A stretch of DNA of 38,621 bases from Nitratidesulfovibrio sp. SRB-5 (GTDB lineage: Bacteria > Desulfobacterota > Desulfovibrionia > Desulfovibrionales > Desulfovibrionaceae). The stretch is taken from NCBI RefSeq assembly GCF_019931275.1, contig NZ_JAIOTY010000007.1, forward strand, positions 1-38,621, given 5' to 3'. Below, in pieces: positions 1 through 38,621 of this stretch (position 1 is its first letter; each line of letters opens with the position of its first letter). Position numbers and translations under genes: made by a program. Under the pieces are notes generated by a model, which made no database searches, was not told the DNA's origin, and saw nothing but the letters and a program-made list of their open reading frames with translations.

Positions 1-39
1 ACAGGGATACGAGAAATCGCATCCCTACCCATCACGCGA

Positions 40-69
40 AAGGCCCCGGTGAGAAATCACCGGGGCCTT
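40..69. terminator. Perfect 12-bp hairpin, probable terminator
   Basis: A perfect inverted repeat with 12-bp arms (40-51 and 58-69) and a 6-nt loop. The minus-strand side is followed by CCTTTCG, a short T run, and the plus side by only one extra T. It could end the lipoprotein gene at 377-1477 (minus), about 300 nt upstream of it, or a gene left of the window. The U tract is weak, so this is a structural call. Confidence 0.5.
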
Positions 70-81
70 CGTGCGTTCAAA

Positions 82-135
82 GGCACAGGCACAGGCACAG
101 GCGCGGGCACGGGCACGGGCACGGGCACGGGCGCG
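82..135. repeat. Hexanucleotide tandem repeat (9 units)
   Basis: Nine uninterrupted 6-bp units: three GGCACA, one GGCGCG, four GGCACG, one GGCGCG. No convincing gene covers it. Read through, it would give Gly-Thr or Ala-Arg dipeptide repeats. The rest of 1-376 holds only the hairpin at 40-69; I see no gene there. Confidence 0.9.
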
Positions 136-376
136 GGCGGCTTGAAGCGCAAGGCTCATAGTGCAGGGCGCATGGGCCGGGAAGGCCTGAAGCGCAGGAC
201 GCATGCACATGCGGCGAGACGGGATACTCGTGGGGGCGACAACGTGGATTCGGATGGCGTTTCCACGTGCCCGACGCGTGGCATGGGATGGAACGCCCGG
301 GCCAGGACGCCGCGAGCCCCGGCGTAGATCGGTGGCGTGCGATGCGCTGGCGGTGGTTCGCACCGGCGCGGTCAGC

Positions 377-1477
377 CTACCGGCATTCCAGTTCGGCAAC
401 GTCCAGCGCGGTTACCTCGACGATGTCCGCAGCGGGAGCCGCCGCCGGGATGCTGCGCGCGGAGTTGCCCTCCACCTGGGATGTCCCGTTTCCTGCCGGG
501 TTGGCCGGGAGCGGATCGGCGGGGTTGCGGCTGGTTCCGTTGGTACTGGGGACGATGATGGTCATCCCGCCGGGCTGACCGGCCGTGAACTGCTGCATTG
601 CTGCCCTGATCTGCTCCCCGGCGGCCGTGTTGGCGGCATGCAGGGCCTCCTGCGTCCGGGGCGAGGTGCCGTTGCGGCTTGCCAGTTCGTCATTGGCCAG
701 CATCTGGGTGCGCAACATCTGGATGCGCCCGACCAGTTCTTCCTGCGTGGGGGCGCGCTTCTTGTCTTCGGTCAGCCCGCTTACCCCGGCGTAGAACGAA
801 CACAATTCATGGTACTCGGTAATGTCGCGCAGCATGGCTTCCGGCGGGTACTCGGCAAGGTTCCGGCTTTCCTGGGTGCGTATGGCCTGAAGCTTGGCGC
901 CGCGCTGGGTGTCGATCTGCTTCACGATGGCAGGCGCCAGAAAGTTGCCGTAGAACGTTTCGCTGATGTTGGAGCCGAGGCCGCTGGAAATGGACGCGGA
1001 ACCGGACAGCGCCCGTGCCGCCCCCTCGCCGGTGACGATGGCCCCCAACCCGCCGAGAATCGTGCTGAGGCCGGAGAAGCTGCCCTGAATGGCTGCCGCA
1101 TGCGCGTAAATGCGCGCCTTGTGCTGGGCGCACGCCTGGTCCGATATGTTGAGCAGGTATTCGCCAAGCCGGTTGCGGTAGATGGTCGACTTGGTGGCCA
1201 GGCAGGCCGCGCGCCCGCTGGTGCCGGGCAAGGTGCCTTCGTCGAGGTTGAAGGGGTAGACGGGGGTATTGGCGGGCGATTTGTCCGCACCCACCGGCGC
1301 TATGCCCCCGGTCCTGGTCTTGGCGTCTGTGCGGGTGGATACCGGATTGACCTGGAACTGGTCTTCGTATTCGCTGCGCACGGGCTTCAGCAGGGCACAT
1401 GCGGGCAAGGCAATGACGATGGCCAACAGGCATGCCACCACGGGCGGGCCTGCGCGGGGAATGCGGTGCAGTGGCAT
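377..1477 (-). CDS. Hypothetical lipoprotein
   Basis: A 366-aa secreted protein of unknown function. The start at 1477 is set by an AAGGAG Shine-Dalgarno six bases upstream; longer in-frame extensions add Arg-rich sequence before the signal peptide and are unlikely. Residues 1-27 form a lipoprotein signal peptide with lipobox L-P-A-C and acceptor Cys27. The mature part has a four-Cys helical region (Cys92, Cys116, later a CS pair near residue 225), and a Gly/Ala/Ser-rich hydrophobic stretch at about 131-185 that could insert in or cross a membrane. The C-terminal 90 residues are Pro/Asn/Ala-rich and probably disordered. I recognise no named family. It is a single gene with the 40-69 hairpin downstream. 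A 430-aa open frame on the opposite strand is a GC-driven shadow. Confidence 0.75.
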   Translation of the reverse strand: MPLHRIPRAGPPVVACLLAIVIALPACALLKPVRSEYEDQFQVNPVSTRTDAKTRTGGIAPVGADKSPANTPVYPFNLDEGTLPGTSGRAACLATKSTIYRNRLGEYLLNISDQACAQHKARIYAHAAAIQGSFSGLSTILGGLGAIVTGEGAARALSGSASISSGLGSNISETFYGNFLAPAIVKQIDTQRGAKLQAIRTQESRNLAEYPPEAMLRDITEYHELCSFYAGVSGLTEDKKRAPTQEELVGRIQMLRTQMLANDELASRNGTSPRTQEALHAANTAAGEQIRAAMQQFTAGQPGGMTIIVPSTNGTSRNPADPLPANPAGNGTSQVEGNSARSIPAAAPAADIVEVTALDVAELECR

Positions 1478-2029
1478 GGAACACTCCTTGGTTGAAGGTT
1501 TGCCCACGTATACCGCGCCCACCCCTTGTCGGCCATTAGATGGTCGATATCCTGTCGTCGCTTCCGCTTGACGAAGCGGGGGCATGGGGCTAGCACGACC
1601 GATAACCATCATGATGCCGCGCGACTGGCGAGAAAGTGGAGCAACACCACGAGGGAGCGCGGCATTCGTCAGCGCCGCTCGCCTGGGCCGCATCGGACAC
1701 GATGCCGACAACCACCTTCCCCGTCCGGGGAAGCCTGTCCGGAGGCCGCCCATGTGCTTGTTCATGGCATTTCAGGCAATCCTTCCCCGACCTGGCGGCG
1801 CTGATGCCGCGAACGACCACGGTTCGGGCCGCATCTCCCTCAGCCGTGCCGCGTGGTATCTTCGTGCCGCCCGCGCCGGTCTTGCCGCGGCCATCTGGCG
1901 CATGGCGCACGCCTGTCGCGCAGCCGGGGACGCCGCCTGCGGCACCCCTGCCGTGCTTCCCTGTCTCATTCCCGCAGCCTCGCGGCCCGTTTCCCGGCCT
2001 GTTTCCGGCCCTGTTCGGGGGAGGTCCGC
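1478..2029. other. Intergenic region between divergent genes
   Basis: 552 bp between the lipoprotein gene (minus) and benE (plus). It holds a small perfect hairpin (1564-1579, 6-bp arms) and a 10-bp palindrome at 1607-1616. Open frames here have no ribosome binding site or recognisable product. I could not place a convincing promoter for either gene. Confidence 0.5.
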
Positions 2030-3253
2030 ATGTTGAGGCGCATCCTGTCCGAATCGTCGCTCTCCGCCCTTGTGGCAGGCCTGGTGGCGGTCATCGTTTC
2101 CTATGCCGGGCCTGCCGCGCTGATGTTCCAGGCCGCTGAAGCCGCACATCTGAGCCAGGCCCAGCTGTCCAGCTGGATCTGGGCCATTTCCGTGGCCAGC
2201 GGCGTGACCGGCATCGGCCTCAGCCTGCGCTACCGGGTGCCGGTGATCACCGCGTGGTCCACCCCCGGCGCGGCCCTGCTGGCCGCCGGATGGACCGCCT
2301 ACAGCTACCCGGAGGCCATCGGGGCGTTCATCGCCGTGGGGGTGGCCATCACCGTGTTCGGCGTGACCGGGCTGTTCGCCGCGTTCATGGACCGCATTCC
2401 AAGGGCGGTGGTGTCGGCCATGCTGGCGGGCATCCTGTTCCGGTTCTGCGTGGACGTGTTCACGCGCATGCAGGCAGCGCCGCTGCTGGTGGCGCCCATG
2501 CTGCTGACGTGGCTGGCGGCCCGCCGCCTGGCCCCCCGCTACGCCGTGCTGCTGCCGCTGCTGGCGGGGTTGCTGGTGGCGGGGCTGACCGGCCAGCTTT
2601 CGTTCGGCGCGGTAAGCGCCGCGCCCGCCGTGCCGGTGTTCACCATGCCCCACTTCACCATGGGGGCGTTGCTGGGCCTTGGCGTGCCGCTGTTCGTGGT
2701 GGCCATGGCCGGGCAGAACGCCACGGGGCTGGGGGTGATGCGGGCATCCGGGTACAACACGCCCGGCAGCCCGCTGGTGACGTGGACGGGCGTGGCATCC
2801 ACCCTGCTGGCGCCGTTCGGCTCGCACGGGGTGAACCTGGCGGCCATCACCGCCGCCATCTGCACCGGGCCTGAAGCCCACGCGGACCCGGCGCGGCGCT
2901 ACTGGGCGGGCATCTTCTGCGGCGGGTTCTACGTGCTGGTGGGCACCTTCGGGGCCACGCTGGTGGGGCTGTTCACGGCGCTGCCGCAGGCGCTGGTTGC
3001 CGTGGTGTCTGGCCTTGCCCTGCTGGGCGCGTTTCTGGGGGGGCTGACCCAGGCCACGGAAGACCCGGTGCACCGGGAAAGCGCCGTCATCACTTTTCTG
3101 GTCACCGTGTCCGGGGTGAGCCTGCTGGGCGTGGGCTCGTCGTTCTGGGGGCTGCTGGCGGGCCTGCTGGCCGGGGCGGTGCTGGTGGGGCCGCAGGCGC
3201 GGTTGCAGGCGGCCATCACAGCGCACGCGGGTCGGGCGTCGGCGCGCAAGTAA
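2030..3253 (+). CDS. benE: BenE-family (benzoate:H+ symporter) transporter
   Basis: A 407-aa inner-membrane protein. Its sequence is a near-continuous series of hydrophobic helices (about 11-12) with the family-type segments VITAWSTPGAALL (about residues 72-84) and a conserved MAGQNATGLGVMRASGY region (about 224-240). The length fits BenE (about 390-400 aa). BenE members import benzoate with a proton, and related members carry other aromatic carboxylates; the true substrate here is unknown. The start at 2030 follows GGGGGAGGT at an ideal distance. It stands alone, with no ben or aromatic-degradation genes nearby, so in an anaerobe the substrate may differ. The NCBI-type name fits; the function is inferred from family only. 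Confidence 0.88.
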   Translation: MLRRILSESSLSALVAGLVAVIVSYAGPAALMFQAAEAAHLSQAQLSSWIWAISVASGVTGIGLSLRYRVPVITAWSTPGAALLAAGWTAYSYPEAIGAFIAVGVAITVFGVTGLFAAFMDRIPRAVVSAMLAGILFRFCVDVFTRMQAAPLLVAPMLLTWLAARRLAPRYAVLLPLLAGLLVAGLTGQLSFGAVSAAPAVPVFTMPHFTMGALLGLGVPLFVVAMAGQNATGLGVMRASGYNTPGSPLVTWTGVASTLLAPFGSHGVNLAAITAAICTGPEAHADPARRYWAGIFCGGFYVLVGTFGATLVGLFTALPQALVAVVSGLALLGAFLGGLTQATEDPVHRESAVITFLVTVSGVSLLGVGSSFWGLLAGLLAGAVLVGPQARLQAAITAHAGRASARK

Positions 3254-3309
3254 CCGCAAGGCTACCCGTGCGGGCGTTGCCTTGCCGCTTGGGACGAACG
3301 TGAAATGAG

Positions 3310-3344
3310 CAGCGGCGTGGACGGGTAGACCGTTCGCGCCGCTG
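3310..3344 (+). terminator. Weak hairpin after benE
   Basis: Eight-bp arms CAGCGGCG / CGCCGCTG with a 19-nt loop, about 57 nt after the benE stop and followed by TTGCATT. The loop is long and the U tract poor, so it is only a candidate terminator. The rest of the 3254-3543 gap shows nothing else. Confidence 0.3.
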
Positions 3345-3543
3345 TTGCATTCGGGGGGCTGATTCGGGGAGGGATTGGGGGCGGAGCGAGGTCTGTCCCC
3401 ATCGTGGCGGCGAATGCAGGGGGGCGAGGGAGGTCAGGCCGAGGCGCGACCGGCAGGGGCACCACGCTCCAACCAAATCGTCTTAATCAATCACCTCGGC
3501 CAATAACACCGTCCAATCACTCAGGACAGGCCGTCACGCCGAA

Positions 3544-4737
3544 TCAGGCCGCCGCATCGCCGAAAAGGGCCTGCTCCATGGCCTCGGTGTCGGCCAGAAC
3601 GTGGCCCACCAACGACGAGAACGCCGCGGGGGCCAGCTTCAGGCGGTCCAGTGCCCCGCGCGCGGGCTGGCGCAGCAATTCGTCGCCCGGCATGTGATAG
3701 CCCAGGGCCACGGCGATGCCGTCGCCAAGGTGCACGTACAGGCCAAGGTCGCTCCAGTCGCGGGCATCCGGCCCGTGGTGGGTTGCCGCCGCCTCGGCCA
3801 CGGCATCGCCCAGCCGCCAGGCATCCAGCAGACGGTGTCCGATGTCGCAGTGGTCGTAGCCCAGCAACTGGCGCTCCGCCGCCTGGATGGGCATGGCCTC
3901 CTGCCGGGCGCGGCGGGAAATCTGGGTGGCCAGGTCAGGCAGGTTGCCCATCAGCAGCAGGTGCCCGATGTCGTGCAGCATGCCCGCCACGAACGCCCGT
4001 CCGGGTTCGGCCCCACCGCAGGCCACGGCCAGTGCGCGGGCCGCCGTGGCCGCGCATGCCGCGTGCCGCCAGAAGGTGCGCCGGGCGGACACGTCGCGCG
4101 GGGTCATCAGGCGCATCAGCGAGGCGGCGGTGACGAGGCTGAGAATCTGGCGCATGCCCAGCATCATCACGGCGCGCTGCACCGTCTCCACCGGCACCAG
4201 CGGGGCGTGCAGCGGGCTGTTGGCGATGCGCAGCACGGCGGCGGTCAGGTAGGTGTCATGCTGGATGATGCGCGCCACGTCGTCGGGGGTGGCGTCGTCG
4301 GACGTCACCAGCGCGCTCAGGCGCTGCACCACTTCCGGCGGTGTGGTCAGGGCCGGACGGCGGGCCAGCAGCGCGGCCAGGGAAGGAGCGTCGGTGCGAG
4401 GCGCGGCGGAACGCGCCGTGGCGGTGCCGCCGTCGGCGGATGTTCCGGAAGGGTTCCGGGCAGTGCGGCCCGTGTCCGGCTGCCCTTCGCGCAGCAGGCG
4501 TGTGCGTGCCCAGCCCGCCAGCTCGGCCAGAAGCGGATGGGACATATCCACCTGGGCGAAGCGCCGGGACAGTTCCGCGTCCGCCCATGCGGCAGCGCCG
4601 GGGCGCGCGGCGAGATCCGTCTCGCGCTCCGGTCCGGATGCCGGGCCGGGCCGGGCCGGGTGCGGCGCCGCCCCTGCCTTGGGGGCAGCCGCGGAAGGGG
4701 CGGATGGGCGGGGCTTTCCGCCGGTGAAGAATCCCAT
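3544..4737 (-). CDS. HDOD-domain protein
   Basis: A 397-aa cytoplasmic protein. Residues 1-60 are Ala/Pro-rich and low complexity. Residues 53-85 form a short predicted helix pair. The HDOD domain begins near residue 118 and runs to the C-terminus. It contains the LRIANSP segment (about 169-175) typical of HDOD and an HD-like GMLHDIGHLL at 252-261, where the His-Asp pair is retained although HDOD proteins usually do not act as hydrolases. HDOD proteins link signalling networks such as cyclic-di-GMP, chemotaxis and motility control. The gene is monocistronic, downstream of the terminator that follows the acyl-CoA ligase. The start at 4737 has no strong Shine-Dalgarno, so an internal start is possible. 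Confidence 0.85.
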   Translation of the reverse strand: MGFFTGGKPRPSAPSAAAPKAGAAPHPARPGPASGPERETDLAARPGAAAWADAELSRRFAQVDMSHPLLAELAGWARTRLLREGQPDTGRTARNPSGTSADGGTATARSAAPRTDAPSLAALLARRPALTTPPEVVQRLSALVTSDDATPDDVARIIQHDTYLTAAVLRIANSPLHAPLVPVETVQRAVMMLGMRQILSLVTAASLMRLMTPRDVSARRTFWRHAACAATAARALAVACGGAEPGRAFVAGMLHDIGHLLLMGNLPDLATQISRRARQEAMPIQAAERQLLGYDHCDIGHRLLDAWRLGDAVAEAAATHHGPDARDWSDLGLYVHLGDGIAVALGYHMPGDELLRQPARGALDRLKLAPAAFSSLVGHVLADTEAMEQALFGDAAA

Positions 4738-5140
4738 GGTGTGGCCGGGAACGCCGCGCGGGGCGCGGGCAGAGTGTGTCCGTCAGCCTGACGGATATCG
4801 CAGAGCGCCCGGCTTGAAAAGCGGTACTCTGGGCGTGCGCAGCTCCAAAAACGCAGAACGGCTTGCGGACCGCCCGCAAGCCGATTTCTGCGTCATGCAA
4901 AGAAAGGAAGGATGTCTGGTTTACTGCACGGAGCGTGCCATGATGTGCTGTGCCGTGGCTTTTACGTGTAATACGCAGGAATCACATGTTTTTGGCGTTG
5001 GCGTCGTCCCAGCCTGCGCTCCTGCCCCACGTGCAGGAAGTTGAACCTGCCTTCCCCGGCCCCGGAAGGCGGCCAAGAAATTTGACCGCAATCCGATCAG
5101 GGGGGCGGGGGCTGTTCCGCATCCCGCCCGCCGCTGTCGT
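4738..5140. other. Intergenic region with a palindrome and a terminator
   Basis: 403 bp between the HDOD gene and the ligase gene, both minus. It holds the terminator at 4847-4893 and a perfect 7-bp inverted repeat with a 3-nt loop at 4779-4795. The latter lies 42-58 bp upstream of the HDOD start and could be an operator or leader hairpin. I see no gene. Confidence 0.6.
4847..4893 (-). terminator. Intrinsic terminator of the acyl-CoA ligase gene
   Basis: On the minus strand a long hairpin is followed at once by TTTTT. Its arms are 4851-4868 and 4874-4893, 18 paired bases with a 2-nt bulge and a 5-nt loop. It sits about 250 nt after the ligase stop and separates that gene from the HDOD gene. 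Confidence 0.8.
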
Positions 5141-6829
5141 CTATTGCTCCACGTACAGGTACCGCTTGATCTTGTGGGTGGGCGTCTTCTCGAAGGGTTC
5201 GGTCTGCTCGATGACCTTGTGCAGCCGCGCGAAGGTGGACACCTTGGTGTTCACTTCGTTGCGCAGTTCTTCCAGCAGGGCGGCCACCTTGTCACGGGCC
5301 TTGGTGGCGGGCAGCCCGCCGAATTCCTCGTCCAGCCGCGCGTAGTCCAGATGGATGCGCGCCGCCAGCCTGCCGTCCAGCTGGAACACCAGCGATTCCA
5401 GCACGTACGGCGACTGCTGGATGATCGCTTCCACCTCTTCGGGGTAGATGTTCTCGCCGCTGGGGCCCACGATGACGTTCTTCAGCCTGCCCTTGATGTA
5501 CAGGTAGCCGTCGCGGTCGAACTTGCCCAGGTCGCCGGTGCGGAACCACCCGTCCTCGGTGAACACGGAGGCGGTGATCTCCGGCGCTTTGGCGTATTCG
5601 CGCATCACGTTGGGGCCGCGCACCAGTATTTCGCCTTCGCCGGTGGCCGGGTCGGGCGCGTCTATGCGCACTTCCACCCCGGTCAGGGGCCAGCCGGTGG
5701 CGGTCAGGCGGGTGTCTGCCGGACCGCAGCCCGCCACAAGCGGAGACGTTTCAGTCAGGCCGTAGCCGATGGCGTACGGAAAGCCCGCCTCGCGCAGAAA
5801 GCGTTCCACGTCGGGCGCGATGGCCGCGCCGCCGATGCAGAAGATGCGCAGTGCGCCGCCAAAGGTTTGCAGCAGCTTCTTGCCCGCGATCGCGTGCAGC
5901 TTGCGCCGCACGAAGGGCAGTGCGTACAGCCGCCGCTTCAGCCAGGTATCGGTGAACTTCGGCAGCACGGCGGACTTGAAGATCTTTTCGATGACCAGCG
6001 GCACCGACAGCATGGCCGTGGGCCGCACCTGGGCCAGCGCGGGCAGCAGGGCGCGCGCCGTGGGCGGCTTGTCCATGTAGTACACGTGCGCGCCGTTCAG
6101 CACCGGCAGCACCAGGCCCAGCGTGCATTCGTAGGTGTGCGACAGGGGCAGGATGGACAGCATGCGGTCGCCGGGGACCAGTTGCACGATGGTCTTCACC
6201 GTGTCCGCGTCCCACACGATGTTGCGGTGGGTCAGCACCACGCCCTTGGAATGGCCGGTGGTGCCTGAGGTGTAGATCATGGCCGCCACGTCGTCCTCGC
6301 CCGGCTCTTCTGCGGCCAGGTGGGTGAAGCGCATGGCCTTGTCGCGCAGGCGGCGGAATTCGCGCAGACCGCGTTCCTTCAGTTCGCGCAGCTTGTCGCG
6401 CGTGGCGCCCTGCTGCACGGGGTGGAAATTCTCGATCTGGATGAGCACCGGCGGGGTGTCGAACTGGCCGTCCTCCAGCTTAGGGAACAGCCGCTCGGAG
6501 ACGAGCACCACCTTGGCTTCCGAATGGCGGATGATGTGATGCACGGCATCCGCGTGGAATTCCGGAAGGATGGGCACGGCAACGGCGCCCATGGCGGTAA
6601 TGGCGAAATAGGCGATGCCCCAGTTGGGCATGCTTTCGGACAGGATGGCCACCCGGTCGCCGCGCGCCACGCCCTGTTCCGCCAGCAGTGCGGACACCGT
6701 GGTGGCGTGTTCGAGCAATTCACGAAAGGTTACCGGCGCGCCGCCGATCTGCGACAGCGCGGGCTGGTCCGCGTACAGTTCGGCGCTGCGTTCCAGCACC
6801 CGCCTGAGGGTAAGCGTCTGCAACTCCAT
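5141..6829 (-). CDS. AMP-forming acyl-CoA ligase (long-chain fatty acid type)
   Basis: A 562-aa cytoplasmic ANL-superfamily enzyme: ATP + carboxylate + CoA gives acyl-CoA via an acyl-adenylate. Visible motifs are the P-loop YTSGTTGHSKG (186-196), A5 YGLTETSP (356-363), A7 TGDLGKFDRDGYLYIKGR (431-448), and the C-terminal lysine region PTHKIKR (551-556) holding the adenylation lysine. The length is normal. The start at 6829 has AAGGAG eight bases upstream; an upstream in-frame ATG at 6868 lacks this. It is probably transcribed alone, ending at the hairpin at 4847-4893. Chain-length preference cannot be read from the sequence; FadD-like activation of medium or long acids is the family expectation. 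A FadL-type porin lies about 8 kb away but not in the same operon. Confidence 0.9.
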   Translation of the reverse strand: MELQTLTLRRVLERSAELYADQPALSQIGGAPVTFRELLEHATTVSALLAEQGVARGDRVAILSESMPNWGIAYFAITAMGAVAVPILPEFHADAVHHIIRHSEAKVVLVSERLFPKLEDGQFDTPPVLIQIENFHPVQQGATRDKLRELKERGLREFRRLRDKAMRFTHLAAEEPGEDDVAAMIYTSGTTGHSKGVVLTHRNIVWDADTVKTIVQLVPGDRMLSILPLSHTYECTLGLVLPVLNGAHVYYMDKPPTARALLPALAQVRPTAMLSVPLVIEKIFKSAVLPKFTDTWLKRRLYALPFVRRKLHAIAGKKLLQTFGGALRIFCIGGAAIAPDVERFLREAGFPYAIGYGLTETSPLVAGCGPADTRLTATGWPLTGVEVRIDAPDPATGEGEILVRGPNVMREYAKAPEITASVFTEDGWFRTGDLGKFDRDGYLYIKGRLKNVIVGPSGENIYPEEVEAIIQQSPYVLESLVFQLDGRLAARIHLDYARLDEEFGGLPATKARDKVAALLEELRNEVNTKVSTFARLHKVIEQTEPFEKTPTHKIKRYLYVEQ

Positions 6830-7269
6830 GCAAGCTCCTTCATGTGAGACTTCACGGATGTACGGCAAAGCCGGATTCGCTGCAATCCCATGCGGCGCGA
6901 CGGCGGGCGCTGAATGTGGCGTGACGCCGCAACGTCACGGGCGTTGACGGGCGGCATTGCGTTGCAGTGGCCGGGGGCAGGGCCGGGCGCGGAGGCCGGA
7001 CACGGAGATCGGGGACGCTGGCTGGACGCTGGCTGGGCGGTGACTGGACGGTGGCTGGACGGGGGGGGGGGGGGGACGCTGCCGCCGGTGGCGGGGGTGA
7101 AGCCGGCAGGAGCGGACAAGGGCGGCGCTCCGTGCCGTGGCGGATTGTACTGGTGCGGGGTGTTGCGCTTGCCCTTGCGGGTGCGCATGCTCGCACCGGT
7201 TGACCACGCAGCCCGTCGTGTCGCATACCGGAGGGACCATCCAAACCCCAACGCCGCACGAGGTTTCCC
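6830..7269. repeat. Low-complexity gap with 10-11 bp repeats and a G15 tract
   Basis: 440 bp between divergent genes. Degenerate repeats of the CTGGCTGGACG type run from about 7015 to 7060 and lead into 15 consecutive G residues at 7061-7075. Small open frames cross it on both strands but none has a ribosome binding site and a recognisable product. A 6-bp inverted repeat (7180-7185 / 7192-7197) abuts the putative promoter of the Dabb gene. Confidence 0.8.
7200..7229 (+). promoter_or_regulatory. Possible sigma-70 promoter of the Dabb gene
   Basis: TTGACC (7200-7205), an 18-bp spacer, then CATACC (7224-7229). It would start transcription about 35 nt before the ATG at 7270. The -35 match is good and the -10 match weak. 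Confidence 0.35.
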
Positions 7270-7575
7270 ATGCTCAAGCACATCGTCTGGTGGACCCTGA
7301 AGGACGAGGCCGAAGGCGCCTCCGCCGCCGAGAACGCCGCCAAGATGAAGGCCATGCTCGACCCGCTCATGGGCAAGATTCCCAGCCTGAAAGGGCTGGA
7401 GGTGAGCATCACCTTCCTCGGCACCACCACCGAGCCGGTGCAGATCATCCTGGTGTCCACCCACGACGACGCCGAAGGGCTGAAGGCCTATGCCGAACAC
7501 CCCGAGCACGTGCAATGCGTGGATTTCATCAAGAAGATCGTGGCCAGCCGCAAGGCCATCGACTTCACGGTGTAG
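7270..7575 (+). CDS. Dabb-domain (stress-responsive alpha/beta-barrel) protein
   Basis: A 101-aa protein with the Dabb pattern: an N-terminal MLKHIVWWTLKD strand, a central segment with conserved Leu/Gly positions (IPSLKGLEV, about 40-48), and a C-terminal AYAEHPEHVQCVDFIKKI (about 77-94) carrying the His-Pro-x-His sequence typical of the family. Dabb proteins form small dimeric ferredoxin-like barrels. Plants use them in stress response, while bacterial members are mostly uncharacterised and some are oxygenase- or cyclase-like. A GAGG lies about 9 nt upstream of the ATG. It is a single gene and is followed by the inverted-repeat complex at 7613-7722. Confidence 0.88.
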   Translation: MLKHIVWWTLKDEAEGASAAENAAKMKAMLDPLMGKIPSLKGLEVSITFLGTTTEPVQIILVSTHDDAEGLKAYAEHPEHVQCVDFIKKIVASRKAIDFTV

Positions 7576-7612
7576 CCGCGCTGGCCGGGGGTGCCCGGCG
7601 GTGCCTTTTTCC

Positions 7613-7641
7613 GGGGCGGAAGAGCATGGCTCTTCCGCCCC
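7613..7641. terminator. Perfect 13-bp hairpin after the Dabb gene
   Basis: Arms 7613-7625 and 7629-7641 pair perfectly around an ATG loop. No T run follows on either strand, but TTTTT lies just before it on the plus strand. It sits between two convergent genes and may block readthrough from both. Its right arm is shared with the larger inverted repeat at 7633-7722. Confidence 0.55.
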
Positions 7642-7722
7642 GTGCCGTTCAGGCGGCGTGGCGGGCATGCTGGCATTCGGTTGCGGCGGCGAGGCGGGCC
7701 GCCTGAACGGTACGGGGCGGAA
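7633..7722. repeat. 24-bp inverted repeat, one mismatch
   Basis: Arms 7633-7656 and 7699-7722 match as reverse complements at 23 of 24 positions, separated by 42 nt. The right arm ends one base before the methyltransferase stop codon on the other strand. Because 7633-7641 also pairs with 7613-7621, two mutually exclusive structures are possible. Confidence 0.85.
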
Positions 7723-8361
7723 TTACCTGGTGCCCGAGGCCACGAAGATGGAAATGCTGGCGCTGGCGCACCCGCAGGCGGATGTGGCGCAGCAGGTGCC
7801 CCCCGCGTCTTCCACGCGCACGTCGCACAGCCCCGCCTCGCCCAGCCAGCGGGCCACGTCATCGCGCCGGAACCCCGGCCAGCGGTCGTGGTGTTCCCGC
7901 AACAGAAAGGCGTTGTCGTGCAGGTCCAGGTCGGTCAGCACCACCCGCCCGCCGGGGCGGACGATGCGGGCCATTTCGCGCAGGGCCGCGCCCGGGTCTT
8001 CGGCATGGTGCAGGTACATGTTGGCGAAGGCGTGGTCCACCGCGCCGTCGGGCAGGGGCAGGGCGTTGCCCTCGCAAACCCGGCAGACCACCGGGGGCAG
8101 GCCGGGGCCGCCCGCCGCAAAGGGCTTGCGCCGCAGCACGTCCAGCATGGCCGCATTGGCGTCCAGCGCCATGACGGCCACCCCCCGCGCCACCAGCGCC
8201 TCGGTGACGAAGCCGGTGCCCGCGCCGACGTCCGCCGCCATCTGGCCGGGGGCCAGCGGCGCCCGGGCGCAGGCCGCATCGCGCACGGCCCCGGAAAAGA
8301 ACCCGGCGCGCAGGGTGTCCCAGTTGTCCGCCACGGCATCGAAATAGCCCTTGCATCCCAT
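7723..8361 (-). CDS. Class I SAM-dependent methyltransferase
   Basis: A 212-aa cytoplasmic methyltransferase of the Methyltransf_11/UbiE-like group. Motif I ADVGAGTG is at 43-50, an acidic Asp follows strand 2 (ALDANAAML, 65-73), and the motif IV/V segments ALPLPDGAVDHAFANMYLHH and VRPGGRVVLTDLDL are present. The C-terminus carries a cysteine cluster, GGTCCATSACGC, near residue 184; it might bind a metal or take part in substrate contact. The substrate is unknown. AGGAGG lies six bases before the ATG at 8361. The gene is divergent from the LysR regulator at 8581, a usual arrangement for a regulator and its target, so regulation by that protein is plausible. Confidence 0.87.
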   Translation of the reverse strand: MGCKGYFDAVADNWDTLRAGFFSGAVRDAACARAPLAPGQMAADVGAGTGFVTEALVARGVAVMALDANAAMLDVLRRKPFAAGGPGLPPVVCRVCEGNALPLPDGAVDHAFANMYLHHAEDPGAALREMARIVRPGGRVVLTDLDLHDNAFLLREHHDRWPGFRRDDVARWLGEAGLCDVRVEDAGGTCCATSACGCASASISIFVASGTR

Positions 8362-8490
8362 TTGCGTCCTCCTGCATGTTTCGGGTGACCATCGGATGCC
8401 GGAATGTATGCCCGCGCTGTTCGCGCGGCCATTCGCATGTTCCGGTGGCGGGTTCGGAAAAAACGAACGAGGCGGGCCGCCAGACAGGTG

Positions 8491-8559
8491 GGCCAGCCAT
8501 GTGTGGAAGACTGGGTCAGCCATGTGCGGACGGGCGCGGCAGCCGTGTGCGCCCATGGG
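8491..8559. repeat. Three direct repeats, 23-bp period (possible operator array)
   Basis: Units begin at 8491, 8514 and 8537. The core CAGCCATGTGYGGA is at 8494-8507 and 8517-8530, and a looser copy (CAGCCGTGTGCG) at 8540-8551. The spacing is exactly 23 bp each time, close to two helical turns. The array ends about 21 bp before the lysR start, in the 219-bp divergent gap with the methyltransferase. Confidence 0.75.
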
Positions 8560-8580
8560 CCGTCCGGTACGGGGAGAAGC

Positions 8581-9546
8581 ATGGAACTCTATCAGTTGCG
8601 CACCTTTGCCGTGGTGGCGGAGACCGGAAACCTGACCCGCGCGGCAGAACGGCTGCACGCCAGCCCGCCCGCCGTCAGCGCGCACATCCGCGCGCTGGAG
8701 GACGAACTGGGGGTGGCCCTGTTCCGGCGCACCCCGCGTGGCATGGAACTGACCGACGCCGGGCGCGACCTGCGCGAGCGGGCGGGCACGGTGCTGGCCG
8801 GGGCCGAGGAATTGCGGGCGCGCGCCCTGGCCCTGCGGGGCGAGCCGGAGGGTGAGGTGACTCTGGCCCTGCACGCGGCCTCGCACCTGTTGCGGGTGGA
8901 CGCGGCGCACGCCCTGCTGCGCCAGTCCGCGCCCCGCGTGCGGCTGCGCCTGTCGCGCGCCATGAGTTGGGAAGTGGTGGCCGACCTGCGGTCAGGCATA
9001 CTGGACGCGGGCTTTCTGTACCTGGCGGATCAGGCCCCGGCAGGTGGGGCAGATGGCGGGGCGGCTGGTGCGCCCGGCGACGTGACCGTGCCGGAAGGGC
9101 TGGCCGTGACGCCGCTGGCCCGGATCGGGCTGCACGTCATCGGCCCGCTGGAATGGGCGGATGCATTGCAATCGGGCACTCTGGCCGAACTGGCGGCCTT
9201 GCCCTGGCTGTGGGTGCCGTGCGAGTGCCCGTTCTGTCCGGTGATGGAGCGATTGTTCGCCACCGTGGGCGTGGAGCCCACCGTGGCCGCCGTGGCCGAG
9301 CAGGAGGACGCCCTGTGCGCCCTTGCCGCCGGAGGGGCCGGGCTGACGGTGATGGTCGAGGCCGAGGCGCGCGCCGCCGTGGCCGAAGGCCGCCTGGCCC
9401 TGCGCGAGAAGCCCGTGGCCCACGTGACGCTTGCCTTCGCGGCGCCCGCCGCACGGGCCGAGGAACCGGCCCTCGTGGCCCTGCGCGGGGCGGTGTGCGC
9501 CGCCTGGGGCGTGGGGAGCGGAAGCGCCGTCCCTACAGCACGCTGA
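8581..9546 (+). CDS. LysR-family transcriptional regulator
   Basis: A 321-aa regulator. The winged HTH occupies residues 1-60 (MELYQLRTFAVVAETGNLTRAAERLHASPPAVSAHI... pattern), followed by the linker helix and an effector-binding domain from about 92. A CECPFC motif (Cys214, Cys216, Cys219) lies in that domain after PWLWVP, which is unusual for LysR proteins and suggests redox or metal sensing. An extra Gly/Ala-rich insert is at about 152-167. GGGGAG lies six bases before the ATG at 8581. The last 14 nt overlap the convergent hemolysin-III gene. Confidence 0.92.
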   Translation: MELYQLRTFAVVAETGNLTRAAERLHASPPAVSAHIRALEDELGVALFRRTPRGMELTDAGRDLRERAGTVLAGAEELRARALALRGEPEGEVTLALHAASHLLRVDAAHALLRQSAPRVRLRLSRAMSWEVVADLRSGILDAGFLYLADQAPAGGADGGAAGAPGDVTVPEGLAVTPLARIGLHVIGPLEWADALQSGTLAELAALPWLWVPCECPFCPVMERLFATVGVEPTVAAVAEQEDALCALAAGGAGLTVMVEAEARAAVAEGRLALREKPVAHVTLAFAAPAARAEEPALVALRGAVCAAWGVGSGSAVPTAR

Positions 9547-10228
9547 CGTAGGAATACATGACCACGAAGTGGCAGAAGCTACCCGCCATCACGAACAGGT
9601 GGAATATCTCGTGGAAGCCGAAGTGCCGGAAGCGGTTGGGGCGCTTCAGCGCGTAGATCACCGCGCCCGCCGAATAGAACGCGCCGCCCGCCACCAGCCA
9701 GGCCAGCGCCCCGGCTTGCAGGTTCATGACCAGCGGGTAGATGCCCACCAGCGCCATCCAGCCCATGCCCAGGTAGATGCCCGTGGACACCCAGCGCGGC
9801 GCGTGCAGCCAGAACACCTTGGTGAAGATGCCCGCCACGGCCACCGCCCATACGCAGCCGAACAGCGACCAGCCCCACGGCCCGCGCAGCGGGATGAGGC
9901 AGATGGGCGTGTAGGTGGCCGCGATGTAGACGAAGATCATGGAATGGTCCACGCGGCGCATCAGGCGCACGCCCCGTTCCGGCAGGGGCAGCCAGTGGTA
10001 CAGGGTGCTGGCCGTGTACAGCAGCACCATGGACACCCCGAAGACGGAAAAGGTCACCACGTGCCACGGCAGCAGGGGCGATGCCGCGCGCACCACCAGC
10101 AGCACCGTGCCCAGCACGGCCAGCAGCGCGCCGATGCAGTGGGTAAGGCCGCTGACCGGGTCGCGCAGGCTGGACACCATGCGGCGCAGCAGCGAGGTGG
10201 GGGGGGATGGGTGCAGGGCTGCGGTCAT
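9533..10228 (-). CDS. Hemolysin III / PAQR-family membrane protein
   Basis: A 231-aa seven-helix inner-membrane protein of the HlyIII (PF03006) family, the bacterial relatives of PAQR receptors. Conserved polar features expected of a zinc site are present: LLYTASTLYHW (Ser...Tyr-His, about 80-90), VDHSMIFVYIAATYTP (Asp-His, about 106-121) and HEIFHLF near the C-terminus (two His). Family members are proposed zinc-dependent amide hydrolases (ceramidase-like); bacterial roles are poorly known and the hemolysin label is historical. AGGAGG lies eight bases before the ATG at 10228. Its 3' end overlaps lysR by 14 nt tail to tail. Confidence 0.9.
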   Translation of the reverse strand: MTAALHPSPPTSLLRRMVSSLRDPVSGLTHCIGALLAVLGTVLLVVRAASPLLPWHVVTFSVFGVSMVLLYTASTLYHWLPLPERGVRLMRRVDHSMIFVYIAATYTPICLIPLRGPWGWSLFGCVWAVAVAGIFTKVFWLHAPRWVSTGIYLGMGWMALVGIYPLVMNLQAGALAWLVAGGAFYSAGAVIYALKRPNRFRHFGFHEIFHLFVMAGSFCHFVVMYSYVSVL

Positions 10229-10379
10229 GGCGGTGTCCTCCTGGGCAGGCGCGGGAGAAAGGCGCGGCACGCGCGGATGGCGGGCTGCATGTGGCGGGCG
10301 GAATGCGCCGCCGCATGGACCTGCATAGCCGGTTTCGGTCCCGCCGTCACGCGGGGGACTGGCGGGGCGGGGCACAGGG

Positions 10380-10410
10380 AACAGGAAAGGAAGGGGCGGA
10401 ATGCCGCCCC
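10380..10410 (-). terminator. Probable terminator after ftsY
   Basis: On the minus strand GGGGCGG-CATT-CCGCCCC (10393-10410) is followed by TTCCTTTCCTGTT, pyrimidine-rich but without a clean T run. A second, competing 11-bp inverted repeat pairs 10394-10404 with 10426-10436. It lies about 80 nt past the ftsY stop. Confidence 0.45.
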
Positions 10411-10491
10411 GCATCGGGGATACGCGCATTCCGCCCGAGGTTGCGATGTGCGGGGCTGTCGACTTTCTGTCGGACCGGTTCGCTGCCGGGC

Positions 10492-11907
10492 CTATTCGTT
10501 GTCCGACCGGCCTTCTTCGCGGCCCACGCCCAGCAGGGCCAGGGCAAAGTCGCCGCCGTCGAAGGGGCGCAGGTCTTCCATCTTTTCGCCAAGGCCCACG
10601 AAGGTGATGGGAATGCCGAACTGCATGGCCACCGCCACCACGATGCCGCCCTTGGCCGTGCCGTCCAGCTTGGTCAGCACGATTTCGTCCACCCCGCAGG
10701 CTTCGTTGAACAGCTTGGTCTGCGACAGGGCGTTCTGCCCGGTGGTGGCGTCGATGACCAGGATGGAGCGGTGCGGCGCGCCGGGGTGCTTGCGCTCCAG
10801 GATCCGGCGGATCTTGTGCAGTTCTTCCATCAGGTTGACCTTGGTGTGCAGGCGGCCCGCCGTGTCCACGAACACGATGTCGTAGCCGCCCGCCAGGGCC
10901 ACGTCCATGGCCTCGAAGGCCACGGCTGCCGGGTCGGACCCGGCGGTCTTGGCGTGAAAGTCCGCCCCCACGCGCTTGGCCCACACTTCCAGCTGCTCGA
11001 TGGCCGCCGCGCGGAAGGTGTCCGCCGCGGCGATGAGCACCTTCTTGCCCTGCATGCGGGCGCGGTGGGCCAGCTTGGCGATGGTGGTGGTCTTGCCCAC
11101 GCCGTTGACGCCGATCATCAGCACCACCTCGGGCGGGGTCACGGCGGCGATGCGGCGCGGCGCGCGGAAGATGTCCTGCAGTTCCTCGCGCAGCAGGTCG
11201 CGGAAGGCGGCGGGATCGTCGGTGCCGGCCTTGCGGGCGCGTTCCTTCAGGCGTCCCGTCAACTGCATGGCGGGCTCGAAGCCCACGTCCGCCATTATCA
11301 GGATTTCTTCCAGCTCTTCCCAGAACGTGTCGTCGATGCGGCCATGCGAGGCCAGCAGTGCGTCGATGCGCCCGGTGATCTGCTCGCGCGTGCGGGCAAG
11401 CCCCTCGGTCAGCTTCAGGAACAGGCGGTTGCGTTCGTCCTCCTCGTCTTCAAGGTCAAGGGCAAGCGCCAGCCGGTATTGCAGTTCGGAGCGGAAGTCG
11501 CCCACGTAGCGGTAGTCCATGGCGGCAAGCCAGCGCCGGAAGTCGGCGATGAAGGCTTCGGCCTCGGCCTCCGGGGTTTCCAGCGCGGCGAACAGGAAGC
11601 GCAGCCGTTCCCACAGCGTGTCGTCCGCCTCGTCCACGCCGGTCAGCACGTGGCCCAGCCACACCGAAAGGCGCGGCTCGGACTGGCGCAGGGCGCGGGC
11701 AAGCTCCGCCCGCCAGGGGGCGTCCTGTGCGCCGGGCGCGCCGGGGCTTGCCGGAATGTCGGGTGCGCCGGGGACTGCCGGTTCCGGCGTTGCGGCGGCC
11801 TCCTGCGGCGCGGCTGCCGATGGGGTTGCCGATGCGTTTGGCGCTGCCGTGGGCGCATCCGGCTCGCGGGGCGTCCACAATTTCTTGATGGCGCTGAAGA
11901 AACCCAT
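10492..11907 (-). CDS. ftsY: Signal recognition particle receptor FtsY
   Basis: A 471-aa SRP-GTPase that receives ribosome-SRP complexes at the inner membrane. Residues 1-10 (MGFFSAIKKL) form the short amphipathic membrane-targeting helix, followed by an Ala/Pro linker (15-62) and a helical A domain (63-170). The NG domain runs from about 171. G1 is GVNGVGKT (266-273), G3 DTAGR (348-352), G4 TKLDG (412-416) and G5 GLGE (438-441). GGAGG lies seven bases before the ATG at 11907. The helical region between linker and N domain is longer than a minimal FtsY but not extraordinary for this group. It is a single gene, divergent from the histidine kinase. Confidence 0.97.
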   Translation of the reverse strand: MGFFSAIKKLWTPREPDAPTAAPNASATPSAAAPQEAAATPEPAVPGAPDIPASPGAPGAQDAPWRAELARALRQSEPRLSVWLGHVLTGVDEADDTLWERLRFLFAALETPEAEAEAFIADFRRWLAAMDYRYVGDFRSELQYRLALALDLEDEEDERNRLFLKLTEGLARTREQITGRIDALLASHGRIDDTFWEELEEILIMADVGFEPAMQLTGRLKERARKAGTDDPAAFRDLLREELQDIFRAPRRIAAVTPPEVVLMIGVNGVGKTTTIAKLAHRARMQGKKVLIAAADTFRAAAIEQLEVWAKRVGADFHAKTAGSDPAAVAFEAMDVALAGGYDIVFVDTAGRLHTKVNLMEELHKIRRILERKHPGAPHRSILVIDATTGQNALSQTKLFNEACGVDEIVLTKLDGTAKGGIVVAVAMQFGIPITFVGLGEKMEDLRPFDGGDFALALLGVGREEGRSDNE

Positions 11908-12174
11908 ATGTCGTCCTCCAGATGCGGGGGATGTGGCGGTGAGATGCGTCGGTGCGGACCGTGGAGCCCGGGGGCCGTGTCCGTCCCGTCGGACCGGGTG
12001 CGGGGGGCTGCCGGTCACGGGGCCGCCACAACTTTGCCCAGAACCCCCGGCGAGTCAAGGCGGGCAGGGTGCGGGGCGCCCCCGGCGGAGCCCCGCACCG
12101 GCTGGCCGGGCACAAGGGGGCAGCCAGTCCCCGCCCGGAATCGCATTTCCGCCCCATCCATCGTCCTGCCGCTC

Positions 12175-12203
12175 TTTCCATCGCCTGGAGCATCGTGTAC
12201 GCT
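12175..12203 (+). promoter_or_regulatory. Possible promoter of the histidine kinase gene
   Basis: TTTCCA (12175-12180), a 17-bp spacer, TACGCT (12198-12203). This would give a leader of about 100 nt. The match is modest. The remainder of the 403-bp ftsY/kinase gap (11908-12310) shows nothing else I can support. Confidence 0.3.
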
Positions 12204-12310
12204 GCCGTAAACCGGAAGGCCGATGTGCCGCCGCCCGCCCCGCGCCCCGCATGGGGTGCCGCGCGCGGGCCGGGCCCTTCCGAGACCGGCGACGGGGACA
12301 TGACGCGCGC

Positions 12311-14626
12311 ATGAGCAACACCACCGCCAGCAAAGGAATCTCCGTCCCGGACATCATCAAGGGGCGTTCGCTGTCGCGCGACCTCACCGTGAGCCTCGTG
12401 GTGATGGTGCTGGTGGTGGTGGCGGCGCTGTTCTCGTTCGTCTACGTGCAGATTTCGCGCGACATGCTGCACGAGGTGGACCGCAAGGCCGACGAATACA
12501 TCACCCGCCTGGCCGACATCCTGTCCATTCCCATGTGGAACTTCGACGCGCGCACCATGGACCAGATCGGTTCGGTGTTCGCGCAGTACGAACTGATCAA
12601 CGAAATCCACATCGAGGACGCCCAGGGCAATACCCTGTTCCGGGTGCGCAAGGGCGCGGACGCCGACGCCACCGTGTTTCGCGAACGGGCCGTGCGCTTC
12701 GAGTCGGAAGTCATTGGCCGGGTGTCCATGGTGGTCACCCTGCAAGAGTACCGGCGCAGCCTGGAGCGGCTGCTGAAGGCCAGCGCCCTTATCATGGGCA
12801 GCGTGCTGGTGGTGCTGCTGGCTTCCACCGGGATGCTGCTGCGCGTGTTTCTGCGCCGCCCGCTGGAGGCGCTGCGATCCGGCATGGACCAGATAGCCAG
12901 GGGCGATTTTGCCTACGACATGGGGTCCATCGCCCATGCCGAACTGGCCCAGATCGCCGAGAATTTTTCGCGCATGTGCAGCCAGGTGGAGCAGCGCGAA
13001 AACGAACTGCACGCCATCAACACCAAGTTGCAGGACGAGATACAAAGCCGCCGCCAGACGGAACTGGCCCTGCGCGCCAGCGAGGAACGCTACGCCCTGG
13101 TGGTGGGCGGCACCAGCGACGGCATCTGGGACTGGGATCTCGTCACCAACACCGTCTATTTTTCGCCGCGCTGGAAATCCATCATCGGCTACGAAGACCA
13201 CGAAGTGCCCAACCGGCTGGAAGAGTGGAAGGTGCGGGTGCACCCCGACGACCTGGATGTCGTGCTGCACGCCCACGACGACTACCTTGCCCGCCGCGTG
13301 CCCGAGTTTCAGGTGGAATACCGCATGCGCCACAAGGACGACAGCTACCGCTGGATCCTGGGGCGCGGCGCGGCCCTGTGGGACGTCAACGGGGTGCCCG
13401 TGCGCATGGCCGGGGCCCATACCGACATCACCACCCGCAAGGAAGTGGAGCAGGAACTGCGCGAGGCCAAGAACAACCTCGACAACATCCTGAACGCCAT
13501 GCCCTCGATCATCGTGGGGGTTGACCAGTCCGGCAGCATCACCCTGTGGAACCGCACGGCGGAACGCGTCACCAGCCTGTCGCGCGACGCAGTGCTCGGT
13601 CGCCCCGTGGGCGAGGCCCTGCCCGACTTCGGCTTTCTGCTGGACGAAATCCGCCGGTCCATCGCCGAGGGCGGCACCATTGCGCTGGACAAGACGCCCG
13701 TGCCCGGTCCCGGGGTCACCCGCTACTTCGACATCGTCATCTACCCCGTGGTTTCGCGGGGCAGCTTTGGCGCCGTGGTGCGCCTGGACGACACCACCGG
13801 ACGCATCCGCATCGAGGAGATGATGGTGCAGACCGAAAAGATGTTGTCGGTGGGCGGGCTTGCGGCGGGCATGGCGCACGAGATCAACAACCCCCTCGGC
13901 GGCATCCTGCAAGGGGCGCAGAACATCCAGCGCAGGCTGGACCCGGACTTCGCTCCCAACGTGGTGGCGGCTGAAGAGTCGGGCTGCTCCATGGATTCCA
14001 TCCGGGGCTACCTGGACCGCCGGGGCATCCTGCGTTTTCTGGAAGGCATCCGCGAATCGGGCAACCGCGCGGCCAACATCGTGTCCAACATGCTGGAATT
14101 CAGCCGCCGCAGCGAATCGCGCTGGCAGCGGGTGTCGCTGCCCTATCTGGTGGACCGCACTCTGGAACTGGCGGCCAACGACTACGACCTGAAGAAGAAG
14201 TACGACTTCCGGCACATCGACATCGTGCGCGACTTTGCCGCAGACCTGCCCGACCTGCCCTGCATGCCCACCGAAATCGAGCAGGTGCTGCTGAACCTGT
14301 TCAAGAACGCCGCCCAGGCCATGCACCTGCGCGGCGACAGGCCCGACCCGCCGCGCATCTCGGTAAGCCTGCGCCACGAAGGCGGCATGCTGCGCATTGA
14401 TGTGGCCGACAACGGCCCCGGCATGGAAGAGGAGGTGCGGCGCAGGGTGTTCGAGCCGTTCTTCACCACCAAGAGCGTGGGCGAGGGGACGGGCCTGGGG
14501 CTTTCGGTGTCGTACTTCATCATCACCACCAACCACGGCGGCACCTTTACCGTGGAATCCGAGCCGGGCCGGGGCACCGTGTTCACCCTGCGGTTGCCGG
14601 TGGATCAGCGCCACGTGACGACGTAG
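12311..14626 (+). CDS. Membrane sensor histidine kinase with two PAS domains
   Basis: A 771-aa kinase. TM1 lies at about 26-47 and TM2 at about 157-180, with a periplasmic sensor domain of about 110 residues between them containing SIPMWNFDA (72-80). HAMP follows (181-235), then a coiled coil, PAS1 with PAC (about 253-380), PAS2 (about 388-500), a HisKA-type dimerisation domain with phospho-acceptor His523 in AAGMAHEINNPLGG, and an HATPase domain with N box LNLFKNAAQAM (661-671), G1 DNGPGM (700-705) and G2 GEGTGLGL (724-731). The helix after the His is lengthened (540-600), a known subfamily trait. No receiver domain or response-regulator gene is adjacent, so it is an orphan kinase. The start at 12311 lacks a good Shine-Dalgarno. 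It ends at a clear terminator. Confidence 0.92.
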   Translation: MSNTTASKGISVPDIIKGRSLSRDLTVSLVVMVLVVVAALFSFVYVQISRDMLHEVDRKADEYITRLADILSIPMWNFDARTMDQIGSVFAQYELINEIHIEDAQGNTLFRVRKGADADATVFRERAVRFESEVIGRVSMVVTLQEYRRSLERLLKASALIMGSVLVVLLASTGMLLRVFLRRPLEALRSGMDQIARGDFAYDMGSIAHAELAQIAENFSRMCSQVEQRENELHAINTKLQDEIQSRRQTELALRASEERYALVVGGTSDGIWDWDLVTNTVYFSPRWKSIIGYEDHEVPNRLEEWKVRVHPDDLDVVLHAHDDYLARRVPEFQVEYRMRHKDDSYRWILGRGAALWDVNGVPVRMAGAHTDITTRKEVEQELREAKNNLDNILNAMPSIIVGVDQSGSITLWNRTAERVTSLSRDAVLGRPVGEALPDFGFLLDEIRRSIAEGGTIALDKTPVPGPGVTRYFDIVIYPVVSRGSFGAVVRLDDTTGRIRIEEMMVQTEKMLSVGGLAAGMAHEINNPLGGILQGAQNIQRRLDPDFAPNVVAAEESGCSMDSIRGYLDRRGILRFLEGIRESGNRAANIVSNMLEFSRRSESRWQRVSLPYLVDRTLELAANDYDLKKKYDFRHIDIVRDFAADLPDLPCMPTEIEQVLLNLFKNAAQAMHLRGDRPDPPRISVSLRHEGGMLRIDVADNGPGMEEEVRRRVFEPFFTTKSVGEGTGLGLSVSYFIITTNHGGTFTVESEPGRGTVFTLRLPVDQRHVTT

Positions 14627-14660
14627 GGTCTGCCTCTGCATTCTCCCCCGGCTTTTTGTT

Positions 14661-14689
14661 GACGCCGCGCCGCAAGCGCGGCGTTTTTG
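14661..14689 (+). terminator. Intrinsic terminator of the histidine kinase gene
   Basis: Arms 14663-14670 and 14676-14683 (CGCCGCGC / GCGCGGCG), loop CGCAA, followed directly by TTTTT (14684-14688), 37 nt after the stop. Confidence 0.88.
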
Positions 14690-15009
14690 CGCGGTGCCAG
14701 CCGGAGGCGGGCGTCTTCGGCTGCCCCGCCCGGCGCTTTCTGCCCCCTGTGCCTTCTCCCCCCCTGCCCTGTCCGCGTCCTGTCCGGGCCATGCCGCAAA
14801 AGGCCGCGGAGCCGCGCCCCCCAACACCTTCCTGCTTGCCATCACAGGCAAATGTTTCTAAGTGATTCCGCTCGGCACTGCACGATGTGGACAAGGGCGG
14901 CCAACAGCCGCCCGCCTTTGGCGCGCGAGGGAACGCGGCCCGGTTTCGGGCGGCGTGCGCGCCGGGTTGTCGCACGGCCATTTCCGGCCGCATGCATATC
15001 GGAGGCACT
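14690..15009. other. Leader region of the FadL-like gene
   Basis: 320 bp between the kinase terminator and the porin gene. It contains a perfect 7-bp hairpin with a 5-nt loop (14895-14901 / 14907-14913) followed by GCCTTTGG, which could be a weak attenuator. I see no gene; the longer open frames are shadows. No promoter is convincing. Confidence 0.45.
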
Positions 15010-16233
15010 GTGTTCCGTGTTCTTCTGGCCGCGCTGCTCTGCGTCGCGGCATGGTCTCCTTTTGCCGAAGCCGCGGGCTTCGCCATGTACGAATTCAGCG
15101 CGCGGGGCAACGCACTGGGCGGCGCCATGACGGCGCGCCGGGCCGACCCTTCGTCCATCGCCTTCAACCCCGCCCTGGTCACCCAGCTGGAGGGCACGCA
15201 AACCCTGGCCGGGGTCACCGTTGTGGCGCCGCAGGTGACCGCAGACGTCAACGGAGGTTCCACGGATACCGAATCCAACATGTGGACCATTCCGCACGCC
15301 TACGCCACCACCCAGATCAACGACAACCTGTTTCTGGGCGTGGGCACCTTCTCGCGCTTCGGCCTGGGCACGGAATACCCGTCCGGCTGGGCGGGCCGCA
15401 CCGAATTGCAGTCGGTGAACATCCAGTCCATGTCGGTGAACCCGGTGCTGGGCGTGCGCCACGGCGATTTTGCGTTCGGCTTCGGCGTCGAGGCCATGTG
15501 GTTCGAGTATGACCAGAAGAAGGCCATCACCCCCATGCCCGGCGCGGATATCGACGGGCGGGTCAAGGGTGACGCCACCGGCCTCGGCCTGAACGGCGGC
15601 GCCTGGTGGAAGGCCACCGACAGCGTGGCCCTGGGGGCCAGCTTCCGCACGCCCATCAAGCAAAAACTTGAAGGCCGGGCCACCTTCGACAAGAACGGCG
15701 CGGCCCTGCCCGGCATGTTCAACGACACCGATGCCGAAGGCTCCGTGACCCTGCCCGGCGAAGTGCGCGTGGGCGTGGCGTGGGAGCCGGACAACCGCTG
15801 GAGCGTGGCCGTGGACGTGACCCGCACCTTCTGGAGCAGCTACGACGAGTTGCGCATCGGCTACGGCGATCCGCTGGCCCCCGGCGTGACCGAAAGCCTG
15901 AAGACCACAGAATGGCGCGACGTGTGGCGGCTGGGCCTTGGCGTGGAATACCGCCTGACCGACATGGTGGACCTGCGCGCGGGCTACGTCTACGACTGCG
16001 AACCCGTGAACCCCGACCATCTCGACTTTCTGGTGCCCGCCAACGACCGCCAGTTGTACAGCGTGGGCGTGGGCCTGCATGACGGGCCGTGGCGGGTGGA
16101 CGTTTCGTACACCTATTTGTGGATCAAGGGGCGCGACGGCGAGGTGCGCAGCGATGACGGCACCGTGTACGACGTGCGCTTCCATGATGGGGATGCGCAT
16201 CTCGTTGGGCTTTCCGCGGGCTGGGAATTCTAG
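15010..16233 (+). CDS. OmpP1/FadL-family outer-membrane protein
   Basis: A 407-aa precursor of a beta-barrel that carries hydrophobic compounds across the outer membrane. The signal peptide (about MFRVLLAALLCVAAWSPFAEA) is cleaved before AGFAMYEFSARGNALGGA, the family-typical N-terminus, and NPALVTQLEG supplies the NPA motif of the plug region. The rest alternates beta strands and ends in aromatic Phe, GLSAGWEF, as outer-membrane barrels do. The start is either GTG at 15010, with GGAGG four bases upstream, or ATG at 14992, in frame but without a ribosome site; I prefer 15010. The substrate is unknown; long-chain fatty acids or aromatic hydrocarbons are family possibilities. Confidence 0.9.
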   Translation: MFRVLLAALLCVAAWSPFAEAAGFAMYEFSARGNALGGAMTARRADPSSIAFNPALVTQLEGTQTLAGVTVVAPQVTADVNGGSTDTESNMWTIPHAYATTQINDNLFLGVGTFSRFGLGTEYPSGWAGRTELQSVNIQSMSVNPVLGVRHGDFAFGFGVEAMWFEYDQKKAITPMPGADIDGRVKGDATGLGLNGGAWWKATDSVALGASFRTPIKQKLEGRATFDKNGAALPGMFNDTDAEGSVTLPGEVRVGVAWEPDNRWSVAVDVTRTFWSSYDELRIGYGDPLAPGVTESLKTTEWRDVWRLGLGVEYRLTDMVDLRAGYVYDCEPVNPDHLDFLVPANDRQLYSVGVGLHDGPWRVDVSYTYLWIKGRDGEVRSDDGTVYDVRFHDGDAHLVGLSAGWEF

Positions 16234-16421
16234 GCGGCGCCGACACAAGGGCCTTTTTGTTTCTGCCGTCGTCAGGCCGCCTTTTCATTCCGGTCGAGTA
16301 CGAAAAGAGTACGCGTTGCGGTCGCCATCCGTAAGGCTCTCAAGCTCGCCTGACGGCTGCCGCACTCCCTTCATGAAAAGCCGGTCTTCCTCGGCAGGAA
16401 ACAAAAAATCCTCTTGTGCCG

Positions 16422-16440
16422 ACACCGCCTTCGGCGGTGT
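16422..16440 (+). terminator. Hairpin after the FadL-like gene
   Basis: A perfect 8-bp stem (ACACCGCC / GGCGGTGT) with a TTC loop followed by GCTTTAG. It lies about 190 nt after the porin stop. The T run is short, so it is a candidate only. The rest of 16234-16469 shows no gene. Confidence 0.4.
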
Positions 16441-16469
16441 GCTTTAGCGGTGCTGGTTAAATACGTTCG

Positions 16470-16510
16470 AAAATGCAAAGGGGAGGAACCGCGAGGTTCC
16501 TCCCCTTTGC
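16470..16510 (-). terminator. Intrinsic terminator of the helicase operon
   Basis: A perfect 16-bp stem (16475-16490 / 16495-16510) with a GCGA loop. On the minus strand it is followed by ATTTTCG. It lies 38 nt after the stop of the 164-aa gene. Confidence 0.85.
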
Positions 16511-16547
16511 CGTATCGTGGGGGCAAGTGGCCGATTGCGGCCCGAGC

Positions 16548-17042
16548 CTAGATCAGCTTGTCGAAGATCAGCTTGTACGTGGCGCGGATGTGCAGGGCCA
16601 GGCGCAGGCGCAGGGTCTTGGCCTCGGCATCGCCCAGCGACAGCAGGGAAACCAGGTGGTGGGCCGCCTCGGAGAAGTCGGTATCGCCCTTGTGCTCCAG
16701 CATGCCCACGTAGCCGCGCACCTTTTCGGTCAGCGCGGTGGCCTCCTGACGGGCGGCATTGCGCGTGGGCGCCTGCTGGAAGCGTTCCAGGAACGTTTCG
16801 AAGATCACCTCGAAGTCGTCCGGGAACGACCTGCGCAGGGCCAGCCGCCACAGGGCGATGAACAGGGCCCGCAGATCCTGCAACGCGCGTTTGCGCCGCA
16901 TGAACTGCATGCGCCCGATACCCATGGCGTCGATTTCCGGCGTGAAGTCGAAGGAATCGAGCAGGGCGGCGAAGTTGTCCAGAACCTCGTCGACGGTATA
17001 GGCGGGCGATGCGCTCATGCCCGGCAGCGGCCCGGCGCTCAT
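16548..17042 (-). CDS. Hypothetical protein coupled to the DEAD-box helicase
   Basis: A 164-aa, largely helical soluble protein. Its ATG (17042-17040) overlaps the helicase TGA as ATGA, so translation is coupled; a second in-frame ATG lies eight codons on. There is no signal peptide or membrane segment. Basic and aromatic helices such as MQFMRRKRALQDLRALFIALWRLALRR (about 46-72, written here in part from positions 46-65) suggest an RNA or protein surface. I recognise no domain. Coupling to the helicase implies matched amounts and a possible physical partnership. It ends the operon just before the terminator at 16470-16510. Confidence 0.85.
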   Translation of the reverse strand: MSAGPLPGMSASPAYTVDEVLDNFAALLDSFDFTPEIDAMGIGRMQFMRRKRALQDLRALFIALWRLALRRSFPDDFEVIFETFLERFQQAPTRNAARQEATALTEKVRGYVGMLEHKGDTDFSEAAHHLVSLLSLGDAEAKTLRLRLALHIRATYKLIFDKLI

Positions 17043-20000
17043 TCGGCGTCGGCCTCCGCGTGGTGTGCCGCACCGGCGTCCGCGCCTTCGGTCGCGGCCC
17101 CGGCGGGCTTTTTGCGGCGGCGGCGCCTGCGGCGTTTGGCGGGCGTGGCCGCGTTGCCGGTGGCGGCGTCACTGGCGTCGTTTCCGCCGGGTTGGTCGTC
17201 GAAGTCCTCGTCGAACTCGTCGTCGAACGCGCCGGAGCCTTCCAGGGCCTGGGTCAGCACGGGCTGTACCGGTGCCGGTGCGGCCTTGGGGGCCTCCTTG
17301 GGCTTCGCTGCGGCCTTGCCCCCGGATCGCGAGGACTGAGAGGATCGGGCGGATTGAGCGGGCTGGGCCTGCGCCTTGGCCCCGGTGGGCAGCCGTTGGC
17401 CGAACACGCTGCCTACCGATGCAGAGGAGCCGCGCACGTCATCCAGACGGTCGTCATCTTCGCTCAGGTAGTCTTCCAGCAGCAGGGGCATGCCGTCGTC
17501 TTCGTCCTCGTCCCTTTCGGGGGCCTTGGACCGGGGCTTGCCGCCGGATGCGGCCTTGCCCGCGGACGCGGCCTTGCCCTTTTCGGGGCTGGCGGCTTCG
17601 GCCTTGCCCCTGCCACGGCGTGCGCCGCGCGCGGGCTTGGCGTCAGCGGTCTCTTCCGTGGAACTGGGGGCGTCGGGAGCGTCGGAATCCGCATTGTCGG
17701 GCGCGGACTCGGTCGCCTGGGCAGCCTTGGCGGCCTTGCCACGGGCAGGGCGCGCGGACTTGGCCTTGGCGGGCTTGCCTGCCGGTGCGTCTTCCGCCTC
17801 GTCCTCAACGGATGCAACGGATGCAACGGGTGCATCGGTTTTGGCGGGGCGGGCTTCCCTGCGCTGTCTGGGCGCTTCGGGCGACGTCTTGGGGGCTTCG
17901 GGCGCTTCGGGTGCTTCGGGTGCGGCGGTCATGCCGCCATCCCATGCATCGTCAGCGTCGTCCGTCATGTCGTCCGCGTGATCCTGAGTGGCGTCGGCGG
18001 CCTGTCCGGCTTCCTGCGCGGCACGGGCCTCGGCATCGCGGCGGCGCTTGCGGCCACGGCCCCGGCGCGACCGGCGGCGCCCTTCGCGGGGGGCCTGGTC
18101 GTCTTCACGCTGTTCCGCGTGCTGTTCCGGGCTGCCGGAGCCGGAGGGGGCGTCCGTTGCGGCTGCGACGGGTGCGCGTTCTTCGCGCCGCTCGTCCTTG
18201 CGTTCGTCCTTACGCTCGTCCCGGCGCTCGTCACGGCGTTCATCGCGCCGCTCGTCCTTGCGATCGTCCCGGCGCTCGTCCCGGCGTTCGTCCCGGCGGT
18301 CACGGTCGCGACGGCGTCCTTCGCGACCGTCGCGTTCATCCCGTCTGTCATCACGGCGCTCATCCCTGCGGTCATCGCGGCGTTCTTCGCGGCGGCGGTC
18401 CTGTCGGGGGGCCGGGGCGGTGGCGGGCATGGGCGGGGCCGCATGCAGGCTTTCCTGGTAGTACTGGTCCAGCAGCATGGCCAGCAGCGCAAGCTGCTCG
18501 TCGTCCCCGGCCAGGGCGCGGGCCAGCGGCGCGAAGCGCTGCTGCCGTTCGCGTTCCAGCCCGGTGCGGGCGCGCAGGCGCGCTTCCAGCAGGGCGGTCA
18601 GCCGGTCACCGGCAATGCGCGCCACCGACTCGTCGTCGGGGGTGGGCCGATGCTGGATGTCGATCTTGTAGTGCTTGGCGATGCGCTGCAGTTCCAGCTT
18701 CTGGATGATGTCCACAAGCGAGATGACCGTGCCCGCCGAACCCGCGCGACCGGTGCGCCCGGCGCGGTGAATGTACGATTCGCGGTCTTCCGGCGGCTCG
18801 TACAGGATGACGTGCGAAAGGTCGGGAATGTCGATGCCGCGCGCGGCCACGTCGGTGGCCACCAGAAAGCGCACCCCGCCCTTGCGCAGGTTGCCCAGCA
18901 CCTGTTCGCGCTTGGCCTGGGTCAGGTCGGCTGAAAGTTCGTCGGCATTGTAGCCGAAGCCCTGCAACACCGCCGTCACGTAGTGCACGTTGGCCTTGGT
19001 GTTGCAGAAGATGATGGCCGCCGTGGGGTTTTCGGACTCGATGATGCGCACCAGCGCCCGGTCCTTGTCCATGGGCTTGGTTTCGCAATACAGGTGCTGC
19101 GTCTGGGCCACGTGCACCTGCTGGTGGCTCAGGCTGAGCATGCGCGGTTCGCTCAGGAACTCGCCCGCCAGGTTCAGCACGTGGGGCGGGTAGGTGGCGG
19201 AGAACAGGTACGCGGAAATGCGGCGCTTGGGCAGGTAGCGCTGGATTTCCTTCATGTCCGGGTAGAACCCGATGGACAGCATGCGGTCGGCTTCGTCGAA
19301 CACCAGCGCCCGGATGCGGTCCAGGTTCATGGTGCGGCGCAGCAGGTGGTCCAGCACGCGGCCCGGCGTGCCCACCACCAGGTGCGCGCCGTCGCGCAGG
19401 GCGTCCATCTGCTTGCCGTAGCCCACGCCGCCGTACACGGCGGCCACGTTCAGCCCGGTGCCCTCGAACAGCACGCGGGCCTCGTATTCCACCTGCAAGG
19501 CCAGCTCGCGCGTGGGCACCAGGATCAGGGCCTGCACGGCGGGTTCGTCGGGGGACAGGCGTTCGAGCAGCGGCAGCAGGAAGGCCCCGGTCTTGCCGCT
19601 GCCCGTGCGCGACTGCACCATCAGGTCGCGCTTGGCGAAGATGTACGGCAGCGCGCGGGTCTGCACCGGCATCAGGTTGGTCCACCCGGCGCGGGCGGCG
19701 GCCTCCTGCATCATGGGGGGCAGGTCGGCCAGGGTCACCGGAGGCAGCGCGTCTTCGGGCTCGTCGATGCGGGTGATCTCGGCGGCAAGGCGCAGGGCCG
19801 GGTCTTCGTCGTCCGCAAGGGCAGCGAGAGCGGTGGGGTCTGCGGTGTCTGCGGTGTCTGCGGGAATTGCGGGCGCGGGATCGGAAATTTCGGTGGGGGT
19901 GCCTTCGGCAGGGGCGTCGGAAGCGGCCACGGGGGGCGGGGTGCCGGGTGTGTCGGCGGCGGTGGTGCCGGGGGTGTCAGCGACGGCGGGGGCGGGCACA

Positions 20001-20086
20001 TCGGAAGCGGCAGGCGCGGACGAAGGGGTTTCGTCGGTGTCGGCAGCCGAGTGCGCGTCGCCCTCAAGGCGTGGATCGTGGGTCAT
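17039..20086 (-). CDS. DEAD-box RNA helicase with long charged repeat tail
   Basis: A 1015-aa ATP-dependent RNA helicase. Residues 1-115 are acidic, Ala/Pro/Asp-rich and disordered. The two RecA-like domains span about 117-475: motif Q MPVQTRALPY (139-148), I TGSGKT (161-166), Ia PTRELALQ (191-198), II DEAD (264-267), III SAT (296-298), V TDVAARGID (411-419), VI HRAGRTGR (440-447). After a helical extension (480-550) comes an Arg/Asp/Glu repeat tract (561-637), then Ala/Lys/Asp-rich disorder with a terminal KRRRRRRRKK patch near 985. This is far longer than DeaD or RhlB. The tail likely drives RNA binding, oligomerisation or condensate formation. AAGGAA precedes the ATG at 20086. Confidence 0.94.
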   Translation of the reverse strand: MTHDPRLEGDAHSAADTDETPSSAPAASDVPAPAVADTPGTTAADTPGTPPPVAASDAPAEGTPTEISDPAPAIPADTADTADPTALAALADDEDPALRLAAEITRIDEPEDALPPVTLADLPPMMQEAAARAGWTNLMPVQTRALPYIFAKRDLMVQSRTGSGKTGAFLLPLLERLSPDEPAVQALILVPTRELALQVEYEARVLFEGTGLNVAAVYGGVGYGKQMDALRDGAHLVVGTPGRVLDHLLRRTMNLDRIRALVFDEADRMLSIGFYPDMKEIQRYLPKRRISAYLFSATYPPHVLNLAGEFLSEPRMLSLSHQQVHVAQTQHLYCETKPMDKDRALVRIIESENPTAAIIFCNTKANVHYVTAVLQGFGYNADELSADLTQAKREQVLGNLRKGGVRFLVATDVAARGIDIPDLSHVILYEPPEDRESYIHRAGRTGRAGSAGTVISLVDIIQKLELQRIAKHYKIDIQHRPTPDDESVARIAGDRLTALLEARLRARTGLERERQQRFAPLARALAGDDEQLALLAMLLDQYYQESLHAAPPMPATAPAPRQDRRREERRDDRRDERRDDRRDERDGREGRRRDRDRRDERRDERRDDRKDERRDERRDERRDERKDERKDERREERAPVAAATDAPSGSGSPEQHAEQREDDQAPREGRRRSRRGRGRKRRRDAEARAAQEAGQAADATQDHADDMTDDADDAWDGGMTAAPEAPEAPEAPKTSPEAPRQRREARPAKTDAPVASVASVEDEAEDAPAGKPAKAKSARPARGKAAKAAQATESAPDNADSDAPDAPSSTEETADAKPARGARRGRGKAEAASPEKGKAASAGKAASGGKPRSKAPERDEDEDDGMPLLLEDYLSEDDDRLDDVRGSSASVGSVFGQRLPTGAKAQAQPAQSARSSQSSRSGGKAAAKPKEAPKAAPAPVQPVLTQALEGSGAFDDEFDEDFDDQPGGNDASDAATGNAATPAKRRRRRRRKKPAGAATEGADAGAAHHAEADAE
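18176..18406. repeat. In-frame minisatellite coding for RRDER repeats
   Basis: Codons 561-637 of the helicase: degenerate tandem units of about 12-15 bp on the theme Arg-Arg-Asp-Glu/Asp. The unit number could vary by slippage without breaking the frame. Confidence 0.85.
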
Positions 20087-20162
20087 GCAGGTTCCTTGTT
20101 GGACCGGCGAGGCCGGTGCGATGTGGCGTCATTCCGGCGAGGGAACGAAACGCCTGTCGTAT

Positions 20163-20192
20163 AGGATAGCAAAGGGTGTGCCTGTTGCGCAA
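20163..20192 (-). promoter_or_regulatory. Probable promoter of the helicase gene
   Basis: Minus strand TTGCGC (20192-20187), an 18-bp spacer, TATCCT (20168-20163), about 75 nt before the ATG at 20086. The region is locally AT-richer than its surroundings. Confidence 0.5.
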
Positions 20193-20251
20193 GAACGTGA
20201 GAGGCAGTCACCCCGATCGAATCGGATCGAATGGGGCCGAAACGGCATGGC

Positions 20252-20305
20252 CCGGGTATGTCGGGCGTACCGGGTGTGCCGGACGCGCCGGGTGTGCCAG
20301 CCACC
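20252..20305. repeat. 18-bp tandem repeat, three copies
   Basis: CCGGGTRTGYC cores at 20252, 20270 and 20288, period 18 bp, in the 308-bp gap between the helicase and cbiC. A GTG-started 89-codon frame (20398 to 20129, minus) overlaps the cbiC stop as GTGA and crosses the repeat, but its sequence is Arg/His-rich and unlike a folded protein; I do not call it. Confidence 0.7.
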
Positions 20306-20394
20306 GCGCATGACGGCGGCGTGCATGGCGACGAAGCACAGGACGGCGACGGGCAGGTCTTCGGGGGCATGACGGGGCAAAATGTCCGGCAGGG

Positions 20395-21132
20395 TCACCC
20401 CCGTTCGCGCAGGGCCATTTCCGCCAGGGCGTTGACGGTGGCGGCGGCCAGGGGCGAGCCGCCCTTGCGGCCCCGCAGGGCCAGGCAGGGCAGCCCCTGC
20501 GGGCCGTACTGGGACAGCGCGGCGGCACGTTCCAGAAACAGTTCCTTGGATTCCGCAGCGTTGACGAAGCCAACCGGCATGGCCACCACCAGCGCCGGGG
20601 GCGGGCCGCCCGCCGCCAGATGGTCCAGCAGTGCCAGCAGCGCGGTGGGGGCGTTGCCCACGGCCACGATGGCCCCGCCCAGCCGGTCGCCCGCCAGTTC
20701 CATGGCGGCGCGGGCGCGGGTGGTGCCGCGTTCCTGCGCGCGTTCCGCCGTGCCGGGCAGGGCGTGCAGGCAGGCCACGGTGCAGCCCAACGGGGCAAGG
20801 CGGCGCAGGGGCATGCCCGCGCGGGCCATTTCCGTGTCGGTGTAGATGGCGCAGCAGCGCGCAAGGGCGGCCACACCGGCATTTATGGCCGCATCCGGCA
20901 GGTGCAGGTGGGGCAGGATGTCGAAATCGGCGCAGGTGTGCACCAGCCGCCGCGCCACCTCCCAGGCCCGGCCCGTGAAGGGCTTGGGTTCTCCTGCTTC
21001 CTCGTCGATGATGGCGAAGGAACGGGCCTCGATGGCGTCGGGCGTGAAGGCGGGTTGCAGGCGCGGGTCCGCGTCGATGGAGCCGGAAGCGGAGGCCGCG
21101 CCGGTTGCCGGGGCGTCGGGGGTCAGGGGCAT
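20395..21132 (-). CDS. cbiC: Precorrin-8X / cobalt-precorrin-8 methylmutase
   Basis: A 245-aa enzyme of the CbiC/CobH family. It moves the C-11 methyl group to C-12 to give (hydrogeno)cobyrinic acid. The core starts near residue 28, with PDAIEARSFAIIDEE (31-45), the family's hydrophobic VGNAPTALLALLDHL and the signature MPVGFVNAAESKE that leads into the substrate pocket. The length is normal apart from about 25 Ala-rich N-terminal residues. The start overlaps the cobB stop by 10 nt, with GGAG eight bases upstream. It acts two steps from its neighbour: CobB amidates its product's acid groups. In this strict anaerobe lineage the cobalt-early (Cbi) route is expected. Confidence 0.95.
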   Translation of the reverse strand: MPLTPDAPATGAASASGSIDADPRLQPAFTPDAIEARSFAIIDEEAGEPKPFTGRAWEVARRLVHTCADFDILPHLHLPDAAINAGVAALARCCAIYTDTEMARAGMPLRRLAPLGCTVACLHALPGTAERAQERGTTRARAAMELAGDRLGGAIVAVGNAPTALLALLDHLAAGGPPPALVVAMPVGFVNAAESKELFLERAAALSQYGPQGLPCLALRGRKGGSPLAAATVNALAEMALRERG

Positions 21133-22829
21133 GGGATGTCTCCGGGGGCGGCGCAGGCAGCCACGAAGGCGCGCGCCACGGCGGGGTTGGAGCCGAAATG
21201 CAGGTGCACGTAAGAGCCGGACACCGAACCCGCGCACAGCCCTTCCGGGGCCAGCGGCGTGCCGTTGCGGTCGCGCAGGTTCCACATGAATTGGCCGGAT
21301 TGGCCGGATTGCCCGGATTGCCCGACAGGGCCGAAGGGCGTCTCTTCCGGTGCGGTCTCCAGGTGCGAATAGTGGAATTCGTGGCCGCGCAGCACCGTGC
21401 CCGCCGGGCCGAAGGGTGAGCCGTGCAGGGTTTCCGCCTCGCGGTAGCCCAGGGCGCGCAGCCGTGCATCCATGCGGCACCGGGCGGGCAGGCAGCCGGT
21501 CATGGCATGGCGGGTGCCGTGCGTGTCGGTGATGGAGCGCATCAGGTACATGAAGCCGCCGCATTCCCCGTGCACCGGTCGACCCTGTGCGGCCAGGGCG
21601 CGTACGGCGGCCAGCATGGGGGCGTTGGCGGCCAGGCGCGCGGCGTGCAGTTCCGGGTAGCCGCCGGGCAGCAGCAGGCCGCCGAGGCCGCGTGGCAGTT
21701 CCGTGTCGTCCAGCGGTGAAAGGAGCACCGGCTCTGCCCCGGCCTCCTCCAGCAGGAACAGGTTTTCCGGGTACAGGAACGAGAAGGCCGCATCGCGGGC
21801 GATGCCGATGCGCACCCGGCGCGCCGGACCTTCGATCAGATGCGCGGCGGTGGCGCGGGTGGCGCGGGTGGAGTTGGACGCGGGGGCGGGCGATGGCGTG
21901 GTCAGGGTATCCGCCGTGGCGTGTGGGGCGTCGGGTGCAGGTGCCCCGGATGTCATTGAGGCCCCGTCTGTCCCGTCTGTCTCTGTCCCGTCTGTCCCGG
22001 ACGCAATGGATGCCATGGGCGTGCAGCGGGCCAGCAGGCCGTCCAGGCTTTGCCCGGCAGCGGCCAGCCCGGCCTCGAACCAGTCGGCCAGCCGGGTGGC
22101 AAGGGCCGCCCATTCCAGTTCGTGGGCCTGGGCCAGCCCCAGATGGCGCGAGGGCAGGCCAAGGGCTTCATCGCGAGACAGCAGGCCCAGCAGGGGCACT
22201 TCCGGGCAATGGGTGGCCAGCGCCCCGCGCAGCAGGTCGCGGTGGCCGGGGCCGCCCACCCGGTTGCAGACCACCCCGGCAAAGCGCAGGGCCGGATCGA
22301 ACCGGGTGTAGCCCCCCACCAGCGCCGCCGCCGAACGCGACATGCCGCGCACGTCGGCCACCAGCAGCACCGGGGCGTCCAGCAGGGCGGCCACCTCTGC
22401 CGTGGAGCCCTGTCCCCCGTCGGCGGATGCGCCGTCGTACAGGCCCATGACGCCTTCGATGACGGCGATGTCCGGTGCGTTGCGGGGCGCGTTGCTCGAC
22501 GGTCCGTGCGGCTCACCGGACCGCACTGCGCGGGCGAACGAGCGGCGCACCCCTTGCGGGCCGCACATCCAGCCATCCAGGTTCCAGCCGGGGCGGCCGG
22601 TTACGGCGGCATGCAGGCCGGGGTCGATGTAGTCCGGCCCGGCCTTCAGGGGCTGCACGCGCAGGCCGCGCCTGGTCAGGGCGGCCATCAGGGCCAGCGT
22701 GGCCGTGGTCTTGCCGCAGCCGCTGTGGGTGCCCGCCACCACAAGGACGGGCATGCGGACGGGCGGCTGTGGGGTGGAGGGCATGGAGGAGTGCGTGGGC
22801 GCCGCGTCGCGCTCCGCCGGGCGGGTCAT
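21123..22829 (-). CDS. cobB: Cobyrinate a,c-diamide synthase (CobB/CbiA)
   Basis: A 568-aa glutamine-dependent amidase-ligase that amidates the a and c carboxylates of cobyrinate using ATP. The synthetase domain has the P-loop GTHSGCGKTT (33-42), PGWNLDGWM (80-88) and EGVMGLYDG (125-133). The class I glutaminase domain starts at about 338, with nucleophile Cys423 in GECGGFMYL, the HEFHYS segment (483-488) and His near GSYVHLHF (538-545). Two low-complexity inserts, about 278-330 (Asp-Gly-Thr and Ala/Thr/Pro) and GQSGQSGQSGQ (503-513), lengthen it beyond the usual 450-470 aa. The ATG at 22829 overlaps the stop of the upstream 85-aa gene as ATGA. Confidence 0.96.
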   Translation of the reverse strand: MTRPAERDAAPTHSSMPSTPQPPVRMPVLVVAGTHSGCGKTTATLALMAALTRRGLRVQPLKAGPDYIDPGLHAAVTGRPGWNLDGWMCGPQGVRRSFARAVRSGEPHGPSSNAPRNAPDIAVIEGVMGLYDGASADGGQGSTAEVAALLDAPVLLVADVRGMSRSAAALVGGYTRFDPALRFAGVVCNRVGGPGHRDLLRGALATHCPEVPLLGLLSRDEALGLPSRHLGLAQAHELEWAALATRLADWFEAGLAAAGQSLDGLLARCTPMASIASGTDGTETDGTDGASMTSGAPAPDAPHATADTLTTPSPAPASNSTRATRATAAHLIEGPARRVRIGIARDAAFSFLYPENLFLLEEAGAEPVLLSPLDDTELPRGLGGLLLPGGYPELHAARLAANAPMLAAVRALAAQGRPVHGECGGFMYLMRSITDTHGTRHAMTGCLPARCRMDARLRALGYREAETLHGSPFGPAGTVLRGHEFHYSHLETAPEETPFGPVGQSGQSGQSGQFMWNLRDRNGTPLAPEGLCAGSVSGSYVHLHFGSNPAVARAFVAACAAPGDIPCP

Positions 22830-23083
22830 GCGATGTCGGCCTCGCCGGGCAGGCGGGGGGCGAACTTGGCGGCGATGATGGCCGCGTCCTCGTTCCGCGC
22901 GGAAACCTGCAACTCCGGCGCGCCGCCGTGACAGCGGAAGACGCCGTCCACCATGTCCACGTATCCGGCGGACAGCACGCGGGTGTAGGGCAGCTGTTCG
23001 CGCATGTCCGCGTGGTCCACCCGGTGCGGAAAGATGAACGGCACGGGGTGGCCGGAAAAGTCTTCGAAGATGATGTACTTCAT
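22826..23083 (-). CDS. Conserved-looking 85-aa protein heading the cobalamin operon
   Basis: A compact 85-aa soluble protein beginning MKYIIFEDFSGHPVPFIFPH. It is rich in His (five) and acidic residues, with one Cys at 51 in VFRCHGGAPE. There is no signal peptide. The start at 23083 follows GGGAGC; the stop overlaps cobB (ATGA), so the two are translationally coupled. No family recognised. It could be a small accessory or regulatory protein for corrinoid synthesis, or an unrelated passenger. Real coding is supported by codon use, the ribosome binding site and the overlap. Confidence 0.8.
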   Translation of the reverse strand: MKYIIFEDFSGHPVPFIFPHRVDHADMREQLPYTRVLSAGYVDMVDGVFRCHGGAPELQVSARNEDAAIIAAKFAPRLPGEADIA

Positions 23084-23509
23084 GCGGTGCTCCCGATGGG
23101 TTTGCCGCATGGTACGGGCTTTGGCGGCGAAGGTCCACAGGCGCTGCGGCGGCACGGCGTCCCGGTGACGCAGATACTGGTGTGGCATGCAACAGTGGCC
23201 GCCCGCGTGCAGGTCGCGCGGCCGCAACGGGCATGTGGCGCGCCTTGCGGTGCGCGACATGCCCGTATGGCCGACACGGGACGATTCGTGCTGGCAATTG
23301 CACATGGCGGGATACCGTGCGTGTTGTTGCGTCAGTGAGTGCTCTGCATCATCCGCATGGTGCGTGCATCGCGGGCCGGTTTCGAAATGCGCCGTGCTGC
23401 GCCGCATGAAGACGCAACCGATTGTGGTTGACCCCGAAGGAAGGATTGTCGTAGGTTCGAAACGAGTTTCGTGCATGCCTCATATTCATCAAACAATAAA
23501 GGAGCGGCA
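23084..23509. other. Divergent intergenic region with long hairpin
   Basis: 426 bp between the cobalamin operon (minus) and the mucR-like gene (plus). A strong imperfect hairpin lies at 23228-23265: 9-bp outer arms CGGGCATGT / ACATGCCCG and 5-bp inner arms. I looked for a cobalamin riboswitch on the minus strand. I found a lone GCCACTGT-like stretch but not the surrounding conserved core, so I do not call one. Confidence 0.6.
23428..23457 (+). promoter_or_regulatory. Possible promoter of the mucR-like gene
   Basis: TTGACC (23428-23433), an 18-bp spacer, TAGGTT (23452-23457). It would leave a 5' leader of about 45 nt that ends in an AT-rich stretch and AAAGGAG. Confidence 0.4.
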
Positions 23510-23902
23510 ATGACGGAGAGTTATCTGAAGGAGGCTCTGGACATCGTGAAGGCGCAGGCCAGTGTCCGGACCATGACCGAAGACGAGATCACCACCATGG
23601 TCCGGCGCCTTGCGGAAGGCATCCGGACCCTGAGCGAAGGTGGTGCGCTGCCCGAGAGCGGCGATGGCGCCGCAATGGACCCCAAGAAGGCCATCAAGGA
23701 AAAGTCCATTACCTGCTGCGAGTGCGGCAAGTCGTTCAAGATACTGACCAAGAAGCATCTGGCGACGCACGGGTTCACCCCTGAAACGTACCGCGAGAAG
23801 TGCGGCTACAAGAAGGGCACTCCGCTGGTCTGCAAGTCGTTGCAGCGTGAACGTCGCAAGAAGATGCGCGACATGAAGCTGTGGGAACGCCGCGGGGCGT
23901 AG
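23510..23902 (+). CDS. Ros/MucR-family zinc-finger regulator
   Basis: A 130-aa DNA-binding protein. Residues 1-60 are helical (oligomerisation region in MucR proteins). The Ros-type zinc finger covers about 66-100, with a Cys-x2-Cys pair (CCECGKSF, Cys70/71 and Cys73 area) and the downstream KKHLATHGFTPETYREKCG, whose His residues complete the site; HGFTPE-YR-K-G is the family signature. A basic tail (RERRKKMRDMK) follows. AAAGGAG lies five bases before the ATG at 23510. Family members act as global repressors or H-NS-like silencers of surface and virulence genes; the targets here are unknown. It is monocistronic, with a strong terminator. Confidence 0.93.
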   Translation: MTESYLKEALDIVKAQASVRTMTEDEITTMVRRLAEGIRTLSEGGALPESGDGAAMDPKKAIKEKSITCCECGKSFKILTKKHLATHGFTPETYREKCGYKKGTPLVCKSLQRERRKKMRDMKLWERRGA

Positions 23903-23928
23903 CCTCGCGCAGCGGCCGACAAGAACGG

Positions 23929-23960
23929 AGCGGGCGATTTGCGGCGCCCGCTTTTTTTTT
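23929..23960 (+). terminator. Strong intrinsic terminator of the mucR-like gene
   Basis: Arms AGCGGGCG (23929-23936) and CGCCCGCT (23945-23952) with an 8-nt loop, followed by nine T residues (23952-23960). Confidence 0.92.
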
Positions 23961-24058
23961 GCGGTCGGCCCGGTTTCATCCCCCTCCCCCCTCCTGCCGG
24001 GCATGGTGGCATTCCGGAGAAGGATGCGGATCGTCACCGGAAAAAAGCATGTCCCGGC

Positions 24059-24087
24059 TAAAGTGCTGCCCGGCTTCCTGCCGATAA
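24059..24087 (+). promoter_or_regulatory. Sigma-28 (FliA)-like promoter of the chemoreceptor gene
   Basis: TAAAGTGC at 24059-24066 and a perfect GCCGATAA at 24080-24087. The spacing between the start of each box is 21 bp against the usual 19, so activity is uncertain, but chemoreceptor genes are classic FliA targets. A separate TTGACA at 24144-24149 has no good -10. Gap 23903-24229 holds nothing else besides the terminator. Confidence 0.45.
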
Positions 24088-24229
24088 GCACCCATGAAGA
24101 AAGACTCTTGCAGGGAACCTGCGGGAAACCCTGTTGCTGTTTGTTGACAGTGATTCCTGATAGCGCTACGCCCGCGTTTGACGCGCCGTGAATATCAGGC
24201 GCGCATGTTCGTCATCCCTGGGAGGGGCC

Positions 24230-26041
24230 ATGTTTCGCAATCTCAGCCTGAAGTGGAAAATCCTCATCGTGGCGCTGGCCGGGCCGGTCATCGTGTCCGC
24301 CATCATGGCCTGGCAGCGCGTGGACGACATTCGTACCGGGGCTGAAGAGGCGATTCTCCAGAAAAGCCGGGCCGTGGTGCTCATGGCCGAGGCAACCCGC
24401 AACGAGATGGGCCGCAAGCTCGAAATCGGGCTGATGCGCCCGCTGGACGAACTGCCCAAGGACAAGGTGATGGACGCGGTGCCCGTGGTCACCGCCATGC
24501 GCATGGCCGCCCAGAACGCCGCGCAGGCGGGCTACGAATTCCGCGTGCCCAAGGTGCAGCCGCGCAACCCCGCCAACACGCCCACTCCGCTGGAACTTTC
24601 GACCATGCAGGAGATGGAGCGCGGCAACCTGGCGGAAAAGATCATCCGCACGCCTGACAAGATTTATTATTTCCGCCCCATCAAGCTGACCAAGGATTGC
24701 CTGTTCTGCCACGGCGACCAGGCCGGAACCCCCGACGTGGTGGGGGGCACCAAGGAAGGCTGGAAGGCGGGCGAGACCCATGGCGCCTTCGTGGTCATCA
24801 GTTCGCTGGAAAAGGCGCACGAGCAGGTCACGCAGGCGCGCATTGCCGTTGCCGGGTGGACCCTGCTGGTGCTGGCGCTGTTGTTCGCGGTGATCTGGGT
24901 GATCCTGAACCGGGGCATCATCGGGCCGCTGCTGCGCATCCGCCAGTTTGCCGGGCAGGTGGCCGGGGGCGCGCTGGACGCCCGCGCCGAGGGCGACTAC
25001 GCCGCCGAACTGGGCGAAGTGAAGGGCGCCATAGAAACCATGGTGGGCAACCTGAAGCAGAAGATGCAGGAAGCCGACCAGCGCCGCGCCGACGCCGACG
25101 CCCACGCCTCCCGCGCGGAAGCGGCCCTGGCCGAGGCCCGCGAGCAGGAAGCCCGGGTCAACGACCTGTTGCAGCGCATGACCTCGGTGGCCGGAGAGGC
25201 TTCCACCATCGCCCAGCAGGTGTCGCTGGCGGCAGAGGCCCTGTCCGCCCAGGTGGAACAGGTTTCCGCCGGGGCGGAGCAGCAGTCCGCCCGCGCAGGC
25301 GAGACGGCCACGGCCATGGAGGAAATGAACGCCACCGTGCTCGAGGTGGCGCGCAGTTCCGGCAGCTCCGCCCAGAGCGCCGACGAGGCCAAATCCAAGG
25401 CCCAGGAGGGCGAACGGGTGGTCAGCGGCGCGGTGGAGGCCATCAGCCAGGTGCACGAGCAGGCCCAGGCCCTGCAAGGCGAAATGACCACCCTCGGCAA
25501 GCAGGCCGAGGACATTGGCCGGATCATGGACGTGATTTCGGACATCGCCGACCAGACCAACCTGCTGGCCCTGAACGCCGCCATCGAGGCGGCCCGCGCC
25601 GGTGACGCCGGGCGCGGCTTTGCCGTGGTGGCCGACGAGGTGCGCAAGCTGGCCGAAAAGACCATGAACGCCACCAAGGAAGTGGGCCAGGCCATCCAGT
25701 CCATTCAGGCCGGGGCACGCAACAACATCAAGGGCATGGAGACGGCGGCCGCCGCCGTGACCGAGGCCACGCGCATGGCCCGTGAATCGGGGCAGGCGTT
25801 GCAGAGCATCGTGTCCCTTTCGGAGGAAAACTCCGATCAGGTACGCTCCATCGCCACCGCCGCCGAGCAGCAGTCCGCCACCAGCGAGGAGATCAACCGC
25901 GCGGTGGAGGACATCAGCCGCATCGCCTCGGAAACGGCAGAGGGCATGAACCAGGCCGCCGGGGCCGTGCTGAAGCTGGCCGGGCTGGCCAAGGCCCTGG
26001 AGAGGCAGATCGATCAGTTGACCCACGGCTCGTCCAACTGA
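24230..26041 (+). CDS. Heme-c-binding methyl-accepting chemotaxis protein
   Basis: A 603-aa membrane chemoreceptor. TM1 lies at about 11-28 and TM2 at about 207-227. The periplasmic region (29-206) resembles the DUF3365/Tll0287-like heme domain and carries a c-type heme motif CLFCH (157-161), so a covalently bound heme probably senses O2, redox state or a small gas ligand. HAMP (about 228-282), a coiled coil, and the MCP signalling domain follow, with the hairpin tip [38 protein letters not shown] (about 438-475, given in part). No CheR/CheB-tethering pentapeptide at the C-terminus. Reminiscent of DcrA of D. vulgaris but a different, shorter protein. The ATG at 24230 follows GGAGGGG; a GTG at 24188 is less likely. 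Confidence 0.93.
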
Positions 26042-26069
26042 CGCCCGGCGTCATATCCACGCATGATCG

Positions 26070-26102
26070 CGGCCCGTGCCCTTTCGGGGGTGCGGGCCGT
26101 TT
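26070..26102 (+). terminator. Probable terminator of the chemoreceptor gene
   Basis: CGGCCCG (26070-26076) pairs with CGGGCCG (26093-26099), with further partial pairing inside and TTT after it, 29 nt past the stop. Confidence 0.6.
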
Positions 26103-26247
26103 GCATGGGGCATGCGGGGGTGCCGCCGCAGGGAGGATTTCCGCTGGCGGCGACGGGTGCGGAACGCGGCGCAAAACGGCGGAAAACCACCGCCCGGAGT
26201 GCATAAACCCGTGGCGGGGCCGGGCGAAACCGTGTAGGGGAGGAGCC

Positions 26248-26736
26248 ATGTCGCACGTGAAGACCATCCGCGCCATCCGCCGCTTCTGCCTGGACTGTCA
26301 GGGCGGTGTCGCGCGCGAGGTGCGGCTGTGCCCGGACAGGGGCTGCGGCCTGTACGCGTGGCGGCTGGCGGGCATTGTGGCGGGCGGGTCCAATGGCGGC
26401 GGCAGGCACGACCACGCAGGGGACGGCGATGCCGACACGGACCCCGTGGCCGGTGCCTCCACCGGTTCGTCTGTCGGCAACCCGCTGCCGGGCGCGTTGC
26501 CGCTCATCGCCCAGACCCTGCCCGACGAACGCCCCGTGCGGGCAATCCGCCGTTACTGCATCGCCTGCTGCGGCGGCGAACGGGCAGAGGTGCGCACCTG
26601 CGACGCCCGCGACCGTTGCGCCCTGTGGTCCTACCGCTTCGGCGTGCTTCCGGAAACCTACCGCAAGGTCAAGGCCCGCCTGACGGGCCCCCGCACCCTG
26701 GTGCTGCCGGGCCTGCCCACCGGCACCAGCGGGTAG
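26248..26736 (+). CDS. Small protein with duplicated four-cysteine motif
   Basis: A 162-aa soluble protein made of two copies of one module joined by a Gly/Asp/His-rich linker (about 46-90). Copy 1: RAIRRFCLDCQGG...LCPDRGCGLYAWRL (8-40; Cys14, 17, 28, 33). Copy 2: RAIRRYCIACCGG...TCDARDRCALWSYRFG (98-132; Cys104, 107, 118, 124). Each looks like a small zinc-ribbon-like site. Single copies of this IR-x-x-C-x2-C module are common in small phage and bacterial proteins of unknown role, in my recollection. GGGGAGGAG precedes the ATG at 26248. It is a single gene with its own terminator. Confidence 0.85.
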   Translation: MSHVKTIRAIRRFCLDCQGGVAREVRLCPDRGCGLYAWRLAGIVAGGSNGGGRHDHAGDGDADTDPVAGASTGSSVGNPLPGALPLIAQTLPDERPVRAIRRYCIACCGGERAEVRTCDARDRCALWSYRFGVLPETYRKVKARLTGPRTLVLPGLPTGTSG

Positions 26737-26770
26737 GCCCCGCTTTCCCTTTCATGCGTGTGCGCTTGCC

Positions 26771-26811
26771 GACGCCTTTTCGGATGCTTTCCGAAGGGCG
26801 TCGATCTTTTT
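26771..26811 (+). terminator. Terminator of the four-cysteine-module gene
   Basis: GACGCC-TTTTCGGA (26771-26784) pairs with TCCGAAGGGCGTC (26790-26802) with one bulge, followed by GATCTTTTT. Confidence 0.75.
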
Positions 26812-26873
26812 CGTGCCTTGCCGCAGGCGCGTGCGGCAAGGGGCGCAGCAGCCGTTCTGGTCGCTGCCCGGCC

Positions 26874-27716
26874 TCAGGCCACGGGCATGCCCCGGCGCAG
26901 CCGGGCGCGGATGTCGGAAAGCTGGTCCTCCATGGCCGCAACGCGGGCCAGCAGGCGTGCTTCCTCGGTGGTGCGGTGCAGCACCGAACGCACGGCCCCG
27001 TGCTCGAACACCAGTCGCCGGTCGGCGGACAGGGCCAGCACAGGGTCGTGCGTGGCGATGACCACGATCTTGTCGCTGCGCAGCAACAGGTCCAGCGCGC
27101 GCCGTTTGTCCACCCCGGCGTTTTCGATCTCGTCGATGAGCAGCACCGGCGACCAGCTGAGCAGGGCCGCGTCGGCGATCATCAGCGCGCGCGACTGCCC
27201 GCCCGAAAGCTGGGTGAGCTGGGCGTCATCGGCAAACGGCTCGCCCGCAAGGTCGTTGGCCGCCGCCAGCACGGCGCGGGCCGTGGCGTCCGGGTCGGGC
27301 ACGGCGCGGCTTTCGGCGTGCATGCGGATGAACGGCAGCGCGCGCATGTCCAGCACGAAGTTCATGTTCTGGGTCAGCTGGGCCACCAGCCGCCCTTGCA
27401 GGGCAAAGCGGCGGTCGGCGTCGGGTGCGGCGTCGTCCAGCAGGATGCGCCTGCCGGAGGGGGTGTCCGCGTCGGCCAGCGATTCGATGTCGTACAAGAA
27501 GCGGCTCTTGCCGGAGCCGGTAGGGCCGAGCAGGGCCGTAACCTCGCCGGGGCGGAAGGTGACGTCCGCGTGTTCGGCGCGGCCCGACTTGTCGCGCCCG
27601 GCCAGCACGGTGAGGGTGCGCAGCACCGGGGCGTCACTGGTGGCGGGAGGCGTGGCGTCTGCCGGATTGAGGGTGTTTGCCGGATTGGGGGCGTTGGCGC
27701 GGGTTGGAGACGTCAT
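26874..27716 (-). CDS. ABC-type ATPase without cognate permease
   Basis: A 280-aa soluble ABC ATPase, last gene of the three-gene set. Walker A is GPTGSGKS (64-71), Q-loop region VAQLTQNMNF (111-120), signature LSGGQ (170-174), Walker B VLLIDE (191-196), and switch His223 in ATHDP, so all catalytic elements are intact. Residues 1-30 are Pro/Asn/Ala-rich; the C-terminal 40 residues form a charged coiled coil instead of a regulatory domain. The NMNFVLDMRALPFIRMHAE segment (117-135, given here by position) replaces the usual helical subdomain contact surface. Its ATG overlaps the GTPase stop as ATGA. No transmembrane permease lies in the cluster, so it may power something other than import or pair with a permease elsewhere. 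Confidence 0.9.
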   Translation of the reverse strand: MTSPTRANAPNPANTLNPADATPPATSDAPVLRTLTVLAGRDKSGRAEHADVTFRPGEVTALLGPTGSGKSRFLYDIESLADADTPSGRRILLDDAAPDADRRFALQGRLVAQLTQNMNFVLDMRALPFIRMHAESRAVPDPDATARAVLAAANDLAGEPFADDAQLTQLSGGQSRALMIADAALLSWSPVLLIDEIENAGVDKRRALDLLLRSDKIVVIATHDPVLALSADRRLVFEHGAVRSVLHRTTEEARLLARVAAMEDQLSDIRARLRRGMPVA

Positions 27717-28492
27717 GGGCGCTCCCCGGATATGCCCGGTTCACGGGGCTCCTCCGGCCCGCCCGCCGCGTAGGCAGCCTCGCCCTCCGGGTCGCGCGCG
27801 GGCACGGCGGCGAACTCTGCCTTGCGCACGTTGCCCTTCTGGTAGCGCGCGCCGATGCGCGTCTCGCTCAGGCAGTACGAGCACACGGCGGCGGGCATGG
27901 CGAAGCGCAGCCGCATGTCCGTCACCGTGGCGATGTCCGGCGCGCGGGACAGCACCGTGGCCAGTTCCTGGCAGCCCTGCCCGGTCAGCCCGTTGATGTG
28001 GCGGATCAGCGCGCGCCCGTTCATCTGGCGGATGCGGTGGCGGTACACCTCGCGTTCCGCCTGCGAGACCAGGTCGCCCTTGGTCACCAGCACCATGTCC
28101 GCCAGGCGCAGCATGGGGCCGATCTTTTCCGGCGCGTCGATGCCCATCAGGTTGTCCACCACGCACAGGGCCAGCGCCCCGCGCAGGTGGGGCGAACAGC
28201 GGTTGCACAGCCCGGCGGTCTCGATGACGCAACACTCCGCCCCTGTCCCGGCGGCCCAGTCCCAGGCCTCTTCCAGGTTGGTGGCGAAGAAGTGGTCCGG
28301 GCACAGCCCGCCGGACAGCGCGGCCACGGCGGTGATGCCCGCCGCCGCGTAGGCGTCCGCGTCGCGGGTTTGCAGGCAGTCGAACTTGATCACCGCCGTG
28401 TGCACCCCCTGCGCCGCCAGCAGTCCGCAGGCGCGGGACAGCACCGCCGTCTTGCCGCACGAGGGCGGCCCGGCCACGGTCACGAGGCGCAT
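27713..28492 (-). CDS. HypB/UreG-like G3E-family GTPase
   Basis: A 259-aa P-loop GTPase. Walker A is GPPSCGKT (8-15). Asp38 in IKFDCLQTRDADAY and the SGGLCPDH segment (60-67) match the positions that in HypB/UreG hold the metal-linked TG-x-C-H region. ETAGLCNRCSPH (91-102) replaces HypB's EN-x-GN-x-VCP, VVDNLMGIDAPEKI (111-124) resembles its switch region, and TKGD (137-140) is the G4 variant of NKxD. Cysteines are abundant, including CNRC (96-99) and CSYC (204-207). HypB and UreG deliver nickel to hydrogenase and urease; a metal or metallocofactor role is inferred here. It overlaps the binding-protein gene by 13 nt and the ATPase gene by 4 nt. Confidence 0.88.
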   Translation of the reverse strand: MRLVTVAGPPSCGKTAVLSRACGLLAAQGVHTAVIKFDCLQTRDADAYAAAGITAVAALSGGLCPDHFFATNLEEAWDWAAGTGAECCVIETAGLCNRCSPHLRGALALCVVDNLMGIDAPEKIGPMLRLADMVLVTKGDLVSQAEREVYRHRIRQMNGRALIRHINGLTGQGCQELATVLSRAPDIATVTDMRLRFAMPAAVCSYCLSETRIGARYQKGNVRKAEFAAVPARDPEGEAAYAAGGPEEPREPGISGERP

Positions 28493-29577
28493 GCCGCGTC
28501 TCCGGTAGGCCCGTGTCCGGCGTCTGCCGCGCGCGCCTTCACCAGCAGGCGGAATTCGCCGTTCAGCCGGTCGCGCAGGGCGGTGATGTCGGTGGCGCGG
28601 ATGTAGTCCCAGCCAATCCACTTGATGGCGGCGCCCTGCGGCAGGCTTTCGGGCAGCGGCCCGGTCAGCGGCAGGAACCAGCGGGCGCTTTCTATCCGGC
28701 CGAACCCCGTGGCGAAAAAGTCGACCAGCCGGTCCAGCCGGGGCCGGGCGCTTCGTTTGGCCAGCATGTACAGGGGGCTGGCCGCCGCGCCATCCTCTGG
28801 CCACACGGTTTGCATGTGCTCCGGCTGGCGGGTGGTTTCCGCAAAGAAGTACGGCAGGATGTAGATGCCCCCGGCCTGCGGCGCGCCGCCGGACCTGGCC
28901 ATGCGCGAGGAATGCATGAGCCCGCGCGTGTTGGCCGCAAACCGGGCAATGCCCTGCATGCCGAAGTCCTTGTGGAGGGACAGCAGCACCGCGTCGGCCA
29001 TGTCGTCGCCGTCGCCGCACATGTTCACCTGCCCGGCGTAGCGCGGGTCCAGCAGGTCGGCCCAGCGGCGTGGCACGGGCAGGTCGCCCAGCCGCTTGCG
29101 GTCGATGAGGAAGATGTACGGGGTCAGCCCGTAGACCAGATAGCGCCCGTCCGGGTCCACGATGCCCGCCGCGTGGTGCATGGGGGTGACGCCCGCGGGC
29201 AGCGGCGCGGCGAACACGCCCGCATCGACGAAACGTTCAACGAAGCCGCGCCGGAAGAAGTCGCCGAAGCCGATGGAGGCGATGATCTGCGGCAGGCGGT
29301 CGGGGTCGGTTTCCCTGTGCAGCGGGTCGTACGGGTCCACCGAGGTGCAGCCCATGGGAATGTGCACGGCAAGGGAGTCGCCCGTGCCCGTGTGCGCGTC
29401 AGCCAGCGCGTCAAGGGCGTCCTTCACCGCCAGCTTCACCGGGCAGGGCGCGTAGAACAGCAGGTCTGCCGGGGACAGGGGCGGGGACAGGGGCGGGTGC
29501 AGGGGCGGGGACGGCGGCTGGCGGTCCTCGTCAGCCATGCGGCTCACTGACCGGATGAGGTCGTCGAGGTTTTTCAT
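28480..29577 (-). CDS. Periplasmic-binding-protein-fold protein without signal peptide
   Basis: A 365-aa protein resembling type II solute-binding proteins of the Fe(III)/polyamine group: LTPYIFLIDRKRL (151-163), RWADLLDPRYAGQV (171-184), a ligand-loop region GGIYILPYFFAE (236-247) and the distal SPLYMLAKRS (267-276). Odd points: residues 1-40 show no hydrophobic signal segment, being charged (MKNLDDLIRSVSRMADEDRQ) then Pro/Leu/Ser repeats; the N-lobe has distinctive PMGCTSVDPYDPL (74-86) and SIGFGDFF (101-108). It is therefore probably cytoplasmic. AGGAG precedes the ATG at 29577. First gene of the set with the GTPase and ABC ATPase; ligand unknown. Confidence 0.85.
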   Translation of the reverse strand: MKNLDDLIRSVSRMADEDRQPPSPPLHPPLSPPLSPADLLFYAPCPVKLAVKDALDALADAHTGTGDSLAVHIPMGCTSVDPYDPLHRETDPDRLPQIIASIGFGDFFRRGFVERFVDAGVFAAPLPAGVTPMHHAAGIVDPDGRYLVYGLTPYIFLIDRKRLGDLPVPRRWADLLDPRYAGQVNMCGDGDDMADAVLLSLHKDFGMQGIARFAANTRGLMHSSRMARSGGAPQAGGIYILPYFFAETTRQPEHMQTVWPEDGAAASPLYMLAKRSARPRLDRLVDFFATGFGRIESARWFLPLTGPLPESLPQGAAIKWIGWDYIRATDITALRDRLNGEFRLLVKARAADAGHGPTGDAACAS

Positions 29578-29603
29578 GCGGCGGCTCCTGTGTCGGAAGC
29601 GAC

Positions 29604-29636
29604 AAAAACGGCGCGTGCGACGCGGCGTATGGCGCC
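29604..29636 (-). terminator. Possible terminator or attenuator before the binding-protein gene
   Basis: On the minus strand GGCGC...GCGCC (29636-29610, with a loop that can fold further) is followed by GTTTTT. It lies in the 139-nt gap after the Cache-domain gene, 27-59 nt before the ATG at 29577, so it would attenuate readthrough into the three-gene set. Confidence 0.4.
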
Positions 29637-29716
29637 ATGCGACGAAAGTGTCGCGGCGCGGGGCAGGGAACCGACGACAGCAAGCGGCATGCCGCAGGCG
29701 GCATGGACACGAAGTA

Positions 29717-30595
29717 TCAGCGTTGGGCGGCCTCGCGGCGGCGGGCCAGCACCCCCACCAGCAGGGCCAGCCCCAGCGCGGCCAGCCAGCCCAGGCGCAG
29801 GGCGTGGAATTCCAGCGCGCGGGGGGTGGGCGCGCCGGTGGGCTCGGCCTGCTCCGCCTGTCCCGCCTGTCCCACCTGTCCGGCCTGCCCGGCCACGCCT
29901 GTGCCCGGCTTTTTCGATCCCACCGCCGCCGGGGCCCATGCGCCCAGCCAGTAGTCGGTGCCGGGCACGGCCAGGGTGTAGGCCCTGCGCGCCTCGGAGC
30001 GGCCCTCGCCAAGGTCCGCCGTCCATTCGGTAAAGCCGCCACCCGAACGGGCCGTGTCCATCATGCGCTGCACGAAGCGCATCCCGTGCACGTCGGTGGC
30101 CCCGCCAAAGTCCACGCCGCCCGCGTCGGGCAGGGTGGGGGTGTGCACGTTCACCGTCCCGCGCGAAAGGAACACGTAATCCCAGTGGGCGGCACTGGTG
30201 CGCACCGGGTCCACCGCGCGCACCAGCAGTTCGCGCCGGGCGTTTTCGTCGGGCTGGGTGGCGGCCAGTTCGCCCAGCGCCTGGGCCAGCGCGGTCACCG
30301 TGGCGGCCAGGCGGCTGTCGCGGGCTTCCGTCAGCAGGGTCTGCTCGCGCGCGGCGGTGACGGCGGACAGCGGCGCCATGGTGCACTGGGCCAGGAACAG
30401 GCCTGCGGCGGCGGGCAGCAGGGCCCGGAAAAAGACTCGGCCGGACACGTGGCGCGCCAGAAACCGGCCCAGGGCGCCACACGCGGCAAGGAACATCGCC
30501 CCGGCGCGGGTGGCCAGCCTGTGGACAACTTCCAGCAACTGTTCCGGAAAGGGCGGGGGAAACGACGGCGTCGGGGAAGGGGATGGTTGGGGCAT
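29717..30595 (-). CDS. Membrane Cache-domain protein without output domain
   Basis: A 292-aa protein. Residues 1-18 are Pro/Ser-rich, a hydrophobic helix covers about 54-75, an extracytoplasmic domain runs from about 77-240, and a second helix lies at about 268-287, ending RRREAAQR in the cytoplasm. The outer domain resembles a single Cache-type sensor: long N-terminal helix (APLSAVTAAREQTLLTEARD), then WDYVFLSRGTVNVHT, GFTEWTADLG and YTLAVPGTDYWLGAW. Chemoreceptors and kinases usually continue into HAMP; this one stops. A GQAGQ repeat (about 233-249) precedes TM2. AGGAGG sits five bases before the ATG at 30595. It may signal by protein contact; the same-strand three-gene set follows after 139 nt. 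Confidence 0.8.
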   Translation of the reverse strand: MPQPSPSPTPSFPPPFPEQLLEVVHRLATRAGAMFLAACGALGRFLARHVSGRVFFRALLPAAAGLFLAQCTMAPLSAVTAAREQTLLTEARDSRLAATVTALAQALGELAATQPDENARRELLVRAVDPVRTSAAHWDYVFLSRGTVNVHTPTLPDAGGVDFGGATDVHGMRFVQRMMDTARSGGGFTEWTADLGEGRSEARRAYTLAVPGTDYWLGAWAPAAVGSKKPGTGVAGQAGQVGQAGQAEQAEPTGAPTPRALEFHALRLGWLAALGLALLVGVLARRREAAQR

Positions 30596-30616
30596 GGGGG
30601 CCTCCTGTCGGCCAGC

Positions 30617-30645
30617 ACTGTAGCCGGGATGGGCCGCAAGGTGAA
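30617..30645 (-). promoter_or_regulatory. Possible promoter of the Cache-domain gene
   Basis: Minus strand TTCACC (30645-30640), a 17-bp spacer, TACAGT (30622-30617). Transcription would start about 15 nt before the ATG at 30595. Confidence 0.45.
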
Positions 30646-30711
30646 GGCTTGTCCGAGTGGCAGGTGGCAGAAAAGAAAAACTGTCTCGAAGGAGGTGGGG
30701 ATGGCGGGCGG

Positions 30712-30785
30712 AAAAAAGCAATCGGCCCGCATCGACCCGCCCTCTGTTGCCAGAGGTGGCGGGCCGACACGGGCCGATGCGGGCC
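30712..30785 (-). terminator. Terminator of der
   Basis: Nested hairpin: outer 11-bp arms 30724-30734 / 30775-30785, and an inner stem CCCGCC-CTCTG / CAGAG-GT-GGCGGG. On the minus strand it is followed by ATTGC and six T residues (complement of 30712-30717). It lies about 75 nt after the der stop. Confidence 0.85.
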
Positions 30786-30860
30786 CCTTGGGGCGGAAGA
30801 ATGCAGGGGAGGGCGTGTCCGGTATCCGGCGTGGCCCGGCTGATGGCGGGCCGGGCGGTG

Positions 30861-32381
30861 CTATTCGCCCTTCTTCTTGTGCGACGAGCGGAACCGCACC
30901 CGCATCGGGGCGTGCTCGATGCGGAACATCCTGCGCAGGGCCTTTTCCACGTAGCGGGCGTACGGCGTCTGGATGCGGTCGGCATCGTTGACGAAGAACA
31001 CGAACGTGGGCGGGTTGGTCTCCGCCTGGGTCAGGTAGAAGAACTTGGGCCGCAGCCGACGCACCACCGGGGGCTGGTGGCGGGTGAGCACCTCTTCCAT
31101 GGCCCGGTTGAGCTGGCCGGTGCCCACGCGCACATGGCACTCGGCGCGGACGCGCTCCGCCATGGGCAGCACGGGGCCAAGCCCCTTGCCCGACTTGGCG
31201 GACACGTACAGCAGCGGCACGTGGGGGCAGAATTCCAGCATGCCCTTGAACGAGGCCTCCAGGTCCGGCATCAGTTTGCGCGGCACCAGGTCGATCTTGT
31301 TCACCAGCACCATGAACGGCGTCTTGCGTTCGTCCAGCAGGTCCACCAGCCGCTTGTCCTGCTGGGTGACGCCTTGCAGCGCGTCGAGCACCAGCAGGGT
31401 GACGTGGGCCTTGGTGGTGCTTTTGAGCGAGGCGTTGACGCTGTAACGCTCCACCGAATCGGTGATGCGCGAGCGGCGGCGCACCCCGGCGGTGTCCACG
31501 AAGGTGATGGTCTGCTCGCCCGACTCGAAGCTGACGTCCACGCTGTCGCGGGTGGTGCCCGCCATGTCGCTGACGATCATGCGCTGCTGGCCGGTAAGGG
31601 CGTTGACCAGCGACGACTTGCCCGCGTTGGGGCGGCCCAGCATGGCCAGGCGCAGGTGGGTGGGGTCGTAGGCGGGGCCTTTGGCCTCGGCGGCGGGTTC
31701 GCCGTCTTCCGCGCCATCGGCGTCCGCGTCGCCTTCACCCTCGGGGGCATCAAGGTCGTCCGCGTCGTCGCCGTCTTCGCCGTTTGCCGCGCCTTCTTCC
31801 TCGGGCTCGTCGGGCAGCATTTCGCGCATTTCGTCTTCCAGCACGCGCACGTTGTGCCCATGCGCGGCGGAAACGGGCAGCAGCGGAAAGCCCAGGGCGT
31901 GAAATTCGGCCAGCATCTCGTCTTCGCGCTCCACGCCGTCCACCTTGTTCACCACCACCAGCACGGGCTTGCCCGCGCGGCGCAGGTGGGCGGCCAGGTG
32001 TTCGTCGAAGGGGGTCAGCCCGTCGCGGCCATCCACCACCAGGCAGATGCCCACGGCTTCGGCCATGGCGGCTTCGGCCTGGCGCAGGATTTCCGCTTCG
32101 AAGCCCCGGATGCCTTCCGGCCCCTGGGCCACGGCGGCGTGGGCGTCCAGGGTGATGCCGCCGGTATCCACGATGGCGAAGGTCTGCTTGCCGCGCGAGC
32201 GCACCTGGCCTTCCATGCGGTCGCGGGTGACGCCGGGCCGGTCGTGGGTGATGGCCCGGTTGGCACGGATGAGCCGGTTGAACAGGGTGGACTTGCCCAC
32301 GTTGGGGCGGCCCACCAGCGCGATCTTGGGCAGGTGCGTGGTGACGGGCGCGGACGGGGCGGGGGGCTGGGCTATGGGCAT
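30861..32381 (-). CDS. der: Ribosome-biogenesis GTPase Der (EngA)
   Basis: A 506-aa tandem GTPase needed for 50S assembly. First G domain: GRPNVGKS (24-31), DTGG (72-75), NKVD (145-148). Second: GRPNAGKS (249-256), DTAG (296-299), NKID (361-364). The C-terminal KH-like domain ends in RFRSSHKKKGE. The linker between G domains (about 189-236) is unusually acidic, nearly all Asp/Glu/Gly/Ala. The start at 32381 lacks a strong Shine-Dalgarno. A plausible promoter lies at 32446-32474. Monocistronic, with its own terminator. Confidence 0.97.
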   Translation of the reverse strand: MPIAQPPAPSAPVTTHLPKIALVGRPNVGKSTLFNRLIRANRAITHDRPGVTRDRMEGQVRSRGKQTFAIVDTGGITLDAHAAVAQGPEGIRGFEAEILRQAEAAMAEAVGICLVVDGRDGLTPFDEHLAAHLRRAGKPVLVVVNKVDGVEREDEMLAEFHALGFPLLPVSAAHGHNVRVLEDEMREMLPDEPEEEGAANGEDGDDADDLDAPEGEGDADADGAEDGEPAAEAKGPAYDPTHLRLAMLGRPNAGKSSLVNALTGQQRMIVSDMAGTTRDSVDVSFESGEQTITFVDTAGVRRRSRITDSVERYSVNASLKSTTKAHVTLLVLDALQGVTQQDKRLVDLLDERKTPFMVLVNKIDLVPRKLMPDLEASFKGMLEFCPHVPLLYVSAKSGKGLGPVLPMAERVRAECHVRVGTGQLNRAMEEVLTRHQPPVVRRLRPKFFYLTQAETNPPTFVFFVNDADRIQTPYARYVEKALRRMFRIEHAPMRVRFRSSHKKKGE

Positions 32382-32445
32382 GGCGTTCTCTGACTGTGGG
32401 ATGACATGGGATGACGGGAGGGCGGCAGGGCCGCCGATGGGGCAC

Positions 32446-32474
32446 AGCGTAGCCCGGCGGGGCGCGTCGCGCAA
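32446..32474 (-). promoter_or_regulatory. Probable promoter of der
   Basis: Minus strand TTGCGC (32474-32469), a 17-bp spacer, TACGCT (32451-32446), giving a leader of about 58 nt. The same TTGC-type -35 is seen before the helicase gene and the regulator at 32931. Confidence 0.5.
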
Positions 32475-32606
32475 TGCGGCACACGGGGCCGGGCGGGTGC
32501 GTGCGGAAATTTTCGATGTGCCGGTGGTTGCAGCCGGGGCGCGGGCCTTGTGCGGCATCCGCGCCGCTGCCTGGCGGGCGCGTTCACGCGTGACCGGCGA
32601 ACTTTT

Positions 32607-32636
32607 GGCGAGATATCGGCGAGATATCAGCGAGAG
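32607..32636. repeat. 11-bp tandem repeat
   Basis: GGCGAGATATC occurs at 32607-32617 and 32618-32628, then a partial copy AGCGAGAG (32629-32636). It lies in the 549-bp der/regulator gap (32382-32930), which has no gene. Confidence 0.8.
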
Positions 32637-32703
32637 TTTGGAATGACGGGCGCGTAACGGGAGTGTGCCCATTACCCCAAGCGCGCCATGATGGCAAGAA
32701 CTA

Positions 32704-32750
32704 GATGCGAAGTGGCGCGGGGCGGCGCGGCCTGATGCCGAGTGGCGCGG
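32704..32750. repeat. Two 17-bp direct repeats 30 bp apart
   Basis: GATGCGAAGTGGCGCGG (32704-32720) and GATGCCGAGTGGCGCGG (32734-32750) differ at two positions. The second runs into a palindrome, TGGCGC-GG-GCGCCA. They lie 50-100 bp upstream of the putative promoter of the regulator gene. Confidence 0.7.
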
Positions 32751-32800
32751 GCGCCACGCAACGCCTGACCGCGGGAAGGATGGCATTCCGGCGCCATGCG

Positions 32801-32829
32801 TTGCACCGCCGGGCGAGTGCGGCTACATT
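32801..32829 (+). promoter_or_regulatory. Probable promoter of the HTH/binding-protein regulator
   Basis: TTGCAC (32801-32806), a 17-bp spacer, TACATT (32824-32829). A near-palindrome GCCGCC-AA-GGTGGC (32831-32844) directly follows at the expected start site and could be an autoregulatory operator. Confidence 0.5.
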
Positions 32830-32930
32830 GGCCGCCAAGGTGGCGTGGCATCGTTAGCCCGGCATGCCGTGTCGGCCCGCGCACCGCATTCCCTCCGCTC
32901 CCCGTTCGCAAGCCCGCAGGAGGCGCATCC

Positions 32931-33917
32931 GTGAAGCAGCTGCTTTCCACCCGCGAGGTGGCCAAGGTGCTCGGCGTCAACGAAAAGATGGTCTACAGCC
33001 TGATCACCGAAAAGGGCCTGCCCGCCACCAAGGTGACCGGCAAGTGGCTGTTCCCCGCGCATCTGGTGGAACAGTGGCTGGAAAACAACACCGTGAACCA
33101 TCCGGAGCGCGCGGGCGGCACGGTGCAGCCGGGCGGCGGCGTGCTGGTGCTGGCGGGCAGCAACGACCTGCTGCTGGACAAGGCCATGGGGTTGTTCGCG
33201 GACCTGAACCCCGGCCACATCGCGGCCTTTGCCAACCTGGGCAGCATGGGCGGCCTGCGGGCCATGCGCGAGGGGCTGTGCCACATGGCGGCCAGCCACC
33301 TGATGGAGGGCGGCCCCGGCCACGCGGCGGAACCTGCCGCACCCGGCTCGGCCCCGGCGGGCGGCGGCACGGGGGGCAAGCCGGGGCGCGACTACAATTT
33401 CGGCCACGCCCGGCAAGAGCTGGATGAGGCCCCGGCGGTGGTCAACTTCTGCATCCGCGAGCAGGGCTATCTGGTGGCCCCCGGAAATCCCAACGCCGTG
33501 CGCGACGCGGGCGACATCGTGCGCAAGGGGCTGCGGGTGGTCAACAGGCCGCTGGGCACGGGCACGCGGCTGCTGTTCGACACCGAACTTTCCCGCGTGG
33601 GGGCGGACCCCCTGCGCATTCCCGGCTACGGCACAGAGGTGCGCCGCCATCTGGACGCGGGCATCGAGGTGCTGGCGGGCCGGGCCGACGCGGCCCCCGG
33701 CATCCGCGCCGTGGCCGGGCTGCTGGGCCTTGGCTTCGTGCCGGTGCAGCGCGAGCGGTTCGACCTGCTGGTGCCCCGCGCCCGCTATTTCGACCGGGGG
33801 GTGCAGCTGTTTCTGGGCATGCTGGTGGACGCGCGCTTCCGCGCCCTGGCCGACGGCTTCGAGGGGTACGACCTGTCGCGGGCCGGGCGGGTGGTGTTTC
33901 CCGGGGACGCGCCGTAA
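32931..33917 (+). CDS. One-component regulator: excisionase-type HTH plus binding-protein domain
   Basis: A 328-aa regulator. The HTH_17/excisionase-like domain (1-55) reads MKQLLSTREVAKVLGVNEKMVYSLI...GLPATKVTGKWLFPAHLVEQWL. From about residue 70 follows a PBP_like_2-type domain (PF12727) as found in molybdate-related regulators and MoeA-linked proteins, with VNFCIREQGYLVAPGNPNAV, DIVRKGLRVVNRPLGTGTR and a C-terminal LGFVPVQRERFDLLVPRARYFD. A Pro/Gly/Ala insert is at about 125-148. The ligand is probably a small oxyanion or cofactor, but the sequence does not say which. GTG start at 32931 with AGGAGG seven bases upstream. Single gene. Confidence 0.88.
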   Translation: MKQLLSTREVAKVLGVNEKMVYSLITEKGLPATKVTGKWLFPAHLVEQWLENNTVNHPERAGGTVQPGGGVLVLAGSNDLLLDKAMGLFADLNPGHIAAFANLGSMGGLRAMREGLCHMAASHLMEGGPGHAAEPAAPGSAPAGGGTGGKPGRDYNFGHARQELDEAPAVVNFCIREQGYLVAPGNPNAVRDAGDIVRKGLRVVNRPLGTGTRLLFDTELSRVGADPLRIPGYGTEVRRHLDAGIEVLAGRADAAPGIRAVAGLLGLGFVPVQRERFDLLVPRARYFDRGVQLFLGMLVDARFRALADGFEGYDLSRAGRVVFPGDAP

Positions 33918-34039
33918 GGCGGCGTTGGAGGGGGGGGGCGGTCCGCGACGGCGCACGTGGGCAGGGCACGACATCCTGAAGCTGGCGCGCGCTATTGCGC
34001 CCGACCCGACCATGCCCCGCAAGGCGCAGCATGGCACGC

Positions 34040-34084
34040 AAAAAGCCAAGGGGCACTCCGGCTGTGGCCGTGGTGCCCCTTTTC
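34040..34084. terminator. Bidirectional terminator
   Basis: AAGGGGCAC (34048-34056) pairs with GTGCCCCTT (34073-34081), with an inner CGGC/GCCG stem. Plus strand continues TTTC; minus strand continues GGCTTTTT. It serves the convergent regulator (plus) and marR-like (minus) genes. Confidence 0.85.
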
Positions 34085-34113
34085 TTGTGGATGTGCGCGG
34101 AGGTTCGCCGTGC

Positions 34114-34989
34114 CTAGGCGTCGCGTTCCGTGTCCGGCGTGAAGTTTTCCGGCGCGCCGGTGTCGCGGGCAGCGGGGGACGTTTCGGCGTCCGGCCCCCG
34201 GTCGCCGTGCGGGCCGTGCGGGCCGAACCCGTCGTGACGGCCCCGGCCTCCCCGGCCACCATGTCCGCCATGTCCGGCGCGTCCCCCGTGGCCACCATGA
34301 CCTCCGTGGCCATGCCCGCAGCATCCGCCGCGCCCCTCTTCCGCATCGGCGCGGCCCTGGGCACCGTCGGGACCGTGCGCCGCATGGCAGCAGCCCTGCC
34401 CATGCGGGCCGTGATGTCCATGGGGGCCATGCCCGTGACGGCCGCCGTGCCCTTCATGATCGTCCGGGGCGGCGTCCTCGCCCCCGCAGCAGCCGTGGCG
34501 GCCCCTGCCGTGTCCATGCCCGTGCCCGCCCATGCGGCGGCAGGCCCCGGGCTCGCCGTCCCTGGCCTCCAGCGAGGCGATGAGCTTGTCCAGCAAGGCG
34601 GAAAGGTTTTCCTGCTCCTCTGCGGTCAGACCGGCCAGGGTGGCTTCCGCCGCGTCCTTGCGGGCCTGGCGCACCTCGTCCACCATGGACCGTCCCTTTT
34701 CGGTCAGGAACACGGCGCTCATGCGCTGGTCTTCCTCGTGGCGGCGGCGTTCGATGCTGCCATCGCGCGAAAGCTTGTCCAGCAGTTCGCTGAGTGAAGG
34801 CGGCTGCACGCGCAGCAGGGCCGCCAGGTCGCGCGGGCTCAGCCCGTCCCGCTCGGCCAGCATGGCGAGAACCCGGCCCTGGCCCCGATGCGCGCCGCCG
34901 CGACCGCCATGCGGGCCGTGCCCCCGGTGCAGCAGGTTCATGCAGTAATGCAACTGGTGAAACAGTTTTTCGGTGGTGGAAACGTTCAT
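34114..34989 (-). CDS. MarR-family regulator with His/Cys-rich tail
   Basis: A 291-aa regulator. The MarR winged HTH occupies 1-145: QGRVLAMLAERDGLSPRDLA (37-56), recognition helix RVQPPSLSELLDKLSRDG, wing RRRHEEDQRMSAVFLTEKG. An HGPHGG insert with five His lies near the N-terminus (22-34). The tail (146-291) holds about 23 His and three Cys-Cys pairs (167-168, 200-201, 223-224) in Gly/His runs, a likely Ni/Zn/Cu store or sensor. MarR proteins are normally 140-180 aa. AAGGAG lies ahead of the ATG at 34989. The palindromes at 35014-35027 and 35072-35083 suggest autoregulation. No obvious partner gene downstream. Confidence 0.9.
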   Translation of the reverse strand: MNVSTTEKLFHQLHYCMNLLHRGHGPHGGRGGAHRGQGRVLAMLAERDGLSPRDLAALLRVQPPSLSELLDKLSRDGSIERRRHEEDQRMSAVFLTEKGRSMVDEVRQARKDAAEATLAGLTAEEQENLSALLDKLIASLEARDGEPGACRRMGGHGHGHGRGRHGCCGGEDAAPDDHEGHGGRHGHGPHGHHGPHGQGCCHAAHGPDGAQGRADAEEGRGGCCGHGHGGHGGHGGRAGHGGHGGRGGRGRHDGFGPHGPHGDRGPDAETSPAARDTGAPENFTPDTERDA

Positions 34990-35013
34990 GTGTGTCTCCT
35001 TGATCTGTCTTTG

Positions 35014-35027
35014 GTTAGGTGCCTAAC
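35014..35027. promoter_or_regulatory. Palindromic operator O1 of the marR-like gene
   Basis: GTTAGGTGCCTAAC, a perfect 14-bp palindrome. It spans the predicted transcription start on the minus strand, 25-38 bp upstream of the ATG at 34989, an ideal site for repression. Confidence 0.75.
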
Positions 35028-35031
35028 AAGA

Positions 35032-35061
35032 CGGATACAGGCATCCGGCAGGCGGGGTCAA
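35032..35061 (-). promoter_or_regulatory. Probable promoter of the marR-like gene
   Basis: Minus strand TTGACC (35061-35056), an 18-bp spacer, TATCCG (35037-35032). It lies between operators O1 and O2. Confidence 0.55.
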
Positions 35062-35071
35062 GGGGAATTTA

Positions 35072-35083
35072 TTAGGTGCCGAA
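35072..35083. promoter_or_regulatory. Second operator-like site O2
   Basis: TTAGGTGCCGAA shares the core TTAGGTGCC with O1 and keeps partial dyad symmetry. It lies just upstream of the -35 box, 58 bp from O1 (centre to centre about 57 bp). A perfect inverted repeat CCGAAA-TAAT-TTTCGG (35079-35094) overlaps it. Confidence 0.6.
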
Positions 35084-35109
35084 ATAATTTTCGGCGCAGC
35101 CTGGAACGG

Positions 35110-35141
35110 AAAAAGCCCCCTGCCGTGGCGGCAAGGGGCTT
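35110..35141 (-). terminator. Terminator of the peptidoglycan carboxypeptidase operon
   Basis: Minus strand AAGCCCCTTGCC (35141-35130) pairs with GGCAGGGGGCTT (35124-35113, one G-U) and runs straight into TTTTT, about 32 nt after the M99 stop. Confidence 0.85.
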
Positions 35142-35172
35142 CCTGATGTTTTCGGGCTGTTGCGTTGCAGGG

Positions 35173-36714
35173 CTAGTAGCCCAGCAGACTTTCCCGCCCG
35201 GCCACCGAAGGCCGCATGTCGCGCTTGCCGGGTTTTCCCCCGCTTTCGAAGCGCACCAGGATCATGCCCGCGAACTTTTCGCCCCGGTACACTTCCACCC
35301 GGTAGATGTTGCCCGACTTGTCGATGGAGAAGCGGTTCTGGAAGTCCTTCTTGCGGATGGGCACATCGCATTCGCTGTCGTCGCGTGCGTCGGGCCGGGC
35401 CACCTGCGCGCCGATGGCGTTGACGCGAAAGCCGTCCACGGGGTGCACGGTGAAGGTGTCGCGCACGCTGACCATGCGCCCGAAGGGCACCACCAGCTTG
35501 CGGCCATCCACGTCCAGCGAGAGCGAGCCGGGGCCGTCTGTGTATTCGCGCCATTCGGGGGTGATGCGCGTCAGCGCCCGGTTGCCGTAGAACACCCGGT
35601 AGCCGTCGTCCTCGTCCACCACGGCCAGGATGGGCTTGGTGGCGGTGAACGATACCTTTTCACCCTTCTTGAGCGGAATGTACCCCAGCGAGGCGCGCAC
35701 GTCGTCCAGCGGCAGGTACAGCCGCTGGTCGAAGAAGGCCACGGCCACGTCGCTTTCCAGCGCGGCCAGCACGCCGCGCGGGGTCATGGCGAAGTCGCGC
35801 TTGAAGCCCACGCCCATCTGGCGCAGGAACGATTCCAGCACCCGCAGGTGGTAGTAGGCGCGCTGTTCGGTGGAAAAGTCCTTGCTGGCCTCTATGCCGA
35901 AGGCGGGCTTGCCGTGGCGGATGGCGAAGAAGGTCAGGGTCTTCTCCATCTCGTGGTCGCCTTCCGCCGTGCGGGTGTTCTTCAGGTGGTACTCGTGCAT
36001 GGGGCTGAGCAGGCCGCCGTTGGCCTCGCGCACGGCCTTCTGACCCATGGCCGCAAGGTCGCCGTGGCGCGCGCCGGGCAGGGTGGCCTGGTCGATGATC
36101 ACGCTTTGTCCCCAGCGCATGGGGTTGCGCATGGGGCCTTCGTTCCTGGGGCGGTAAAAGCCGCTGCCGTCGTGCAGGTTCAGGATGATGTCCACCTGCT
36201 TGTCGAGGATGATGTCCTTGATGCGGCTGACGGTGTCGTATTCCGGGTCGTCCTTGCGCAGGGCGGCGAACTTGCGGTTCATGTCGCCGTTGGGCCCGCG
36301 CGAGCGCTTGACCATGCTGGAAAAGTTGAGGTTGGGCACCACCCACACCGAGCCGCCCGTGATGGCGTAATGGGTGACCAGCATCGACGCGGCGGAAAAG
36401 CCGCCCGGTTCGTCGCCCTGTATGCCGCCCACCACCAGCACGGTGGGCCCGTTGCCGGTGCCCAGCTTGTACAGGTTGAAGTCCAGTTCGGTGTGGCGGG
36501 GCGGGGCCTTGGCCAGGTCGACGGTGGTGATGGCGGCGGGCGCGGGGCTGGCCGAGGCCACGGCCTGCGTGGTGGCGGGCCGCTTGGCCTGGGCGGGCGA
36601 TGCCGCCAGCGCGGGCGCGGCGTGCAGGCAGAGCAGCGCGGCAAGGCAGTACAGCCAGGGGCGTATGGCGCGGCGGCGTGCGGAGGTGCGCGGTGCGTTG
36701 CGGTGCGTCATCAT
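35173..36714 (-). CDS. M99/Csd4-like peptidoglycan carboxypeptidase
   Basis: A 513-aa secreted zinc carboxypeptidase. The signal peptide ends near ...LHAAPALA (about residue 37). The metal site matches Csd4 of Helicobacter, where Gln replaces the usual His: GGIQGDEPGG gives Gln99 and Glu102, and NLHDGSGFY gives His181. The probable catalytic Glu lies in FGIEASKDFS (about 265). The C-terminal half (about 290-513) is beta-rich, as in Csd4's accessory domains. Csd4/Pgp1 enzymes trim the tripeptide stem to a dipeptide and set helical or curved cell shape. The ATG overlaps the upstream M15 stop as ATGA, followed by a second Met. Confidence 0.9.
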   Translation of the reverse strand: MMTHRNAPRTSARRRAIRPWLYCLAALLCLHAAPALAASPAQAKRPATTQAVASASPAPAAITTVDLAKAPPRHTELDFNLYKLGTGNGPTVLVVGGIQGDEPGGFSAASMLVTHYAITGGSVWVVPNLNFSSMVKRSRGPNGDMNRKFAALRKDDPEYDTVSRIKDIILDKQVDIILNLHDGSGFYRPRNEGPMRNPMRWGQSVIIDQATLPGARHGDLAAMGQKAVREANGGLLSPMHEYHLKNTRTAEGDHEMEKTLTFFAIRHGKPAFGIEASKDFSTEQRAYYHLRVLESFLRQMGVGFKRDFAMTPRGVLAALESDVAVAFFDQRLYLPLDDVRASLGYIPLKKGEKVSFTATKPILAVVDEDDGYRVFYGNRALTRITPEWREYTDGPGSLSLDVDGRKLVVPFGRMVSVRDTFTVHPVDGFRVNAIGAQVARPDARDDSECDVPIRKKDFQNRFSIDKSGNIYRVEVYRGEKFAGMILVRFESGGKPGKRDMRPSVAGRESLLGY

Positions 36715-37754
36715 GCGGTGGCGACCTTGATGTGCCAGGGTTCGAAGCGGACCCCCAGCATGTTGTCCTGCGGATAGCGCAGGGTGATGTAACCCAGTTC
36801 CTCCAGCCGCCGGAATACCGGGGTGGCGGTGAAGGCAGAGGTGAAGTTGCGCGCGCCGTAACCGCGCTGGCCCACGTCGAAGTCGCCTATGCCGTGGAAC
36901 GAATACCCCGGCGGGGCCAGCGAGCGCGAGGCCAGCGACAGGTTGCCGCCGTTGGTGGATGCCTTGGTGAGGAACAGGTGGAACTGCTTCATGATGCCGC
37001 GCACGCCGGAGGTGAGCACCACGTCCTCGCCCAGCAGGCGGCGGATGGTTTCCCACGTGGTGCGCGGTTCGCCCTGGTAGACGTAGTTGCCCATGCCCGG
37101 CACCTTGTACACCTCGCGCGAGGGGATGGTGGCGGTCAGCGAGTTCAGCGGCTTCATGCCCATGAACCCGTAGGCGGATGCGTCCGCATGGAACAGTTCG
37201 TCGATGAGGGCCAGCTCCTGCGGGCTGAAGGCCCCGACAGCCGGGTAACTGCGGGCCACCCGCACCGCGTCGTCGAAGCCGAGCAGGTAGAAGAAACCGT
37301 GCCCCACGGTGCGCTCCAGACGGCCCAACCTGTCGGTGGCGGCGTGCAGCACGGGAATGCGCTGGGGCGGCAGGGTGATGTCGCTGGGGTGGGGGCTGTC
37401 GAACCGGCGCATCTTGAACAGGTAGTCGCGCACGGCGTCGTCTATGCCTGGGGGGGCGTCCAGGTCGCCGGAATGGTCCGACTGCTGGGCGACAAGGTCG
37501 TCGTCCTGCGGGGGGGTGGAACCCTTGATACCGGACGCCGACGGGGCAGGCGCGGTAGCGCCCGACATGGGGGACGGGGAAGACCCGGCGCCCGATGCGC
37601 CCGATGCGCCCGATGTGGCGGATGTGGCGGACCCCAGCGGGCCGCTGCCGCGCCGCAGGGCGGGGCGGACTGCAGGCCCGGCAAGGGCGGTGCCCATGGC
37701 GGCCAGATGCAGCGCACAAGCGCACGCGGCGATGAGAAACCGTCGTCTGTTCAT
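36711..37754 (-). CDS. M15/VanY-like D,D-carboxypeptidase, exported
   Basis: A 347-aa exported protein. The N-terminus MNRRRFLIAACACALHLAAM has a twin-arginine-like RRRFL and a hydrophobic stretch, then a Ser/Gly/Ala/Pro linker (30-80). The catalytic part has TSGVRG (248-253), SFHGIGDFDV (285-294) and FEPWHIKV (337-344), equivalent to the VanY/M15 SxHxxGxAxD and E-x-W-H motifs, giving His287, Asp291/293, Glu338 and His341. M15 enzymes remove the terminal D-Ala of pentapeptide stems. Here the His-to-Asp spacing is one residue short of the textbook motif. Coupled by ATGA to the M99 gene, so the two probably trim stems in sequence. Weak ribosome site at 37754. Confidence 0.85.
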   Translation of the reverse strand: MNRRRFLIAACACALHLAAMGTALAGPAVRPALRRGSGPLGSATSATSGASGASGAGSSPSPMSGATAPAPSASGIKGSTPPQDDDLVAQQSDHSGDLDAPPGIDDAVRDYLFKMRRFDSPHPSDITLPPQRIPVLHAATDRLGRLERTVGHGFFYLLGFDDAVRVARSYPAVGAFSPQELALIDELFHADASAYGFMGMKPLNSLTATIPSREVYKVPGMGNYVYQGEPRTTWETIRRLLGEDVVLTSGVRGIMKQFHLFLTKASTNGGNLSLASRSLAPPGYSFHGIGDFDVGQRGYGARNFTSAFTATPVFRRLEELGYITLRYPQDNMLGVRFEPWHIKVATA

Positions 37755-38208
37755 GTGCCCGTTGCGTGTCCCCGAAAGTGTGGTCCCGGATGCCGGATGC
37801 GCGTTGCGCTGTCCCGGTGGTGTCGCCGTAAGCGACTCCGGATGCGGACAGGACGCGGCACGGCTGCGGCACGGGATGCGCTGGGCGTGCGGTCCGGTGC
37901 TGCCCGAACCTGCTTAGCCAGCCGGACCTGCCGCAGGATGTACCGGCAGTGTCCCGCGACGTTTGGATGAAGCCCGGACGAGCCGCGCCCCACCGCCATG
38001 CGCCGGGGGAACCCTATCCGAAATCCGCGCGGAACTCAAAGGGCGGGGAAGGCCGTGCATCCAGCGGTACTTGCCTGTGGGAGCCGAAGGTCGCCAAGCC
38101 GGATGGCACGTCCGGAGTGACCTTCAGTGTAGACAGTACTGGCAGCACCGGCGGCACCTGCGCAGGTCGGGACGGGTTATTTGCCGGTCTTTGTTTTGGG
38201 TGTGAGTT
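37755..38208. other. Intergenic region
   Basis: 454 bp between the M15 gene and the RHS fragment. It holds a 12-bp perfect palindrome ACCTGCGCAGGT (38156-38167). No open frame continues the RHS core in any minus-strand frame that I read. No terminator or promoter is convincing. Confidence 0.5.
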
Positions 38209-38621
38209 TCAGCCGTTTCGCTTCGGCCTGCCGAAGCTGTCGTATTCCATGCGCTTCACCACACGGCCATCGGGGTCCAGCAGCGCCTTTGGCGTGCCCA
38301 CCTGGTCGCACCCGATGCGGAAGGTGACGGAACGCTGCGGCGCGGCGGGTTCCCCGGCCTTGCGGAAGAGGGACAGGTCCAGCAGGCCCCCTTCCAGATT
38401 GTCGAGTGCCGGGCCGCATACGGTGACGGCCTCGGGCACGCGGCCCCCGCCGTAATGAAAAGTGTAGTCCGAGCCGGTGCGGTGGTCGCGGAAGCGGGCC
38501 AGGCGCAGCGGGTCGAGCCACTGGTATTCCTCGCCGGGCGCGTCGTTGCGCAACACCATGAAGGGCATGCCGTTGTCGCCGAAACGGTAGCGAATGATGT
38601 CGCCGCCGGGCAGCACCACCG
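38209..38621 (-). CDS. RHS-repeat protein, C-terminal part (partial)
   Basis: The last 137 codons of a gene that continues beyond the right edge. It has YD-repeat/RHS features: IIRYRFGDNGMPF, EYQWLDPLRLARFRDHRTGSDYTFHYGGGRVP, and near the end the RHS-core segment CDQVGTPKALLDPDGRVVKRMEYDSFG, then RPKRNG and a stop. In typical RHS proteins the core continues about 60-80 residues past YDSFG to a DPxG boundary and a toxin tip. The stop right after YDSFG means the tip is missing. It may be a truncated or displaced RHS C-terminus, or a pseudogene end. Confidence 0.8.
   Translation of the reverse strand, partial: VVLPGGDIIRYRFGDNGMPFMVLRNDAPGEEYQWLDPLRLARFRDHRTGSDYTFHYGGGRVPEAVTVCGPALDNLEGGLLDLSLFRKAGEPAAPQRSVTFRIGCDQVGTPKALLDPDGRVVKRMEYDSFGRPKRNG

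Follow-up and report, generated by a model that had tools for sequence, protein, structure and literature searches.

Known systems resemble the locus described here part by part. Ferric-binding proteins such as FbpA and FutA, with their ABC importers, share with it a binding-protein (SBP) fold and an ABC ATPase, but the present set differs from them in that its SBP lacks a signal peptide, no permease is conserved with it, and a GTPase stands in its place. The nickel-delivery GTPases HypB and UreG have the fold of this GTPase. NifQ and MoSto, the molybdenum donors for FeMo-co, of which NifQ has been reported to transfer molybdenum to NifEN/NifH in vitro, belong to other protein families and are like the set in proposed role only. 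A CobW-related selenoprotein, described with a UxxC motif (PMC9312934, PMC13188914), is a related P-loop GTPase.

The window, that is, the whole stretch of DNA analysed (38,621 bases), is the entire contig C7 of a 4.12 Mb genome. It contains a minus-strand gene trio at 26874–29577 (Table 1), in which the SBP and GTPase genes overlap by 13 nt (28480–28492) and the GTPase and ABC genes by 4 nt (27713–27716), coordinates that bear out the unit proposed in an earlier, sequence-only reading. Pfam assigned SBP_bac_6 (PF13343, E 6.4e-62, 209.6 bits against a cut-off of 24.6) to the first product, cobW (PF02492, E 5.5e-11) to the second and ABC_tran (PF00005, E 8.6e-13) to the third. The same reading had described a binding-protein-fold product without a signal peptide, an ABC ATPase with intact Walker A, signature, Walker B and H-loop, and the absence of a permease, and these features held, as a rule, in relatives. 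No signal-peptide-like run was present in any of 79 SBP sequences, the window's included (Kyte-Doolittle, with start codons chosen by script), and the highest N-terminal mean among them was 1.83, compared with 2.13–3.36 in four periplasmic controls. Walker A, the Q-loop, LSGGQ, Walker B and the H-loop are kept across 82 ABC sequences. No permease gene adjoins the set in the window, nor at many of the stand-alone loci, and as a rule none is conserved beside it, FecCD- or ModB-type importers adjoining it in some relatives only. With an SBP that is by this measure not exported (79/79) and no permease encoded alongside, the set does not fit a binding-protein-dependent ABC importer.

Table 1. Features of the window around the SBP-GTPase-ABC set.
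Feature	Coordinates	Strand	Basis
SBP_bac_6-fold binding protein, 365 aa, without signal peptide	28480..29577	-	Pfam, model
HypB/UreG-related GTPase, 259 aa, C64/H67 + C96/C99 + C204/C207	27713..28492	-	Pfam, alignment, model
ABC ATPase, 280 aa, without adjoining permease	26874..27716	-	Pfam, motifs
Palindrome TTGTCGCTTCCGACA, 13 nt before the SBP start codon	29591..29605	-	genome pattern search
Second inverted repeat GCGACACTTTCGTCGC, kept upstream of the set in the genus	29639..29654	-	
Regulator, HTH_17 + PBP_like domains, TaoR-type architecture	32796..33917	+	Pfam

In a first sample of 59 genomes, the window's own counted in, the GTPase was found at 51–100% identity in 14, and all three genes were recovered by tblastn in 12 of the 13 loci fetched from these relatives, the exception (L046) having no clear SBP. 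GTPase matches were obtained in 20 of 395 genomes of a phylum sample (E ≤1e-20) and in 40 of 299 genomes of a Bacillota sample (E ≤1e-40). A wide contig scan confirmed at least 552 loci, of which the best 80 were retained; 70 of these 80, from many bacterial phyla, have the order SBP-GTPase-ABC, so that the triplet, whose conservation had been put forward as a check, is more than a chance arrangement. The ten exceptions are sets cut by a contig end (L101, L105, L127, L129), sets with the SBP after the ABC gene (L083, L115, L123), and rearranged or incomplete ones (L084, L094, L109).

On the basis of SBP clusters and the GTPase tree, we divided 87 loci into a stand-alone group A (32 loci) and the remainder, termed non-A (55 loci, among them the window's). 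A quick tree built from 77 GTPase rows placed 31 of them, group A, in one supported set (SH-aLRT 96); 24 of the 31 are without nitrogenase. Of the 46 rows outside group A, three that are very distant were not counted (two lack nitrogenase and one is unclear); every one of the remaining 43 came from a genome matching the nitrogenase profile PF00148, a few of these rows sharing a genome. A careful tree that included 16 Bacillota rows did not recover group A as a single clade. One genome (G260) has both kinds of set, L055 and L066, the former identical to L117 of Trichlorobacter thiogenes.

The earlier reading missed the nitrogenase and molybdenum context. A PF00148 search that took in the window's own genome besides 50 set-bearing ones (50 of the best 80 loci were given) found matches in 23 of 23 non-A versus 5 of 28 group A genomes (Fisher 1e-9, kinship ignored). 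For the window's order, 68 of 80 surveyed genomes were counted, with seven incomplete genomes excluded; PF00148 was found in all 21 set-positive versus 23 of 47 set-negative genomes (Fisher 1.5e-5, kinship likewise ignored), and the 23 set-negative nitrogenase genomes indicate that the set is not required for nitrogenase. Across the order's 44 nitrogenase genomes, the set occurs in eight of the nine with at least six PF00148 matches, a number that we presume to mark an alternative nitrogenase, versus 13 of the 35 others (p 0.008). The remaining 12 surveyed genomes belong to other parts of the phylum, and each has a GTPase match; nine have PF00148, and the three that lack it comprise one group A genome and two of the distant rows.

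In the Bacillota sample, PF00148 was present at 1e-40 in 59 of 299 genomes, and 16 GTPases were placed in the tree, eight as non-A and eight as group A. Three of the eight non-A sets lie in nitrogenase genomes (G472, G690, G505; p 0.09), as does one of the eight group A sets (G676), while the five non-A sets in genomes with no PF00148 match (G517, G636, G788, G749, G559) include three on long or weakly placed branches. In view of these counts, the nitrogenase link is not absolute, although it is strong within the order and the first sample, and group A together with the five nitrogenase-free Bacillota genomes implies that the module is not nitrogenase-only.

Dependence of the set on the molybdenum cofactor was rejected, since MoeA is present in 34 of 50 set-bearing genomes and missing from 16. 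Eleven group A genomes, two of them small and maybe incomplete, have neither MoeA nor PF00148, and group A must therefore serve something else. NifQ scored above its cut-off in none of the order's 44 nitrogenase genomes, with or without the set (G430 lay below the cut-off), and was found in six set-bearing genomes outside the order, five non-A and one group A. There is thus no anticorrelation, NifQ being neither complementary to nor exclusive with the set, and from this distribution the set is not simply a NifQ substitute. The hybrid-cluster protein, present in 44 of 53 genomes and in both groups, yielded little information as a candidate partner by genome profile.

Flanks of at most 10 kb, frequently less, were searched by tblastn with the nif proteins of the window's genome, AnfDK and representatives of molybdenum genes, and several neighbour gene names are based on tblastn or on resemblance. 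Genes of nif or anf type lie in the flanks of 10 of 55 non-A versus 0 of 32 group A loci, the window itself showing no such adjacency. Molybdenum-related genes lie in 23 of 55 versus 1 of 32, although the molybdenum and AnfDK counts are partly circular because those queries came from these neighbourhoods, and the Peripla_BP_2 queries were scored as molybdenum-related from context, not known substrate. The gene order is nifE-nifN-nifB-set in L042, nifV-set in L069 and, on a single strand, set-modE-modA-modB-modC-nifH-nifD-nifK in L088. In L106, from Pelosinus fermentans JBW45, anfD-anfK-nifB and a nifV-like gene are followed by other genes, the set, modCBA, a TaoR-type regulator and modD; in L145 and L127, anf genes precede the set, with a Nitro_FeMo-Co-domain gene in between in L145. 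In Bacillota loci without nitrogenase, the neighbours of the set are Peripla_BP_2-like and FecCD-like genes or a gene resembling a methyltransferase, and a deeper-branching version (L216) adjoins a molybdopterin oxidoreductase; Pfam covered L214 and L216 of these loci. A Pfam tally over 80 of the 87 loci, excluding the window and six relatives, compared random draws of 148 of 356 near and 148 of 263 far ORFs and gave a weak contrast: near the set, ABC_tran 6, methyltransferase domains 6, TonB receptor 4, Peripla_BP_2 3, Oxidored_molyb 3 and NifH 2; far from it, Response_reg 6, Oxidored_nitro 3, TOBE 3 and ABC_tran 3.

The set is thus linked to nitrogenase by co-occurrence across genomes, by adjacency in relatives and, within the genus, by a shared promoter palindrome. 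Its recurrence in many phyla and its company of nif and molybdenum genes therefore suggest that it is probably an undescribed device handling metal for nitrogenase. Our main reading, to which we give a probability of about 0.5, is that the trio forms a soluble, nucleotide-driven metal-handling module that works for nitrogenase in the window's clade, with molybdenum as the most likely metal. That it is a metal-handling module linked to nitrogenase seems to us quite likely, whichever the metal; the choice of molybdenum, which is drawn from the neighbours, is close to an even bet, and iron is its main rival. In such a module, the SBP-fold protein would have a metal species as its ligand inside the cell, most likely molybdenum that Mod- or FecCD-type importers deliver, and the metal would pass onto the Cys/His site of the GTPase. 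The partner of the ABC ATPase would be the SBP-GTPase complex rather than a permease, and GTP hydrolysis and the ATPase would together release the metal to cofactor assembly, in a NifQ- or MoSto-like step, or retain it.

The model of the SBP (pLDDT 88.7) has as its closest structures the ferric-binding proteins FbpA, FutA and SfuA, at 10–16% identity, a counterpoint to the molybdenum proposal. P44-C45-P46 and H222 are kept in >90% of 79 SBP rows, and relatives such as L106 carry a DUF1858 domain at the SBP N-terminus. The GTPase model (pLDDT 88.1) lies nearest to HypB and UreG, then to MeaB; C64 and H67 occupy the alignment columns of the HypB and UreG metal-site Cys/His, and C96 falls within two columns of the other HypB cysteine. 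C99, C204 and C207 are additional cysteines, invariant across 44 GTPase rows, and the extra C99 and the C-terminal CxxC are missing from the HypB rows compared. With C64 and C96 also invariant and C110 nearly so, six cysteines are counted. Both the nearest structures of the SBP and these six cysteines would suit an iron or Fe-S metallochaperone for complex clusters, in which the ferric-binding-protein fold has moved into the cytoplasm. Its targets would be nitrogenase in the window's clade and the hybrid-cluster protein or others in group A, where hybrid-cluster-protein genes adjoin four sets (L096, L101, L113, G439), so that a single account would cover both groups. Iron leaves unexplained, however, the presence beside non-A sets of Mod genes, ModE, ModD and TaoR-type regulators. 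The fold, moreover, has also been found binding pyridoxal phosphate, phosphonates, sugar phosphates and polyamines, and since it fits so many ligand types it does not identify the ligand of the SBP. We regard the iron chaperone as doubtful, though the best placed of the alternatives.

Conservation of the ABC protein is strong and includes a Q-loop stretch, AQLxQNMNFV. In Bacillota and other loci the set stands beside Peripla_BP_2/FecCD importers, a single importer being flanked by two sets in L214. Such loci would be expected if the set were the inside half of an importer, its ATPase driving a FecCD-type permease while the SBP and GTPase receive a chelate at the membrane. This arrangement is unlikely, given the window and the many stand-alone loci in which no permease is found. 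An additional ATPase gene of the usual importer kind also lies beside the importers in L088, L106, L117 and L214, in L117 and L214 next to the permeases themselves, and this ATPase presumably belongs to the importer.

Upstream of the set lies a palindrome, TTGTCGNNNNCGACA, which occurs at two places in the 4.12 Mb genome, before the set and before nifH. The nifH copy (C1:478485-478500) is located between a nifV-like gene and nifH, upstream of a sigma54-like site. A reversed control pattern gave equally many matches (2+2), so it is not the count of palindromes that is unusual, but their places. The palindrome precedes the set in all six set-bearing genomes of the genus and is found near nif in seven of eight genus genomes searched, the exception (G002) being 75% complete. 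Additional sites number none in G000 and G007, one each in G002, G003 and G006, two in G004, three in G001 and four in G005. In six nifH promoters compared, the palindrome is kept save for one or two spacer bases while the flanks vary. As a counterpoint to the main reading, a search of 13 genomes from other genera, five of which carry the set, found no palindrome before it. A strict pattern detected no sigma54 site before the set in the window's genus and one in L043, and the sole match of an Rfam scan was a ZMP/ZTP riboswitch far from the set.

About 3.3 kb upstream of the set is a regulator gene whose true start is probably near 32931, and it has homologues close to the set in the genus as well as in Pelosinus and one Spartobacteria genome. 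HTH_17 and PBP_like are given as the canonical domains of TaoR, which has been characterised as regulating a tungsten-dependent aldehyde oxidoreductase (PMC11980592). The palindrome common to the set and nifH, together with the linkage to regulators and to PF00148-rich genomes, could also be read as the mark of a sensor rather than a carrier, one that signals the cytoplasmic metal state to nif or anf regulation. We consider this very unlikely, since Pfam found no DNA-binding or signalling domain in any of the three products, and two NTPases would suggest work over sensing.

The GTPase matched the CobW-related selenoprotein profile NF041053 weakly, over residues 1–62 (21.5 bits, below the cut-off of 180). 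Selenoprotein identity was rejected: reading TGA as U gave terminal stops only, and 0 of 87 GTPases had an in-frame TGA (residues 1–225). HypB/UreG-style nickel delivery is highly improbable despite the shared fold and metal-site residues and a weak HypA match (E 0.0034, 17.8 bits against 28.9) in a short gene that follows some group A sets, because the GTPase scores far below the curated cut-offs (41.5 of 121.2 bits for HypB TIGR00073, 22.5 of 204.2 for UreG TIGR00101), the top PF02492 match in the window's genome is a different gene, and no nickel-enzyme gene was recognised among the neighbours examined, for which no nickel-family screen was run. Of the original proposal, a soluble device in which a binding protein is joined by a GTPase and an ATPase is supported, as is the likeness of the GTPase to HypB and UreG, whose metal site it keeps; nickel is not supported.

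No published role for the trio was found in the open-access literature, preprints excluded, which agrees with the initial impression that no system of this composition had been described. What we rate as new is the composition of the trio, each part having a known fold. To our knowledge, the molybdenum route to FeMo-co in anaerobic diazotrophs without NifQ is an open question, and a conserved trio tied to nif, anf and molybdenum genes in several phyla is a testable candidate for that route. It would also put an ABC ATPase and a binding-protein fold to work away from any membrane. More tentatively, the trio may represent a new class of cytoplasmic metal-allocation machine, in which an SBP fold, a HypB-type GTPase rich in thiols and a soluble ABC ATPase would form one complex; one branch would supply nitrogenase cofactor assembly with molybdenum, chiefly in diazotrophs that lack NifQ, and related branches would serve other metal sites in non-fixing anaerobes.

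In the stand-alone group A (32 of the 87 sorted loci), the set of binding-protein-like protein, HypB/UreG-like GTPase and ABC ATPase is, in several phyla, directly followed on the 3' side by a gene for a zinc-ribbon-like protein of ~80 aa. ORFs resembling the L136 example occur at loci L102, L103, L108, L111 and L133, and the protein matches HypA weakly (17.8 of 28.9 bits). It is a likely fourth member of group A.

Coordinates of features in the window and at related loci of other genomes
Feature	Location	Strand	Remarks
Zinc-ribbon-like protein, ~80 aa	L136 4589-4831		directly downstream of group A set
Hybrid-cluster-protein gene	G439:C20:34394-36001		beside group A set
Two differing versions of set	L214 5439-7851 and 11688-14418		
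ZMP/ZTP riboswitch aptamer	window 1611-1695	+	RF01750, 63.6 bits
ROS/MUCR-family regulator	window 23471-23902	+	
Chemotaxis receptor with Tll0287-like sensor domain	window 24188-26041	+	
Cysteine-rich ORF	window 26101-26736	+	convergent with ABC gene of set

The riboswitch is the sole Rfam match within the window. The cysteine-rich ORF, which gave no match in a Pfam search at 1e-4, contains two copies of one motif, IRAIRRFCLDCQGG... and IRAIRRYCIACCGG....

At L214, the two versions of the set flank, one on each side, a single Peripla_BP_2/FecCD importer and a methyltransferase; one version represents a third type, with the gene order GTPase-ABC-binding protein. Group A sets adjoin hybrid-cluster-protein genes at L096, L101 and L113, and in Fermentibacterota (L103, L119, L129 and L136) they are followed 3' by a UPF0014-type permease and an ABC ATPase.
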